64,000 nucleotides of DNA from Colwellia sp. BRX10-3. Its GTDB lineage: Bacteria > Pseudomonadota > Gammaproteobacteria > Enterobacterales > Alteromonadaceae. The position numbers and the translations under genes were made by a program. The stretch is taken from positions 1-64,000 of the forward strand of contig NZ_JACGWA010000008.1 of the NCBI RefSeq assembly GCF_014077505.1. Direction: 5' to 3'. Below, in pieces: positions 1 to 64,000 of this stretch; position 1 is the stretch's first letter; each line of letters starts with the position of its first letter. Below the pieces are notes generated by a model. That model was not told the DNA's origin, did not search any database, and saw nothing but the letters and a program-made list of their open reading frames with translations.

Positions 1-29
1 CCTATGCCTATGCCTATGCCTATGCCTAT
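1..29. repeat. Hexanucleotide tandem repeat (CCTATG)n at window edge
   Basis: Four full copies of CCTATG and one partial copy run from the first base. The array may continue to the left of the window, so its true copy number is unknown. It lies about 200 bp upstream of the diguanylate cyclase gene, and no coding frame can be assigned to it here. Confidence 0.85.
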
Positions 30-187
30 TGATTTTGTAATAAGTACAGTTAGTCTTATCAATGGCCGTTAGCCACTTCACTTCCCATCAAGTAATTCAG
101 CATTTAATCAAAATGTAATCATTTAATATTGTTCAAGATATGATTAATTTGTAAAAAAATATCAAACTGACCTAAACTTTATCTTAG

Positions 188-227
188 AACTCGTAAAGAG
201 CACTTTAAACTCGCAAAGAGCATTTTA
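188..227 (+). repeat. 20-bp tandem duplication covering the ribosome binding site
   Basis: Two adjacent 20-bp units (188-207 and 208-227), each beginning AACTCG and containing AAAGAG, match at about 18 of 20 positions. The second copy supplies the AAAGAG Shine-Dalgarno sequence 9 bases before the ATG at 229. The first copy is therefore a spare ribosome-binding sequence with no start codon after it. Confidence 0.7.
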
Positions 228-228
228 T

Positions 229-1611
229 ATGAAAGATTTTTATGGTCTTAATCTAAAAAATTTATTGGAAAAAGCACCTGTTGGGGTCATTATCCATCGT
301 TGGGATACTTGTATTGTTTACGCAAATCCAACCGCCTTGCGTTTATTTGACCTCACTTTTGATCAAATAGTTGGTAAAGATACTTTCGACCCTAAATGGA
401 GCTTTGTCGATGATACAGGTAAAAAATTACTGATTGAAAATTATCCGGTTAACAAAGTAAAGCGAACCCAAAAACCCCTGAAAAACGAGATTATAGGTGT
501 TGTCCATAGTAAGCTAGAAGCTCCGCGGTGGCTGATGATAAATGCCTACACAGAAGGCGACCTTAACAGTGATAATCGCTCTATCATTGTCTCTTTTAAT
601 GACATATCAGATTTCAAACAACTCTATTTTTTCTCAGACATAGTCGAGAATACTCAAGACATTGTTATTGTGTGCGAAGCCGATAATATTAAGTACCCGA
701 CGGGGCCGAAAATAATATATGTGAACAAAGCGTTTGAGACATTAACTGGTTATAAAAAAGAAGAAGTAATAGGTGAAACTCCGCGTATTTTACAAGGAGA
801 CTTAACCGATAAAGCAGCAATGTCTCGAATTAAAGAAGCATTGAAAAATCATCAAGCGGTAACGGAAACGTTATTAAACTATGATATTAATGGTCGCCCC
901 TATTGGATTGAAATGAATATAATCCCGTTAAAAAATAAGTATGGGGAAGTTACTCATTTTGGTGCAATTGAGCGAGATGTTTCAGAGCGGAAGTTTCATT
1001 TAGAGCAGTTACAATATAGAAACCAAGAATTAAAATCGCTAAAAAGTGAACTTGAACAGCTTGTGCAAGAAAGAACAATCGAGCTACAAAAAGCCAAAGA
1101 AAAGTTAGAAAAAATTGCATTCTTAGACCCATTAACCAACATTCCTAATCGCCGATTTTTTATTGATCAAACCCATAGACTAATCAAGTCTTGCGACCGA
1201 CGACAGCTTTCGATTGCCTTTGGCTTATTAGATATAGATGATTTTAAAGTCGTGAATGATACACATGGTCATGATGCAGGCGATTTAATTTTGAAAGAAT
1301 TAGCAGCCTACTTCAGCGGTTTTTTCAGGGCTGATGAAGCTTATTGCAGATACGGCGGAGAAGAGTTTGCTTTTGCTGTGATAATTGAAAAAGCGTCTGA
1401 TTTAGACATCATAACGGATAGATTAATTAAAGGCATTTGTAACCTTAAAATATCAGTTAATGAACATTATTTATCTGTAACGGCAAGCGCTGGCTTTAAA
1501 CTGTGCCACCCAAGCTTTGGTGTTGATTTTGAGCAAGAGATGAAACAGGCTGATGTTGCCCTTTATCAGTCGAAGAAAAACGGTAAAAATAGAGTCACGA
1601 TCATAAAGTAG
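229..1611 (+). CDS. PAS-PAS-GGDEF diguanylate cyclase
   Basis: Predicted to make c-di-GMP from two GTP in the cytoplasm. There is no signal peptide or membrane segment. Residues about 8-110 and 135-255 are two PAS-type sensor domains; the second carries the usual FETLTGYKKEEVIG and WIEMNIIPL-type motifs. A short charged coiled coil (about 256-298) leads into a GGDEF domain (about 300-460). The active-site loop is GGEEF (376-380), an accepted catalytic variant. The product-inhibition I-site reads RADE (367-370) instead of RxxD, so feedback inhibition may be weakened. The ATG at 229 has an AAAGAG ribosome binding site. It is monocistronic with no partner gene next to it. The ligand of the PAS domains cannot be told from sequence. 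Confidence 0.93.
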   Translation: MKDFYGLNLKNLLEKAPVGVIIHRWDTCIVYANPTALRLFDLTFDQIVGKDTFDPKWSFVDDTGKKLLIENYPVNKVKRTQKPLKNEIIGVVHSKLEAPRWLMINAYTEGDLNSDNRSIIVSFNDISDFKQLYFFSDIVENTQDIVIVCEADNIKYPTGPKIIYVNKAFETLTGYKKEEVIGETPRILQGDLTDKAAMSRIKEALKNHQAVTETLLNYDINGRPYWIEMNIIPLKNKYGEVTHFGAIERDVSERKFHLEQLQYRNQELKSLKSELEQLVQERTIELQKAKEKLEKIAFLDPLTNIPNRRFFIDQTHRLIKSCDRRQLSIAFGLLDIDDFKVVNDTHGHDAGDLILKELAAYFSGFFRADEAYCRYGGEEFAFAVIIEKASDLDIITDRLIKGICNLKISVNEHYLSVTASAGFKLCHPSFGVDFEQEMKQADVALYQSKKNGKNRVTIIK

Positions 1612-2060
1612 CTTGATCATTGCTCAAATATAACTACATCAGTTAAGTATACTTTTTATGGTATGACATTAAGTAATTCGAAAACCTTATAAACCGTAGG
1701 TTTCACTTTTGGCTAAGTAAGGCGTAGTAAATAAGCTGGCGTTTATATGCTTGCTTAGTCGTAGGTATTACATTGGATAAAGTTCATTTTCATTAGCAGA
1801 ACCAGAGCAAATTTATTAACCTTAATATCAAGCGAAAAAAAGCTGAAAGCAAACTAAGATGCCGGTAAATATAATGGCATCTTCAAACCGACATTATCTA
1901 ACATTTTTTGTTAAACTACTTTTATTTCAAAAAGTATCACTTTACCTTTTCAAGCCGTCAGTTGGTAAACCAAACACCTATAAAATCAGTGTCTGTTGAA
2001 TAGATTATGTAGGTGGTTTATTCTTCTTTTCTCATCATAATATTTGCAGTAGGTTTATGA
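1612..2060. other. Intergenic region, no gene seen
   Basis: AT-rich spacer between two + strand genes. It holds a 7-bp inverted repeat AGATGCC / GGCATCT (1857-1863 and 1876-1882) with no T-run on either side, so it is not a convincing terminator. No open frame with a credible start and no RNA gene was recognised. Confidence 0.5.
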
Positions 2061-5000
2061 ATGCTAAAACAATCAGTTTGTGCCTTTTTAAGTTTAGTTT
2101 TTATTTTATTAATTGGCATTACGCAAGGTGGGTTAATACCCAAGGTTGCAGCCCAAGAATCAAATCTTGCCAATGACATTGAAACCACCATTGAACGTGT
2201 ACAGCAAACAACTGATTTAGATGAAAAGCAACGAAAAGATACGCTGATCAAGCTCGAAGATGCGCAAGATATGCTGGCGACTGCGAAAGAGCAGCAACGT
2301 CTGACTATTGATTATGAAGACCGAGCGGCGAGTGCATCCCAAAACGTTATTGCTATTCGACAAAGTAACCAAGCGCTGCGAGAGCAGGTAGTGCAAATAG
2401 ATAAAAGCCAATCGGCTGATAAGCTCAAAAATCAACTGCTTTTGCAAAGAGCTGAACAAAAAAATCGCCTTTCGGTGCTTTCAGAAAAACAAAGCGAACA
2501 AACTGTACTGAGTTTACGAGCTAATAAAATTGCTGAGCAATTAAGTGCAACCCGGGCTGACGAAACTGCGATTAATCAAGCAATAGCCAAGCAAAATCCT
2601 GACAATATTAACCTTGAGGCAAGAGCTGACCATCTTGAAAAACTGGCCAACGCGCATAAACTTGCCGCCACAATTGAAGCACTTGAAAGCGAGATAGCGA
2701 CTATTCCAGCTCGCAAGTCGCTGGTTGAGGCAGAATTAAGCCAACTGCGCACTCAAAGCTCATTTTATGAAAAACAAATCGCTTTACTGCAATCTTACTT
2801 AGCTGATAATCGAAAAAGCGAAGTAAAAAAGACAGTTGAACGTAGTAGCGCAGTGCTAGCCAAGTTAAAGCAACAACCAGCTCTTGAGGCAATGGCAAGT
2901 GAGAATTTATTACTGGCTAATCAGCTGCAAGATTTGCAAACCCTCGCGCCAGAGAGTGAAACAAACGTGGCAACGTTGCAAAAGCAACTCGTTGAGGTTC
3001 AACAATCGTCAGAAACGGTTGATAGAGTGTTAGCAACGGGTCGTGTAACCGATGAACTCGGTGAGCTATTGCGCAGACTTCGAGCCAGTTTGCCAGTAGA
3101 GTCGGTGCTTGAACAACGCAATGAAAAGCTTGAAGAGTCGACTATTAGACAACAGCTTGATGTTATTTTGTGGCAAGATCGGCTACGCAGCTTAGCCCAT
3201 ATTCCTGATGCAGCCGAACGTTTACTGATTGAGAACAGCCCTGCGTTGAGTAAAAAAACCAAACAGAGTAAAAGCCCTGAACTTAGTGAAAATGCCAAGA
3301 CAAATTTATTCACCGCGCTTGAGCTTAAAAAGGCAGAAGAACTGACAAGGTCTCGTCGAGATCTAATACGTAACTTAATTGACGCATCTAATATGCAAGC
3401 TGATCGTACTACGGATGAAAAACTGGCGCTCAGCGAGCTTCTTATGGCAAGCTCTGCGCTAAGCGCGCTACTGGAAAGACGATTAATTTGGCTACCGTCT
3501 TCCAGCTCAGGTATTGCCGGCAACTTTGGCTTAAATTTGTTAATCAGCGTTGAGTGGTTCTTTTCACCCACTGCGTGGTGGAGCTTAGTTAACGACCTCT
3601 ATAACGGTGCTATATCTTCGCCTTTTCTATTGTTATTGTTTATCACTATACCGTTACTGATTTTGGCTAGCCGACGCGCGATTAAACGCACTTTGTGGAC
3701 CTTATTTGAAAAGGTGGGTGACGTTGAACATGACACTTATTTTAGTACGCCTTTAGCGTTACTTTTAACTTTCGCGCTAGCTTTACCCTTACCCGTTTGC
3801 TTATTCGCTGTCGCCGGCATGATCTCAGAAGGTGCTCAGCCAATGAGCTTTTCTATCGCTATAGCGACAGGGCTAGCGGCTGTTTCATCGTTAAGCCTAA
3901 TACTCTTGTTTTTTCGCTCTATGTGTCGTGAAAATGGCATGTTTGAAAAACACTTTGGTTGGAGCGCCAATGCACGACTCAAATTACGCGCTATGCTTTC
4001 ATGGTTTGTCTGGTTAGAGTCAGTTACTGGCTTTGTATTTGCTACCGCAATTGCCAGTGGCGAAACTGAGCTGAGATACGGCATCGCAATTTTAGCGTTT
4101 ATTATTAGCTCTGTCGGTATTGCGGTATTTAGTTATCAATTTTTTCAGCCTAAGAGTGGCGTGGCCACCAGCATCGCAGGCGACACTCCGGCAAACATAC
4201 TAACAATTATTGCCTTTCCCATTGCAGTGTTAGCACCTTTTGCCATCGGCTTAATGCCACTGATTGGCTATTTTGATACTGCGGTTGAGCTGCAATCTAA
4301 GGTCTTTATGTCAGGTACCTTACTGGTAATGTCGGCGGTTATATATGGCATTATGTTACGGGTTTTTCTAGTGACATTTCGCCGTTACATGGTCCGTAAG
4401 GAGCAAAAAGAAGCTGAAGATTTAGCGATAAAAAATGCCGAGCCAAAGGTGGAATCAAGTGGTGATGCAATCGCTACACCTGAAGAAAGTAAAAGCATTG
4501 ATGAAGAAGAAGTGAAGCGCCAAAGTCAATCTATTATGCGCTGGTTCACAGGCCTTTTATTGTTAGCTGGGCTTTGGTTTATCTGGATGCCACTGCTACC
4601 AGCACTTGGAATTGTTGATGACATTATCGTGTGGCAACAGGTAAAAATAGTAGACGGTGTAGAGCTTTCAAGTGGCGTTACCTTGTGGAATATTATTTTG
4701 TCATTAGCGTTTGTTGTTGGTGGCATTTTAGCAGCAAAAAATATACGCGGTGTCATGGAAATTGGTTTCTTTGAGCGATTTGAAATGGACGATGGTGCTC
4801 GCTATGCCATTATGTCTATATTGGGCTATGTCATTGTAGGCAGCGGTATAGTTATAGGCTTCTCGCAGCTTGGAATCGATTGGTCAAAGTTACAGTGGAT
4901 TATAGCCGCGCTTGGTGTTGGCCTAGGTTTTGGCTTGCAAGAGATTGTTGCCAACTTTGTTTCTGGTTTAATCATATTATTTGAACGGCCCATCCGTGTG

Positions 5001-5480
5001 GGAGACTTCGTTACCATAGGGAATTTAAGTGGTACCGTCAGTAATATTAAAATTCGCGCCACAACAGTAACAGACTTTGATAACCGCGAAGTGCTACTGC
5101 CGAATAAATCTATTATTACCGAGAATGTCATTAACTGGACATTAAAAGACGCAGTAACACGTATCGTGGTTAAAGTTGGCGTGGCTTATGGCTCTGACAT
5201 TGAAAAGGTAACCGATATCCTCATGCAGGCAGTAAAAGCCGAGAAAGACGTACTGGAACTACCATCCCCACAGGTATTCTTTTTGGAGCATGGTGATAGC
5301 TCGTTAGATTTCGAAATTCGAGCTTTTGTAAGCCAACCAACAAATCGTTTGCCGCTGACACATTTAATCAACATAGCCATTAACAAAGCATTGGCTGAAA
5401 ATGAAATTGCTATTCCGTTTCCACAGCGTGATTTACACCTGGTTTCGGGCAAACTTATTGAAAAAACTGAAACTGATTAA
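2061..5480 (+). CDS. Large mechanosensitive ion channel, MscK/MscM type (MscS superfamily)
   Basis: Inner-membrane channel expected to open on membrane tension and release solutes during hypo-osmotic shock. Residues 1-31 are a signal peptide ending near VAAQ. About 32-490 form a long periplasmic, glutamine- and leucine-rich coiled coil (MscS_porin-like). Several membrane spans follow between about 510 and 800 (MscS_TM region), with a charged cytoplasmic insert near 780-815. The C-terminal MscS domain starts near 900, with the pore helix around 950-985 (GLGFGLQEIVANF, then RPIRVGDFVTIG). The length of 1139 residues is close to E. coli MscK (1120) and MscM (1107). The sequence alone does not let me choose between them, so no symbol is given. 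The ATG at 2061 follows AGGTTT. It ends before the perfect hairpin at 5648-5685. Confidence 0.9.
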   Translation: MLKQSVCAFLSLVFILLIGITQGGLIPKVAAQESNLANDIETTIERVQQTTDLDEKQRKDTLIKLEDAQDMLATAKEQQRLTIDYEDRAASASQNVIAIRQSNQALREQVVQIDKSQSADKLKNQLLLQRAEQKNRLSVLSEKQSEQTVLSLRANKIAEQLSATRADETAINQAIAKQNPDNINLEARADHLEKLANAHKLAATIEALESEIATIPARKSLVEAELSQLRTQSSFYEKQIALLQSYLADNRKSEVKKTVERSSAVLAKLKQQPALEAMASENLLLANQLQDLQTLAPESETNVATLQKQLVEVQQSSETVDRVLATGRVTDELGELLRRLRASLPVESVLEQRNEKLEESTIRQQLDVILWQDRLRSLAHIPDAAERLLIENSPALSKKTKQSKSPELSENAKTNLFTALELKKAEELTRSRRDLIRNLIDASNMQADRTTDEKLALSELLMASSALSALLERRLIWLPSSSSGIAGNFGLNLLISVEWFFSPTAWWSLVNDLYNGAISSPFLLLLFITIPLLILASRRAIKRTLWTLFEKVGDVEHDTYFSTPLALLLTFALALPLPVCLFAVAGMISEGAQPMSFSIAIATGLAAVSSLSLILLFFRSMCRENGMFEKHFGWSANARLKLRAMLSWFVWLESVTGFVFATAIASGETELRYGIAILAFIISSVGIAVFSYQFFQPKSGVATSIAGDTPANILTIIAFPIAVLAPFAIGLMPLIGYFDTAVELQSKVFMSGTLLVMSAVIYGIMLRVFLVTFRRYMVRKEQKEAEDLAIKNAEPKVESSGDAIATPEESKSIDEEEVKRQSQSIMRWFTGLLLLAGLWFIWMPLLPALGIVDDIIVWQQVKIVDGVELSSGVTLWNIILSLAFVVGGILAAKNIRGVMEIGFFERFEMDDGARYAIMSILGYVIVGSGIVIGFSQLGIDWSKLQWIIAALGVGLGFGLQEIVANFVSGLIILFERPIRVGDFVTIGNLSGTVSNIKIRATTVTDFDNREVLLPNKSIITENVINWTLKDAVTRIVVKVGVAYGSDIEKVTDILMQAVKAEKDVLELPSPQVFFLEHGDSSLDFEIRAFVSQPTNRLPLTHLINIAINKALAENEIAIPFPQRDLHLVSGKLIEKTETD

Positions 5481-5647
5481 ATGTTTAGCTATTGCTTGAT
5501 TCATTTTGGATTAACGAATAGTAGCTTTAAATATTGTTGCAATCACTGGATTTAGGGCATAGCTATTTAGTTCAGTGAATTTAAGCTTGGGATACTTATT
5601 CTAATATTCATTAAAGCTAAGTTTTTGAAGTTTTATCAGGGAAGGAT

Positions 5648-5698
5648 AGAACCAGACAGCATTTAAAATGTCTTTGTCTGGTTCTCAATTTATTTTTT
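5648..5698 (+). terminator. Intrinsic terminator after the mechanosensitive channel gene
   Basis: Perfect 11-bp stem AGAACCAGACA (5648-5658) / TGTCTGGTTCT (5675-5685) with a 16-nt loop, followed by an AT-rich tail with TTTTTT. It lies between convergent genes and could serve both, though the T tail is on the + side. Confidence 0.7.
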
Positions 5699-5805
5699 AC
5701 ATGCTCGAAAATTACTGAATCGTGAGATCAATGTGTTTGTCCTTATTTAACACGGCTTGTCTCCAGCTTATTCAAGTCGTCTTCATTTATAATCGTAAAA
5801 AAAAG

Positions 5806-6990
5806 CTATGCCGCTTGCCCACAAGCCACGCCACTGCTCCAAGCGAACTGGAAATTATAGCCGCCTAACCAACCGGTTACGTCAATCGCTTCGCCAATAA
5901 AATATAAGCCTTTGGCTTTTTTCGCTTCAAAAGTTTTTGATGAAATTTCGTCGGTGTCAACGCCTCCTAGGGTCACTTCGGCAGTTCTATAGCCTTCGGT
6001 GCCATTAGGTTTTATTTGCCAGTTATGTAGGTATTGGCCTAGGTAGGTAATTTCGTCGTTACTGATTTGGTTAATAGCTTTATCAGAAATATCTTTTTGT
6101 TTCACTAAAGCTTCTATAAAGCGTTTCGGTAAGACCGTGGCCAACATATTTTTTAATGATTTTTGTCCGCTGGTTTCACGCCATTCGCTGAACAATTCAT
6201 CGATAGGTGTTTCTGGCAGTAAGTTAATAGTTACTGTTTGTCCAGAGCGCCAGAATGATGAAATTTGCAATATAGCGGGGCCAGATAAACCACGGTGAGT
6301 AAATAATATGTTTTCTTTAAATTTAGTGCCGTCTTCGCTGGTTACTTCCGTGGCTATACTGATTCCCGATAAACCATCAAATTTTTGTTTGTCGTGATCA
6401 TGTAAGGTAAATGGCACTAATGCGGCCATTGTCGGTAATACCTTTAAACCAAATTGTTCAGCAACTTTATAGCCGATTGGGCTGGCGCCTAATTTCGGCA
6501 TGGTTAAGCCACCAGAGGCAATAATTAATGACTCGCATTGGTAACTTTCACCTGCGGTAACCACTTCATAACCGGTCGCGTTTTTGTTGACTGAAATTAC
6601 TTCGCTGCGCATTGCTACATCGACACCGGCCCATTCACATTCGGTCATCAATATATCAACTATGTCTTGCGCGCTGTTGTCACAAAACAATTGCCCTAAA
6701 GTTTTATGATGATAATTAAGGCCATGACGGTCTACTAGCTCGATAAAGTCTTGAGCGCTATAACGACTAAGCGCCGATTTTGCAAAATGAGGGTTTTGGC
6801 ATAAGTAATTTTCAGGCGCGGTGTTTTCATTAGTGAAGTTACAACGACCACCACCAGAAATTAATATTTTTCTGCCGGGTTTTTTACCCATATCAACAAC
6901 AGTAACACTGCGACCGCGATAACCAGCAGTTGCTGCTGCCATTAAGCCTGCTGCGCCGGCACCAATAATAACTACATCAGAAAATATCAA
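5806..6990 (-). CDS. yhiN: YhiN/HI0933-family NAD(P)/FAD-dependent oxidoreductase
   Basis: Cytoplasmic flavoprotein of the HI0933/YhiN family (often labelled aminoacetone oxidase family). The physiological substrate is not established. The N terminus carries the dinucleotide-binding motif GAGAAGLMAA (about 10-19). The family signature GRKILISGGGRCNFTN follows at about 39-54. The C terminus has a second FAD-contact motif GLYFIGEAIDVTGWLGGYNFQ. Length 394 is typical. The start is TTG at 6988-6990: the codon just upstream is a stop, and the next in-frame ATG would remove the FAD-binding fold. A weak AGG lies a few bases upstream of the TTG. It stands alone, convergent with the channel gene. Confidence 0.88.
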   Translation of the reverse strand: MIFSDVVIIGAGAAGLMAAATAGYRGRSVTVVDMGKKPGRKILISGGGRCNFTNENTAPENYLCQNPHFAKSALSRYSAQDFIELVDRHGLNYHHKTLGQLFCDNSAQDIVDILMTECEWAGVDVAMRSEVISVNKNATGYEVVTAGESYQCESLIIASGGLTMPKLGASPIGYKVAEQFGLKVLPTMAALVPFTLHDHDKQKFDGLSGISIATEVTSEDGTKFKENILFTHRGLSGPAILQISSFWRSGQTVTINLLPETPIDELFSEWRETSGQKSLKNMLATVLPKRFIEALVKQKDISDKAINQISNDEITYLGQYLHNWQIKPNGTEGYRTAEVTLGGVDTDEISSKTFEAKKAKGLYFIGEAIDVTGWLGGYNFQFAWSSGVACGQAA

Positions 6991-7267
6991 CTAAATAACC
7001 TAGTTTATGCTTTTAATGGCGGCATTATACGTGAGATAGCGCATTAGCGCGATAAGATAAAATGTGCTTGATATTTTAACAAAATGTAACTGAATCTTGG
7101 TTAGGTAAGCACAACAGATAAAATTGAAAGAGTAAAATAATGGTTATCTTAAACGCTGTTTTATTGGTAGCCCTTTAATTTTGAAGTAATGTAAAGATGG
7201 GCGGTAACTAAGCAATAATAATTCTGATTTTTCTTAATTTAACGGTTCAATCAAAATGTAGCTGTGA

Positions 7268-7296
7268 AACAAGGGAGCACAGCTCCCTTGTTTTTC
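7268..7296 (-). terminator. Bidirectional hairpin terminator after the peroxiredoxin gene
   Basis: Perfect 11-bp stem AACAAGGGAGC (7268-7278) / GCTCCCTTGTT (7282-7292) with a 3-nt loop, 25 bp past the peroxiredoxin stop codon. The better T-run lies on the + side, so on the - strand termination depends mostly on stem strength. The rest of 6991-7316 shows nothing else. Confidence 0.7.
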
Positions 7297-7316
7297 AATT
7301 GGCTATTAACTGAATG

Positions 7317-7790
7317 TTAAAGCTGGTTAAGAATAGTTTCTACATTACTGATTTCAAACTCTTGTGGCTTCTCAACGTTTAAGCTTGTTACCACACCATT
7401 ATCGATGATCATTGAGTAACGTTGAGAGCGTAAACCACCAAATGCTGCAGTGTCCATTTCAAGACCCAACGCTTTGGTATAACTGCCATCGCCATCAGCA
7501 AGCATCATAAGGTTTTCAGCATTTTGTGCTTTACCCCAAGCTGACATAACAAAAGCGTCATTAATCGCGACACAAATAATAGCGTCAACGCCTTTTACTT
7601 TTAACTCATCAGCTGAAACCACATAGCCAGGTAAATGCGCTACCGAACACGTTGGCGTAAATGCGCCAGGCACGGCAAACATGACAATTTTTTTGTTAGC
7701 GAACAATTCTGACGTGTTATGGGTGACCATCTCACCGTCTTTTAATTCTTGTAGCTGCCCATCAGGCATAGTTGCGTTTAATGCGATCAT
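7317..7790 (-). CDS. Peroxiredoxin, Prx5-like (thiol peroxidase)
   Basis: Reduces hydrogen peroxide and organic peroxides with thiol donors such as glutathione or glutaredoxin. The peroxidatic cysteine sits in PGAFTPTCS (about residues 40-48), the signature of the Prx5 group. A later conserved segment reads FGGLRSQRYSMIIDNG. Length 157 is normal. No signal peptide, so cytoplasmic. The ATG at 7790 is preceded by GGAAATATT. In some gammaproteobacteria the same protein is fused to glutaredoxin; here it is not. It lies near gor, which would regenerate glutathione, but is transcribed on its own. Confidence 0.9.
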   Translation of the reverse strand: MIALNATMPDGQLQELKDGEMVTHNTSELFANKKIVMFAVPGAFTPTCSVAHLPGYVVSADELKVKGVDAIICVAINDAFVMSAWGKAQNAENLMMLADGDGSYTKALGLEMDTAAFGGLRSQRYSMIIDNGVVTSLNVEKPQEFEISNVETILNQL

Positions 7791-7983
7791 AATATTTCCA
7801 TTGTCGTTGTGGTTAATGGGATACCGGAAATTACCGGCTTTCGGATAATGCTTATCGTATGTGCATCAGCTAAATAGTGCTGATTATTAGTTTAGAATAA
7901 ACTCAGTCTTAGCGCACGTTTATGCTGAATAAAGCCTTAAATTGTTGAGCAAATCTTGCTCGGCAATTATTGGCATAGCGTGA

Positions 7984-8781
7984 TCAGTTATTTTTTGGAA
8001 TCGCTTGATTAACATAAACATCGAAGCGATTTTTTTTCATATTAATGCTGGTTGATGGTGCTTTACCAGCAAGTGGTGGTGCATAGCTTGGGCGTTTAAC
8101 CACCACGCGATATTTTGCTAAGGCAATTGCGGGCGCTAGCAAGTTATCAGCATCAAGGTCTTCACCCACTAACGACTGAAACACGCGCATTTCTTTTTTA
8201 ACGGCTGCAGATTTTTCTCGATGCGGGTACATAGGATCAAGATAAATAACATCTGGTTGCTGAGCTAAGTTGACATTTTCAATCAATGAGGAGCTAATTA
8301 GACTCATGCGATCGGTAATATCATTAATTTCAGTACTTAGCTTGGCGCGCTCTAAACCGTCTTCAAGTAAGGCCGCAACAATCGGCATACGTTCCATCAT
8401 GGTAACGTTACAGCCTAAGGTTGCCAATACAAACGCATCACGACCTAAGCCGGCGGTTGCATCAAGCACATTAGGGGTAAAACCATGTTTTAAGCCAACC
8501 GCTTTGGCAATGTCTTGGCCACGACCACCACCAAACTTACGGCGATGAGCGGTGGCACCATCAACAAAATCAACACAAATAGCACCGAGTTTTGGCTCAT
8601 CTAGTTTACTTAGCTCTAGGCGTTGCAAGTTAACTTGTAAGGCAAATAGTAGTTTTGGATAGTTTTTTGCCGCGGCGATATCACCGATATAATCCAGTTG
8701 CCATTTCTTGGCAATTTTTTTTGCTTTGTCGACGTCAACCGCATCGACATAAGCAACGGCAACTTTATTCAGCATCGGCAA
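7984..8781 (-). CDS. rsmJ: 16S rRNA (guanine-1516-N2)-methyltransferase RsmJ
   Basis: Methylates G1516 of 16S rRNA using S-adenosylmethionine (family function known from E. coli RsmJ/YhiQ). The protein shows the family core: [20 protein letters not shown], the SAM-binding loop [15 protein letters not shown] (about residues 103-117) and the DPMYPHR motif (about 181-187). It is the last gene of the prlC operon and overlaps the end of the glycosylase gene by 17 bp, which suggests translational coupling. The ATG could be at 8781 (MPMLNK) or two codons later. The prlC-rsmJ pairing matches E. coli. Confidence 0.95.
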
Positions 8782-9478
8782 TATCTTCTAAATGAATATG
8801 ATTATCGCCAGTAGCATAAGCAATTAAACGACTCAGCTGACCTAAGGACAAGTCACATTGCTGCTGCCAGCTATTAAAGCTTGTTTGAATAGCGTTTAAG
8901 CTAGATTTTGTTTGAATGCCGCCAGTAATAATGTCATGTGCGCGAAAATAAGCTTCCACATCTCGGCTAAGTAGAAAAGTATCTTTACCTAATGCGCGCA
9001 AAGCATAAGGCCCAGTGTTGCCGCCAAGACGTTGGCCATGCTTTTTTAAATAAGCCCATAAACCGATAATATCGTCGCTCGGCCATTTGGCTATAAACTC
9101 AGCAAAGCTTTGACCTTGTTGTTGCTGTTCAAAAATCATTTCGGCGTTGGCTTTAATGGTTTTAACCTTATTAAAGTTACGAATAATTTTTGGATCGCTG
9201 GCTTTTCGCTCCATCATTTCTTCTGGCATCATCAAGACTTTTTCGATATTAAAATTGAAAAAGCTTTCTTCAAAGTTAGGCCATTTGTTCTGAACAACGC
9301 GCCAAACAAATCCCGATTGAAAGACTTTTTTACTGAACTCAGATAAAAATCGGTCATCAGGTATAGCCGCCAATAAATGTTCTTGTTTACCGGGGCCTAG
9401 CAATATATTGAGTTTAGCTGCGCCCCCTTTTCGGGAAGCGGCGCGTTGATAAATATCGTCAAGTTTTTCTAATGCCAT
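8765..9478 (-). CDS. DNA-3-methyladenine glycosylase I family protein
   Basis: Resembles the Tag-like glycosylase family (helix-hairpin-helix glycosylases that remove alkylated adenine). Conserved-looking blocks are [20 protein letters not shown] (about 56-75), [17 protein letters not shown] and [24 protein letters not shown]. It is 237 residues long and soluble. It lies between prlC (5-bp gap; its AGG ribosome-binding sequence is inside the last codons of prlC) and rsmJ (17-bp overlap), so all three are probably one transcript. The exact lesion repaired is inferred from family only; I could not confirm the zinc-binding residues of classical Tag. Confidence 0.75.
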
Positions 9479-9483
9479 TGTTA

Positions 9484-11526
9484 TTAACCTGTGATGCCGC
9501 TATGACGTAATAATGCGTCAATTTTAGGCTCACGGCCACGGAAGGCTTTAAATAATTCGCTTGGCTCTTTTGAACCGCCCATTTCTAGCACATTGGTTAA
9601 AAAGTCATGGCCAACACTTTGGTTGAAAATGCCTTCGTCTTCAAAGCGAGAGAAAGCGTCACTTGATAAAACTTCAGCCCATTTATAACTGTAATAACCG
9701 GCGGCATAACCACCACCAAAAATATGGCCAAAGCTATGTTGAAAACGGTTGAACTCTGGCGCTTTAATTACCGCGTAGTCATCACGTACTTGGTTAAGCA
9801 CATGTTGAATTTCATCGCCTTTTTCGGGGGAATATTCGGCATGCATTTTAAAATCGAACAAGCTGAACTCCAGTTGACGGATCATTTGCATGGCAGATTG
9901 AAAATTTTTCGCCGCTAACATTTTGTCGAGCATGTCTTGTGGTAATGGTTCATTGGTTTGGTAGTGACCAGAGATAAAGGCTAGTGCCTCTGGCTGCCAG
10001 CACCAGTTTTCTAAAAATTGACTTGGAAGCTCTACGGCATCCCAAGGCACACCGTCAATACCAGAAACACCAGCCGCGTTAATTTGTGTCAGCATGTGGT
10101 GAATACCATGGCCAAACTCATGGAATAAAGTGACTACTTCGTCATGAGTAAACAAGGCCGGTTTATCACCAACTGGGCCATTAAAATTACAGGTTAGGTA
10201 AGCCACTGGGTATTGAATATCGCCATTAGCGAGTTCACGACGGCCAACACAATCGTCCATCCATGCACCGCCACGTTTTTTCGAACGCGCATATAAATCT
10301 AAATAAAAGCTACCACGAAGTTGTTGCTTGCTGTCTAAAACATCAAAAAACTTCACATCTTTATGCCAAGTATCAATGTCTGTACGTTCACTGATATTTA
10401 AACCAAATAAACGATGTACGACTTCAAATAAGCCAGCAACCACTTTGCTTTCAGGAAAGTATGGGCGAAGTTCTTCGTCAGAAATAGCGTAACGATCCTG
10501 TTTCAGTTTTTCACTGTAATAAGGTAAATCCCACGCTTGTAAATTACTTTGGCCAAAGTTTTGTTTCGCAAAAGCAGTAACTTCTACTAAGTCTTGTTCG
10601 CCTTGGGCTTTTGACTTAACCGCTAAGTCTTCTAAAAAGCCTAAGACTTCACCGGTGTTATTGGCCATTTTGGTTGCCAATGATTTATCGGCAAAGCTCT
10701 TAAAGCCTAATAAGTTGGACAACTCATGACGTAAGGAAAGCAATTCCGCCATAATTGGGCTGTTGTCATATTCACCGCCGTTTGGCCCTATTTCAGAGGC
10801 GCGAGTAACATAGGCGCGATACATTTTTTCGCGTAGTGCTTTATTATCACAATATATCATCACAGGTAAGTAGCTTGGAATGTCTAAGGTAAATAACCAA
10901 CCGGTTTTTTCTTGCGCTTGTGCTAAAGCTTTTGCCGCTTCTTTCGCGCTTTCGGGTAAACCGGCAAGTTCAGTTTCGTCAGTAATATTTACGCTAAAGG
11001 CTTGGGTGGCGTCGAGAATATTATTACCAAAAGTTGAACTGAGCTCTGATAAACGCGTAGAAATTTCACCGTAACGTTTTTTGTCTGCTTCGTTTAGTGC
11101 AATACCTGAAAGTTTGAAATCTCTTAAGGCGTTGTTAATCACTTTCTGTTGAGCAGTATTGAGATGCTTAAACGCATCACTCTCATTTAATTGCTGGTAA
11201 GCCGCGAATAACCCAGCGTGTTGACCAACAAATGTACCGTATTCAGATAAAAGCGGTAAGCATGACTCATATGCATCACGCAGTTCATCGCTATTAACCA
11301 CTGAATTCATATGCGAAATGGGTGACCATAATTTACCTAAAACATCATCTACTTCATCAATTGGTGCCACTAAATTAGCCCAAGTAAATTGTGTATTGTT
11401 CGCTAATACCTCAGCAATTGTTGCTTTACAATCGTTGATGGCTTGCTCAACCGCAGGTTTAATATGTTCTGGCTTGATTTTAGAAAATTGCGGTAGTGAT
11501 GTCGTTTGTAATAATGGATTGGTCAT
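9484..11526 (-). CDS. prlC: Oligopeptidase A (M3 family metallopeptidase)
   Basis: Cytoplasmic zinc peptidase that degrades short peptides, including cleaved signal peptides. The zinc site HEFGHGIHH is at about residues 469-477, with the catalytic glutamate inside it. The M3 C-terminal signature HIFGGGYAAGYYSYKWAEVLSSDAF follows near 610-635. Length 680 equals E. coli PrlC. It is the first gene of a three-gene operon with the glycosylase and rsmJ, and divergent from gor with a 233-bp shared upstream region. Confidence 0.97.
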   Translation of the reverse strand: MTNPLLQTTSLPQFSKIKPEHIKPAVEQAINDCKATIAEVLANNTQFTWANLVAPIDEVDDVLGKLWSPISHMNSVVNSDELRDAYESCLPLLSEYGTFVGQHAGLFAAYQQLNESDAFKHLNTAQQKVINNALRDFKLSGIALNEADKKRYGEISTRLSELSSTFGNNILDATQAFSVNITDETELAGLPESAKEAAKALAQAQEKTGWLFTLDIPSYLPVMIYCDNKALREKMYRAYVTRASEIGPNGGEYDNSPIMAELLSLRHELSNLLGFKSFADKSLATKMANNTGEVLGFLEDLAVKSKAQGEQDLVEVTAFAKQNFGQSNLQAWDLPYYSEKLKQDRYAISDEELRPYFPESKVVAGLFEVVHRLFGLNISERTDIDTWHKDVKFFDVLDSKQQLRGSFYLDLYARSKKRGGAWMDDCVGRRELANGDIQYPVAYLTCNFNGPVGDKPALFTHDEVVTLFHEFGHGIHHMLTQINAAGVSGIDGVPWDAVELPSQFLENWCWQPEALAFISGHYQTNEPLPQDMLDKMLAAKNFQSAMQMIRQLEFSLFDFKMHAEYSPEKGDEIQHVLNQVRDDYAVIKAPEFNRFQHSFGHIFGGGYAAGYYSYKWAEVLSSDAFSRFEDEGIFNQSVGHDFLTNVLEMGGSKEPSELFKAFRGREPKIDALLRHSGITG

Positions 11527-11701
11527 AAAATTCGCATGTTTGCTAGATGATGGTGTAGATGTAATGGCAGATCAGTCGATAATCAAGGTTTAGCTGTCAC
11601 TATTTGGCTGAAGATGTACAAAATTGAAATTTAAATGCTAAATATCATGTCATTTGTTTTTATAACTCAGTTTTATAAATCAACTATGTTGGCAGATGCG
11701 C

Positions 11702-11732
11702 TTGAATTTTTGTTTTTTAAGTCCAATATAAT
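11702..11732 (+). promoter_or_regulatory. Probable sigma-70 promoter of gor
   Basis: A perfect TATAAT at 11727-11732 is preceded by TTGAAT at 11702-11707 with a long 19-bp spacer. The start would be near 11739, giving a short leader with AGGAATAATA before the ATG at 11760. The 19-bp spacing may mean activator dependence (inference). Confidence 0.55.
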
Positions 11733-11759
11733 GAAAGATAATCACATAGGAATAATAAT

Positions 11760-13112
11760 ATGACACAACATTTTGACTACATTTCAATTGGCGCCGGTAG
11801 TGGCGGTATTGCCTCAGCAAATCGAGCGGCACGTTTAGGAAAAAAAGCGGCTGTTATTGAGGCTAAGCATATTGGTGGTACCTGTGTGAATGTTGGTTGT
11901 GTACCTAAAAAAGCCATGTGGTATGCCGGACAAATTGCCGATGCATTACATTATGCGAATGACTATGGTTTTAAAGCGCCATTGCAAAGCTTTAACTGGT
12001 CAAAGTTAGTTGAAAACAGAGAAGCTTATATTGAACGTATTCATGCGGCCTATGCGCGTGGTTTTGCCAGTAACGACGTTACTGTGATCAAGGGTTTTGC
12101 GAAGTTTGTTAATAAAAATACCGTAGAAGTAGATGGCGTGTTATATAGCGCTGACCATATTACGATTGCCACCGGTGGACGCCCAAGCCGCCCAAGCATT
12201 GAAGGTGCAGAGCATGGTATTGACTCAGATGGATTTTTTGCGCTGACTGAACAGCCTGAAAAAGTTGCGGTTGTTGGTGCAGGTTATATTGCCGTTGAAC
12301 TTGCTGGCGTTTTGCATGCCCTTGGCAGCGAATCACATTTATTAGTACGTAAAGAAAAGCCGCTACGTGGTTTTGATGACATGCTCAGCGACACATTAGT
12401 AGAGCAAATGGCTAAACATGGCCCAACATTACACACCATGAGCGTCCCAACGCGTGTTGAAAAACATAACGATGGCAAATTAACTATCCATTTAGAGAAT
12501 GGCAAATCCATTGGCCCAGTCGATTCTTTAATCTGGGCAATCGGCCGCGAGCCCGCAACCGATAATATTAATATAGAATCTACCGGTATTGAACTCGATA
12601 AACGTGGTTTTATTACCACCGATAAGTATCAAAATACCAATATTGATGGTATTTATGCTGTTGGCGATAATACCGGCCGAGCGCAGTTAACACCAGTCGC
12701 TGTAGCTGCAGGTCGTCGTTTATGTGAACGCTTGTTTAATAATAAGCCAAACGAGCATTTAGATTATTCCAACATTGCGACAGTGGTGTTTAGTCATCCA
12801 GTTATTGGTACGGTTGGTTTGTCAGAAAAAGAAGCCATTGAAGAACACGGCGTTGATCAAGTTAAGGTTTATAGCTCACAGTTTACCGCCTTATATCAAG
12901 CGATCACTGAAGATTATCGTGACCCAACAAGAATGAAATTAGTTTGTGTGGGTAAAGAAGAAAAAATAGTCGGCATTCATAGCATAGGTTTTGGTAGCGA
13001 CGAATTACTACAAGGCTTTGCTGTCGCCATGAAAATGGGTGCAACAAAGGCTGATTTTGATAACACTGTTGCTATTCATCCGACTTCAGCGGAAGAATTT
13101 GTCACTATGTAA
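11760..13112 (+). CDS. gor: Glutathione-disulfide reductase
   Basis: Reduces glutathione disulfide with NADPH in the cytosol. It has the FAD-binding [14 protein letters not shown] (about 9-22), the redox-active disulfide in [13 protein letters not shown] (about 39-51), an NADPH-binding segment [20 protein letters not shown] (about 173-192) and the C-terminal catalytic HPTSAEEF (about 440-447). Length 450 matches E. coli Gor. The ATG has AGGAATAATA upstream. It is followed by a strong terminator. Together with prlC-rsmJ on the other side, it reproduces a neighbourhood known in enterobacteria. Confidence 0.97.
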
Positions 13113-13152
13113 CCACACTTATTTTTTGGTTATTTCAATTGTTAGTTATTAG

Positions 13153-13188
13153 AAACGTTGTATTAATAATTTAATGCAGCGTTTTTTT
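13153..13188 (+). terminator. Intrinsic terminator of gor
   Basis: A 14-bp stem (13153-13166 with 13171-13184, two G-U pairs) with a 4-nt loop and a following T-run. It starts 40 bp past the gor stop. Confidence 0.75.
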
Positions 13189-13368
13189 ATAGGCGAGATA
13201 AATTGTATTAGATTAGGGTTATTGCGTGCTAACGACACCTGAAAACCGGCTTCAGTTAGACTTGTTTCAAATAATCACCTGTTTTTTCTCGTATTCTACA
13301 ACCAGTAATCGCATTAAGTTTTCCTAAATCATAAACATTTATACATTATGTCTGATTGTTAAAACAGC

Positions 13369-13390
13369 AAGATGACACCTTTGTTATTTT
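13369..13390 (+). promoter_or_regulatory. CusR/PcoR-like copper box upstream of copA
   Basis: The sequence is AAGATGACAC, then CT, then TTGTTATTTT. It resembles the CusR/PcoR/CopR box (AAAATGACAA-NN-TTGTCATTTT), with three differences in the 20 informative positions by my count. It lies just upstream of a TTGACA at 13403-13408, which is the arrangement expected for activation by a copper-responsive two-component regulator. No cusRS/copRS genes are in the window. The match is by eye. Confidence 0.55.
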
Positions 13391-13402
13391 ATAGTCATGG
13401 CA

Positions 13403-13432
13403 TTGACAGGTAGCATCTCTATACTCTACTTA
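13403..13432 (+). promoter_or_regulatory. Probable copABCD promoter
   Basis: Perfect -35 TTGACA at 13403-13408. The -10 is poor: TACTTA at 13427-13432 after 18 bp is the best fit. A strong -35 with a weak -10 fits an activator-dependent promoter below the copper box. The copA ATG at 13458 has GAGGAG 7 bases upstream. Confidence 0.45.
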
Positions 13433-13457
13433 TATTCTGGTATAGAGGAGTTCGTAA

Positions 13458-15278
13458 ATGAGCGACATTAATAAACAGCAAGTATCTCACTTTCCCCGTC
13501 GCCGCTTTGTGCAAGGGCTTATTGCAGGTGGTGTGCTAGCGGCGTTCCCAAGTATTATTCATGCAGCCTCATCTTTAGTTGCGAACACCATTACCGGTAA
13601 TGTACCCGAGCTAAGCGGAAAAGAGATCGAGCTTGTCATTGATGAATCACCAGTAAATTTCACCGGTGTCGTGCGTATGGCAACCACTATTAATGGTTCA
13701 ATACCGGGGCCAACGTTACGACTAAGAGAGGGTGATGACGTTACGATTAGGGTAACGAATAAATTATCAGTGCCTAGCTCTATTCACTGGCACGGCATTA
13801 TTTTACCTTATCAAATGGATGGCGTACCTGGTATTAGTTTTAAAGGTATTATGCCCGGCGAAACCTTCGTCTATAAATTTAAGCTACAGCAAAGTGGTAC
13901 TTATTGGTATCACTCACACAGTGGTTTTCAAGAAATGACCGGCATGTACGGTGCGTTAATAATTGAACCAAGAGAAATTGACATTATTAGTTCTGATAAT
14001 GAGCATGTTATTCAATTGTCTGATTGGACTGATGATGACCCCATGGCGCTGTTCCGTAAATTAAAAGTACAGAGTGATGTTTTTAATTTCAACCAACCTA
14101 CGGTACCTGAATTTTTTGCTGATGTGTCAAATACCAGTATTGCTAATGCCTTACAACGTCGAAAAATGTGGCATCAAATGCGCATGAACCCAACAGATTT
14201 GGCCGATTTATCCGCATCTGCGATGACCTTTCTTATGAACGGTAGCACGCCTATGGCGAATTGGCGGGGGCTGTTTAAATCTGGTGAGAAGCTTAGATTA
14301 AGATTTATTAACGGTTCTAGTAATAGCTTTTTTGATGTCAGAATACCAGAGCTAAAATTAACGGTTGTGCAAGCTGATGGTCAAAATGTTGAACCGATAA
14401 CCGTTGACGAATTTCGTTTTGGTCCAGGTGAAACTTACGATGTAATTGTTGAGCCTAAAAACGATGCTTATACCATTTTCGCTCAAAGTATGGACCGTTC
14501 AGGTTATGCAAAAGGCACGTTGTCTGTGGCGCAGGGTATAGATGCACCGACTCCAGCGTTAGACCCGGTAGAATGGCTAACGATGACTGACATGATGGGT
14601 AATATGAACCATGGAGGCGACCATGGTGCAATGGCAAACATGAAGCAGCCAGCTATGGACCACGGCGCAATGAAAATGGATCATAGCCAACATGGTGCTA
14701 TGGCAATGGACCACAGTAAACATGGCATGTCTGAGAGTCCTCTAAGTGTTGCTAGTACTAAAGTGCGTCATGCAAAAACAGAATATGGTGCATCAGTTGA
14801 TATGCGTGTTGATATGCCAAGAACAAATTTGGATGATCCAGGAATTGGCCTGCGTAAAAACGGTCGCCGCGTATTAACACTGGCAGACTTACACTCCTTG
14901 GATGGGATCGCAAATCATCAAGAGCCTGAAGCTGAAATCGAGCTGCATTTAACCGGTAATATGGAGCGATATAGCTGGTCTTTTGACGGTTTAGAATTTG
15001 GTAAAAGTACACCAGTACATATGCAACACGATAAACGTGTAAGGGTTATTTTACAAAACGACACCATGATGACGCATCCTATGCATTTACATGGCATGTG
15101 GAGCGATTTAGAAAATGTTCAGGGTGATGTGCAAGTTCGCCGTCATACCATTCCAGTCCAACCCGCGCAACGGATCAGCTTTTTAACCACACCACATGAT
15201 GTGGGCCGTTGGGCGTGGCATTGTCATTTATTATTTCACATGGATGCAGGTATGTTTAGAGAGGTGGTCGTATCATGA
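13458..15278 (+). CDS. copA: Copper resistance multicopper oxidase CopA
   Basis: Periplasmic multicopper oxidase that binds and oxidises Cu(I). The N terminus has a twin-arginine signal (FPRRRFVQG, then a hydrophobic stretch to about residue 36). Copper-ligand motifs run in order: SIHWHG and YWYHSHSG in the first cupredoxin domain, HPMHLHGMW (about 539-547) and WHCHLLFHMDAGMF (about 589-602) in the last. Between them (about 383-425) is a methionine/histidine-rich insert with repeated MDH(G/S) units that probably binds copper. Length 606 is normal. It overlaps copB by 4 bp (ATGA). First gene of copABCD. Confidence 0.96.
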   Translation: MSDINKQQVSHFPRRRFVQGLIAGGVLAAFPSIIHAASSLVANTITGNVPELSGKEIELVIDESPVNFTGVVRMATTINGSIPGPTLRLREGDDVTIRVTNKLSVPSSIHWHGIILPYQMDGVPGISFKGIMPGETFVYKFKLQQSGTYWYHSHSGFQEMTGMYGALIIEPREIDIISSDNEHVIQLSDWTDDDPMALFRKLKVQSDVFNFNQPTVPEFFADVSNTSIANALQRRKMWHQMRMNPTDLADLSASAMTFLMNGSTPMANWRGLFKSGEKLRLRFINGSSNSFFDVRIPELKLTVVQADGQNVEPITVDEFRFGPGETYDVIVEPKNDAYTIFAQSMDRSGYAKGTLSVAQGIDAPTPALDPVEWLTMTDMMGNMNHGGDHGAMANMKQPAMDHGAMKMDHSQHGAMAMDHSKHGMSESPLSVASTKVRHAKTEYGASVDMRVDMPRTNLDDPGIGLRKNGRRVLTLADLHSLDGIANHQEPEAEIELHLTGNMERYSWSFDGLEFGKSTPVHMQHDKRVRVILQNDTMMTHPMHLHGMWSDLENVQGDVQVRRHTIPVQPAQRISFLTTPHDVGRWAWHCHLLFHMDAGMFREVVVS

Positions 15279-16147
15279 AAAATTTAATAGCGTTTAAGCC
15301 ATTCATCAGCGCGCTGCTGTTTTGCTTACCTTTAGTAAGCGTGCATACATTCGCGCAAAATGAAATGTCAGATATGCCTGAAATGGATAGCGAAAAACCA
15401 CAGCCGCAAAGTGGTGACGCTCCAAAAGATGCCCGAGATCCACACGCTTATTCTGGGGGTACAACCTTAACTGAAGGTCCTTATTCTATGGGTAAAGAGC
15501 ATAGGTTAATCCTTGCCGACGAGCATGTTTTTTATGCACTGTTAGGTAATAGGCTTGAATATAATGAGCAAGCCAATGCTGGCGTATTCGACTTTCAAGC
15601 CTGGTATGGAACAACATTTGACCGATTAGTGATTAAAACTGAAGGTGATATTTCAGAGGGAAAACTGGAAGAGAATTCGACGGATATTTTATGGGGACAT
15701 GCACTTTCGGCATATTGGGATACACAACTGGGTATTCGCGTTGATTACTACCAAGAAGGTAAAAATCGCCAATGGTTAGCATTTGGTGTGCAAGGCTTAG
15801 CTCCTTATTGGTTCGAACTCGATATGACAGCTTACATTGGAGAGCAAGGCAATACAGCGTTAACTTTCGAGGCGGAATACGAACTGTTACTGACACAAAA
15901 ACTGATTGTACAACCGCGCGCTGAGCTGACACTTTATGGAAAAAAAGATACGGTGAATGGTTTAGGTAGTGGTTTATCAAGTACTGCCATTGGTTTTCGA
16001 GTGCGTTATGAGTTTACCCGTCAGTTTGCACCTTATGTAGGAGTTGAGTGGACTAATAAATATGGTACTACAGCAGACTATGCAAAATTAGATGGACAAA
16101 GTAGCAGCGAAACAGAATTTGTTGCTGGCGTTAAATTTTGGTTTTAA
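15275..16147 (+). CDS. copB: Copper resistance outer-membrane protein CopB
   Basis: Outer-membrane beta-barrel that accompanies CopA. A signal peptide spans about 1-27 (cut near TFAQN). A short Met/Asp/Pro-rich stretch follows; the long metal-binding repeats of Pseudomonas CopB are reduced to a few EMSDMPEM-like residues. The rest alternates beta strands rich in aromatic residues (for example YWDTQLGIRVDYYQE, QFAPYVGVEWTNKYG) and ends in FWF, a terminal aromatic as expected for barrel assembly. Length 290. Start overlaps the copA stop; 22 bp to copC. Confidence 0.92.
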   Translation: MKNLIAFKPFISALLFCLPLVSVHTFAQNEMSDMPEMDSEKPQPQSGDAPKDARDPHAYSGGTTLTEGPYSMGKEHRLILADEHVFYALLGNRLEYNEQANAGVFDFQAWYGTTFDRLVIKTEGDISEGKLEENSTDILWGHALSAYWDTQLGIRVDYYQEGKNRQWLAFGVQGLAPYWFELDMTAYIGEQGNTALTFEAEYELLLTQKLIVQPRAELTLYGKKDTVNGLGSGLSSTAIGFRVRYEFTRQFAPYVGVEWTNKYGTTADYAKLDGQSSSETEFVAGVKFWF

Positions 16148-16169
16148 TTTTTTAAGATAAGAGGTAATA

Positions 16170-16571
16170 ATGAAATTTTTTAATACAGTGGCTGCTTTTT
16201 TGAGCCTAACGCTAGCGTTTTCTGCATCAGCACATACTTCACTCACGCAGTCAGCACCAGCGAATGAAGCTATGCTAATGCAAAGCCCAGAGCTACTTGC
16301 TTTGACTTTTAGTGGTGAAGTTAGATTGGCTAAAGTGTTACTCACGGATTCAGATAATCAGCCAGTAGATTTTAGTTTTAAGCCGAGTGCTAAACCGAGC
16401 ATCGAGTTCAGTTGGTCATTACCAAGGTTAAGCAAAGGAAAATACACCACTAAGTGGATAGCATTAGGGGGCGATGGTCATAAAATGACAGGAACTTTTA
16501 ATTTTATGATTGGTGCAGATGGAGACATGAAAAAAGAAATGTCGACTTCGCACAGCCAACATAATCATTAG
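16170..16571 (+). CDS. copC: Periplasmic copper-binding protein CopC
   Basis: Small periplasmic CopC-fold protein. A signal peptide ends ASA at about residue 21, so the mature protein would start with AHTSLTQSAP, placing the conserved N-terminal histidine at position 2. Later conserved parts are LLALTFSGEVR and the C-terminal GDGHKMTGTFNFMI. It ends in a His-rich tail (HSQHNH). Length 133 is standard. It is 11 bp before copD, its usual membrane partner. AGAGG ribosome binding site. Confidence 0.93.
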   Translation: MKFFNTVAAFLSLTLAFSASAHTSLTQSAPANEAMLMQSPELLALTFSGEVRLAKVLLTDSDNQPVDFSFKPSAKPSIEFSWSLPRLSKGKYTTKWIALGGDGHKMTGTFNFMIGADGDMKKEMSTSHSQHNH

Positions 16572-16582
16572 AAGGCGAACTA

Positions 16583-17473
16583 ATGCAAATAAGTGACTGG
16601 TCAGTATTTTTATTACTCGTAAAGTTAGTCATTTATGTGGCTACTTCGGCAATGGCCGGTTGCTTAGTTTTACGCTTACTTAATCGAAACAACGAAACTG
16701 TTGCTGTTTTTAATTCATATTTAAAGCGCTGGTTATTAATTTGCCTTAGTGCTGCGTTAATTGCCGCTATATTACAGATACCAGTAGAGGCTGCCTCAAT
16801 GGCAGAGTCAGGGTTTGCTGGCATGACAGATGCGTTTATGCTGGAAATTATTTGGCAATCGGTAATTGGTGATCAAGCCGTAGTGAGAATACCCGCTTTT
16901 ATTCTAGCGATAGTCGTTGTCGTTGCTTGGGACAAAAATAGTGCTTCAGTAATAAACCTCAATTTTTTTCTGACATTATTCACCCTAATTACTATTATTT
17001 ATAGCTTCACATTGACAGGGCATAGCGCAGAAAAAAACCTGCTAATAAAAAGTATATTCATGTTTCATATTTTTGCCATTAGTTGTTGGGTAGGTTCATT
17101 ATGGCCACTCTATAAAAGTTGTCATTTTTTGCCAAACGCTGAAGTTAAACGGCTAATGCATCAATTTGGTCAGCTCGCCATTATTATCATATTAGTGCTG
17201 CTAGTTTCAGGCGTTACCTTATTGTTGCAATATTTAAACAGTGTTGCTGAATTATTTACTTCAAACTACGGGCAATTAATATTATTAAAACTGTTACTAG
17301 TGAGTGCAATGCTGTTACTAGGAGCGTGGCATAAACTAACTTTAGTGCCTCAAATCACTGAGGAACTTCATATCATCACCCTAAAACGCTCCATTTCAAT
17401 AGAGATATTTATCGCTTTGGTCGTGCTATTTATAACGAGTATATTTACCACATTTGTCGGGCCATCAATTTAA
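16583..17473 (+). CDS. copD: Copper resistance membrane protein CopD
   Basis: Inner-membrane CopD-family protein thought to move copper across the membrane with CopC. About eight hydrophobic spans cover most of its 296 residues, with histidines in membrane-near positions (TGHSAEKNLL, FHIFAISCWVGSLWPLY, AWHKLTLVPQ). Last gene of the operon. No clear terminator was found right after it. Length fits the family. Confidence 0.92.
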   Translation: MQISDWSVFLLLVKLVIYVATSAMAGCLVLRLLNRNNETVAVFNSYLKRWLLICLSAALIAAILQIPVEAASMAESGFAGMTDAFMLEIIWQSVIGDQAVVRIPAFILAIVVVVAWDKNSASVINLNFFLTLFTLITIIYSFTLTGHSAEKNLLIKSIFMFHIFAISCWVGSLWPLYKSCHFLPNAEVKRLMHQFGQLAIIIILVLLVSGVTLLLQYLNSVAELFTSNYGQLILLKLLLVSAMLLLGAWHKLTLVPQITEELHIITLKRSISIEIFIALVVLFITSIFTTFVGPSI

Positions 17474-17911
17474 GGTTAACTGGATAAATATATAAAAACT
17501 CACCCCCAAGCAATATTGATTTTTTCGGTTTTAACTAACACCAACTTTATATTAGCAACCAAATTAATTACCTTGACTATTTTTTAACGTATTTGTAGAT
17601 GTGATGAAAAAATTTAGTCAAATTTAAAATAAAAATTATCTTTTAGCAGGCAAATTATTTAGCCAATTTATTGAATGTTAAATTTCATTTATTCGCAAAT
17701 AAAAATTATATTTTTAAGAAAAATAAATTCTAAGAATTCAGCTAGCCCTTGCCAAATATAGCTTATGTTTTTTTGTTATTTCTAGGTGTCATAAAACGGT
17801 AAAAATAGTTTAACAATTGTCTGGTAATGGTGTGGTTTTCTGGTAATCTCTTAGCTCGCTTATTTCTATTGTTCGTTAATTGAACACCTAAATTTAAGCT
17901 TGGACATTTAT

Positions 17912-17920
17912 TTATCCACA
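17912..17920 (+). promoter_or_regulatory. DnaA box TTATCCACA (first)
   Basis: Exact match to the consensus TTATNCACA, in the same orientation as the second box 143 bp downstream and next to a pure A/T stretch. Confidence 0.55.
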
Positions 17921-18054
17921 TAAAATAAAAATAAAAATAAATATGTGAAAAGGATTTCTGCCTTACCTTTTTCCTTATAATACAAGTAGTTAAAATATAG
18001 TTGCCGTAAAGTTCACCAGATCTTTAGGGTCTTTTCCTGTGCTTTTCAACATAC

Positions 18055-18063
18055 TTATCCACA
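18055..18063 (+). promoter_or_regulatory. DnaA box TTATCCACA (second)
   Basis: Second exact TTATCCACA, about 100 bp before the chosen polA start. Possible roles are DnaA-dependent control of polA or DnaA titration. Only one GATC is nearby (about 18019), unlike a Dam-regulated oriC. Confidence 0.55.
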
Positions 18064-18161
18064 ATTTTGGCTATTTTTGTGACTAAATATAATGAATAGC
18101 TAGAGAGAATTTGCCGATTATGGCATGCTTAGCCCATCTTTCTCCCAGTTATAAAATTATC

Positions 18162-20906
18162 ATGCCAACTTCTGACCAATCACCGCTTATTTTAGTCGAT
18201 GGTTCATCTTATTTATTCCGCGCATATCACGTGCCATATTTACAAGCTTTATCAACTTCTGATGGTCAACCTACAGGGGCTATTACTGGCGTCTTGAACA
18301 TGATCAGAAGCTTGAAAAAAGACTATCCCAACGGCAATATTATCGCGATATTTGATGCCAAAGGAAAAACCTTCCGTAATGACATGTATGCTGAATATAA
18401 AGCTAATCGACCGCCAATGCCGGATGATTTACGCACGCAAATAGCGCCAATACATGACATTATTACAGCCATGGGCTTACCGCTTTTAGTTATTGATGGT
18501 GTTGAGGCGGACGATGTTATTGGCACGTTATCGCATCAAGCAACGGCGTTGGGTATTGAGACTGTGATCTCTACCGGTGATAAAGATATGGCGCAGTTAG
18601 TTAACTCGCATGTGCGTTTAATCAATACCATGACTAATGTTGAAATGGATGAAGCAGGCGTTATTGAAAAATTTGGTGTTCGCCCTGATCAGATCATCGA
18701 TTATCTAGCCTTAATGGGCGATAAAGTTGACAACATTCCAGGTGTTGATAAATGTGGCCCTAAAACCGCCGTAAAATGGTTAACCGCATATCCAACCTTG
18801 AAAGAAGTGATGGAGCACGCTGATGAAGTTAAAGGCAAAGTCGGTGAGAACCTACGTACTGCTTTAGCCCACTTACCACTTTCTTATGAACTAGCGACTA
18901 TAAAGCTTGATGTTGCACTTGAGCAAAACGCTGCCGAATTAAAACCAAGCGCACCTGATACAGCAACATTAAGAACCTTGTATCAAAAATACGAACTTAA
19001 GCGTTTATTAGCTGATTTAGATGCAGGTGACAGTAAAGCTGAGACTTCCGTTACCCCGAGCAATGATGAAGTTGCAGACTTGCCGGCTGCTGTTGAGAGT
19101 GAATATGACATTATTCTGGATAAAGCCAGCTTCAATGTTTGGCTTGAAAAATTAAAAACTGCTGAACTTTTTGCTTTTGATACTGAAACCACCAGTGTTG
19201 ATTATATGAAAGCTAAGCTAGTAGGATTGTCATTCTGTGTTGAAGTAGGTAAAGCAGCGTATGTACCATTAACACATGATTATATTGATGCTCCAGAGCA
19301 ATTAGAACTTGATTGGGTGCTTGAGCAACTTAAACCCTTATTAGAAAGTGAGACTTTGTTTAAAGTTGGGCAAAATTTAAAATACGATGCCAATGTGTTA
19401 TCGCATTATGACATTGCTATGCAGGGCATTGCTTTTGATACCATGCTTGAGTCTTACTGTTTAAATAGTGTTGCTACTCGCCATAATATGGATGCGCTCG
19501 CAGATAAGTATTTAGGCTATCAAACAGTACATTTTGAAGATATAGCAGGCAAGGGCGCTAAACAGCTAACTTTTAATCAAATTGAGATTGAAAAAGCCGG
19601 CCATTATGCCGCTGAAGATGCTGATGTTACCATGCGCTTGCATGAAGCCATTTATCCACAATTAGCAAAAATAAGTTCGCAGCTCTCGGTTTTTACTGAT
19701 ATTGAAATGCCTTTATTACCCGTACTGGCTCGTATGGAGCAGCATGGCGTGTTAATTGATTGCGATTTGCTGGCTGAACAAAGTCAGTCAATTGGTACTC
19801 GTTTGGCTGAGTTAGAAATTGAAGCACATAATTTAGCAGGTAAAAGCTTTAACTTGAGCTCACCTAAGCAGTTACAAGTCATTTTGTTTGAAGAGTTAAA
19901 AATTCCTGTTATTAAGAAAACACCTAAAGGTGCGCCTTCAACTGCTGAAGAAGTACTGCAAGAATTAGCCTTAGATTATCCATTACCGAAAGTTATACTA
20001 GAAAACAGAGGTTTAAGTAAATTAAAGTCTACTTATACTGATAAGTTACCGTTATTGGTTGGCCCAAAAACTAATCGAGTTCATACTTCTTATCACCAAG
20101 CGGTGACTGCTACAGGACGATTATCTTCGACCGATCCAAACCTACAAAATATTCCAATTCGTAGTGAAGAAGGACGTAAAATACGTCTAGCTTTTATTGC
20201 TCCGCCTGAACATAAAATTGTCGCGATAGATTATTCTCAAATTGAATTACGCATTATGGCGCATTTATCTGATGACCCAGGCTTAGTTAAAGCCTTTTCT
20301 GAAGGTAAAGATGTGCATAAAGCGACAGCAGCTGAGATATTTGCTGTACCGCTAGACGAAGTAACTAGCGACCAACGCCGAAGCGCGAAAGCGGTTAACT
20401 TTGGTTTAATTTATGGCATGTCAGCATTTGGTTTAGCAAAACAGCTCAACGTTCCTCGCCATACGGCACAAGCTTACATGGATAAATACTTTGAGCGTTA
20501 TCCTAATGTTTCTCAATACATGGAAGATACACGTCAGCAAGCAACAGAGAAAGGTTATGTAGAAACCTTATTTGGCCGTCGACTTTATTTACCTGATATT
20601 AACGCAAAAAATGGTATGCGTAAAAAAGCTGCTGAACGTGCTGCTATTAATGCGCCAATGCAGGGGACTGCTGCTGATATTATTAAAAAGGCCATGCTGG
20701 CTGTGGACAATTGGATACAAGCGCAGAATGATCCTAGAATCAAAATGACCATGCAAGTGCACGATGAATTAATTTTTGAAATTCACCAAGATATTGTTGA
20801 AGCAACAACGGCAACCTTGGTAGAGATAATGAATAATGCTATTACCATGAGCGTGCCGTTAATTGCCGAAGCAGGTATGGGTGATAACTGGGAGCAAGCT
20901 CACTAA
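18162..20906 (+). CDS. polA: DNA polymerase I
   Basis: Repair and Okazaki-fragment polymerase with three domains. The 5'-3' nuclease is N-terminal (DGSSYLFRAYH near the start, GDKDMAQLV). The 3'-5' exonuclease follows, with its catalytic FDTETTS intact. The polymerase domain has motif A DYSQIELRIMAHLS, the O-helix region RRSAKAVNFGLIYGMSAFG and motif C MQVHDELIFE. An open frame extends upstream to a TTG at 18111. The ATG at 18162 (MPTSDQSPLILVDG) gives 914 residues and aligns best with the E. coli start (MVQIPQNPLILVDG, 928 residues). The TTG at 18111 has a better AGAGAG site, so some doubt remains. A strong terminator follows. Confidence 0.95.
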   Translation: MPTSDQSPLILVDGSSYLFRAYHVPYLQALSTSDGQPTGAITGVLNMIRSLKKDYPNGNIIAIFDAKGKTFRNDMYAEYKANRPPMPDDLRTQIAPIHDIITAMGLPLLVIDGVEADDVIGTLSHQATALGIETVISTGDKDMAQLVNSHVRLINTMTNVEMDEAGVIEKFGVRPDQIIDYLALMGDKVDNIPGVDKCGPKTAVKWLTAYPTLKEVMEHADEVKGKVGENLRTALAHLPLSYELATIKLDVALEQNAAELKPSAPDTATLRTLYQKYELKRLLADLDAGDSKAETSVTPSNDEVADLPAAVESEYDIILDKASFNVWLEKLKTAELFAFDTETTSVDYMKAKLVGLSFCVEVGKAAYVPLTHDYIDAPEQLELDWVLEQLKPLLESETLFKVGQNLKYDANVLSHYDIAMQGIAFDTMLESYCLNSVATRHNMDALADKYLGYQTVHFEDIAGKGAKQLTFNQIEIEKAGHYAAEDADVTMRLHEAIYPQLAKISSQLSVFTDIEMPLLPVLARMEQHGVLIDCDLLAEQSQSIGTRLAELEIEAHNLAGKSFNLSSPKQLQVILFEELKIPVIKKTPKGAPSTAEEVLQELALDYPLPKVILENRGLSKLKSTYTDKLPLLVGPKTNRVHTSYHQAVTATGRLSSTDPNLQNIPIRSEEGRKIRLAFIAPPEHKIVAIDYSQIELRIMAHLSDDPGLVKAFSEGKDVHKATAAEIFAVPLDEVTSDQRRSAKAVNFGLIYGMSAFGLAKQLNVPRHTAQAYMDKYFERYPNVSQYMEDTRQQATEKGYVETLFGRRLYLPDINAKNGMRKKAAERAAINAPMQGTAADIIKKAMLAVDNWIQAQNDPRIKMTMQVHDELIFEIHQDIVEATTATLVEIMNNAITMSVPLIAEAGMGDNWEQAH

Positions 20907-21029
20907 ATATTGATAACAAACTTGAACATTCTATATTACTGTTGACTAAGTTTGTTTGAAATTAATTCAACCGCTTTACGTTCTTATTAAATAACGCCGA
21001 ATGATCCCTTCATGGTGTGTTGTTTATTT

Positions 21030-21055
21030 GGCCTCTATACAGAGGCCATTTTTTT
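21030..21055 (+). terminator. Intrinsic terminator of polA
   Basis: Stem GGCCTCT (21030-21036) / AGAGGCC (21041-21047) with a 4-nt loop, followed by ATTTTTTT. It separates polA from the small-RNA gene. Confidence 0.85.
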
Positions 21056-21173
21056 GGCAGCTGGTAAATGACTAACTTTCACCAACGCTGATAATTGTTA
21101 AGTGCCATAGCATAAATGCAAATGATTATTTGTGATAAAAAACCAAAATATGTAAAAAAGCTACATAATACGC

Positions 21174-21203
21174 TTTACATGCTTAGAGTTATTACTCTAT
21201 AAT
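21174..21203 (+). promoter_or_regulatory. Sigma-70 promoter with internal dyad, small RNA 1
   Basis: -35 TTTACA (21174-21179), 18-bp spacer, -10 TATAAT (21198-21203). The spacer holds the perfect dyad TAGAG-TTATTA-CTCTA (21184-21199), which runs into the first two bases of the -10. The same layout occurs at the second small-RNA promoter (35188-35217, minus strand), so the dyad is probably a shared operator. Confidence 0.8.
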
Positions 21204-21209
21204 TGCTTT

Positions 21210-21300
21210 ATCCCCAAATTGAACACCTGTTGTGATATTTGTATTTTAAGCTTCCTCTCTAGCTTTTGAGCTAACAACCAAGTTGTTGGCTCTTTTTTTT
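21210..21300 (+). ncRNA. Candidate small RNA 1, downstream of polA
   Basis: About 91 nt, bounded by a near-consensus promoter and an intrinsic terminator, with no open frame. In order: a short 5' end; the 13-nt core GAACACCTGTTGT (21221-21233); an AT-rich linker; a hairpin AAGCT/AGCTT with loop UCCUCUCU (21248-21265); and a terminator stem (21268-21278 / 21282-21292) ending in eight T. The core, the AAGCTT hairpin and the promoter are repeated in the small RNA at 35 kb. The pyrimidine-rich loop could pair with Shine-Dalgarno sequences (inference). Spot 42 lies next to polA in other gammaproteobacteria, but the Spot 42 5' end GUAGGGUACAGAGG is not present. Family unknown to me. Confidence 0.75.
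21268..21300 (+). terminator. Intrinsic terminator of small RNA 1
   Basis: 11-bp stem GAGCTAACAAC / GTTGTTGGCTC with one G-U pair and a 3-nt loop, then eight T. Confidence 0.85.
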
Positions 21301-21423
21301 GCCTTAAATATAATGTTTGGAAATTCCACACTCAACTATGCTTGGATATTTAAAATACATATTTGTAATTAAATTACTCGAAAAATGAATTTTGACGTTT
21401 TAGCAAGTTAGCAATGGTATTAC

Positions 21424-22884
21424 TTACTTATTTTTATGTGAAAGCATTGTTAAGCATAAATTTAACTGTTCGACTAATGCAGCGCAGTGATCAAAATCGC
21501 TAAGAGAAATTTCTTTATTGGAGAGAAAAACTTGCGCGGTAATCGCTCCAATCGGTGTTTGCCCAACTTTTACAGGGCAAATTAATACCGAACCCTCCGC
21601 GATAAACTCAGCTATTTCACCGGTAATATATTGATACCATTGTTTTTCCTGACGATCTTTTATCAATATCGCTTGCTCATTATCCATGGCGTAACTGAAG
21701 ACGTTATTACTATGTGAAAGAGAAAATTTAATCTGTTTTTCAACAATCTCACTGGCTATGTCGAAAGTAAAACGTGACTTAATAGCGGCTTTATCTTCAA
21801 TCATTAAAAAGAAACTGCAGTGTTCAAAAGCGAAAATTTTTGCCATAGACTTAAGCGTTAACTGGATGAACGATGTTAAGTCTGTTGATGATTTAAGTAA
21901 CTTGTTGAGTTGCATATAAGTACTGATAATGTCGCTATATTTGTGCGGATTAGGTTTTAAAACTTGATACTTGTTACCTTTGAAGTCGCTGGCATTTGGT
22001 AGCGGTTTTATATGTTTAATTAATGCTGATGCGCCATAGGAGGTTAACAACTTATTGGCATTTTCTCGAAGAGACTCAATTTTTAGCGTTAATTGCCGCT
22101 CGTTTAAACCGGTTAATTTTGCGATATCAGCTAACAGTTGATGAAACTCTTCTACACTACCCGTAGGGTTTGCTATGGTATTACTTAACTTGTCGGCAAA
22201 ATAAATTATTTGAATTTCAATGGTTCTACTTTTCGGTTTATCGAGTGCCTTTAACAGTAAGTCACTTAAGCTCCAAGTTTTGACCAGTTCAGTACTGAGT
22301 TGTGCAAAGTCACCGCCTATTTCGCTGAAACATTTTTGTCGAAAACTTTCACTTGTCATATCACCATGTGCAATTAAATTATCTGCTGACTCACCACCTA
22401 CACACCAAAAAGCAGTTTCCCCAATACGATAAAGCATTGCGGCTAAATAAAGCTCTTCCTGTGTGTCATCAGCATATTGCGGGGCCATCATTTTAGCTAA
22501 CAATCCGGCATAAAATGAACTGGCCATTGATTGTGTTAATTGATGGTGAACATCGGGATTGAGTTCTTTATTATCTAATAAACCTTCAACTAACTTGGAG
22601 GTAAGACAAATATTTTTAACCGCTCTAATACCTAACACTACTGACGCGCGAGAAACGGTGTTTACCTTATTAATACTTAAATGTTGCACACTATTAGCAA
22701 CTTTGAGTAAGCAAGATGCAAGTGCCTGATCGTGTAAAATGGCCTTACTTAATTTAGGTAAAGACGATTTATCATCATTATTAAATTTATCCAACATCCT
22801 GGCTGTTGAAGTGATGGCGGGTAATTCACTTTTTGCGATGATATCAACCCAATGTTGAATTGAGATCTGCGGTGCGTCTTTCAT
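21424..22884 (-). CDS. HDOD-GAF signalling protein
   Basis: Cytoplasmic protein with an HDOD domain (about residues 10-260, a degenerate HD-type output domain found in signalling proteins) and a C-terminal GAF-like sensor (about 325-480). HDOD-type features are SKAILHDQALASCLLKVANS and VSRASVVLGIRAVKNICLT. The role is unknown; relatives act in stress, motility or nutrient signalling. The frame is open to a GTG at 22944, but a TATAAT at 22906-22911 (minus strand) sits between that GTG and the ATG at 22884, and GGAGCAAAGAG precedes the ATG. I therefore use MKDAPQ (486 residues). Divergent from the M16 protease gene. Confidence 0.88.
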   Translation of the reverse strand: MKDAPQISIQHWVDIIAKSELPAITSTARMLDKFNNDDKSSLPKLSKAILHDQALASCLLKVANSVQHLSINKVNTVSRASVVLGIRAVKNICLTSKLVEGLLDNKELNPDVHHQLTQSMASSFYAGLLAKMMAPQYADDTQEELYLAAMLYRIGETAFWCVGGESADNLIAHGDMTSESFRQKCFSEIGGDFAQLSTELVKTWSLSDLLLKALDKPKSRTIEIQIIYFADKLSNTIANPTGSVEEFHQLLADIAKLTGLNERQLTLKIESLRENANKLLTSYGASALIKHIKPLPNASDFKGNKYQVLKPNPHKYSDIISTYMQLNKLLKSSTDLTSFIQLTLKSMAKIFAFEHCSFFLMIEDKAAIKSRFTFDIASEIVEKQIKFSLSHSNNVFSYAMDNEQAILIKDRQEKQWYQYITGEIAEFIAEGSVLICPVKVGQTPIGAITAQVFLSNKEISLSDFDHCAALVEQLNLCLTMLSHKNK

Positions 22885-23156
22885 CTCTTTGCTCCGAGTG
22901 AATAAATTATATTTTATTTTTAGCCATTTTATCGAGCGTAACACATATTTTTATAAAGTAGTTGTTAACTAATTAGTAATTTTATTAGTGTCATTGATGT
23001 TCGGTAAAACCATTAGCATTTTATTATGTCAGGGTGACCTACATATTTTAATAATTTTAGGTACTGAGTTACTGAGCGTCAAATAGATAAATTGATATGC
23101 TTTAGCATCGGAAATATTTAAGACAATATATTTAGTTATTAGAAACAGTATGAATT

Positions 23157-23190
23157 TTAGTACAATATCAGTGCTAATCTATTGTACTAA
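23157..23190. repeat. Perfect inverted repeat upstream of the M16 gene
   Basis: TTAGTACAAT (23157-23166) and ATTGTACTAA (23181-23190) are a perfect 10-bp inverted repeat with a 14-bp gap. It lies 63 bp before the M16 start, in the spacer between divergent genes. It could be an operator or a leader hairpin; there is no T-run typical of a terminator. Confidence 0.6.
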
Positions 23191-23252
23191 TTGTCTATTT
23201 CGTTAGTATTGAGTTGGGTGAATATAATCGTTTTGAATACGAGGGGAAGGTT

Positions 23253-26102
23253 TTGAATAAATGGATACTACCGGTGTTATTAACCTGTTTAACGGCATGT
23301 GAAAACACCAAAAAATCAAACGACACGCTATCTACTGTAAAAGTAGTAGGGGTTAAGTTTGTTGAGCGAGTTGATACCAAAGCAGGTAAAACAGTCATTC
23401 CATATCAAAAATATGTGCTTGATAATGGTTTAACCTTGGTACTTCATCAAGATAAGTCTGATCCCCTTGTACACGTAGATATGACCTACCATGTGGGTTC
23501 AGGCCGAGAAGAAATTGGTAAATCAGGTTTTGCTCATTTTTTCGAGCATATGATGTTTCAAGGCTCAGAAAATGTGGCAGACGACGAACATTTTAAAATA
23601 GTCACTGAATCTGGCGGTACCATGAATGGTACGACTAACAGTGATCGCACAAATTACTTTCAAACCGTGCCCGCCAATCAACTTGAAAAAATGTTGTGGC
23701 TTGAAGCTGACCGCATGGGATTTTTAGTTGATGCAGTGACCCAAGAGAAATTTGAAATTCAACGTGAAACAGTAAAAAATGAACGTGGTCAAAGTTACGA
23801 AAACCGACCTTACGGGCTGTTACGAGAGCGCGTTGCTGAAGCTATGTATCCGGTAGGACACCCATATTCGTGGCAAACAATTGGTTATATTGACGACTTA
23901 AATCGTGTGAATGTTAATGATTTAAAAGCCTTTTTCTTACGTTGGTATGGCCCTAACAATGCCACATTAACCATAGGTGGCGATCTTAATGTTGTTGAAA
24001 CCTTGGCAATGGTGAATAAATACTTCGGTAGCATTCCTCGTGGTCCTGAAGTGAAAATGCCGATAAAACCAAGCTTTACTATTGAAGGTGACCGCTATAT
24101 TTCGATGGAAGACAATGTACACTTACCTTTAGTGTATATGTCGTATCCAACGGTTAGCGTTAGGCATAAAGACGAAGCTGCGCTTGATCTACTGTCGAGC
24201 ATTTTAGGTGGTGGTAAAACCTCATTACTTTATAAAAATTTAGTTAAAAATCAGCTGGCTGTTCAGGCTTCAGTAAGTCACCCTTGTGCAGAGCTTGCTT
24301 GCACTTTCAATATGTTAGCTCTACCACATCCAGCTTCGGGCAAAACATTGGCAGATATGGAAAAAGTTATTCGTGATAGCTTACTTGAATTTGAGACCCG
24401 TGGAGTTGAAGACGACGACTTAATCAAAGCAAAAGCGGAAATGGAAGCAGGTTTTGTTTTTGGTTTGCAAAGTGTGGCGGGTAAAGTAAGCCAATTAGCG
24501 GCTAATGAAACCTTTAAAGGTAATCCAAATTACATTGAGCAAGACATAGCCCGTTATGCCAAGGTTAGCAAAGCTGATGTTATGCGTGTTTATAAAAAGT
24601 ATATTAAAAATAAACATGGCGTGATCATGAGCATTGTGCCGAAAGGGCAAAAAGCTCTGGTTGCTGCGCAAGATAACTTTACACCTGAAGCACGCGTTAT
24701 CCCTGAACTTGCTATTACCTCAGACACAGACTTACAAGTTCGTAAAGCGCAAGACAATTTCGACCGTAGCCTTATTCCGGTTGCCGGAGCAAATAAAGCT
24801 GTTGAAGTACCCCAAATGTGGCGAGAAAATTTTGCTAACGGTATCAAAATACTGGCAACAAAAAGCAGTGAAACACCAACTACTTCAATGTTAATCAAAA
24901 TTCCTGCAGGTCATTACTTTGAGACTAAAGAAAAGGCCGGTACTGCTGCTCTTTTAGCGGCAATGTTAAATGAGTCAACCACTAAACGTAGCGCTGAAGA
25001 CATGAGTAAAGCGCTGCAGAAGTTAGGTTCCTCTGTTGGAATTTCGGCAGGTAACGACTATTTAGCTATCAATATAAATACACTAACTAAGCATGTAGAT
25101 GCCACGTTAGCCTTAGTGTATGAAAAAATCACTGAGCCAGCATTTTTAGCTAGTGAGTTTGACCGCAATAAAAGCAACGCCATTCAAGGTGCTATTAATG
25201 GTAAGAAAGATGCTGGATATTTAGCGTCGAATGCTTATCGTCAATTACTGCATGCAGATAATATTGCAGCAACCTCTAGTGCTGGCTCAGAAGCTTCATT
25301 AGCTAATATCCAATTAGCTGATATTAAAGCGCTGTATCAACAGCAAGTTAAAGCCAAAGGCAGTGAAATAATATTAGTCTCTGATCTAGACAAAAAAAGT
25401 GTTTTAAAGTCACTGAGTATATTTAAGCCACTGAGCGGCGAAGGCAAAGAGTTGTTATTAAACTTGCCTGAATCGAATGTTAAGCGAGGCGTTATTTATT
25501 TAGTTAATAAAGACAATGCTGCGCAGTCAGCTATTCGCATTGGTAAGCGTTCACTTACTGAAGATGTTACTGGTGAATACTATCGTGCCTACTTAATGAA
25601 CTTCCCGTTAGGGGGGGCATTTAATAGCCGTATCAACTTAAATTTACGTGAAGATAAGGGTTATACCTATGGTGCGCGCTCGTATTTTTATGGCGATAAA
25701 TTCTCGGGTACTTATACCGCGAGTGCGGAAGTTCGTGCAGACGTAACCGACAAATCTATTATTGAGTTTGTTGAAGAAATTAATCGCTATGCTGAGCAAG
25801 GTATCAGTGATGAAGAGTTAGCCTTTATGCGTAGCGCTATCAATCAAAAAGATGCTTTAAAATATGAAACGCCGAGTCGTAAATTAGGCTTTTTAGCACA
25901 AATTTTAGAGCATGACTTAACGGCTGATTTTGTAAAAGAGCGCAATGACATTGTTGCTAATATCACTAAAACAGAAATTAACGCCTTAGCTAAAAAACAC
26001 TTAAATTTAAGTGAAATGCTAATGGTAGTGGTTGGGGACGCTAAAATCTTAAAGCCACAATTACAAGCATTAGGTTACGAAGTGATTAATTACGAAATTT
26101 AA
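23253..26102 (+). CDS. M16 family zinc metalloprotease, lipoprotein
   Basis: Pitrilysin-family protease with two M16 halves. The N-terminal half has the inverted zinc motif HFFEH (95-99) with the downstream glutamate region (FEIQRETVKNERGQ). The C-terminal half lacks HxxEH and keeps the usual NFPLGGAFNSRINLNLREDKGYTYGARS structure. The frame opens at a TTG at 23214. I place the start at the TTG at 23253, because AGGGG precedes it by 6 bases and the product then begins MNKWILPVLLTCLTAC, a complete lipoprotein signal with lipobox LTAC (Cys16). The length is then 949 residues. Likely anchored in the periplasm and degrading peptides. No partner gene adjacent. Confidence 0.92.
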   Translation: MNKWILPVLLTCLTACENTKKSNDTLSTVKVVGVKFVERVDTKAGKTVIPYQKYVLDNGLTLVLHQDKSDPLVHVDMTYHVGSGREEIGKSGFAHFFEHMMFQGSENVADDEHFKIVTESGGTMNGTTNSDRTNYFQTVPANQLEKMLWLEADRMGFLVDAVTQEKFEIQRETVKNERGQSYENRPYGLLRERVAEAMYPVGHPYSWQTIGYIDDLNRVNVNDLKAFFLRWYGPNNATLTIGGDLNVVETLAMVNKYFGSIPRGPEVKMPIKPSFTIEGDRYISMEDNVHLPLVYMSYPTVSVRHKDEAALDLLSSILGGGKTSLLYKNLVKNQLAVQASVSHPCAELACTFNMLALPHPASGKTLADMEKVIRDSLLEFETRGVEDDDLIKAKAEMEAGFVFGLQSVAGKVSQLAANETFKGNPNYIEQDIARYAKVSKADVMRVYKKYIKNKHGVIMSIVPKGQKALVAAQDNFTPEARVIPELAITSDTDLQVRKAQDNFDRSLIPVAGANKAVEVPQMWRENFANGIKILATKSSETPTTSMLIKIPAGHYFETKEKAGTAALLAAMLNESTTKRSAEDMSKALQKLGSSVGISAGNDYLAININTLTKHVDATLALVYEKITEPAFLASEFDRNKSNAIQGAINGKKDAGYLASNAYRQLLHADNIAATSSAGSEASLANIQLADIKALYQQQVKAKGSEIILVSDLDKKSVLKSLSIFKPLSGEGKELLLNLPESNVKRGVIYLVNKDNAAQSAIRIGKRSLTEDVTGEYYRAYLMNFPLGGAFNSRINLNLREDKGYTYGARSYFYGDKFSGTYTASAEVRADVTDKSIIEFVEEINRYAEQGISDEELAFMRSAINQKDALKYETPSRKLGFLAQILEHDLTADFVKERNDIVANITKTEINALAKKHLNLSEMLMVVVGDAKILKPQLQALGYEVINYEI

Positions 26103-26120
26103 CTTAAAGCAACGAAACTG

Positions 26121-26145
26121 AAGGCTGCCAACTGGCAGCCTTTTT
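26121..26145 (+). terminator. Intrinsic terminator of the M16 gene
   Basis: AAGGCTGCC (26121-26129) / GGCAGCCTT (26134-26142) with a 4-nt loop and TTTTT, 18 bp past the stop. Confidence 0.85.
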
Positions 26146-26264
26146 ACTTCCTGCAGTCTTCATTATTTTTCTCCCTGTGAATTGTTACTTTATTTTTTAC
26201 AGGGAGGAATCCATGAGAAGTGAATGAGTAAAAACAAGACTATTTAACAGGTTGGGTAGTGAAT

Positions 26265-26296
26265 AACGTTGTCAGTGTATATGCACTGACAACGTT
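26265..26296 (-). terminator. Strong 13-bp hairpin after the S10 peptidase gene
   Basis: AACGTTGTCAGTG (26265-26277) and CACTGACAACGTT (26284-26296) form a perfect 13-bp stem with a 6-nt loop, 25 bp beyond the S10 stop on the minus strand. There is no clear T-run on either side, so it may be a transcript-end stabiliser or a weak terminator rather than a classical one. Confidence 0.5.
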
Positions 26297-26321
26297 TATT
26301 AAGGCGAAAGTACTTTTTAAA

Positions 26322-27845
26322 TTAGTACTTACTTTGATATTTAGCCGGTGTGGTTTTATTCGGTAAAGTCGCTTTGATAAACTCACGAATATCTTGGTTA
26401 GATGCTTCTAAGTCTTGGTAGCGAAGATACATCATGTGGCCACTTTTATAGCCTTTGAATGACAGTCTATCTTTCATTTTTCCGCTTGGATCAAGTTGCG
26501 ATAAGGTATATTTAGCATCAAAATAATTAGTCGCACCATCATAATACCCAGATTGTATCATCACGTTTAAGTACGGGTTTTGAGCCATAGCTAAACGTAA
26601 ATTTTTACCGGTATTATTGTTGGTTCTATCCCAAGGATGCACGTTACCGAACATGTTATATTTAAGGTCAGTTTTATAATTGAGCTCTTCACGTAAATAA
26701 TAATTTATTGCTGGTGTAAAACTGTGTAACCAAGACGTGAGCTCGGCATTGTAATCGGGGCGACTGCCGGTAACTTTTTCATCAATACCTAAATAACGAG
26801 AATCTAAACGGCCAACTGTTTGTTCGCGGTTACGTAGTATTTCTTTCCAAAAATAAGACGCTTCAATATCTAAGTTATTACGCAATACCTCTTGCACCGA
26901 TAAGCCAGAATATCGAGCGACTTGTTTGGCGATACGCTGTTTTTCATCTTCAGCAATAAAGCCGCCTTTGGCGAGTGCTGGCAGATACTGCTCAAGGGTG
27001 AATTGTTCAATTTCAGGTAAAATTTCTAATAAATCTTTGTTTTGTAAATCGTCAGAAAGTGCTTTGTGATACCAAGCCGTTGCAGCGAAATAAGGTAGGC
27101 GGTTAGCCGCTTTTACCGGACCGTCACGTTTGATACCAATATCAGTAGGTGAGACCAAAATAACGCCGTTTAGATACATCCACTGACGAGATTGTAATTC
27201 TAACGCTAAGCCTGAAACTCGCGTGGTGCCATAACTTTCACCGATAAGGTATTTTGGCGACTGCCAACGGTTATTTCGGGTAACAAAGGTGTTAACCCAA
27301 TCAGCTAAGTATTTAACGTCAGCATTGACACCAAAGAACATTTTCTTTTGTTCTTCTTTTGATGGCATTTCACCCTCTTTATTAGGTAAAACGCGAGAAT
27401 AGCCGGTATTAACTGGGTTAACAAATACAATGTCAGCGCTGTCTAAAATGGAGAATTCATTGGCTTTTACACCGTATGGCTGCAGCGGAAAACCTTCGCT
27501 ATCAACATTGAGCACTTTAGGACCAGTATAAGCCACGTGCATCCAAACTGAAGCAGAGCCGGGGCCGCCATTAAATGATATCAATAAAGGTCGAGCAGCC
27601 TTATTTTTTACTTTTGAACGTTGATAATAAGTATAAAAAAGGCTGGCAGTTGGATTACCATCTTCGTCCCAAACCGGCTGCGTACCTGTGGTTGCGGTGT
27701 AATCAAATTTTTTGCCATTAACTTTTGTGCTATGGCTACTGGTTTTGTTTTCATCAATAGCAATTTTGCGTTCAAATTCTGCATTTGCTAGAGGCGATAA
27801 CAACAAGAGTAGGCTATATAAGGTTATAAAATGTCGAAATGTCAT
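26322..27845 (-). CDS. S10 family serine carboxypeptidase-like protein
   Basis: Secreted peptidase of the carboxypeptidase Y family. Signal peptide residues 1-22 (ending LANA). Oxyanion region FNGGPGSASVWMH (91-103), nucleophile in GESYGTT (Ser204), a late aspartate in GYYDGATNYFDAKY and the histidine in KGYKSGHMMYLRYQ near the C terminus. Length 507 fits bacterial S10 members. It lies alone, convergent with the M16 gene. Two secreted peptidases side by side suggest use of external peptides, which is inference. Confidence 0.93.
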   Translation of the reverse strand: MTFRHFITLYSLLLLLSPLANAEFERKIAIDENKTSSHSTKVNGKKFDYTATTGTQPVWDEDGNPTASLFYTYYQRSKVKNKAARPLLISFNGGPGSASVWMHVAYTGPKVLNVDSEGFPLQPYGVKANEFSILDSADIVFVNPVNTGYSRVLPNKEGEMPSKEEQKKMFFGVNADVKYLADWVNTFVTRNNRWQSPKYLIGESYGTTRVSGLALELQSRQWMYLNGVILVSPTDIGIKRDGPVKAANRLPYFAATAWYHKALSDDLQNKDLLEILPEIEQFTLEQYLPALAKGGFIAEDEKQRIAKQVARYSGLSVQEVLRNNLDIEASYFWKEILRNREQTVGRLDSRYLGIDEKVTGSRPDYNAELTSWLHSFTPAINYYLREELNYKTDLKYNMFGNVHPWDRTNNNTGKNLRLAMAQNPYLNVMIQSGYYDGATNYFDAKYTLSQLDPSGKMKDRLSFKGYKSGHMMYLRYQDLEASNQDIREFIKATLPNKTTPAKYQSKY

Positions 27846-28021
27846 AACAAGGTTCTCAGGGTTAGGTTTTTTTTGTTATTTGTATATTTAGCCTACGACA
27901 GCAGGACGTAAAAGTCATGCTTAAAAGTTAGAACGAGTATTTATAGCGATTAGTAACTTTAACAGCTCATCAAGCATGGCTCACAAATAAACTACTTTCC
28001 TAAACATTATTCATCTCAACT

Positions 28022-28600
28022 TTATGTGCAATGCGTTAGATAAACAACAATAAGGTGATCACCGGTTAAGCTGGCGTAGTTTGTGGGTAAATCAGTTATC
28101 TTCATTAAATGTTGAGCAGGTAAAGTGATAACTTCTTTGGTGTTTTGTACGCTGAGTTCTGCGCTGTTGAATAAACTATAGATAAAGCACAGGTCGCTTT
28201 TTTCAAGTAGAAGATTGTCTGCGCTTTTTTCACTGGTTGTCTTGGTATTAAAAGCTGAAGTTCGGACAATAACATTAAAGTCGGTTATTTCATTACTATG
28301 CAAGTTGCCAACAGTTTTATTACCGCCATCAAAAGTGGCAATATCAAGTAGCTTTGCTAAGCGGTCAATTTTACTATCATTGTGTTGTAGATTGATGCCG
28401 TTACCATCAATTAAAACCAGGTTGCGGGTGTAACCAGTAAAATTAGAAAAAATACCGTCTTCAACCACACTCGCCATACTTAAGCGCCAGTCGAAATTAT
28501 CTAAGGTGCCGTCAGGGTTTATCGCCATTTCGACAGTCTCACCTTTGCCGTTTTTCCATGGCACGGTTTTAAATTGTGTTGGTTGAATAATTTCTATCAT
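28022..28600 (-). CDS. HutD/Ves family cupin protein
   Basis: 192-residue cupin-fold protein with the family N terminus: residues about 5-16 hold the FKTVPWKNGKGE block, followed by FDWRLSMASVVEDGIFSNF and RNLVLIDGNGI. Members include Pseudomonas HutD, linked to histidine utilisation, and E. coli Ves. No hut genes are nearby, so the role here is open. The ATG at 28600 has GAGATACACC upstream. Monocistronic. Confidence 0.85.
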   Translation of the reverse strand: MIEIIQPTQFKTVPWKNGKGETVEMAINPDGTLDNFDWRLSMASVVEDGIFSNFTGYTRNLVLIDGNGINLQHNDSKIDRLAKLLDIATFDGGNKTVGNLHSNEITDFNVIVRTSAFNTKTTSEKSADNLLLEKSDLCFIYSLFNSAELSVQNTKEVITLPAQHLMKITDLPTNYASLTGDHLIVVYLTHCT

Positions 28601-28834
28601 CTGGTGTATCTCAAATAAGCGTGTAGGTTTGACTAATTATTCGGATCATAACGTGAAACCGAATGAGATGTCTGCGCTAAGTTATGTTTATGTCATTATC
28701 AAGTAAAATACATAACTTGTTACGTATTTTATGAATTTGTAATAATAAAATAATTGCCTAACAAAAGCGGCATTGATAGCATGCAACTTTCTTGTATCTA
28801 TCTACACTCTATTGAATAATAAAAGGATATTATT

Positions 28835-29329
28835 GTGTTTAAAAAATCACTAATTGTACTTTCTCTATTGGCATTACCTTTAACTGCTTCTGCTAACTGG
28901 TCAGCAGGCGCAGGCTATGCGAACTTATCAGATGACGACCTATCGTTAGGTGTTATTTATGGTGCTGTTGCTTATGAATTTGCTAAAGAAGGCAGTAAGT
29001 TTTCTTTAGTACCTGAATTACGTCTTGGTACGGGTATTTCTGATGATAAAATGGGTGGCGTTAAGGTAGAAATTGAAAGATTTACTGCACTATCTGTTCG
29101 TGGACAGTATAACTATGATAATGGCTTTTATGCCTATGTTATGCCGTCATATGCAAACTTAGATGTTAAAGCTAGTTTTAATGGCGCTTCTTATAGCGAC
29201 GATGATTGGGAATTTGGTTTTGGTGCCGGTGTTGGTAAAAAATTGAACGAAAACACTAGCGTTGAAGCATCTTTTGAAAGTTACGATGGAACTGATGTGA
29301 TAACAGTTGGTTTTAAATACGCTTTTTAA
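28835..29329 (+). CDS. Small outer-membrane beta-barrel protein
   Basis: 164 residues, with a signal peptide of about 20 residues (cut after TASA). The rest alternates strands with many Gly, Tyr, Asp and Phe, and ends in GFKYAF, a terminal phenylalanine typical of barrel insertion. It resembles the 8-stranded OmpA/OmpX-type porin-family folds. No specific function is visible. The start is GTG at 28835 with AAGGATATT upstream. A terminator follows at 29355. Confidence 0.82.
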   Translation: MFKKSLIVLSLLALPLTASANWSAGAGYANLSDDDLSLGVIYGAVAYEFAKEGSKFSLVPELRLGTGISDDKMGGVKVEIERFTALSVRGQYNYDNGFYAYVMPSYANLDVKASFNGASYSDDDWEFGFGAGVGKKLNENTSVEASFESYDGTDVITVGFKYAF

Positions 29330-29354
29330 GTATTTAAATAAACTTTATTACCTT

Positions 29355-29386
29355 AAAGGGAAGCCATTGTGCTTCTCTTTTTATTT
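29355..29386 (+). terminator. Intrinsic terminator of the barrel-protein gene
   Basis: AAAGGGAAGC (29355-29364) / GCTTCTCTTT (29371-29380) with one G-U pair and a 6-nt loop, then a T-rich tail. The rest of the 29330-29743 gap shows only the cytochrome terminator. Confidence 0.7.
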
Positions 29387-29677
29387 TCAACCCTTCCTAG
29401 CCAATTATGGCTGCAAGACATTAGTTTATCTATGTACGTCGATGAACGGTATGTCCGTTCACATGCTCTATCCTAACCGTTTGTCATTGTTTCAGCATTG
29501 CATCAATGACCTATAAAAAAGGAAGATTATAATCTGTCGGTATTAGCTAAATAATAACTTTAATGTAACAACGAAACTTATGAAGATAAGGGCAGAAAAG
29601 TAATGTTGTAGTCGGCTAATCCTCATTAGCATGAAGCTAATCATTCCAGCGCGCTAAAATTGTGAAGCCTGAATAGA

Positions 29678-29702
29678 AAAAGCAGCGATTAACGCTGCTT
29701 TT
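29678..29702 (-). terminator. Terminator of the di-haem cytochrome gene
   Basis: AAAAGCAGCG (29678-29687) / CGCTGCTTTT (29693-29702) with a 5-nt loop. T-runs on both strands make it bidirectional. Confidence 0.75.
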
Positions 29703-29743
29703 GAAATAATAACATTGAAAAGCTAATAAAATAGCTTAAGTGA

Positions 29744-30364
29744 TTATTTTAATGACGACGAGTACTGCGATAGTGCCGTTATTTCTTCGTCGGTTAAATT
29801 TGCAGCCACGCCTTGCATCATGCCATTAAGGTCATTATTACGTGAACCATTGCGGAATGCTTCTAACTGAATTTTTAAGTAATCAGCATTTTGACCAGCA
29901 AGGGCAGGGAAACCAGCGCTTGGCATGCCTTTACCGTTAATACCGTGACAAGCAACACAAGCAGTAACTTCCATTTCTGCGTTACCACCTAAATAAAGCT
30001 TTTTGCCTTCAGCGCTGGCTGTACCGTCGCCATCAGTTGATTGTTGGCTAGCATAAAATGCTGATATATCAGCCATGTCTTGTTCGCTAAGTGCCATAGA
30101 CATGCCACCCATGATTGCGTTTGCACGACCTGACTTACCACCCGATGTTAAACCTAATTTAAATTCAGCAAGTTGTTTAGCTAAGTAGCTAGCGCTTTGG
30201 CCTGCTAACTTAGGGTACATAGGCACAAGGCTATTGCCGTCAGCGCCATGACAAGCAGCACACATAGCTGATTTGCCTTTACCGGCTTCTGCGTTACCTT
30301 CAACGGCATTGGCAGTCGCTACGGCACTTAATCCTAATAAAACAGTCATGATAAATTTTTTCAT
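29744..30364 (-). CDS. Di-haem cytochrome c4
   Basis: Periplasmic electron carrier of the c4 type, passing electrons to terminal oxidases. Signal peptide 1-20 (cut after TANA). Two c-haem sites: CAACH (35-39) and CVACH (136-140). Both are followed by the family pattern YPKLAGQ / FPALAGQ and by methionine-rich segments (IMGGMSMALSEQDM; LNGMMQGVAANLTDEE) that supply the distal ligands. Length 206. A longer four-haem paralogue lies directly upstream on the same strand, separated by a 12-bp hairpin. Confidence 0.93.
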   Translation of the reverse strand: MKKFIMTVLLGLSAVATANAVEGNAEAGKGKSAMCAACHGADGNSLVPMYPKLAGQSASYLAKQLAEFKLGLTSGGKSGRANAIMGGMSMALSEQDMADISAFYASQQSTDGDGTASAEGKKLYLGGNAEMEVTACVACHGINGKGMPSAGFPALAGQNADYLKIQLEAFRNGSRNNDLNGMMQGVAANLTDEEITALSQYSSSLK

Positions 30365-30529
30365 TGATTTAATCTCTGCTTGTCGTAAACACGATAAATG
30401 GTTTACTTATAAAATTTGCTAACTATGTTGTTTTGGCATTCTACACGAATTTATTGATTGTGAAATAATGACGTTAAAAAAATCAACTAATTGTTTACTA
30501 GCATGGCAATAGTTCGAGCTGAAAATGCA

Positions 30530-30558
30530 AGAAGGGCAGCGATATTCGCTGCCCTTCT
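30530..30558 (-). terminator. Hairpin terminator of the four-haem cytochrome gene
   Basis: Perfect 12-bp stem AGAAGGGCAGCG (30530-30541) / CGCTGCCCTTCT (30547-30558) with a 5-nt loop, 36 bp past the stop on the minus strand. The T tail is weak. Confidence 0.65.
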
Positions 30559-30593
30559 GTTAGCCGACAAAGTTCGTCATTATTTCTATAATA

Positions 30594-31817
30594 TTACTTC
30601 ATTGACGCCATATATTTTGCTAACTCTTCCATATCGCTTTCTGAAAGCTTCGCAGCAACACTTCGCATCATGGTGTTGTAATCGTTATTACGGGCACCTT
30701 TTTTGAAATCCATTAACTGTGCTTTTAAGTAAGCTTCGTTTTGGCCAGCAATAGTTGGGAAGCCTGCTTTATTCATGCCTTTACCGTTAACACCGTGACA
30801 AGCGACACAAGCGGTAATTTTACGTTTAACATTACCACCAAAATAAAGCTTCTTCCCGATTTTGGAGCCAACTAAATCGGCAACAACAACTTTTTGTGCG
30901 GCATAATAACTGGCAATCTCTAGCATGTCTTGTTCACTTAGCGCTGCCGCCATAGGTCCCATAACATTGTTTTTACGTGTTCCCGCTTTAAATTCTTGTA
31001 ACTGTTTTATGATGTAATTAGCACTTTGGCCTGCAAGTTTAGGATAAATAGCAACTGTGCTGTTACCGTCAGCGCCATGACAAGCAGCACAAGTGGCCGA
31101 TTTAGCTTTACCAGCGATTACTTCAGCAGTAATAGGGGCTGCAGGTATTATTCTACGAGAAACCACGTTAGCAACAGCAGCAGGGTCAGCAAAATAAGCT
31201 GCCATATCAGCAATGTCATCTGCAGTCATGTTGCCAGCAAATTGATTCATAGCGTAGTTAACACGATCTTTATTTTTAAAACTCATCAACTGTTTTGCAA
31301 TGTATTCAGGGTGTTGATTAGCCAAATTAGGGTAAATTAATACTTCGCTGTTACCTTCGCTACCGTGACAACCGATACATGAGGCAATATTGCGAGATGC
31401 ATCACCTAGTTCGTATAAGCTTTTACCCGCCACAGGATTTGGTGTGTAAGCAGCAGGCGCCGTACTTGCAGTTGAACCATTATCTGCAGAAGTGTCTTGG
31501 CTTGCTCCGTCGCGTGGTAAAGCCGAGTAATAAGCGCCAAGATCAGCCATATCTTGTTCAGATAAAGATGCTGCCATTGGAGCCATTAACGGGTTTTTGC
31601 GGTCACCCGATTTAAATGCTTTTAGTTGTTTAACAATATAATCAGCATGTTGACCTGCTAAGTTAGGAAAGGTATCGCTAGCGCCAATGCCATTTGAACC
31701 ATGACACGCAGCACAAGTAGCTGCCTTAGCTTTACCTGCGTCTGCATCGCCAGAGGCAGCTACAGCAATATTAATGCTTAATAGTGTTAAAATTAATGAA
31801 GTTAAAATATGTTTCAT
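30594..31817 (-). CDS. Four-haem cytochrome c (fused pair of c4-type modules)
   Basis: Predicted periplasmic electron carrier of 407 residues. Signal peptide about 1-21. Four haem sites: CAACH (35-39), CIGCH (147-151), CAACH (243-247) and CVACH (337-341), each followed by PNLAG/PKLAG-like and Met-containing segments. The two halves each look like a full di-haem c4, joined by a Thr/Ala/Ser-rich linker, so the gene probably arose by duplication and fusion of the neighbouring c4 gene or its ancestor. The frame opens further up at 31859, but MKHILTSL at 31817 starts a proper signal peptide and has GAGAG 8 bases upstream. A 16-bp palindrome lies just upstream. Confidence 0.88.
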   Translation of the reverse strand: MKHILTSLILTLLSINIAVAASGDADAGKAKAATCAACHGSNGIGASDTFPNLAGQHADYIVKQLKAFKSGDRKNPLMAPMAASLSEQDMADLGAYYSALPRDGASQDTSADNGSTASTAPAAYTPNPVAGKSLYELGDASRNIASCIGCHGSEGNSEVLIYPNLANQHPEYIAKQLMSFKNKDRVNYAMNQFAGNMTADDIADMAAYFADPAAVANVVSRRIIPAAPITAEVIAGKAKSATCAACHGADGNSTVAIYPKLAGQSANYIIKQLQEFKAGTRKNNVMGPMAAALSEQDMLEIASYYAAQKVVVADLVGSKIGKKLYFGGNVKRKITACVACHGVNGKGMNKAGFPTIAGQNEAYLKAQLMDFKKGARNNDYNTMMRSVAAKLSESDMEELAKYMASMK

Positions 31818-31848
31818 AACAAAACTCTCAACATGCTTTTGTGTTTTT

Positions 31849-31864
31849 ATTGAATGCATTCAAT
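31849..31864. promoter_or_regulatory. 16-bp perfect palindrome upstream of the four-haem cytochrome gene
   Basis: ATTGAATGCATTCAAT reads the same on both strands. It sits 32 bp before the cytochrome start, between it and the divergent engB, and is a candidate operator. The regulator is unknown. Confidence 0.5.
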
Positions 31865-31974
31865 AAGCCGGAAAATCGGCAACATCATACACCATTAACG
31901 CACTTTAGAGGGATTTTTAGCTAATTTTTTTGTCTAAATTTGAATACAATTGCATCTTTAATGTGAAAAAACGA

Positions 31975-31980
31975 TATAAT
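31975..31980 (+). promoter_or_regulatory. -10 element of engB
   Basis: Perfect TATAAT that overlaps the first in-frame ATG (31979). A TTGCAT at 31950-31955 could be the -35 with a 19-bp spacer. Transcription would begin near 31987, downstream of that ATG. Confidence 0.6.
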
Positions 31981-32011
31981 GCGTTTTTTATTTATATTGT
32001 TGGATCTAAAC

Positions 32012-32668
32012 TTGTCATCTACAGCCATTCATCTTAGCAAAGCGACCTTTACTCTTAGCGCACCCGATATCCGTCGTTTACCCGCAGATAGTGGCATTGA
32101 AGTGGCATTTGCAGGTCGTTCTAACGCAGGTAAATCAAGTGCGTTAAACACATTAACAAATCAAAGAAGCCTTGCGCGTACCAGTAAAACACCAGGACGT
32201 ACTCAGCTAATTAATATTTTTGAAATAGCCGAAAACAAACGTTTAGTTGATTTACCCGGTTATGGCTTTGCCAAAGTGCCGATGGAAATGAAGAAAAAGT
32301 GGCAAAAAGCTTTGGGCGAATACCTAGAAAAGCGCGAATGCTTGAAAGGTTTAGTTATTTTAATGGATATAAGACATCCGTTAAAAGATCTAGATATGGA
32401 CCTTATTCAATGGGCCGCAGACGGTGATTTACCTGTTTTAGCGTTGCTAACAAAAAGTGATAAACTTTCTCAAGGTAAAGTTAGCGCACAAGTACATTTT
32501 GTCAAAAAAGAACTAGCGGCACTAAATGCTGATATTAAAGTGCAGGCGTTTTCGTCATTAAAACGCACAGGCTCAGAGCAAGCTGACAAAGTAATTTGCG
32601 ATTGGTTTCAAGATGAGAATATTCAAGCGTTAAGTGAATCAAGCGAAGAACCTTTAATCGAAGAGTAA
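32012..32668 (+). CDS. engB: Ribosome biogenesis GTP-binding protein EngB (YsxC/YihA)
   Basis: Essential GTPase in large-subunit ribosome assembly. G1 motif GRSNAGKSS (35-43), G2/switch region [13 protein letters not shown]3 [12 protein letters not shown]4 TKSDK and G5 FSSLK. It closely follows E. coli YihA. An ATG at 31979 is in frame, but it overlaps the -10 hexamer, so an mRNA from that promoter cannot carry it. The TTG at 32012 ([10 protein letters not shown]) has GGAT upstream and gives 218 residues, close to E. coli (210). polA and engB are neighbours in many gammaproteobacteria; here about 11 kb separates them. Confidence 0.95.
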
Positions 32669-32690
32669 TTTCAACATCATTCAATAACTT

Positions 32691-32715
32691 AACGCCTCGA
32701 TTTTTCGGGGCGTTT
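32691..32715 (+). terminator. Terminator between engB and the second msrA
   Basis: AACGCCTCG (32691-32699) / CGGGGCGTT (32706-32714) with one G-U pair. It separates convergent genes and probably serves engB; the T tail is short. Confidence 0.65.
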
Positions 32716-32769
32716 ATGTATTCAGCTTACCAGACAAAGCCTTATGAACATTTTGCTATAGTAAACAGA

Positions 32770-33297
32770 TTAACCATTCGAAAAATCGATACCTGCATCT
32801 TCCAACTTTTCACGATTCACATGCTTACTAAAGCGCTGCATTAACAACTGTAATTTTGGGTGAATATATCGTTGGCAGAAAGGTCGGTTGGGTGAGGTAT
32901 AGAGATAATCAGTAAACTCAACTTTATTAGCTTTAAACTCAGCAAATGGTAACACTTGGGTAATAATTTTTAGCTCAAAGTCATTTTGTAATTGGCGTAA
33001 AATCTCATGGCTTTGTTTTGCTTGCCCATCACTATAAGTATAAATAGCAGAGCGATATTTGTTACGCATTGAATGATCTGCAGTACATGCATGTGTATGT
33101 AAATGAATGCTGATCAAATCGATAAGTGAAATGATATCTGGCTCGAAATACACTTCAATAGCTTCTGAAAATTGCGTATTCGAACCAGTAGAGCTTATCC
33201 AACCTTGATTGATTTTCACAATCCCATTTAAAGATGCAAAAACGCCTTCGGTACACCAATGGCAACCGCCACCTAAACCCACTTTGTTTATTATCAC
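32770..33297 (-). CDS. Second peptide-methionine (S)-S-oxide reductase (MsrA paralogue)
   Basis: MsrA-fold protein of about 175 residues. The catalytic motif is GGGCHWCTEGVF (Cys12), an alternative form of GCFWG; a second cysteine (Cys15) is next to it. Conserved features continue: EAIEVYFEP, HTHACTADHSMRNKYRSAIY and QRYIHPKLQ. An open frame extends into the first msrA, but the GTG at 33297 lies 7 bases after the msrA stop and gives a normal MsrA N terminus. It is the third gene of an msrB-msrA-msrA operon. Tandem MsrA genes of different subtype suggest separate substrates or reductants, which is inference. Confidence 0.87.
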   Translation of the reverse strand: MIINKVGLGGGCHWCTEGVFASLNGIVKINQGWISSTGSNTQFSEAIEVYFEPDIISLIDLISIHLHTHACTADHSMRNKYRSAIYTYSDGQAKQSHEILRQLQNDFELKIITQVLPFAEFKANKVEFTDYLYTSPNRPFCQRYIHPKLQLLMQRFSKHVNREKLEDAGIDFSNG

Positions 33298-33304
33298 TTT
33301 AACG

Positions 33305-33802
33305 TTATTTTTCAGGTAAAACCCAATCTGCTCGTGGAAAATGGCAGGTGTAACCATGTGGTACGCGTTGTAAGTAATCTTGATGCTCAACCTCGGCTTG
33401 CCAAAAGTCGCCAGCCGGTTCAACTTCAGTCACTACTTTACCTGGCCATAAACCCGAAGCATTAACATCTGCAATAGTTTTTTCAGCCATAACTTTTTGC
33501 TCTGCGCTAGTGTAATAAATCGCCGAGCGATACTCACTACCAAGGTCATTACCTTGTCTGTTTTCTGTAGTGGGATCATGTATTTGAAAAAATAATTCTA
33601 AAATTTTTCGATAACTGATCACAGTATTATCAAAGTAAACTTCAATGCCTTCTGCATGATTACCGTGGTTTCGGTAGCTAGCATTTTTAACATCGCCACC
33701 AGTATAACCAGCACAGGTTTTTGTTATGCCCGGTAACTTGCGAATCAAATCTTGCATACCCCAAAAGCAACCACCGGCTAATACGGCTCGTTCAATGGTC
33801 AT
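33305..33802 (-). CDS. msrA: Peptide-methionine (S)-S-oxide reductase MsrA
   Basis: Repairs the S form of methionine sulfoxide in proteins. The catalytic Cys12 is in [11 protein letters not shown]. Standard blocks follow: [54 protein letters not shown] and [10 protein letters not shown]. Length 165 is in the short MsrA class, cytoplasmic. It starts 4 bp after msrB, with GAAGGATAAC as ribosome binding site. Confidence 0.95.
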
Positions 33803-33806
33803 GTTG

Positions 33807-34250
33807 TTATCCTTCTACTTGTGGTAAATATGCTTGATAACCTTCGGCGATCATATTGTCACGGTGAATAAATTTAAGAGAAGCAGAGTTTATGCAATAA
33901 CGTAAACCGCCTTGTGCGACAGGACCATCGGTAAATACATGCCCCAAATGGCTATCACCATGAGCTGAGCGAACTTCTGTGCGTGCCATACCATGCGTAT
34001 CGTCGGTAAGCTCACTGACATTTGTGCTTTCAATCGGCTTACTGAAACTCGGCCAACCACAACCTGCGTCAAACTTATCTGCCGAGGCAAACAAAGGCTC
34101 ACCCGAAACAACATCAACATAAATACCGGGCGCGGTATTCTCTAATAGTTCGCCTGTCCACGGACGCTCAGTGCCGCTTTCTTGTGTAACACGATATTGC
34201 TCAGGGGTTAATGCAGCAATAGCTTCGCTTGATTTTTTATACTGTGACAT
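33807..34250 (-). CDS. msrB: Peptide-methionine (R)-S-oxide reductase MsrB
   Basis: Repairs the R form of methionine sulfoxide. It has the core [10 protein letters not shown] (Cys64 onward), [25 protein letters not shown] and the catalytic [11 protein letters not shown] (Cys119). The two CxxC zinc pairs seen in many MsrB proteins are absent ([10 protein letters not shown] and RSAHGDS occupy those places), so this is a zinc-free form. Length 147. First gene of the operon with the two msrA genes; the three together repair both stereoisomers. Confidence 0.95.
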
Positions 34251-34407
34251 AAGATCTCCTCAGTGGCTTAATGGCGATTTAATAACTTACTGTGGCAGTA
34301 AACTCATGAAATATTATCCTGATAGTTACTAGTTAACAATAGACGGAAACTTAAGGATTAATTCGCCATGGTATTCAAACTATATTGAGCACAATTTTCA
34401 TATAACA

Positions 34408-34432
34408 AGGCTGATACAAGGTAAATCAGCCT
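34408..34432. repeat. 8-bp inverted repeat
   Basis: AGGCTGAT (34408-34415) and ATCAGCCT (34425-34432) with a 9-nt gap, between divergent msrB and the NTF2-like gene. No T-run; function unknown. Confidence 0.4.
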
Positions 34433-34538
34433 ACTAGTGTAAACCTGCTATATTTAATAGGCGATAATCGCAAACTTGAGTTTACTTAGAGGTGTGTTGT
34501 TTCGTAGGCCTTGTCGAAATAATAACAAGGAACATAAA

Positions 34539-35001
34539 ATGAACTTCAAATTTACCATCGCATTAATAGCCACTATTGCCGCTTTTAGCACACAGGCCCA
34601 AAGTTGGGACAAACAGCAAACACAAGTATGGGAAATAGTGTTAGCTTCATATGACGATATTAAAAAACGTGACAACAATTGGACGGATAAATGGGTAACC
34701 CAAGACGCTATGGTTTGGGGGGAATAGCACCCCAATGCCTCGCAGTAGAAGTGCTGTAAAACGCTGGGAAAAATTCAGCTTTGAAGATGGCTCAACGAAT
34801 AACGTTGCCGAATATAGCCCAACAGCAATTGTTGTTCATGGTGATACCGCCGTTGTTCATTACTATTATTCTAATGGAATGACTTCAAATAAAGGCGAAC
34901 AAAAAACTGTTCATGGCCGGTGTAGTGATGTGTTAGTTAAAGACAATAAAGCGTGGAAATTTGTCGCTTGGCATTGCGCTGATGAATCGAAAAAACATTA
35001 A
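34539..35001 (+). pseudogene. NTF2/SnoaL-like secreted protein gene with a frameshift
   Basis: Two consecutive frames make one gene. The first (34539-34727) encodes a signal peptide (cut near STQAQ) and WDKQQTQVWEIVLASYDDIKK. The second (from about 34729) continues PMPRSRSAVKRWEKF, VVHGDTAVVHYYYS and VHGRCSDVLVKDNKAWKFVAWHC, the pattern of NTF2-like proteins. The break lies in a run of six G (34717-34722). With five G the frame reads through as WGNSTPMPRSR, giving about 154 residues. This is a true one-base insertion, a phase-variable tract or a sequencing error. The ATG at 34539 has AAGGA 7 bases upstream. Terminator at 35019. Confidence 0.8.
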
Positions 35002-35018
35002 TTTATAGAGCAATAAAT

Positions 35019-35052
35019 AAAACCTCAGCTTATCTCGAGTTGAGGTTTTTTA
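35019..35052 (+). terminator. Terminator of the NTF2-like gene
   Basis: AAAACCTCA (35019-35027) / TGAGGTTTT (35041-35049) with a 13-nt loop and a T-run. Confidence 0.75.
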
Positions 35053-35091
35053 ATGCTATTTTTTCGGTAACAGAAGGCAAATTTCAGACAT

Positions 35092-35122
35092 AAAAAAACC
35101 GATGACTAAAGGGGCCATCGGT
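35092..35122 (-). terminator. Intrinsic terminator of small RNA 2
   Basis: On the minus strand the stem ACCGATG / CATCGGT (35116-35122 with 35098-35104) is followed by a run of seven T. Confidence 0.85.
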
Positions 35123-35181
35123 ATAGAAGCTTTGGGGAAGCTTGAATTCAAAATTAATACAACAGGTGTTCTAACGAGAAC
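35092..35181 (-). ncRNA. Candidate small RNA 2, paralogue of the one after polA
   Basis: About 90 nt on the minus strand with its own promoter and terminator and no open frame. It shares with small RNA 1 the core GAACACCTGTTGT (minus strand, 35171-35159), an AT-rich linker of similar length and an AAGCTT hairpin (35127-35143, loop CCCCA). The terminator stem differs completely. The distance from the -10 to the core is 16 nt here and 17 nt in the first. Conservation of promoter, operator-like dyad, core and hairpin, with divergence elsewhere, is what sibling sRNAs that use the same seed would show. It is convergent with the NTF2-like gene and 40 bp from that terminator. Confidence 0.75.
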
Positions 35182-35187
35182 AAAATC

Positions 35188-35217
35188 ATTATAGAGCAAC
35201 AACTCTACAAAAGTAAA
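35188..35217 (-). promoter_or_regulatory. Sigma-70 promoter with internal dyad, small RNA 2
   Basis: On the minus strand: TTTACT (35217-35212), 18-bp spacer, TATAAT (35193-35188). The spacer carries TAGAG-TTGTTG-CTCTA (35192-35207), the same dyad as at small RNA 1. Just upstream (35225-35232 and 35261-35268) is a further inverted repeat CTCTAAAA / TTTTAGAG with the same AGAG/CTCT half-sites. Confidence 0.78.
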
Positions 35218-35285
35218 GCCTTTACTCTAAAATAATTTATTTATCTTTAAAAAAAGTGTTTTTTAGAGTGTGTAAAACGCAGAAA

Positions 35286-35379
35286 ATAATGAGATCTGCG
35301 ACAGAAAATGAGATTTCTGACAGGACATTAGAAATGAGATTGAGGTAATGTGACTGGACATTCAATGAGATTGAGGTAT
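35286..35379. repeat. Degenerate repeat block with four AATGAGAT motifs
   Basis: Four copies of AATGAGAT in about 90 bp, alternating with GACAG / GGACATT motifs. The last two are longest: GGACATT...AATGAGATTGAGGTA occurs twice about 33 bp apart. The pattern resembles the multiple terminal repeats at the ends of some insertion sequences, but no transposase is present and I cannot name an element. From 35380 to 35931 there is only a 9-bp hairpin (CAACCACTA / TAGTGGTTG, 35557-35578). Confidence 0.55.
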
Positions 35380-35931
35380 GGATTTAAAAAAGATACTTCA
35401 GTTTCATACAATGTTTACTTTTAACCTAAAACTGACGTTTATTAGAATTGAGTTCAAACCATTAAATAATCCTACAGAGTCAAAGCGAACTAAAGCAATT
35501 GCATTTAAGTGATTTGAAAATCGGTATGTGAATAAATGGTATCCATTTAGCCCGACCAACCACTATATGTAGTGGTTGATTATATTTAACCTCGTCGTCC
35601 TCTTTTGCCACATTGCTGACCTAAATATAGTACCTACCACTCCCTTTCTATAAAAACATTTCTGAAGTAACACCGGGCATTAATAAAGCTAATTTGATAC
35701 ACAGTATTATGGATAATCAATACAACTATTAGGTTGTAATTGCTTATCTTTGCTATTTGTTAGGTTTCTCTACTAAACTTTATGAGAAGTAGTTTCACAT
35801 ACAGCAATAATGGTTTTACCTTCCTTATAAAAATAAGCTAATTGTATTCATATGATAATGAATCAACATGTTTACAAATGTTTAAGCTCTGAACTAAACT
35901 GTAAGCAATTAACTGTAAAAGGGAAAACGGC

Positions 35932-36495
35932 ATGTTCTCGATTAAAAATTTATCTTGTTTAATCTTTATTTTCACTTTGGTAGCTTGCGCTTCAATGGGA
36001 AGTGGTACTAAAGCAGAGAAACAACAAGAAATTCTAAAAATGAAAGACGCAGTTCTAACACAACTTTTTACTAAAAAACCTGACACCCGTAGCCAAATCA
36101 ACTCAGCGCCTGGCTATGCAGTTTTTTCTAATGCAAACATCAATTTGATATTCATGGCTGCTGGAACTGGATATGGCGTAGTTAAGAATATGAGTTCAAG
36201 TAAATATACATACATGAATATGGTTGAAGGTGGAATCGGTCTAGGTCTTGGAGTGAAGGATTACCGTATTGTAATGGTCTTCCATACTGTAGATGCAATG
36301 AACAACTTTGTTAATACAGGTTGGACATTCGGTGGTAACGCAGATGCTTCTGCCAAAGCAAGCGGTAAAGGTGCATCAGCAGAAGGTGAGGCCTACTATG
36401 GAGACGTCACGGTATACACTTTTACAGAAAACGGTTTAGCGCTTCAGGCTACTATAAAAGGCACGAAATTCTGGAAGGATAAAGAGCTAAATTAA
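35932..36495 (+). CDS. SYLF (YSC84-like) domain lipoprotein
   Basis: 187 residues. N-terminal lipoprotein signal with lipobox LVAC (Cys19). The rest matches the SYLF/YSC84 lipid-binding domain: INSAPGYAVFSNANINLIFMAAGTGYGVV, MVEGGIGLGLGVKDYRIVMVF and SAKASGKGASAEGEAYYGDVTVYTFTENGLALQATIKGTKFW. Bacterial members are periplasmic or outer-membrane lipoproteins of uncertain job. The ATG at 35932 has AAAGGGAAAA upstream. It stands alone. Confidence 0.87.
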   Translation: MFSIKNLSCLIFIFTLVACASMGSGTKAEKQQEILKMKDAVLTQLFTKKPDTRSQINSAPGYAVFSNANINLIFMAAGTGYGVVKNMSSSKYTYMNMVEGGIGLGLGVKDYRIVMVFHTVDAMNNFVNTGWTFGGNADASAKASGKGASAEGEAYYGDVTVYTFTENGLALQATIKGTKFWKDKELN

Positions 36496-36932
36496 AATTA
36501 TTTAAAATATCTTTCAGAATAAATCGCCTGCTCGACAATAAATATATAGTCCTTTGATATATTTATTCAATAGGATTTTTGTAGGAAATACTAACTTTAT
36601 TTAATGACTACTCTTGAGCCAACTGCAGAAGTAAAACTTAATTATTACTCACTTCAACAATGCGCACATTTCTGCCGTTAGCAAAGGTCAGTTTTTAATG
36701 TTTGTATTGATTACTAAGATACCAAAATGGACGCTTGCTTTTGATTATTCAACGCCTGTACTTCCACAGCAATAGTTAACTTCGAAGATTACTTCATGAC
36801 ATCTAATCGCTAGTTGACTCTATCAATGAAGTAGAAAGTATACATAAAAATACTATGTTATTTTTTGATATATAATGTAGAGTAATATTTAGAAAACATC
36901 AAAATTGGTGGTGTAATTAGGGTAACTATTAG
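36496..36932. other. Intergenic region with an A/T-only hairpin
   Basis: An 11-bp perfect inverted repeat AATAAATATAT / ATATATTTATT (36537-36547 and 36557-36567) lies 41 bp past the SYLF stop and may mark the transcript end. Nothing else is recognised; short frames lack start signals. Confidence 0.5.
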
Positions 36933-37667
36933 ATGAAAATAATTTTATTACTGTTTGCCTTGTTTACTGTATTTCCACTATATGGCGAAGAACAGATTGA
37001 CGTTATTTATTATAAATCTCATAACCCACCATTTCAGTTCAATAATAATGAACATGAAAGCGGCTTTATAACCAATATAATCAACTCATTAGAAAACGTA
37101 AGAGTTACATTCAAGCCAAAATCTTTATCGTTTAAGCGTATGATAAAGGAAATGAGTACTAGTGAAGAACATTGGATCACTTATGGATCTAAGTCATGGG
37201 TTGGCGCTCAATCTACTTTTTTGTCAGACATAGTAGTCTGGGAAGTCAATCATGTATTTTTCACGTTAAAATCAAATCAGTTTGAAGGTATCCAAAGTTT
37301 ATTTACTCAAACTTTAGTGTTAATCGAAGGGTTTGATTACCCTGGTTTAGATTCTTATATTAACAAAAATTTATTTAAAAAGGTTATACGTGTTAAAACG
37401 CCAGAGTTAGCTATTTTATCGGTTTTGGAAGGTGATGCAGATGTCTATCCTGATATGGAAAACAGAATTCAGTATCATTTAAAAAACATGGCGGTAAATA
37501 AGAAGGGAATTATCCTACATGATATAACCAATATTATCCCTGTGTATGAAATAAATTTGTGCTTCTCCAAAAATTTTCCTCTAGATATTAAAGCTGATAT
37601 AGAAATCAAACTAAGAAGCATGAAACGCTTAAATGAGTTTGAAAATATAATGAATAAGCTGCTATAG
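36933..37667 (+). CDS. Periplasmic solute-binding protein (SBP_bac_3-like)
   Basis: 244 residues with a signal peptide of about 18 residues (ending PLYG). The body resembles orphan family-3 extracellular solute-binding proteins (YKSHNPPFQFNNNEHESGFITNIINSL near the start; late PVYEINLCFSKN). No ABC permease or ATPase is nearby, and there is no attached kinase or GGDEF domain. It may bind a small polar ligand, but ligand and partner are unknown. AT content is slightly above that of its neighbours. Confidence 0.7.
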   Translation: MKIILLLFALFTVFPLYGEEQIDVIYYKSHNPPFQFNNNEHESGFITNIINSLENVRVTFKPKSLSFKRMIKEMSTSEEHWITYGSKSWVGAQSTFLSDIVVWEVNHVFFTLKSNQFEGIQSLFTQTLVLIEGFDYPGLDSYINKNLFKKVIRVKTPELAILSVLEGDADVYPDMENRIQYHLKNMAVNKKGIILHDITNIIPVYEINLCFSKNFPLDIKADIEIKLRSMKRLNEFENIMNKLL

Positions 37668-38107
37668 CTATTTTTTGTTAAAAATAAAGTAACACTATTA
37701 GTGCAGTAAATTAGCTTGTAAAATGATAGAGGTTTTATTTTAACTTACTATTCATGGTTTTAGTTTGTATGTTAGGTAAACCCGATAACTAAACCAAATA
37801 GCTATTTTGTAATTATATGGTTTTGAGTAACACCTGTTGGTATACCTCAACACAACACTATTAGCATATATATTTAAACAATAACGGACGTTATATCGTT
37901 CAAAAACTGTCAGGTTTTTTTACAACTTGGCATCTTTCCTGAAACTGTACATTTGAAAATTAGCCAATTTTCATCTGCTTATTAGAGCTGGTATCAATTA
38001 TGCTTTATATAACCAACTATTTTATATTCAGCTGTTAATAATAGAGACGGCAATTTAATTAAGCAGTATAAGTTGCTTAGATAATTCCATTTATCTAAGG
38101 ATTTATA
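37668..38107. other. Intergenic region upstream of the PEP-CTERM gene
   Basis: Contains an 8-bp hairpin TGAAAATT / AATTTTCA (37954-37973). I looked for a sigma-54 promoter, which is common before PEP-CTERM genes, and found only TTGGCAT without the paired TTGC element. No gene seen. Confidence 0.45.
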
Positions 38108-39172
38108 ATGAAATATACAAAGCTTTTAACGTTTATAGGCTTAGCTCTAAGTCTAAACAGCCAGGCAGCATTAATTGATCTGGCTGGTCAGGGTTATGTC
38201 ACTTATGGTGATTTTAACTCATATTCACTGCCTATTGCTGGAATAAATGTTTCTTCTGCGCCTGGCCAAATTTTTGAATTAGTTGTGGTGGCAACAGGGA
38301 CTAACGGTAATCCAGTTAATACCAACTTCTCTGGTATGGACAACGCGTATTCAACCCCTTCAGGGTCGAGTGATGGTAATTTCTTTTCCACGGGCTTAGC
38401 ATCAGACCCTTCACAAGTGAGTTCTTTTTTTGGCGACAATAATGCTACTTGGGACACTTCTCTTACCGCACTTGAGGCTTATCTGGCCGGGGAAGCCATG
38501 GTGTTTTTTTTCAACAATAACAACTTAAACGGGGCGAATTTACAAAGCCTAGCAGGCTGGGCACAAGTGAAGGTAACTGATAATACTGGTGCTGAGATTG
38601 GGGTGTTCGATTTTACTAATAACAATGGAGCATATGGCCTAGTAAGTGAAGGAGGGGGAGGTACATTTTTTGGTGATCCGGCTGATTACTTATCAGATGG
38701 CTCTGGTCCAATTATAGGAGACAATGCTGGAACCGACTATGTCCTATCCGGAGGACCGATATGTATTGATACAGATACAACCCCGCCAACACCAGTTTCT
38801 TGTAACAGTCCTCTTGCTGATGATGGGCCTATCAACCATAATTTAGGAGCCAATGATGCAGCATATGCAATAGTGGCCCCAGAGCTTAATTTTTTATTAA
38901 AGGGGCTTTTTGATAGTGGTTCGAGTCTAGATGACTTCACAATGAGCATTGATCTTCGTTTGGGTTGTGACCCCGGTTTTGGGTCAGCTGGAGATGAAAT
39001 ATGTACAGGGGCAGTAAGCGGGTTTGGAAAAAACATTAATAATGGTTATGAGCAGTTATTTATCGCTTCAGCAACGTTCGAGTCGCCTAATACGCCAATT
39101 CCAGAACCTGGTACGTTATTATTGCTAAGTGGAAGTTTATTACTGCTTTGGCGACATAAATTAATATCTTAA
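38108..39172 (+). CDS. PEP-CTERM sorting domain protein
   Basis: 354-residue secreted protein with a signal peptide 1-20 (cut after SQAA). The body is rich in Gly, Asn and Asp, without a recognised catalytic fold, and has four to six cysteines in the second half. The C terminus is a clear PEP-CTERM signal: PEPGT, then a hydrophobic stretch LLLLSGSLLLLW, then RHK. Such proteins are processed by exosortase (EpsH/XrtA type) and often sit with exopolysaccharide. No exosortase gene is in this window, so sorting depends on one elsewhere. Confidence 0.85.
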   Translation: MKYTKLLTFIGLALSLNSQAALIDLAGQGYVTYGDFNSYSLPIAGINVSSAPGQIFELVVVATGTNGNPVNTNFSGMDNAYSTPSGSSDGNFFSTGLASDPSQVSSFFGDNNATWDTSLTALEAYLAGEAMVFFFNNNNLNGANLQSLAGWAQVKVTDNTGAEIGVFDFTNNNGAYGLVSEGGGGTFFGDPADYLSDGSGPIIGDNAGTDYVLSGGPICIDTDTTPPTPVSCNSPLADDGPINHNLGANDAAYAIVAPELNFLLKGLFDSGSSLDDFTMSIDLRLGCDPGFGSAGDEICTGAVSGFGKNINNGYEQLFIASATFESPNTPIPEPGTLLLLSGSLLLLWRHKLIS

Positions 39173-39741
39173 AGGCTGGTGTTTTTAACCAATAGGTAAA
39201 AATACAACCTAAACTGGCGTCAGATTTATGCTCAGTGATTACACTTTTGAATATTTCTAGGCGTCAACTTAGGTCAAAAAACAAAAATATAAACAGGAAA
39301 TTTGTGATTATGATGAAGGGGCCTGTATTGTAAGCAGAATATACGTACAATTTTTCGGCATAAGTGCTGTGGCTGAGCGTCGCTAATCATACCATTAGCA
39401 TACTTAACGTTAATGACTGTAGCCTAGTTAATCCCTATAAACTTGCTATAAAACATGAGAAATCGTTCCTTATTCACTCAAGATTACAGTTAAGTATATT
39501 AATAAAAGTATATGTTTATCAGATGTTTGTGCATGTGTAAACATAGTACTTACATTTGTGGTGTGTCAATTATTAACCAGAAGCTTCAACAGAAGTATTG
39601 CCGTTATTGAAGCAACCGGCTGCTTGAATTGATTAAAGGCCCAACGCCGTTATTAAACAGGTAAATCTAATTTCTCAAGACGATATGTTAGATTATATTG
39701 GCCCATTACTGATAAAGCTATTAACAAAACTACGCGTTTTA
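39173..39741. other. Intergenic region, no gene seen
   Basis: 569 bp between the PEP-CTERM gene and the 3' end of the DUF5666 gene. One short frame near 39590-39640 reads RSIAVIEATGCL, which resembles an IS110-type transposase motif (VIEATG) but ends at once; this is too little to call. No terminators or RNA genes were recognised. Confidence 0.45.
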
Positions 39742-41442
39742 TTAATGCTCAAGTTCAATAGATTTCGCGGTAATAACACCTTGCTGATCTATGGTGCCTT
39801 TAATTTCCAGCTGGTCATCAATGGCAACGATAGACCAAAATTGTTCAGCTGAAACCCTTTCATCATCTACTTTAAATTTAGCAGTTTGACTGGTTAAAAC
39901 TTGATGACCTGAGACCAGCAGCGAGTCTTCATTTACGGCTTCAACCACACCTTTAAACTCTGTGCGGTTATCGTTACTGTCATCATCATCGTCGTCATGT
40001 TCTTCTATTTCAACTTTAAGGGCGACAAAAATACTGTCTATCAGTTGTCCTTTAACTTCGACTAACATGTCATTTTCGAGTTGTTCAAAAAATACTGCTT
40101 GGCTAACGTCATCACCATTCGTCCCTTCAAATTGAGTGTTTGCATCGGTAGTAACCGTTACACCAACAAGACTAAAGCTAAAGTTTTCAATGTTACTTAC
40201 TTTACCTTTTAACTCTGTTTCAGCGTTTTCATCTTCATTCTCACGTTTCATTTTAGTGGCTATATTTTTACCTTCACTATCAACAAAACCTTTCAACTCT
40301 ACATAGTCGCCAATGGCTAAATCGGCCAAATCAAAGAAACGTTCGTCGTCATCAGACTCATCTTTCATTTTAGTTTGATTATTTATTTCAAACTCGACAC
40401 CTAGCACGGTAACTGTGCTTAACTCTAAGTTAATGGCTTCAATAGCGCCTTCAATACTCAAATTTGTTTTGTGTTCAATGCGAATTTTTTTCGCTAGTAA
40501 AGCGCCATCGGCGTTGAATTCACCTTTAATTTTAACGCGAACATTTGCCATTAAAGCACTTGCGTCGCCATATTTAAATTCAGTATTATCATCAATAATA
40601 ATCGCAATGCCATCTACTTTAAAACTACTTGAAGATTCAAAGTCGGTGATAAAACCTTCTACATGTCGGTTATCGCCTTCATCATGGTTTTCATTTTTTT
40701 CTTTAAGTTTTACTTCGCTAACCACCAATACACCAGCATCTAAAGCTGAATATTCACCTTTTACACGCACTTGTTGTCCATCAGCTAAATCAGCCTCCAC
40801 AAAGTCTTTAAATGTTGCAGAGCTATAATCGATGGTTAAACCATTTAACTCAAATGTTTTATTAACGGTATCTAGTGATGTAATACGTGCTTGAATTTTT
40901 AACTGGGTTTGTTCATTTTCTTTTTCTATACGTGTAGCGTATAGCTCGCCATCGGCATTGAAGTAACCGCTTATTTCAAGAATATCTCCGGGCTTAAGAT
41001 CGGATAAAATGAAATTTTCTAAACTGGTTAAATCATCAAATAGAATGGTTTGGCCAAGTATTATTATGGTGTTTGCAAATAAATCAATACTATCCATTGG
41101 ACCTTTTAATTGTTCGTCATAATGAATAGTGTTGGCATCACCTGTGGTGCCATCTTCATTCACTTCTCCACTAAGGTTAACAACCATGCCCACCTGTAAA
41201 TTAGTTTCACTTGCACCATCGTTATCATCGGTAGTTACAGTGGTTGCATCAGTTTCATATTCAACGCCATTGACAAATACACTACCAAATCCAGTTATAA
41301 CACCCGTAGTTGCCGTTATAGTTGAAGTAGGTTGCGATGGAGTTGGCGTCGGTGTTTCTGGTGCGGGGTCACTTGTAGATGAACCACCACAACCTGTTAA
41401 TATCGCTGCTGCAATTAATGATAAAATGGATCGGTTTGACAT
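39742..41442 (-). CDS. DUF5666 repeat lipoprotein
   Basis: 566 residues. Lipoprotein signal with lipobox LTGC (Cys18), followed by a Pro/Thr/Ser linker. About seven tandem units of 65-75 residues follow, each a small beta-rich module of the DUF5666 type: first GVITGFGSVFVNGVEYETD, later LKPGDILEISGYFNADGELYATRIE, ALMANVRVKIKGEFNADGALLAKKIRIE, AIGDYVELKGFVDSEGKNIATKMK and DDQLEIKGTIDQQGVITAKSIELE. It is very acidic, with an Asp-rich tract near 485-493. Function unknown; surface or periplasmic, perhaps binding calcium or other cations (inference). The leader holds a 7-bp hairpin AAAGCTA / TAGCTTT (41473-41490). Confidence 0.82.
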   Translation of the reverse strand: MSNRSILSLIAAAILTGCGGSSTSDPAPETPTPTPSQPTSTITATTGVITGFGSVFVNGVEYETDATTVTTDDNDGASETNLQVGMVVNLSGEVNEDGTTGDANTIHYDEQLKGPMDSIDLFANTIIILGQTILFDDLTSLENFILSDLKPGDILEISGYFNADGELYATRIEKENEQTQLKIQARITSLDTVNKTFELNGLTIDYSSATFKDFVEADLADGQQVRVKGEYSALDAGVLVVSEVKLKEKNENHDEGDNRHVEGFITDFESSSSFKVDGIAIIIDDNTEFKYGDASALMANVRVKIKGEFNADGALLAKKIRIEHKTNLSIEGAIEAINLELSTVTVLGVEFEINNQTKMKDESDDDERFFDLADLAIGDYVELKGFVDSEGKNIATKMKRENEDENAETELKGKVSNIENFSFSLVGVTVTTDANTQFEGTNGDDVSQAVFFEQLENDMLVEVKGQLIDSIFVALKVEIEEHDDDDDDSNDNRTEFKGVVEAVNEDSLLVSGHQVLTSQTAKFKVDDERVSAEQFWSIVAIDDQLEIKGTIDQQGVITAKSIELEH

Positions 41443-41914
41443 GTTGAAATCCTCAGAAAATTAATCATTTAAAAAGCTATTATTAGCTTTAGTTAGATTG
41501 ATAATTTAACGCAGGAAGATGACTATGGTATGAGTGTTTTGTCCTTTATAAACAACATGATAGACTTTCTTCTAGAAAATAGGTACTGATTGGTAATCAA
41601 TAACTACGATTGTTTTATATTTCAGTCGATGAACGACGAGTAAGTAAAAACAATTTATCAATGTGACTAAACATTAGCAGGCAGCATAAAATATAGCTAT
41701 TAAAATAAGCAAATAAAGAGTATTAAATGATCAATTGAGACGAGGCGAAAGTAATAGCTGGGCTTATAAAACGAGAGTTCAAGAGCTAAGTTTTAGGCGA
41801 TAAAATTGCAGTACCTTAGCTAATGAGCTGACTATCAGGCACTTTATATTCAGATTCCAATATATAACAAATTACCTTACACTCTAACTATCTGACATTA
41901 CTTGATATTGTGCT
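41443..41914. other. Divergent intergenic region, no gene seen
   Basis: 472 bp between the divergent DUF5666 and DUF3754 genes. Apart from the 41473-41490 hairpin near the DUF5666 start, I recognise nothing specific. Confidence 0.45.
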
Positions 41915-43150
41915 ATGGCTGCCGATCGGTTTATACCTTATAGAAAACAAGACATTGTTGAAATGTGTTTGCGAGAACTCAAACTCGATGATTCAGCATT
42001 ATCATTTCGACAGTTTTGTGACTTGTTGTCGAATTCGCTTCATGTTGAATATCATCAGACTTTAGAGTCACTCAAAAACGACTATGCGCCATTTGACCCC
42101 AATGCGGATACTAAGCAACTTGAACCTTATACAGCGGAGCAAAAAAACCAGTGTCAGGCTAGTTTTGCAGAGAATTTTGCAAATGTATTGAATGCAGCCA
42201 ATTTTGAAAAAATTACCGAACAAGATCTACAAGATGCTTTAACCGAAGAGTCTTTATTTAAAGTTAGACTGGAAGTTGAGTTTGATGACTTTGAGCAAGT
42301 GGTTTTTTATCGTCGAGGCGAGTCGCAATTAACTGAAACCATTACTTCTCTATTTGGCCTGCGTAAACAAACCCTTAATTTTACTAACTATGACCGTGTA
42401 GCAATATATATTACCTTTAAAGATAGAGCTCATTTTGACGCGAAGAAAAAAGCCTTGTTTGGCTTTGAGCCCGGATCAACCATAGTTAAGCTTTTTCAAA
42501 ATGTACCAAAAGCCGATTTAGAAATGCTATTTCCGAATAGCGAAGTACGTATGCGGCCAATTGATAAGGCTTTTATTGGCGCTTCTGCCGTTGTCGGCGG
42601 TGCGGTGGTTTTAGTGACTAAACTAGGTGCTTCAATTTTGTTATTGGCGGCATTAATGGGCTTTTGGGTTGGTTGGCACAAAGAAGCGGTAGAAATGACC
42701 CAACAACATTTTATCTCATTCGCCATTGGGCTAGGGGTTTTTGCAGGCTTTATTTTTAAAGAATGGAGTAAATTTAAAAATAGAAAAATTAAGTTTATGA
42801 AAGCCTTGTCTGACAATCTGTATTTTAAAAATCTTGATAATAATGCCGGCGTTTTTCATACTCTGATTGACGCTGCGGAAGAAGAAGATTTTAAAGAAGC
42901 TATATTGGCATATAGTTTTTTACTTAATTGCAAAAACGGTTTAACTGCAGAGGCGTTAGACGAAAAAATAGAATCTTGGTTTAAAGAAAAATATCAATGT
43001 GAATTGGACTTTGAAATTGCCGACGCGGTAGGCAAACTTGAGCGAATGCAGTTAGTTGAATTAAATCATGATGTTTATACCGCCATCGCTTTAGATGAAG
43101 CTAAAGTCATTTTAGACACCCATTGGGATAATATTTTTAACTATGCTTAG
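41915..43150 (+). CDS. DUF3754 (TMEM143-like) membrane protein
   Basis: 411 residues. Cytoplasmic N-terminal half with FIPYRKQDIVEMCLRE at the start and FEQVVFYRRGESQ near 145. Two membrane spans lie at about 220-252 and 265-285, and a C-terminal soluble part carries FMKALSDNLYFKNLDNNAGVFHTLIDAAEEEDFKEAILAY. This is the DUF3754 family, related to eukaryotic TMEM143. Function unknown. Possible ATG start at 41915 without a strong Shine-Dalgarno. Confidence 0.85.
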   Translation: MAADRFIPYRKQDIVEMCLRELKLDDSALSFRQFCDLLSNSLHVEYHQTLESLKNDYAPFDPNADTKQLEPYTAEQKNQCQASFAENFANVLNAANFEKITEQDLQDALTEESLFKVRLEVEFDDFEQVVFYRRGESQLTETITSLFGLRKQTLNFTNYDRVAIYITFKDRAHFDAKKKALFGFEPGSTIVKLFQNVPKADLEMLFPNSEVRMRPIDKAFIGASAVVGGAVVLVTKLGASILLLAALMGFWVGWHKEAVEMTQQHFISFAIGLGVFAGFIFKEWSKFKNRKIKFMKALSDNLYFKNLDNNAGVFHTLIDAAEEEDFKEAILAYSFLLNCKNGLTAEALDEKIESWFKEKYQCELDFEIADAVGKLERMQLVELNHDVYTAIALDEAKVILDTHWDNIFNYA

Positions 43151-43288
43151 TGCCATTTATTAAAGCAACACATAGCATTAAGCACAATTGACATTACAGT
43201 GCATGCTAAAACGAATGTTGGGCACTGTAAATTTGTACCGCTTAGTGTCTTAAATTCCATGCCATAAAGTTTAAGGCTACTTTACATA

Positions 43289-44203
43289 CTAAGGTTTACT
43301 GGTTAGAACCAGCGCATAATATTCAAGTAAAAGCGCACGTAGTCTTAACAGTCCTTTGCCTTTATTAACTGTTTTCCACGCCAGAAATAAGTCGACACTT
43401 TGCTGTTGATTTTCTGTATTTAATGTCACTAGTTGTGTTGAATCTATATAGTGCTGAACTCTTGCTTTTGGCAAGAAACCCACACCAATACCGGCAACAA
43501 TAGCTTGAATTTTATGTTCAACACTAGCGACATAAAAATGTCGACTTTGGTCAATTAAATTAGCCGACCAAGGTACGGCACTTTTCGATGAGTCATGTAC
43601 AATCACCGTACGATAATCGGCAATGTCACTATGGGTGATCGGTAGCGCAAAGTGACTCAATTCATGGTGTTTAGCAGCCACTAATACACTATCAAATGTG
43701 CATATTTTTTGCGCCCGAATACCTAGTTGATTAGGCACAGGTGGTGGTGCGCCAATCAGTAAATCGACATTATCTTCTATTAACGCTTCCCAAGAGCCAT
43801 TCATTACTTGCTCGCATATATCTACTTCAACGTTAGGATGCTCTTGCAAAAAATTTTGCAAACATTGCATGATTGGGGCTACAGCGATAATTGAGTCGAA
43901 GGCTATTCTAATTTTTGGTTCCCAGCCATGTGCCAGCGTTTGTGTTTGTTCAGTCACCTTACTAACAGCCGCTAAAATTTTTCTCCCTTCAAGCAATAAA
44001 TGCTTACCAGCGGGGGTAAGTAAAGAACGTCGTCCTTGCCTGACAAATAAAGTTACTGATAATTGCTCTTCAAGTTTTTGTACTATGTAAGACAGTGCTG
44101 ATGGCACTTTATTTAATTGCTCAGCAGCAGACGCAAAACTGCCCCTATTATCAATAGCGTCGAGTACGAGTAGTGCTTCTAAAGAGAGTGGTGAACCATT
44201 CAT
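43289..44203 (-). CDS. LysR family transcriptional regulator
   Basis: 304 residues: N-terminal winged helix (ALLVLDAIDNRGSFASAAEQLNKVPSALSYIVQKLEEQL, about 8-46) and a LysR substrate-binding domain from about 90. It is divergent from doxX, and the shared 121-bp region holds inverted repeats of LysR-box type (44223-44250). It probably controls the doxX / pirin / oxidoreductase genes and itself; the inducer is unknown. Confidence 0.93.
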   Translation of the reverse strand: MNGSPLSLEALLVLDAIDNRGSFASAAEQLNKVPSALSYIVQKLEEQLSVTLFVRQGRRSLLTPAGKHLLLEGRKILAAVSKVTEQTQTLAHGWEPKIRIAFDSIIAVAPIMQCLQNFLQEHPNVEVDICEQVMNGSWEALIEDNVDLLIGAPPPVPNQLGIRAQKICTFDSVLVAAKHHELSHFALPITHSDIADYRTVIVHDSSKSAVPWSANLIDQSRHFYVASVEHKIQAIVAGIGVGFLPKARVQHYIDSTQLVTLNTENQQQSVDLFLAWKTVNKGKGLLRLRALLLEYYALVLTSKP

Positions 44204-44222
44204 TGCTTTATCTTTATAGTAT

Positions 44223-44250
44223 TGTTCAAAAAATTTGAATGAATTGAACA
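44223..44250. promoter_or_regulatory. Inverted repeats between LysR gene and doxX, probable LysR operator
   Basis: TGTTCAA (44223-44229) pairs with TTGAACA (44244-44250), and inside it TTCAAA-AAA-TTTGAA (44225-44239) is a second perfect dyad with a T-N11-A core. Position between divergent regulator and target fits LysR autoregulation. Confidence 0.6.
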
Positions 44251-44324
44251 GATTTTAGGGGTTATTCAACAATAACTCAACTTGTAGAATAATCACATCT
44301 AAAACATACAGCGAAAAAGAGACC

Positions 44325-44771
44325 ATGATGAACAATTCAATTATTAAGAACATATTCAATACAGATAACAATGTTTCAACCTTACCCTTGCGTTTTGTTG
44401 CAGGAATAATTTTTGCGGCACATGGCGCACAAAAACTATTTGCTTGGTTTGGTGGTTACGGATTAGACGGCACAGGTCAATGGATGGAATCAATAGGTTT
44501 AGGGCCGGGTTATTTAATGGCGCTAAAGGTAGGTAGTGTAGAATTTTTTGGTGGTATATTATTGATTTTAGGTTTGCTAACCAGGCCAACTAGCGTCGTG
44601 TTGGCAATAACTATGGTCGTTGCCATTATTAAGGTACATATAGCTAATGGCTTATTTATGGCGAATAATGGTTATGAGTTTGCTTTAGCGTTATTAGCAA
44701 TGAGTGTTGCTCTAGCTATTCATGGTGGTGGTAAATACTCAGTTGATCAAACGATTAGTCAAAAGCTTTAA
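44325..44771 (+). CDS. DoxX family membrane protein
   Basis: 148 residues, four membrane spans, with the family segment LPLRFVAGIIFAAHGAQKLFAWFGGYGLDGTGQWMESIGL near the N terminus. DoxX-like proteins are linked to redox or detoxification pathways, but the biochemical role here is unknown. First gene of the cluster; 75 bp before the pirin gene. Confidence 0.9.
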   Translation: MMNNSIIKNIFNTDNNVSTLPLRFVAGIIFAAHGAQKLFAWFGGYGLDGTGQWMESIGLGPGYLMALKVGSVEFFGGILLILGLLTRPTSVVLAITMVVAIIKVHIANGLFMANNGYEFALALLAMSVALAIHGGGKYSVDQTISQKL

Positions 44772-44846
44772 ACTATTTACCAAGTGAGGCACCAGTAAAC
44801 AACTATTTACAGGTGCCTGCAAGCAATAAAGAATGTAGGAAAGTTA

Positions 44847-45554
44847 GTGATTAAACATTATCCATTTCAAGGGCTTGGCAAAGCTAAGCATGGCTGGCTG
44901 CAAACCCATCATCATTTCAGCTTTGCGCACTATTACAATCCAAGAAGAATGGGCTTTGGTTGTTTACGGGTTATTAATGATGACTGGATTGCACCCCATA
45001 CAGGCTTTCCTGAACATTCGCATAAAAACATGGAAATTATCAGTTTTATTCGCACGGGGGCTATTTCACATCAAGATAGTCGAGGCAACCAAGGAGTAAC
45101 TGCGGCGGGTGAAGTGCAAGTGATGAGTGCAGGAAAAGGCATTTCGCATTCTGAATATAATCGCAGCGACAAACCGACGACAATGTTTCAAATTTGGATA
45201 GAGCCAAATAAACTAAATGTGGCACCGCGTTGGGATAGTATGAAATACCCCAAGGCTGCGAATAACACGAATTTGCCTATGGTTGTTTCTGGTTATGAAG
45301 AAGATAGAAATCACGCTTTATTTATTCAACAACAAGCGCGCATATTTGCAGGTAAAATAAATAAAGGTGTTGAAATACAGCACGAGATAAACCATCAAGC
45401 CTACGTTATTGCTTCTCAAGGTGTGTTTACATTAGTTGATGATAAGTAAAATGTTAATATGGCCAAAGGCGATGGCGCAGAAATTACCAACAAAAAATCA
45501 ATCACAATTAAGGCTTTAGAAGATAGTGAAGTCATTATTATTGATAGCCCTTAA
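44847..45554 (+). pseudogene. Pirin (YhhW-like) gene interrupted by an in-frame stop
   Basis: Bicupin pirin, a predicted quercetin-2,3-dioxygenase type protein. The N-terminal cupin is intact, with metal ligands His57, His59, His101 and Glu103, the same positions as E. coli YhhW. After GVFTLVDDK (residue 200) a TAA occurs at 45447-45449. The same frame then continues NVNMAKGDGAEITNKKSITIKALEDSEVIIIDSP to the true end at 45552-45554. With the stop read as one residue the length is about 235, like YhhW (231). Either a recent nonsense mutation has cost the last 34 residues, or the base is a sequence error. The truncated 200-residue product (44847-45449) might still bind metal. Confidence 0.85.
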
Positions 45555-45681
45555 TAAGTAAGGCTTTAGATGCTGTTAGTTACTTTGTTGTGCTAGGTAC
45601 ATATCAATTATATATGATTCCTATAAAGTCCCTTGTTAGAATGTTTTTAATTAGTAAGTTAAATAAATAGAGAGAAATAAA

Positions 45682-46722
45682 ATGAAAGCTATTGGATATA
45701 CTCAGTCATTGCCTATAACCAATCCAGAAGCGTTAAAGGATATTGAATTGGCACATCCAGTAGCTAACGGAGGAGATTTGTTAGTTAAAATATCAGCGAT
45801 TGCGGTTAACCCAGTAGACTATAAAGTGCGTTTGAAAGCTGAGCCCAGCGCAGGCGAATACAAAGTTTTAGGTTGGGACGCGGTTGGAGAAGTAGTGGCT
45901 GTTGGTGAAGAGGTAGCTGACTTTTCTCTAGGTGATGTTGTTTATTATGCTGGCGATATTACCCGCCAAGGTAGTAATGCAGAGTATCAACTAGTTGATG
46001 AGCGTATTGTTGGTAAAAAACCAAAAAATTTATCTGATCCAGAAGCTGCCGCACTGCCACTAACCGCTATTACAGCATGGGAAATGCTATTTGAGCATTT
46101 AGCAATTAAACAGCAAGCACCTACAAGTAGCGATAAGTCTAATGAGGTTATTTTGGTGGTTGGCGCTGCAGGTGGCGTAGGGTCAATTTTAGTGCAATTG
46201 GCTAAAGCTATTACTGGCGCAACAGTTATTGCAACGGCTTCTCGTGAAAGTTCACAAGAATGGGTCAAGCAACTGGGAGCCGATTATGTTGTTGATCACA
46301 GTGAACCGTTAAAGCCGCAAATCGATGCTTTAGTTGCGAACAATGTTATTGGGCAGGTAACTCATGTTGCTAGTTTGAATAGTACAGCGACATATTTTGA
46401 TACTTACACTGAATTGTTAGTGCCGTTTGGTAAAATAGCCATGATTGACGATCCAGTCACACCATTAGATATTATGAAAATGAAACCTAAAAGCTTGTCG
46501 TTTCATATCGAATTTATGTTTGCTCGTTCGATGTTCAATGCCTCCGATATTCAAGAACAAAGTCGTTTGTTAAATCGTGTTGCTGAGCTTATCGAACAAG
46601 GTTATATCCAAACCACGATCGGTAAAAATTTAGGCACAATTAACGCGGAAAACTTAAGAGCGGCGCACCAAGAGTTAGAGTCTGGTCAATCAATAGGTAA
46701 ATTGGTTTTAGAAGGCTTTTAA
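45682..46722 (+). CDS. Zinc-type alcohol dehydrogenase-like / NADPH:quinone reductase family protein
   Basis: 346-residue medium-chain oxidoreductase. The N-terminal GroES-like domain contains VNPVDYKVRL and VLGWDAVGEVVAVGEEV. The NAD(P) fold has VVGAAGGVGSILVQLAKAI (about 154-172). The catalytic zinc cysteine and histidine of true alcohol dehydrogenases are absent, so it belongs with the quinone-reductase-like branch. It is expected to reduce quinones or enones with NADPH. AGAGAGAAA ribosome binding site. Downstream of doxX and pirin, probably under the same LysR regulator. Confidence 0.9.
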   Translation: MKAIGYTQSLPITNPEALKDIELAHPVANGGDLLVKISAIAVNPVDYKVRLKAEPSAGEYKVLGWDAVGEVVAVGEEVADFSLGDVVYYAGDITRQGSNAEYQLVDERIVGKKPKNLSDPEAAALPLTAITAWEMLFEHLAIKQQAPTSSDKSNEVILVVGAAGGVGSILVQLAKAITGATVIATASRESSQEWVKQLGADYVVDHSEPLKPQIDALVANNVIGQVTHVASLNSTATYFDTYTELLVPFGKIAMIDDPVTPLDIMKMKPKSLSFHIEFMFARSMFNASDIQEQSRLLNRVAELIEQGYIQTTIGKNLGTINAENLRAAHQELESGQSIGKLVLEGF

Positions 46723-46806
46723 GCCGCTGCATTTAAGATTAACAAAGGTAGTTGGCTCTTAGTTAAGCTTGATGACAGACCTGAGAGATAATTAGTCAGT
46801 TTGGTA

Positions 46807-46836
46807 TTACAGGTGAAAATACTTTATCACCTGTAA
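46807..46836. terminator. 10-bp inverted repeat over the end of the HTH gene
   Basis: TTACAGGTGA (46807-46816) / TCACCTGTAA (46827-46836), perfect, including the stop codon of the HTH gene. It lies between convergent genes, so a terminator role is likely, though T-runs are poor. Confidence 0.45.
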
Positions 46837-47055
46837 TTTAAACGATATTTGGCTAGCTTCAGAGACTAACGTTCGGCAGTTTTTCCACCAAGCATTTACC
46901 ACTTCAAGATTAAGCGAATTGAGAGTTTTTGGGTGTTCATTTTCAATGGCAACCACGGTTTCTCTACTAATACCAATTTTGCTGGCAAGTAACTTTTGCG
47001 TAAAGCCCGCTTCTTTTCTTAAATCTTTCAATGCTATTCCTGAAAAATGAGCCAT
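46807..47055 (-). CDS. Small XRE-family helix-turn-helix regulator
   Basis: 82 residues. HTH of the Cro/CI type at about 8-42 (LKDLRKEAGFTQKLLASKIGISRETVVAIEN). The C-terminal part has no recognised domain. Such short regulators often belong to toxin-antitoxin or stress modules, but no partner gene is adjacent. The ATG at 47055 is the likely start. Confidence 0.82.
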   Translation of the reverse strand: MAHFSGIALKDLRKEAGFTQKLLASKIGISRETVVAIENEHPKTLNSLNLEVVNAWWKNCRTLVSEASQISFKLQVIKYFHL

Positions 47056-47261
47056 GTTGATTCGTTCAAATTTAGTACAGTTAACTACATCTTAGAAACT
47101 ATAAACTGTCAGGGCAATAAATTTATCTATTATTTGCTTAATTAATCACCTGAATCCTTTAAAAATAGCCATAATCAAAATACGTAACTCAAGCGCTTTG
47201 GCTGCATTGTGATATGCTATTTATAAGTGAAATATAAAACTCATAGAGATGGAATGACTAA

Positions 47262-48308
47262 GTGACGTTACTTTTTATTTATTTGGCAATTGCTATTGGT
47301 GTGTCTTTTTTGTGCTCGATACTAGAGGCGGTTTTATTATCGATAACGCCAAGTTATGTAGAGCAAATACAAACCATTAAGCCAAAGCATGGCGCAGTTT
47401 TAGCAAAAGTTAAAGCGCGTTTAGAGGAGTCACTTGCCAGTATATTAATTCTCAATACGTTTGCTCATACCATGGGCGCTGCAGGAGTTGGTGCGCAAGC
47501 CATTGGTATATTTGGCGAAAAGTGGGAAACCCTAATTGCGGTGCTGCTAACCTTGGTTATTTTGTATTTTTCAGAAATCATTCCTAAAACTTTAGGGGCA
47601 ACATTTTGGCGTAATTTAGCCATACCTTCTGCCTTTGTAATTACTTGGTTGGTGAGAGTAGTTTACCCGCTTGTTTGGTTATCAACGCGGTTAACACGTT
47701 CGTTTAAAAACGGTAAAGACAACGAAATTACCCGAGAAGAAATTATAGCCTTAGCGTCACTAGGCTATAAAGATGGCAGTTTGTTCTCGCAAGAAAATGA
47801 ATATTTATCAAACATACTAAATTTACGCGAATTACATACCGGAGATGTATTTACACCTCGCACCGTGGTGCACATGCTACATCAAGATATAACCGTAACT
47901 ACTGCATTAAATCATGAAAAAACGAGTCAATTTACTCGTATACCGGTTTACGGAAATACTATCGATGATATTACCGGCAAAGTAATCAAAGGCGATTTGT
48001 ATGAAGCTGAGCGCAGCGGGCACGGCGATGAAGCCATTAGTAACTTTGTTATACCGTTAACCGCGGTATCTGAAAAACTACCCGTTCAGCAGTTATTAGA
48101 TATGTTCATTAAAAACCATATCCATATCTACTCAGTTGAAGATGAATATGGTCAAACCTCAGGTATTGTTACCTTAGAAGATGCCATTGAAACTCTACTC
48201 GGTCGTGAAATTGTTGATGAAAGCGATGCAGTAACGGATATGCAAGCGTTAGCGCGTGATAAATATCGTGAACGATTAAGAGAGCTTAAGCAGAACAATA
48301 GTGATTAA
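47262..48308 (+). CDS. CNNM (DUF21) and CBS domain membrane protein
   Basis: 348-residue protein with a CNNM transmembrane domain (about 1-165, three to four spans) and a pair of CBS domains (about 195-320; DVFTPRTVVHML, SGIVTLEDAIETLLG). It lacks the C-terminal CorC/HlyC domain of longer relatives. Family members are linked to magnesium or cobalt transport. GTG start at 47262 with GGA 9 bases upstream; the first residues (TLLFIYLAIAIGVSFLCSILEAVLLS) are the first span. Confidence 0.88.
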   Translation: MTLLFIYLAIAIGVSFLCSILEAVLLSITPSYVEQIQTIKPKHGAVLAKVKARLEESLASILILNTFAHTMGAAGVGAQAIGIFGEKWETLIAVLLTLVILYFSEIIPKTLGATFWRNLAIPSAFVITWLVRVVYPLVWLSTRLTRSFKNGKDNEITREEIIALASLGYKDGSLFSQENEYLSNILNLRELHTGDVFTPRTVVHMLHQDITVTTALNHEKTSQFTRIPVYGNTIDDITGKVIKGDLYEAERSGHGDEAISNFVIPLTAVSEKLPVQQLLDMFIKNHIHIYSVEDEYGQTSGIVTLEDAIETLLGREIVDESDAVTDMQALARDKYRERLRELKQNNSD

Positions 48309-48364
48309 TTAGGCTAAAGCCGACCATTACTGCCGCTTGTTGATGTTGCACTGCTAGTGGGTAG

Positions 48365-48538
48365 TTAGGCCATACTCGCTTGTGCTTTTGCCAAATTGTG
48401 ATGACTATAAGCATCTTGCGGATAGCGTTTTAGTCTTTCTTCAAGTATGGCTAAACCTTCCTTTTTAGGCCTTTCAAGCAAATAAAACCCTAGACGGTCA
48501 ATTGAGTCTTTCGGTGATACTTCAAAGCCATATTTTCC
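48365..48538 (-). pseudogene. C-terminal remnant of a TPR-type hydrolase-like gene
   Basis: A 57-codon open stretch on the minus strand, closed by a stop just upstream, with no start codon. It reads GKYGFEVSPKDSIDRLGFYLLERP, then EGLAILEERLKRYPQDAYSHHNLAKAQASMA, the pattern of a TPR helix pair found at the C terminus of some bacterial esterases. The N-terminal part is missing, so this is a decayed gene end. The parent family is an inference from the TPR pattern. Confidence 0.55.
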
Positions 48539-48574
48539 TTAATAATTATTACCTTAATTATTACCTTAATTATG
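48539..48574. repeat. 12-bp tandem repeat (TTAATTATTACC-type)
   Basis: About 2.7 copies of a 12-bp A/T-rich unit at the broken edge of the remnant above. It may mark the deletion point. Confidence 0.6.
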
Positions 48575-48703
48575 AATAGTTTGCTTTAAATAATGATGTT
48601 GGCAATATAAAAAGCGGTACAATAATTTACTTATAGAGTGAGCTAAAAGAAAAGTCACTACGTAATAGTTAATATATGTTGATATTTTATTGAGAAAAAA
48701 CAG

Positions 48704-49231
48704 ATGAAAATTATTACATTAGTATTCGCATTACTATTACTTACAGGATGTAGTACCCAATATCCGAATAAAGATATTACCGGACAAACTTTTCCAACCG
48801 TTGTTGGACAAACATTAGAGAAAAAACCATTAACCATTCCAACGGATTTAACTGGCGACTTTACTTTGCTTTTGATTGGTTACGTGCAAAATTCACAGTT
48901 TGATATTGATCGCTGGTTAATTGCATTAGATGTGACAGAAACTCGTGTAAGCGTATATGAAGTTCCTACGATTCAAGGACTATTTCCGCAAATGTTCAGT
49001 ACCTTTATTGATAACGGTATGCGCGCGGGTATTCCAAAACCATTGTGGAAAGGTGTTGTGACTATTTACGATGATGGTGAGCAAATTCAAGCCTTAACCG
49101 GTAACGAAAATGCCGCCAATACAAGGGTGGTGTTGTTAAATAATAAAGGCGAAATTTTATACTTTTATGACCAAGGTTTTGCGGTAAACGCACTAAACGA
49201 AATCAGAAGTATATTGGCAGCCCAGTCGTAA
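48704..49231 (+). CDS. Predicted lipoprotein, thioredoxin-like fold without CxxC
   Basis: 175 residues. Lipobox LTGC (Cys16) after a hydrophobic stretch. The body (TGQTFPTVVGQTLEKKPLTIP, TLLLIGYVQNSQFDIDRWLIAL, NTRVVLLNNKGEILYFYDQGFA) looks like a thioredoxin or ATP10-type fold but has no CxxC pair, so a redox role is unlikely. Function unknown. Terminator follows at 49248. Confidence 0.75.
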   Translation: MKIITLVFALLLLTGCSTQYPNKDITGQTFPTVVGQTLEKKPLTIPTDLTGDFTLLLIGYVQNSQFDIDRWLIALDVTETRVSVYEVPTIQGLFPQMFSTFIDNGMRAGIPKPLWKGVVTIYDDGEQIQALTGNENAANTRVVLLNNKGEILYFYDQGFAVNALNEIRSILAAQS

Positions 49232-49247
49232 AGTACATAGAACAACA

Positions 49248-49300
49248 CTAAGCGAGTATGGAAAATCGAGTATTGAAAAACCATCTCGCTTAGTTTTTTT
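49248..49300 (+). terminator. Terminator of the lipoprotein gene
   Basis: CTAAGCGAG (49248-49256) / CTCGCTTAG (49285-49293), with ATGG/CCAT extending the stem, and seven T. It lies between convergent genes. Confidence 0.75.
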
Positions 49301-49314
49301 GAGTATTACTTCTG

Positions 49315-50463
49315 CTATTTAACGGCTAACTCCAAAATTTCACGACTTTGCGTTAACGTAATTGCTTGGTGTTCACCAAGTTTTGTCATCTTGTGTGATT
49401 CAAGCTGTGCAATTATTTTATCAATGGCAGCCGCTTTATCTTCGCCATGTTCGGTTAATTGTGTAGCAACATTTAAGCTATGATAAAACGCTTCAATAGC
49501 CAAAATTGTGCGTTCTGCTAAGTCTTCACCTGCAGCTAAGGCAAAAACATTGCTACCTAGCTGTTCTAATTTATCTTTTTTTACCGCCAGTTGGTTGCGT
49601 AATAATGAAGGCTGTACAATCGCAAGTGAGCGAGCATGATCAACGCCATAAAGTGCCGTCAGCTCATGGCCAATCATATGTGTTGCCCAGTCATGCGGTA
49701 CACCAGCGCCAATTAAACCGTTAAGTGCTTGATTGGCTGTCCACATAAGATTTTCACGCCATTGTAGCGATTCATGTTGGTCATATTGTTTAGCTAAGGT
49801 AAGCAAGTTTTTAAGTAACGCTTCTGCGTAACCGTCTTGCACCATAGCACCGGTAGGGATGGTTAAGTATTGCTCACAAGTATGAACCCAAGCATCGACC
49901 ATGCCATTAATTAATTGGCGCTCTGGCAATGTTTTCATCGCGTCTGCGTCAAGCACAGCAAACTTTGGTTGCACGGCTGGCGCGAAGAATGGCAGTTTAT
50001 CCTGTGTTGATGCCCGTGTAATAACTGATGCTGCATTAGACTCTGAACCGGTTGCAGGTAAAGTCAGTATCGCACCAATGGCAACGGCTTTAGTGACGGT
50101 ATGCTTACCTAAAAGAATATCCCAGCCAGCACCGTCATAGCATGCGGCAGCAGCAACATATTTGGCACCGTCGATCACTGAACCACCGCCAACTGCGAGT
50201 ATAAAATCAACTTTTTCAGCTTTAACTATGGCAACCGCTTTATCTAAAGTTTCCATTGTCGGGTTTGGCTCAACACCTGAAAACTCTAACCAAGTATGAT
50301 TGCTCAACGCATTTTGTACTTGTTGATAAACACCATTTTTTTTGATTGAACCGCCACCATATATAACCAGCACTTTGCTAGTACTTGGAATAGCGTCAGT
50401 AACACTGGCAATTTTACCTTGGCCAAAATGAATCTGAGTAGGGTTAACGTATGAAAATTCCAT
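49315..50463 (-). CDS. yqhD: Iron-containing alcohol dehydrogenase, YqhD-like aldehyde reductase
   Basis: NADPH-dependent reductase of short and toxic aldehydes. Features: cofactor loop GGGSVIDGAK (about 97-106), GSESNAASVIT (about 139-149), metal-site region NGMVDAWVHTCEQYL (Asp and His) and IGHELTALYGVDHARSLAI (two His). Length 382 is close to E. coli YqhD (387). It is divergent from an AraC regulator, the same layout as yqhD-yqhC in E. coli, so induction by aldehydes or electrophiles through that regulator is likely. Confidence 0.93.
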   Translation of the reverse strand: MEFSYVNPTQIHFGQGKIASVTDAIPSTSKVLVIYGGGSIKKNGVYQQVQNALSNHTWLEFSGVEPNPTMETLDKAVAIVKAEKVDFILAVGGGSVIDGAKYVAAAACYDGAGWDILLGKHTVTKAVAIGAILTLPATGSESNAASVITRASTQDKLPFFAPAVQPKFAVLDADAMKTLPERQLINGMVDAWVHTCEQYLTIPTGAMVQDGYAEALLKNLLTLAKQYDQHESLQWRENLMWTANQALNGLIGAGVPHDWATHMIGHELTALYGVDHARSLAIVQPSLLRNQLAVKKDKLEQLGSNVFALAAGEDLAERTILAIEAFYHSLNVATQLTEHGEDKAAAIDKIIAQLESHKMTKLGEHQAITLTQSREILELAVK

Positions 50464-50618
50464 GGGATACCTATTTAGTAATTATTGAATAAAAGCACGG
50501 TGACTTTTGATGTATTGCATATTACTGTAATAACTCTTGCGTAAATAGCTGTATTTGTCGATAATCATTGCCTATTAGTGTAATTTTATGAAGTCACATC
50601 TTTTTACTTGAGTACGTT

Positions 50619-51515
50619 ATGAAAAATCTAGCACAATTAATGCAGTCATATGCAGATGTTAAGTCGCTTAATGAATTAAATGGCGCATATCAAACGGCAA
50701 CTGCAGGCGTAAAATTTTATCGTGCTAGTGCCAGTAGTGATCGAGAACCTTTACTTTATAAGTCAGGCATTATTGTTATGGGGCAAGGACGTAAAAATAT
50801 ATATATTGCTGATAACTGTGTGCAATACGGCCCAGGTGATTATTTAGTGTTAGGTGTGCCAATGCCATTGGAATGTGAGGCATTTTCTGACGCGGGCTTG
50901 CCTATTTTAGGTTTAGTTATTGACGTTGACCCACATACATTACATAAATTAGTAAGCCAAATTGACGAACAGTACAAGCAACTTAAAATGGCAAAAAATA
51001 ATGATAAAGCGGTGTTAGATTTTGGCATTAAATCAAATAGCTTAGATGATAATTTCAACCGCACTATTATTCGATTAATTAACGTGCTGCACAATGATAT
51101 TGAAGCAAAAATTCTTGGGCCAGCGATTGTTGAAGAAATTGTCTATCGCGCGCTGGTAGGTGATGAAGGACATATATTATTAGATTTAGCGCGTCATGAT
51201 GGCCATTACGCAAGAATTGCGCGGGTACTGGATACCTTACACAAAGAATACGCTGATGTTATATCGGTTGAGCATTTAGCAGAGCAAGCACATATGAGCG
51301 TTTCGGGTTTTCATCGAGCATTTCGACAAGTAACCAGCGAAACACCGTTACAATATTTAAAAAAAATACGCTTAAATAAAGCTAAAGATCTCATTGTGGC
51401 GGAAGGTAAACAAGCAACAGAAGCGGCAATGTTAGTGGGCTATGCTAGTGCTTCACAATTTAGCCGCGAATTTAAACGCCACTTTAATGCCACGCCAAGA
51501 ACCATAGGTAATTGA
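50619..51515 (+). CDS. yqhC: AraC family regulator, YqhC-like
   Basis: 298 residues: AraC_N-type sensor (about 25-185; GIIVMGQGRKNIYIADNCVQYGPGDYLVLGVPMPLECEA) and C-terminal double HTH (about 200-298; VEHLAEQAHMSVSGFHRAFRQVTSETPLQYLKKIRLNKAKDLI, then ASASQFSREFKRHFNATPRTI). Probably activates the divergent yqhD gene in response to aldehydes, by analogy with E. coli. The shared upstream region is 155 bp. Confidence 0.9.
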   Translation: MKNLAQLMQSYADVKSLNELNGAYQTATAGVKFYRASASSDREPLLYKSGIIVMGQGRKNIYIADNCVQYGPGDYLVLGVPMPLECEAFSDAGLPILGLVIDVDPHTLHKLVSQIDEQYKQLKMAKNNDKAVLDFGIKSNSLDDNFNRTIIRLINVLHNDIEAKILGPAIVEEIVYRALVGDEGHILLDLARHDGHYARIARVLDTLHKEYADVISVEHLAEQAHMSVSGFHRAFRQVTSETPLQYLKKIRLNKAKDLIVAEGKQATEAAMLVGYASASQFSREFKRHFNATPRTIGN

Positions 51516-51689
51516 TGGTCATTTAGCCGATTTTAATGTTATTAATAACACTCAAGATTTAGCCATGAGAGATGGTCAAAGCAAACTGCTGAATATAACG
51601 CTATTGAGCAGTTTAATTATCATAAAATATGTATTTTACTCTTTCAACTAGTTTTATAGCCATCTGACTTTATAGCGATAGTGTGGTGA

Positions 51690-52031
51690 CTATTTATAGG
51701 TAAAGGTTACCTTATCCATTTTAGCTACTAGGCCTTGAGGTGAAGGTATAAAGGTTACTCGTTCGGTATTGGCAATGGCGTTACTGAGAATAATCTCGAC
51801 ATCACCTTCCATAACGGTTTTACCTTTTTGAAAAGAAGCATGGCTAGATTTAGTCGATAAGTTACCATCGGCGAAAGCAATTCTGACATTGCCACTGTAG
51901 GTGTGTAGTTTACTGTCTTCAGATATTGTTTTAGATTTGGCAGTGATTTCCATTTCGTTTGCCGACGTAAAGCTTGATAAAGCACTTAGTAAAACAAAAG
52001 TTAATAGCGTAAATTGTTTAAATAATTTCAT
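51690..52031 (-). CDS. Orphan LptA/OstA-like periplasmic protein
   Basis: 113 residues with a signal peptide of about 24 residues (ending TSANE). The body shows the OstA/LptA fold: ITAKSKTISEDSKLHTYSGNVRIAFADGNLSTKSSHASF and MEGDVEIILSNAIANTERVTF. True LptA is longer (about 160-185) and sits with lptB and lptC; none are here. It may act in envelope lipid or polysaccharide handling, but this is unproved. Confidence 0.75.
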   Translation of the reverse strand: MKLFKQFTLLTFVLLSALSSFTSANEMEITAKSKTISEDSKLHTYSGNVRIAFADGNLSTKSSHASFQKGKTVMEGDVEIILSNAIANTERVTFIPSPQGLVAKMDKVTFTYK

Positions 52032-52248
52032 CTTGATTCCCTACCTAGATTCATTAAATACTGCTTAAACTAACTGACACCATACTAAATTTTTAGCGCA
52101 TTGGCATCGTTATTTTTAAATATTCACAATAACTTCATATAAGCTATTTATGAGGAACTGTAGCGCGTAAGAGTATTTTTATTTAATGCGGCAGGTTTGA
52201 AAGTCGAATGCTTTTGTTAACGGCTTGATTTAATTGGGCCAAGCATTT

Positions 52249-52905
52249 TTAATGGTTAAATTTGCCTTGCTTGAGATAGCTAATGACTTGAGAAATAACG
52301 TCGTCGTTTCGCATCATAAATACATGAGTGGTTGGCATTTCAATGTGATCATTCATACCCTCAATTTTAGTACTTTCGACAGATACTTTACCGTCATCAG
52401 TGTCAGGAATAAGTGAAGATAGCAGCAAGTTTATACTTTGGGTGCCAGCGATAATTCCCACGTCAAAATTGGCTTTACCTAATTGATTAGGCACGCTTAA
52501 TGCTCCTGTACCTAATTGCATACCTGCATCACCATTTACCAAGTGAAATCCCGGCATATTGCCAAGCTTGTCAACAATTTCAGTACCTTTGTTTGGTGGT
52601 CCTAACATCACCACTTTATTAAGGTTGTTGATGCTATGGTTACTGAGAAATTGTCGAACGAGAATGCCGCCCATAGAATGAGTTACAAAGCTTACTGGCA
52701 TGCCTTCGCATTTTGATAAGGCATCTGAAATGGTTTTTTCTGCTAGCTGTTCAATAGGGTAAGAACGCGAAGGGTAGTCAATGTTTAACACTTTATAACC
52801 TTGCTCGGTTAAGCGTTCTGCCATTTTGTCCATCGAATGTGCTGAGCGTGCTAAACCGTGCAATAAAATCACACATTCTGTTGTTGGCTTATTCATATCT
52901 TTCAC
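52249..52905 (-). CDS. Alpha/beta hydrolase, lipase-like
   Basis: 218 residues, cytoplasmic (no signal peptide). HG oxyanion motif VILLHGLARS (about 12-21), nucleophile Ser77 in THSMGG, later LGPPNKGTE. Resembles small lipases/esterases of the PGAP1/LipA-like branch. The GTG at 52905 (MKDMNKP) has GGA 7 bases upstream; an ATG three codons later is an alternative. Substrate unknown. Confidence 0.85.
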   Translation of the reverse strand: MKDMNKPTTECVILLHGLARSAHSMDKMAERLTEQGYKVLNIDYPSRSYPIEQLAEKTISDALSKCEGMPVSFVTHSMGGILVRQFLSNHSINNLNKVVMLGPPNKGTEIVDKLGNMPGFHLVNGDAGMQLGTGALSVPNQLGKANFDVGIIAGTQSINLLLSSLIPDTDDGKVSVESTKIEGMNDHIEMPTTHVFMMRNDDVISQVISYLKQGKFNH

Positions 52906-53023
52906 TTGTTATTCCAACGATTAAACTGTTTTGTTTGCGTAATTCGACGATTTTTAGTCTTTAGCTTAATAAATCAAGTTATAAACCCAATATTAATGCT
53001 TAATTTTGGGTTTGATAAAAAGC

Positions 53024-53923
53024 TTACAATGCTAATTCTATTGAAATAGGGCAATGGTCACTAAGTGTTTGGCTGAGTTCACGGGTGTATTTTGGCCCAA
53101 AAACTAACTGATCAAATGAGTTTTCGACATAACGCGCTTTTGCTTTTGGATCAAAAATTATATGGTCGATATAATCTTTGTAATATCCGCCCCAACATTT
53201 TGACTCTGCTTTAATGGTTGGCGCCCAAAGTGCCTCTGCACCCTCGTCATTAATGGTTTGCCATAAACCTTGTATTTCACTGTAATTGAATGAAATGTCT
53301 TTTACAAACCGACGATTAAAGTCACCTAATAATATAAAAGGAACGCCTTCTTTAGCACGGGCATCAATCCAAGCTTCCAACGGTATAGCTTGTTTAGCCA
53401 GTTCATCACAGGCTGTTTTTGCATAAGCTTCTTTTTCATTAGTGTTTGGCATTTTGGCAATGCTGGCTTGATCAAGTGCTTTATCAAAACAGCCTGATTT
53501 CATGTGTACAGCTAATAAACGCACGCTTTTTCCATCTTTGGTTAAGGTAACGTCCATGCCTCGGCGCGCAAGACCTTGATCAAGTTCACGATATTCGACT
53601 GCTGTGGCTTTATAGCCGCTGCTTTTTCTTACCGCTACGCCAACACGTTGCACCCAGTCTTTAGTGGTGAAAAAATAATCATAATCATCACCAAAAACTT
53701 TTGCTGCCCATTTTTCATTTTCAACTTCTTGCAAAGCAATAACGTCAGCATCTAATTCTCTAGCATAGCGCGCTAGTTTTTGGTAATCGCTGTCTTTGCG
53801 CTGGTTATATTCATGAGAACCTAACCAGGCAATATTCCATGATGCTACTTTTAAGGTTTCCGCAAACGTTGCTGTGCTTAAAAGTGTCAGTACCACCGCG
53901 ATAAGGCTAATTAATTTTGTCAT
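53024..53923 (-). CDS. Secreted endonuclease/exonuclease/phosphatase family protein
   Basis: 299 residues. Signal peptide about 1-21 (ending TFA). DNase I-like fold with ASWNIAWLG (catalytic Asn), VIALQEVEN (Glu), HMKSG, GDFNRR (Asp/Asn), DYIDHIIF and SDHCPI (the terminal Asp-His pair). All metal-site motifs are present, so it should be active. Possible use: breaking extracellular DNA for phosphorus, or a phosphodiesterase; the sequence does not decide. Confidence 0.88.
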   Translation of the reverse strand: MTKLISLIAVVLTLLSTATFAETLKVASWNIAWLGSHEYNQRKDSDYQKLARYARELDADVIALQEVENEKWAAKVFGDDYDYFFTTKDWVQRVGVAVRKSSGYKATAVEYRELDQGLARRGMDVTLTKDGKSVRLLAVHMKSGCFDKALDQASIAKMPNTNEKEAYAKTACDELAKQAIPLEAWIDARAKEGVPFILLGDFNRRFVKDISFNYSEIQGLWQTINDEGAEALWAPTIKAESKCWGGYYKDYIDHIIFDPKAKARYVENSFDQLVFGPKYTRELSQTLSDHCPISIELAL

Positions 53924-54121
53924 TACATTATTCTAAAATATACATTGGGCAGCTATAGTAACCGCTGGCAAGCCAAATTCAAGTAAAGTGTTAAGGTATG
54001 CGTAATTAACCTTTAGATAATGCTACTATTTTATCGACTTAAAATTAAATGATTCAAAAGCCTAGTTTAAGTGTTTATTTAACGGGCTTTAGCACCATTA
54101 TTAATATGAAGAGTAATTCAA

Positions 54122-54388
54122 TTGTCTGATTTTAAATATTCTTTTTTATGGGCACTTTCGGGTGTAGTTCTAGGCATAATAGCCTTTGGTTACAATTACA
54201 CCCTTGTTCCCGCCTCATTACCCGGCTATGAACTATTAACAGCACCTGCTCGGTTTACATTAAGTTTTTTCAGTGAAGAAACCGCATTTTGGCCAAAAAT
54301 GACCCTATTTTTAGTTGGCCAATATATAGGGTACTTTTTAGTTATTGTTGTTTTCAGAAAATTATTGTCGTTATTTAAAAACAAGTAA
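54122..54388 (+). CDS. Small membrane protein of unknown function
   Basis: 88 residues with two or three hydrophobic segments (about 6-30 and 60-80) and a basic C-terminal tail. The start is TTG at 54122 with GAAGAG about 8 bases upstream; no in-frame ATG fits before it because an in-frame stop lies 13 bp upstream. No family recognised; alone between divergently and convergently oriented genes. Confidence 0.6.
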   Translation: MSDFKYSFLWALSGVVLGIIAFGYNYTLVPASLPGYELLTAPARFTLSFFSEETAFWPKMTLFLVGQYIGYFLVIVVFRKLLSLFKNK

Positions 54389-54511
54389 TTCACTTTAAAC
54401 TCAACACTTGGATTTCACTTTTCGATATTATTTTAATTAATTTAACCCCATTTTTCTCAATTCATCGTTTTACTAATAAGTAGGCTTTAGTTATGTTTAT
54501 CAGATCCTAAA

Positions 54512-56044
54512 TCAACGCCTGCTTTTGGCTACAATGGTCAACATGAGTAAGGCTATTGAAACCGCTAAAAAATAGTAGGGCATTCCTGCCTGCCAACTTA
54601 ATTGGCTATTAACGCCAAAAAAATCTACATATAAAGCTGTTTGAATTGGCCCAATGTACCAAATTGCCGGATAAAGCACTTCATACATGCGTTTTGTGCC
54701 AGTAAAGGTGCCACAAAAATAGGCAAGTGATACGGTAAATGAAATAGCTATAATCAATTGAATAACTAACATCCATTCTGTGGTAGCTGTAAAACGTAAT
54801 AGGCCGCCTAAACTTGCCAACAATAATAATATCCATGCTGCAAAATAACTGGCCAAGCTTGATAATTTTATTGATTTTCTACTGTAGGCTACTAATTCTA
54901 ATGTGTTCGCTTGTTTTTCAATTTGACCTAGCTGTGAAATAACCAAAACACACCACAACCATGAAATAGGTAACACTATGCTGATAAGTAACTCCTGACT
55001 AATAAATAGCTGGATTATATTTAATATCAATAAACCGATAACCCAATAAATTGATCGGCCTTTTAGTAGTAGTTTTAGCTCTAAGCGCAATAAACGGGTA
55101 AAGGAAAAGTACTGAGTTAATCGTGCAAAAAATCGATCTAATTTTCCAACTATTTTAGTTGTTAAAACTCGACTTAACCAAGAAGGTTGTTGGTTTTCAG
55201 GCAGTGAGTTCTGGCTAAAACGATCAAAAAACATATACGCTAATATGAAGCAAGTGAGTGAAACAAAAAGTATGGGGATAGCGCCCAAAAGGTGCGTTAT
55301 GGTTGGCTCTACTCCTTGCCAAACAAAGGTTTTTACCAAGTTTTCATTATCAACGGCACTGACGCCTATATTGGTTGAACCTTGATTTAGTGGGAAACGT
55401 TCTGCGACCTCGGCATCTAAATTATCGAGTATCGAACCTATCCCCGAAATACTTTCAATGGTTTGAACAATTGAGCCAATCCATAAGAAAAAATACACCA
55501 GATTACCCAATCCGCCTTTTAGCCACCTATTTGACTCAAACATGATTGCGATAGAAGAAATGGCTAATAGTAATGGCAGTACAAAAACTAATTGTGGCCA
55601 TACCAAAGCCCATAAATATAGTTGGTAACTTTCGCCATAATAAAGCTGAATTAACGCACTGCTCAATAACATCACCAGAACAATCGCCATTAAAATAGCG
55701 ACATTGGTGCACCACTTGGCGAACAAAAAAGTGAGTTTGCTAATTGGCGTTGCCGCGATAAGTTCACAGGTCATTGATTGTCGGTCGAGCTCAAGCGCAT
55801 TTTTAACCAAATAAAAACAAATGACAGGTAAAAATAAAACGTTTAGCATCGCCAAGCACATACCTAACCATGCACTGTTATAGATACCTCGATAACCATT
55901 AATGACTAAGGTTTGATAATAGGCATCAGGTGATGGAAAAAATAGTAAGGTTAATACTGACATGGCCAGCAAGGTAACAACAAAACTTTGTTGGCGAGTT
56001 CGCTGTTTAAAATCAGCGACGATGCATTGCCATACTTGCTGCAT
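54512..56044 (-). CDS. ABC-2 type transporter permease
   Basis: 510-residue inner-membrane protein with about twelve hydrophobic spans, in two blocks (about 20-260 and 325-505) separated by a more polar linker. It overlaps the ATP-binding gene by one base (TAATG), so the two are made together. Resembles ABC-2 permeases that export lipids, drugs or peptides; cargo unknown. Confidence 0.87.
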   Translation of the reverse strand: MQQVWQCIVADFKQRTRQQSFVVTLLAMSVLTLLFFPSPDAYYQTLVINGYRGIYNSAWLGMCLAMLNVLFLPVICFYLVKNALELDRQSMTCELIAATPISKLTFLFAKWCTNVAILMAIVLVMLLSSALIQLYYGESYQLYLWALVWPQLVFVLPLLLAISSIAIMFESNRWLKGGLGNLVYFFLWIGSIVQTIESISGIGSILDNLDAEVAERFPLNQGSTNIGVSAVDNENLVKTFVWQGVEPTITHLLGAIPILFVSLTCFILAYMFFDRFSQNSLPENQQPSWLSRVLTTKIVGKLDRFFARLTQYFSFTRLLRLELKLLLKGRSIYWVIGLLILNIIQLFISQELLISIVLPISWLWCVLVISQLGQIEKQANTLELVAYSRKSIKLSSLASYFAAWILLLLASLGGLLRFTATTEWMLVIQLIIAISFTVSLAYFCGTFTGTKRMYEVLYPAIWYIGPIQTALYVDFFGVNSQLSWQAGMPYYFLAVSIALLMLTIVAKSRR

Positions 56045-56949
56045 TAACTCGCCCTCGCAAAGTCAGCTTTACTTTGCAGATCACGCGTAAAATAAAGGTA
56101 TGCATCTTCCAATGACGGCGCTCTTGAAACCGCTCGGGCATCAGGGCAATAGTCAGCGACAATATTCAACAAAACCTTATTTTCTTTACGCACACTGTGG
56201 CTAACAATAAATTCATGCTGGATTTGTTTTAGTTCATTGAAATTCGCGGTAAGTTGCCAGCATTTATTGGCAATTTTATCTTGTAGTGCACTAGGCGATT
56301 CTAATTGAATTAATTGCCCAGAGCGCATAATAGCAATGCGGTCTGCAATTGATTCAACATCAGCCACAATGTGAGTAGAGAATATAATGCAGCGCTCATC
56401 TGCTAATTCGGTTAATAACTGGCGAAAATTAGCACGCTCTTGTGGGTCAAGGCCAACGGTTGGCTCATCAATAATAAGTAACTTTGGGTCATTAAGTAAC
56501 GCTTGTGCAATACCTATACGTTGCTTCATACCGCCTGAATAACCTTTTAAAGGCATTTTTGCCGCGTGCGTTAGGTTGAGTTTATTAAGTAAATCGTTAA
56601 TTCTGCGATTAGCTATAGACGCCTCTAATCCTTTTAAGCCAGCCATGTATTGCAAAAATTCGATACCCGACAACTGATCATAAACGCCAAAGTATTGCGG
56701 TAAGTAACCTAGCTCGTTGCGCAATACTTGTGGTGACTTAATAATATCTTGCCCTTGCCATAATATTTTTCCTTGGCTGGGCTTAGTAATCGTTGCAAGA
56801 ATACGCATCAGGCTAGATTTTCCTGCGCCATTAGGACCTAGTAACCCTAAAATTCCTGGTTTAATTTGCAACGACAATGACTTAATGACTAACTTAGGTA
56901 TTTTTCCATTTTTGTATTGATGGCTAAGTGATTGAATATCCAATAACAT
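56044..56949 (-). CDS. ABC transporter ATP-binding protein
   Basis: 301 residues. Walker A GPNGAGKSS (38-46), Q-loop LPQYFGVYDQLSG, signature YSGGMKQR (about 138-145), Walker B KLLIIDEPTVGLDP and H-loop STHIVADVE. The C-terminal 80 residues beyond the ATPase fold are typical of exporter subunits. Forms an exporter with the downstream permease. ATG at 56949 with AGGAAGAG upstream. Confidence 0.93.
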   Translation of the reverse strand: MLLDIQSLSHQYKNGKIPKLVIKSLSLQIKPGILGLLGPNGAGKSSLMRILATITKPSQGKILWQGQDIIKSPQVLRNELGYLPQYFGVYDQLSGIEFLQYMAGLKGLEASIANRRINDLLNKLNLTHAAKMPLKGYSGGMKQRIGIAQALLNDPKLLIIDEPTVGLDPQERANFRQLLTELADERCIIFSTHIVADVESIADRIAIMRSGQLIQLESPSALQDKIANKCWQLTANFNELKQIQHEFIVSHSVRKENKVLLNIVADYCPDARAVSRAPSLEDAYLYFTRDLQSKADFARAS

Positions 56950-57239
56950 TATATTTCTCTTCCTGATTAAGATACGAAAGAGATAGCAAATACTAAGCCA
57001 TAAATAATTACTATAAATTCAAGATGTTATGTTAATTTTGAATTTGAATAATTAAAGCTAATGTAGAATTTAACTAATTATTGGCTAAATCAGCAAAGAT
57101 TAAAAAAAGCATAATCACGGCTAATAAAAATCAATTACCTCTAATATTCATCTTGTTAGCAAGCATATAAATTATTAACTCTGTTAAACCGATTACTGAA
57201 CATAAGTTGAAGTAAACCAGTTAGCCATCCTAATTAACT
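56950..57239. other. Intergenic region, no gene seen
   Basis: AT-rich spacer upstream of the ABC genes. Nothing recognised beyond the expected promoter position near the ATP-binding gene. Confidence 0.4.
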
Positions 57240-57455
57240 TTATATTTTAGTGAATTCAAGTCCGTCATAAATTAATTTTATTGGCTTATTATCTTGCATG
57301 TCGAATTGAATATATTGTCCACGAGTTGGGCGAAACTTAACCCGCGTTTTATATTTTTTCTTTAAAGGGTATGGCTGATGATAGCTATCACCAAGCTCTT
57401 CAAAATGGGCGGTTGGGGCTGTTTTTTTGATGGATTCAAGGTGAATTTTACGTCT
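57240..57455 (-). pseudogene. Open fragment of unknown protein, no start codon
   Basis: On the minus strand, 71 codons begin inside the last bases of the response-regulator gene and end at a stop at 57240-57242. The translation has protein-like composition (ESIKKTAPTAHFEELGDSYHQPYPLKKKYKTRVKFRPTRG, then YIQFDMQDNKPIKLIYDGLEF). No ATG, GTG or TTG occurs before residue 50, so it is probably the tail of a lost gene; a rare ATT start is possible. Family not recognised. Confidence 0.35.
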
Positions 57456-59583
57456 TTATAGCGCCTTGACTGGTTTGTTCAAAGTAACGCTCAATCTCTA
57501 ATAACGGTAACGGTTTACTATATATGTACCCTTGAATTAGGCGACATTCATGCTGTTGCAACCAAGCTAGCTGATCTTTATGTTCGACACCTTCGGCAAC
57601 AACTGACAAATTTAATGTTTTCGCCAAATCTATAATGGCTTTAGTGATCGCAGCTTCGCAAACATCAGTGGTTATATTATCAATTAAACTTTTATCAATT
57701 TTCAAAGTATCAACACTAAACTTTCTTATATAATTTAATGAAGAAAAACCGACACCAAAATCATCAATGGCAAGCTTAATGCCAAGCTCTTGAACTTCAT
57801 TTAATAGTGCGATAGTCGTATCAGTTATTTCAATGAGACTGCTTTCGCTCAGTTCTATTTCTAAATACTCTGGAGATAAACCAGAATCGGTTAATGCCTG
57901 TTCGATCATTGGCTTAAGCGCACTTTTTTGAAAATGTTTTCCTGATATATTAACGCTCATTAATAGTGGTTCTAAGCCCTGATTTTGCCATGCAGCAGCT
58001 TGTTGGCAAGCCGTATTAATTACCCAATTATCTAGGGCTAAAATTAAGTTTGATTTTTCTGCTACTGAAATAAAGTCATTAGGTGAGACTAGTCCATTTT
58101 CTGGGTCATTCCATCTTACTAACGCTTCAACACCGACGAGTCGTCCCGTTTTTGTTTCTATTTGCGGCTGGTAATGAAGTTCTAGCTCATTATTTTCTAT
58201 AGATTTTTTTAATCTGATTTCAAAGTTGAGTTTTTCTGCTGAATGATTGTTGAGGCTATTAGAATAAAACTGAAAGCCATTGCGACCGAACTCTTTGGCC
58301 TTATACATGGCAATGTCAGCGTACTTTAACAGCGTTTCTAAGTTGTTGCCGTCATCAGGATAAATAGCAATACCAATACTGCCAGTGATTAATAGCTCTT
58401 GCTCGTCAATATAAGTAGGTTGGCTCAGTTTTTTATGAATGCGACTGGCAATGTTTTCAAGTCCGACAGTGTCTTTAAGGCCGCTAACAATTAGGGTAAA
58501 TTCATCTCCGCCAAGACGAGAAAGACTTAACTTAATTTGCTCGTCATTAGAGATATAATCAGATGGTCTTAGGCAGTCTTTTAAGTTTTGGGTCACTGAT
58601 TGTAGTAATTTATCACCGGCATCATGGCCTAGTGTGTCATTAACGGTTTTGAAATTATCTAAATCAATAAACATTAATGCGGCTTTTTCGTTTTTTCTCT
58701 CAGCTCTATCAAGTGCAGTATGAACCAGTTGTTTGAACTTCTCACGATTGGGCAAACCTGTTAATACGTCATAGTAGGCTAATTGACGTACTTCTTCTTC
58801 AAATCCTTTTCGCGAGGTTATGTCTTGTACTGTACCAAGCATTTTATAAGCAGTTCCATCATCACTATAGATGACTTTTGCTTGTTCGTGAAAAACTCTT
58901 TCTTGCTGGTTTTTTAATCTAATTCGGTATTCAACATCAAAGGGTTTTTTATGATAAATAGACTGTTTAATTGTTTCACCAATAGCGAACTTATCATCGG
59001 GATGTAATTTTTCTAAAAACCTACTGTTATCGACATTAAATGGGGTGTATGGTATTTCAGATAATTGCTGAAGTTGCTCAGAAACAATGAGGTTATTGGT
59101 GATTAAATCTAGTTCCCAAGTACCCATTAACGCGATTTTTTGTGCCTCTTTTAAGTTTTCTTCACTGCTACGAAGTTCTTTAAAAAGGTTACCTGCTTTT
59201 AAATAATAGCTAACTCTATGCCCTAAAATAGGCCAATTGACTGGTTTAATCATAAAATCAGTCGCATCAACGTTAAAGGCTTTTTGAATTGAGTCGTGAT
59301 CATCCATACCTGTGATTAATATAATAGGTATATCTTTACCTTGCGCTAATGATCTAATTTGAAAACAGGCATCAAAGCCATTCATTATTGGCATATTGAC
59401 ATCCATTAACACAATATCAATGCTCATTTGCTGAAAAGCTTCAAGTGCTTGTTTGCCGTTCTCTACAGATTTAACCAGATGACCTGCCGCTAATAATGTC
59501 GATTCAAGTAGTAACTTGTGAGCAATGTCGTCATCTACAACTAGTGCCGTCATTTGTCTTTCAAATAAATTATTATCAATCAT
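57448..59583 (-). CDS. Response regulator with PAS, GGDEF and EAL domains
   Basis: 711-residue cytoplasmic c-di-GMP enzyme. N-terminal receiver with phosphoacceptor Asp61 (VLMDVNMP), PAS domain (about 140-265), GGDEF domain (about 275-440; intact GGDEF motif) and EAL domain (about 450-705; EALVRW and later DDFGVGFSS). Both catalytic motifs look intact, so it may make and degrade c-di-GMP, switched by phosphorylation. Its gene overlaps the hybrid kinase by 8 bp, so it is the probable output of that kinase. Confidence 0.93.
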
Positions 59584-62563
59584 CTGTCAGTCTCAGTAAT
59601 TCGATTTTTAATGCATTTTCAACAGTACTATATTCACGCTTTAACGTGCCTATCAATTCTGTCGCGACTTCAAAAGAGCTTTCTTTACTTTCTAATATTT
59701 GACATGTTTTTGAAAGCTGTACGGCGCCCAAATTTGCGCTAGCTGACTTTAACGCATGTGCTGCGTTAAATAATTTATCTCTGTCGGTTTCTTTTACTGC
59801 TTGTTGAATAGTAAAGAGCAACGCTGGCGAAGAATCTAAATAAATAGTGATAATACGCGCGAGAATATTTGGCATTCCAGGCCGATGTAATGCAAGAATA
59901 TTATCAAGCGCTTTTCTTTGCAGTATAGGTTCTTCTAACGCTGCATTGTTTAGCACGGCAATACTTTTTAACGCATCATCATTTGCTAAAGCGATAGTTT
60001 CAAATTCGTCTGCACGTTTAGCCAATAAGCTAGTACTTAACCAATGCTGCAGCATTTTTTCTAACTGCTTCCGATCGAAAGGTTTACTAAGGTAATCGTC
60101 CATACCAGCGTCATTGCATAATTGTTCTATCCCATGCTGAACATTAGCCGTTAACGCTATTATAGGCATATGTTGGTAATTATCACTTGTTTTCTCAAGA
60201 GCTCTTATCTCTTTTGTTGCTTCAATACCGTCCATTATCGGCATATGGCAATCCATTAAAATTAAATCAAAATCAACTTTATGATAAAGCATTAATGCTT
60301 CTTTACCGTTGTTAGCTATCTGGACATTGCAGCCTAATATCTCTAACAAGCCTTTTGCAACCTCCTGATTAACTAGGTTATCTTCTACTAATAAAATGGA
60401 TGTGTTTTGTAGGCAATTTTTATTGCTCACGCTTGCTCCAGATTCACCACTGTTCTTGACGCAACTGTTATCAGTAATAAGTCTATTTTTCAATATTTTG
60501 TGCGGTATAGACTGTATTTCTGTGGCAGTGTCATGTGACTCAGCACTTTCTAACTGAGTAAAGTCTGGCTGAGCTAGCTCGTAAGTAAGACAATCAAATA
60601 GCGCTTTTTGCTTTACCGGTTTAATTAAGTAACGTTGAATACCTGCATTTTTTGCCCGACATGACTCTTCATCAAAAGCAGCAGAACTGAGCATGACCAA
60701 TTTAGGCGTTTTGATCTCAGAGTCACTTACAATAATCTCAGCCACTTCGATACCGTCCATGTTTGGCATATGCCAATCGAGTATGACTAAGTCAAATGGT
60801 ACTTTATTTTGCTGTGCTTTCTTTATTTTCATTATCGCACTCAAGCCATCGTTGGCCAGCTCGATAATGGTTTGCCAGGATGTTAACTGGAGTAACAGTA
60901 TTTCGCGATTTACTTCATTGTCATCTACCACCAATATACGTTTACCATTAAGCTCTTCAGGTATCGACCAAGACTCGGCTTGTACTAGTCTACTTTGAAA
61001 CTGCACTGTAAAACTAAACGTTGATCCTTGACCAATTTCACTTTCAAGTGTGAGTTCTCCTCCCATTAGTGCGATTAATTGACTTGATATCGCTAAGCCT
61101 AACCCTGTGCCACCATATTGACGGGTTGTTGATCTATCTGCTTGAGAAAAAGCTTCAAAAATATGAGCCTGCTGTGACTTATCAATTCCTATCCCTGTAT
61201 CGGTAACACTAAAGGTAAATCGCGCATTATCATTTTTAGATTCGATTAAGCTAACAATGATGTTGCCAGTTTCGGTAAACTTAATAGCATTACTCATTAA
61301 GTTTAATAGTATTTGCCGCAAGCGTACTTCATCGCCTTCAACCAATATAAGGGGTTCAAGCGGAAGTTGAATGTGTAATTCAAGGCCTTTAGATAGTACG
61401 GGTTCTGCTAATAATTCAGCAGCATCCTCAAATAGCTTCCTTAAATCAAATTGATGGTTATCTATCTCAAGCTTGCCTGCTTCTATTTTAGAAAAATCTA
61501 AAATATCATTAATTATTGTTAATAATGAATCACCAGATTTTAAAATGGTTTCAGCGAAATGAAGCTGGCGTGCATTTAGATTTGTGCTGATGAGTAATTC
61601 AGCCATACCTAAAACACCATTCATTGGGGTGCGAATTTCGTGACTCATGGCAGCTAAAAATTCGCTTTTTGCTCTATTTGCAGTTTCAGCTAAATCTTTT
61701 GCAACTACTAATGCCTGAGTTCTTTCTTCTACTTTATTTTCAAGATTTTCTTGATGTTCTTTAACGGCAAGGTTAGAACGCTGAAGCTGATCAACCATAT
61801 AATTGAAATTACGTGTTAACTCACCTAGTTCGCCGTCATTAGTTTTTTGCAATTTTTTGTCTAGTTGTCCGAATGCAACTTTCTTAGTTGCTTCAACAAA
61901 CTCTGCTATTGGGCGAGTGATTTTTCGGGCAAGTAGAAAAGTTAACAAGGTCGCTCCAGCGAATATGACCAAAACAATCATTAATACTGTAACGAGGGAT
62001 TTTTGCTTTAGTTGTTCCATTTGTGTGGTATTTAAAACCAGACGAACATAACCAAGTAATTCAGGTGTTTGTGCATTACTTTCACTTTCAAGCATATGTC
62101 CATCAAATAAAGTAGAGCGAGTTGACAACACGGGCACCATAAACAGTATTTGGCTTTTATTTTCACTGTATATCGGTGCATCTATTAAATGTTGACTGTT
62201 GTTAACAAAAGCTAGCAGGGGCGTTGTTGACTCGATAAACCACCGTTCAGCTAAAACTGTTTTGTCTTTTCGCACTAATGCTAAGTAGCTTACTGCTTTG
62301 TCATCAAGGGTATTGAGTACTAAGTTAAGTGACTCTGAATCTTCTGAATACAGTGCAAACTCACTAAATTTTGCCAGCACTTGCGCGATTGAGTAGCCGC
62401 GGTTAAGTAATTCTATTTTTCGAGTTGTTTGTTCAATACTCACCATTGAGGTGGTGAGTACAATGGCTGTTAATGCCACCAATAAATTGGTGACTAAATT
62501 AAACTTGGTGGTTAGGCCAACCTTTTTAAGCCTATCCTTAATGCTGCTTCCTGTTTTTATCAC
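59576..62563 (-). CDS. Hybrid histidine kinase with two receivers and Hpt
   Basis: 995 residues. Membrane spans at about 22-42 and 189-212 flank a periplasmic sensor loop of about 145 residues. Then HAMP (about 211-265), a coiled coil, HisKA with His308 ([10 protein letters not shown]), HATPase (about 410-522; N box and GGTGLGLAI), receiver 1 (Asp596), receiver 2 (Asp771) and an Hpt domain (His936 in [10 protein letters not shown]). This is a full phosphorelay in one protein. The Hpt would pass phosphate to the REC domain of the downstream regulator. It overlaps the upstream substrate-binding gene by 4 bp. Confidence 0.94.
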
Positions 62564-63495
62564 TGAAAAACCTCTATAGCACCATTAATTATTTCATTAC
62601 TGAATTCAACTTTTAACTGTTTTGCCGTTTTTAAATTCAGTAAATATTGTTCTGAAATTGGGTATTGTAATGGGATTGAGTTTGCTTTTTTACCGTCAAG
62701 AATTGCCATTGCTATTTGTGCACACTGTTGACCTAAACTAATGTAATCCCAATCTAAGGCATAAATTGCTCCCGCTTTTACCCAAGATTTAGACATGCCA
62801 ATAAATGGTATGCGATTACGATAAGAAAATAACAATATTGCTTTTGCTGTTTTCCCTGAGTAGACGGTTTTATCAGGGATACTGAAAATAGTATCGGCTT
62901 CACGCCCCAAAAGCTTTAATGCTGAGGTTAATTCTGTAGGCGAACGAACGGCTGCGGCAATAATTGTCAAGCCTAAAGTCGGTGCGATTTTACTAAGTTC
63001 ATTTATTAATTTTTGGCTATTTTCAGGATCATATAGCACCCCGATACGCCTTGCATCAGGTAAAATACGTTTATGCCAGTTCAATTGTGTTTTTGCACTT
63101 GCTTGAATAGCTATACCCGCCAAATGAGGTGTGTTCATCAACAAATTATTGTTCAAGGTTAGGGTCGAAATAATATCTGGCGACACCGTAAAGTTATCGC
63201 GCTTTGAAGGGATTAAATTTATTGCTTTTGAGCCTAAAGCAAGGATAAGGCGTGAGTTATTATCAATCGGGCTATAGTCGGTGTTATCGACATAACTCAC
63301 CTTGAAATTACTGTTATTTAATACAGATTTAAAGCCTTTTACTACATCTTGATAGGGCTTTAATTGTTCATTATAAATAAGGCTTATTAACGAGTTTTCT
63401 TGTGAAATAGCTTTGGGCACACCCATAGCCATTGTTGTGGTCAAAACAATTAAGCAGTATGTCCATTTTTTCTGCAGTTTATTAATAGTCATCAT
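62560..63495 (-). CDS. ABC_sub_bind family periplasmic protein
   Basis: 311 residues with a signal peptide of about 31 residues. The fold matches the ABC_sub_bind family (two Rossmann-like lobes; [27 protein letters not shown] and [55 protein letters not shown]). No ABC permease or ATPase is in the operon. Its position directly before a kinase with a periplasmic loop suggests a ligand-binding co-sensor rather than a transporter part (inference). Overlaps the kinase gene by 4 bp. Confidence 0.87.
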
Positions 63496-63553
63496 CCATT
63501 ACTAACTTATCGACGTTAAAAACTAAATTGCCGGTGACAAGATTTTCTTTGTA

Positions 63554-64000
63554 TTATAAATCAAATGTATAAGCTAGACGTAAACGCACAGTACGGCCGT
63601 CTTGGGCTATTTGATCCTGTAAGTGTTCTTCAGACCCCGGAAAACTATAATGCTCGTCAAACAAATTATAAATACCGAATGACAAGTCTAAGTTATTAAC
63701 TAAGGTTTTATTTAATACCGTCAAATTAGTCAGAAGATAACTTTCTGCATGGTTGTTTTGCAGGGTTTTTCGAGCACTTTCATATTGCAAATTTAAACCT
63801 GCAGTAAAACCATAAGCAAGCTCAGGCGTGGTAATATTCAACTTAACTTGGTCTTGTGGAACATTGGGTAAAGTTATAGCGCTGATGTCAAATTCGCTAT
63901 TTTGATAAGTATAACTAAATGCGCCATTCCAGCCGTTTTGCCAGTGCCCTTGCAGTTCAATCTCGAAGCCTTTAGCTGTCACATCATTTTGATTTTCAAA
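63554..64000 (-). CDS. TonB-dependent receptor, C-terminal part (cut by window end)
   Basis: 149 codons of the barrel end, in frame to the last base, so the gene continues to the right of the window. Strand pattern and motifs fit TonB receptors: TAKGFEIELQGHW, GAFSYTYQNSEFDI, LDLSFGIYNLFDEHYSFPG and the terminal RLAYTFDL. It is 58 bp upstream of the ABC_sub_bind gene on the same strand, so probably the first known gene of this operon. Substrate unknown. Confidence 0.9.
   Translation of the reverse strand, partial: FENQNDVTAKGFEIELQGHWQNGWNGAFSYTYQNSEFDISAITLPNVPQDQVKLNITTPELAYGFTAGLNLQYESARKTLQNNHAESYLLTNLTVLNKTLVNNLDLSFGIYNLFDEHYSFPGSEEHLQDQIAQDGRTVRLRLAYTFDL

Follow-up and report, generated by a model that had tools for sequence, protein, structure and literature searches.

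Sibling small RNA genes at the polA-engB interval of Colwellia: an unnamed family and its relation to the Spot 42 locus

Introduction

The question raised by the stretch of DNA considered here, a window of 64,000 nt from Colwellia sp. BRX10-3 (contig NZ_JACGWA010000008.1, positions 1 to 64,000), is whether a short unit on its minus strand, at 35092-35217, is a small RNA gene, and if so how it comes to have a close likeness in the same window, at about 21 kb. A sequence-only reading had taken the two for members of one sRNA family, kept alike by selection on seed and regulation and not by recent copying. It is argued below that the minus-strand unit is a genuine, unnamed sRNA gene (RNA B), and that together with its sibling at 21 kb (RNA A) it belongs to an unnamed family of sibling sRNAs under selection, the reading thus having been right as to both the pair and the selection. 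The main interest of the pair lies in its relation to the Spot 42 locus and to a control element of that locus, Spot 42 (the product of spf) being a textbook sRNA of central metabolism.

The two units in the window

Two RNA genes of about 90 nt lie at the polA-engB interval, having in common a conserved core promoter with a dyad and a single architecture, made up of a 5' hairpin, an unpaired CYUGUUGU stretch, a hairpin with a C-rich loop and an intrinsic terminator. For RNA B, every part described for the minus-strand unit was found to be present when the coordinates were re-read. The RNA is predicted to be about 91 nt long (35092-35182, minus strand, as are all features of this unit), and it is preceded by a -35-like TTTACT (35212-35217, read from the sequence and through a promoter-pattern search) and, after an 18-bp spacer, a -10 TATAAT (35188-35193). 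A dyad shared with unit A, TAGAGTTGTTGCTCTA (35192-35207), spans the spacer and the -10, and a second, upper dyad, TAGAGTAAAGGCTTTA (35214-35229), overlaps the -35. In the predicted fold, stem-loop 1, the 5' hairpin, occupies 35167-35182, its helix being 96.4% paired among 30 distinct sequences with little covariation; the 13-nt core GAACACCTGTTGT (35159-35171) takes in the 3' arm of this hairpin and the single-stranded CCUGUUGU; stem-loop 2, AAGCTT-CCCCA-AAGCTT (35127-35143), presents the C-rich loop that is the proposed seed; and the terminator stem (35098-35122) is followed by a U-run reaching to 35092. A covariance model, R1, matches RNA B with 95.2 bits, RNA B being itself one of the 31 sequences from which the model was built.

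Sibling A, on the plus strand 3' of polA, extends over 21209-21300 and is matched by R1 with 73.8 bits. Its promoter, also read from the sequence, has a -35-like TTTACA (21174-21179), an 18-bp spacer and a -10 TATAAT (21198-21203), with the shared dyad, TAGAGTTATTACTCTA, at 21184-21199 (the sole exact TAGAGTNNNNACTCTA in the genome) and, further upstream at 21151-21165, a box TGTAAAAAAGCTACA that has 3 mismatches to TGTAATNNNATTACA. The RNA carries the same 13-mer as B, then a hairpin, AAGCTTCCTCTCTAGCTT, and a terminator stem of its own, unlike that of B just as had been stated. Some of the other likenesses claimed for the two units turn out to be partial. The distance from -10 to core is near rather than equal (16 nt in B, 17 nt in A); the AAGCTT hairpin is a full repeat in B but in A is the shorter AAGCT/AGCTT; and although the 13-nt core is present in both units, its first five letters in B are the 3' arm of the 5' hairpin. 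Folding z-scores for the two RNAs are -3.98 and -4.86, and for each none of 200 shuffled sequences did as well.

Within the 3.87 Mb genome the exact 13-mer occurs in 2 places, namely in B and at 21 kb (reversed control, 0), and the combined promoter pattern has exact matches only at A and B, the 4 other matches needing 3 mismatches. With up to 2 mismatches, 3 occurrences of the 13-mer in the window against 1.36 expected are unremarkable when taken alone, and a two-mismatch copy at 37828 was set aside as being at chance level. The check originally suggested, the exact 13-mer followed by AAGCTT, picks out 3 of 60 genomes (this one and two others of the genus), so few because the core varies.

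Two minor features of the surroundings may be recorded here. A second box, TGTAATTAAATTACT, lies at 21364-21378, about 60 nt past the end of RNA A and before the 3' end of an HDOD gene, with similar boxes at the same place in several members of the genus. The SnoaL/DUF4440-like gene adjoining B is in pieces in two frames (34476-34727 and 34735-35001, plus strand), and as L203 and L204 have both pieces in a single frame, the copy in the window looks to be frameshifted.

Distribution and conservation of the family

RNA B is present in all 17 genomes of the genus, the present one included, and RNA A in 14 of them. Two of the three genomes without A were checked, and they gave neither a match to the HDOD gene nor a credible R1 match (best E 0.3); in these an M16 peptidase gene begins 436 and 393 nt after polA. 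More widely, at the R1 threshold of E 0.001 (with stricter filters in large genome searches), the family is found in 89 of 295 genomes and in 18 of 52 genera of the GTDB family, most carriers having two copies (70, as against 18 with one copy and 1 with three), and among 394 genomes sampled from the order there are 10 with a match, every one inside the same GTDB family. Records matching in a 20-mer scan are titled Colwellia, Cognaticolwellia, Pseudocolwellia, Thalassotalea and Thalassomonas; R1 confirmed every scan stretch of the family that it was given, 13 of the 60 stretches, including three from Cognaticolwellia, not being given to it, and with some overlap. Ten unrelated loci from such scans, two of them viral, have no R1 match.

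A and B are thus conserved sibling genes of one family, as had been claimed, both from their presence in 17/17 (B) and 14/17 (A) genomes of the genus and from the two-copy state of the 70 carriers, which is what is looked for in sibling trans-acting sRNAs, i.e. at least two related genes kept over time. Within the RNA, the terminator stem has changes on both sides at 6 of its 9 pairs (7 of 9 in a larger, structure-fitted alignment), and the two other helices show hardly any variation. No Rfam family matches in the window. The nearest candidates were rejected: suhB/mmgR (RF00519) on A only, with 25.2 bits and E 0.0071 against a gathering score of 41 bits, and Hrs13 (E 0.054) and Qrr (E 8) on B, both far under their gathering scores. 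In the literature searched, which covered few subscription papers, no description of this pair was found.

Promoter classes and candidate seeds

When promoters from many genomes are compared (the counts omit L147, L197, L198 and L199), the shared dyad near the RNA start, at an offset of 9-11, is found with at most 2 mismatches in 37/37 B and 31/34 A promoters. The upstream parts differ. A second, upper dyad, 31-32 nt before the RNA, is present in 33/37 B but only 2/34 A promoters (again with at most 2 mismatches), whereas a box of 15 bp, differing from TGTAATNNNATTACA at no more than 3 positions, is present in 32 of 34 A promoters (0.21 in shuffled sequences) and in just 8 of 37 B promoters, the latter being near the shuffled level (0.16). 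Shared regulation, as first proposed, therefore holds for the dyad over the spacer and -10, and not for what lies upstream of it. In other genera, 47 of 52 Spot 42 promoters have the same box (0.12 in shuffled sequences), and its placing is alike in the A and Spot 42 promoters: its end lies mostly 43-44 nt before the RNA (44 nt before spf for the E. coli box, TGAAAAAAAATTACA), and its start lies 22 nt before the -35-like CTT in 26/32 A and 28/47 Spot 42 cases.

The RNAs themselves follow these classes. Mean identity is 0.81 for A-A, 0.80 for B-B and 0.75 for A-B comparisons (omitting L147, L197, L198 and L199), and when the promoter classes, assigned from sequence lying outside the RNAs, are mapped on a tree of 87 RNAs, 6 changes suffice as against 32.0 when shuffled, in a tree that has few columns and many weak forks and in which near-copies favour clustering. 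Since the RNAs group by promoter type, the split between A and B is old, and the earlier judgement that this is not a recent copy stands. Six A-class copies have a B-type promoter (L165, L197 twice, L198 twice and L199), and L177 has two B-type copies 2.4 kb apart; L177, L197 and L198, with a B-type promoter on both copies, fall outside the A/B scheme.

Core and loop also differ by class (these counts, like the tree, omit L147 as well as the genus B copies L010, L011, L014 and L015, which do figure in the promoter counts). The core reads CTTGTTG in 37 of the 39 polA-side copies and CCTGTTG in the other 2, the window's own being one of these, and CCTGTTG in 29 of 33 engB-side copies; the loop is CCCC in 33/33 engB-side copies, as compared with CCTC in 26/39 and CCCC in 10/39 on the polA side. 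It follows that the candidate seeds of the two siblings are slightly unlike in most genomes and that the exact identity of the 13-mer is local to this one, where A, which has a long branch in the RNA tree (0.26), happens to read CCTGTTG. The idea that an identical seed has been kept by selection is not supported, as stated, by this comparison.

The polA-engB interval and Spot 42

Both landmarks of the spf locus, polA (18111-20906, plus strand) and engB, also called yihA (31979-32668, plus strand), are present in the window, and in E. coli spf occupies the same interval. They lie 11 kb apart on the same strand, B being situated past engB and msrBA, and in genomes with a tandem arrangement engB has the other orientation, so that the engB side of the locus in the window appears as if it had been inverted. 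When 27 stretches were searched with the proteins of the window and 63 copies classed by neighbour, 27 copies fell into class A (at most 1.5 kb after polA, same strand) and 21 into class B (a downstream neighbour on the other strand, at most 3 kb away, that is engB or, for genomes of the genus, a SnoaL-like ORF), leaving 15 whose stretches showed neither polA nor engB nearby. In L197 and L198 both copies stand in tandem between polA and engB, and the neighbour rule puts both of them in class A. The presence of two members within 14 kb had been thought unusual, but the spacing is accounted for by an old pair that stood in tandem between polA and engB and has since come apart.

In L197 (9578-9669 and 10189-10280) and L177 (8556-8645 and 10985-11074) the two RNAs of the pair are identical or near-identical and have the same type of promoter, as if these pairs had been homogenised or duplicated again.

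Spot 42 is not detected alongside the pair. The window contains no gathering match to RF00021, and there is none up to E 10 in 20800-21600 or 34900-35500. A covariance search (E 0.001, stricter filters) found Spot 42 in 0 of 17 genomes of the genus and in 15 of the 43 non-genus genomes covered by the same search, and in the order-wide sample, under stricter filters too, it was detected in 164 of 394 genomes, none of the ten R1 carriers being among the matching rows. A ten-letter motif from the 5' end of Spot 42 is found after polA in 22 of 29 stretches from R1-negative genomes; it is missing from 57 of 59 carrier stretches, many of which stop short of polA, and of the two carrier hits one has a terminator behind it and the other has none. 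L181, a genome with both siblings, has TAGGGTACAG at position 3207 on the reverse strand, followed by a terminator-like hairpin; this is a possible remnant of Spot 42, or a matter of chance.

Candidate regulators

The box of the A promoters fits the motif printed for HexR of Vibrio parahaemolyticus, among whose putative sites TGAAAAAAAATTACA is listed (PMC11906056). A HexR regulon as such gained no support, a strict genome search giving only two other boxes, both perfect, one inside an ORF and one between ORFs. Reading by eye, we take the first ORF to be dusB and those flanking the second box to be folE2 and gltB. CRP was likewise rejected for the A box, a CRP consensus having 4.24 mismatches against 3.96 in shuffled sequences, i.e. 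not fewer, and for spf itself this consensus gave 3.92 in both, although E. coli spf is reported to be repressed by CRP (PMC3295665, PMC8672173). Nor did a regulon of the dyad emerge, TAGAGTNNNNACTCTA with at most 1 mismatch occurring at 6 places including A and B, as against 3 for the reversed control; of the four other sites two are inside ORFs and two between them, and no regulator gene was recognised. Because of the locus and of the A box, carbon metabolism is the likely field in which the pair acts.

Origin and mode of action of the pair

Some indication of where the pair came from is given by relatives that retain Spot 42. Among the loci inspected, of which L226 has no sequence after polA, there are four genomes (L061/L229, L064/L209, L205 and L224) in which Spot 42 is followed by a second element that carries AGCTTCTCCCC before a terminator, and in L208 an element of the same type comes after polA without Spot 42 (R1 E 0.48). 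Although built without these four elements, R1 ranks them first among 38 matches in 34 kb, with E values of 3.3e-5, 0.0016, 0.007 and 0.01; the next matches, L060 (0.017, downstream of Spot 42) and E. coli (0.024), come close behind the last two, so that homology is well supported in one relative and likely in a second. A second RNA beside Spot 42 is thus the likely ancestor of the pair.

The explanation that we favour, and which we consider somewhat better than evenly probable when taken whole, combines an old sibling pair with a history at the Spot 42 locus and a mechanism. An ancestor of the Colwellia-like bacteria would have duplicated the second RNA, copy A settling directly behind polA with its upstream box placed as in the Spot 42 promoter, and Spot 42 itself would have been lost or have changed beyond recognition. 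As to mechanism, the C-rich loop and the CYUGUUGU stretch would keep mRNAs from being translated by pairing with their Shine-Dalgarno regions, probably with the help of Hfq; A would answer a carbon signal through its box (by way of a HexR-like regulator or, as for spf in E. coli, of CRP), B would answer some factor that binds the dyads, and the one-base differences between A and B could give them partly different targets. A more specific version, to which we would give slightly less than an even chance, is that of a swap in place, in which Spot 42 has gone, a copy of the neighbouring sRNA has taken over its position and control element, and the original persists under separate control. If that is true, the signal that elsewhere drives Spot 42 has been passed to another RNA, with another seed, and a clade without detectable Spot 42 but with a duplicated neighbour in its place would offer a clear example from nature of rewired regulation in sRNA evolution. 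The pair would also be a first candidate for a carbon-related sRNA pair in marine Colwellia-like bacteria.

The history could also be simpler, B having been plainly duplicated, the box of A deriving from the ancestral B promoter or having arisen independently, and Spot 42 having been lost as a separate event. In favour of this, a stretch resembling TGTAAT lies farther upstream of the B relatives beside Spot 42 (L061, L064), and half a box precedes the dyad in the tandem copies of L197 and L198; but the spacing of the box is equal in A and Spot 42 promoters, both to the RNA and mostly to the CTT, and among B promoters the box hardly exceeds the shuffled level, making this account unlikely, if still one to be taken seriously. 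A more radical doubt is whether A and B are independent sRNAs at all, as both were predicted from sequence and A lies behind polA on its strand; they might derive from neighbouring genes, as leaders or as processed 3' ends, or be some other DNA or RNA element. Each copy, on the other hand, has its own conserved promoter and terminator, which are kept while the neighbours change between genera, and B is tail to tail with the next gene and so can be neither its leader nor its 3' end. In RNA B no ATG, GTG or TTG frame of at least 10 codons was found to close inside the RNA, RNA A having one TTG frame of 16 codons, and we regard such an origin as very improbable.

A different role for genuine sRNAs would be that of a protein sponge or other protein ligand, in place of pairing with mRNA. 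Loop and stretch are indeed rich in C and U, yet RNAs that bind CsrA carry GGA motifs, unlike the conserved CCCC or CCTC of the loop, and the layout is one known from siblings that base-pair through anti-Shine-Dalgarno loops, so that protein binding as the main role appears improbable, and pairing with mRNA remains our preferred reading.

Comparison with described RNAs

The layout just referred to is that of NmsRA and NmsRB of Neisseria, siblings with three stem-loops, which pair with Shine-Dalgarno regions through UC-rich stretches in the SL2 loop and in the segment joining SL1 to SL2 (PMC5362039). By analogy with these RNAs of a different bacterial group, which A and B resemble in layout, both probably act by anti-Shine-Dalgarno pairing. 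VcdRP of Vibrio cholerae offers a second parallel, in that four consecutive cytosines form the seed of VcdR against several carbon-uptake mRNAs and the gene is under carbon control by CRP; as a homologue it was rejected, as it lies at another locus (vc2278-vc2279) and is of quite unlike size, 306 nt, and it encodes a 29-aa protein where RNA B has no such frame (PMC8672173). With Spot 42 (spf, RF00021) the likeness is in place and control: A comes directly after polA in the window and, by the definition of the class, in most A copies, and it has an upstream box of the same kind at the same distance, which B mostly has not, but in sequence the A and B RNAs showed no relation to Spot 42 in these tests (no RF00021 match).

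Among described RNAs the one closest in position is VSsrna24 of Aliivibrio salmonicida, a separate RNA 262 nt downstream of spf that is affected by glucose, about 60 nt long and described as limited to the Vibrionaceae (PMC3295665); the likeness noted here is in location. Like VSsrna24, the present family consists of small RNAs of the polA-engB interval, with tandem order in L197 and L198, but A and B are about 90 nt long and Spot 42 is undetected, whereas VSsrna24 has Spot 42 alongside it, and in the window B is displaced past engB. The family suggests that the second RNA of the spf locus, which has been little studied, reaches past the Vibrionaceae, the limit given for VSsrna24 (PMC3295665). 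In the two Vibrio-like loci searched with R1, no match was convincing. In the spf-engB interval of many loci that we guess to be Vibrio-like (L236-L244, L246, L253, L255, L262 and similar) there is a short C-rich stretch, e.g. TTTCTCTCCCGTTGCCCC, together with a terminator, and this may possibly be VSsrna24.
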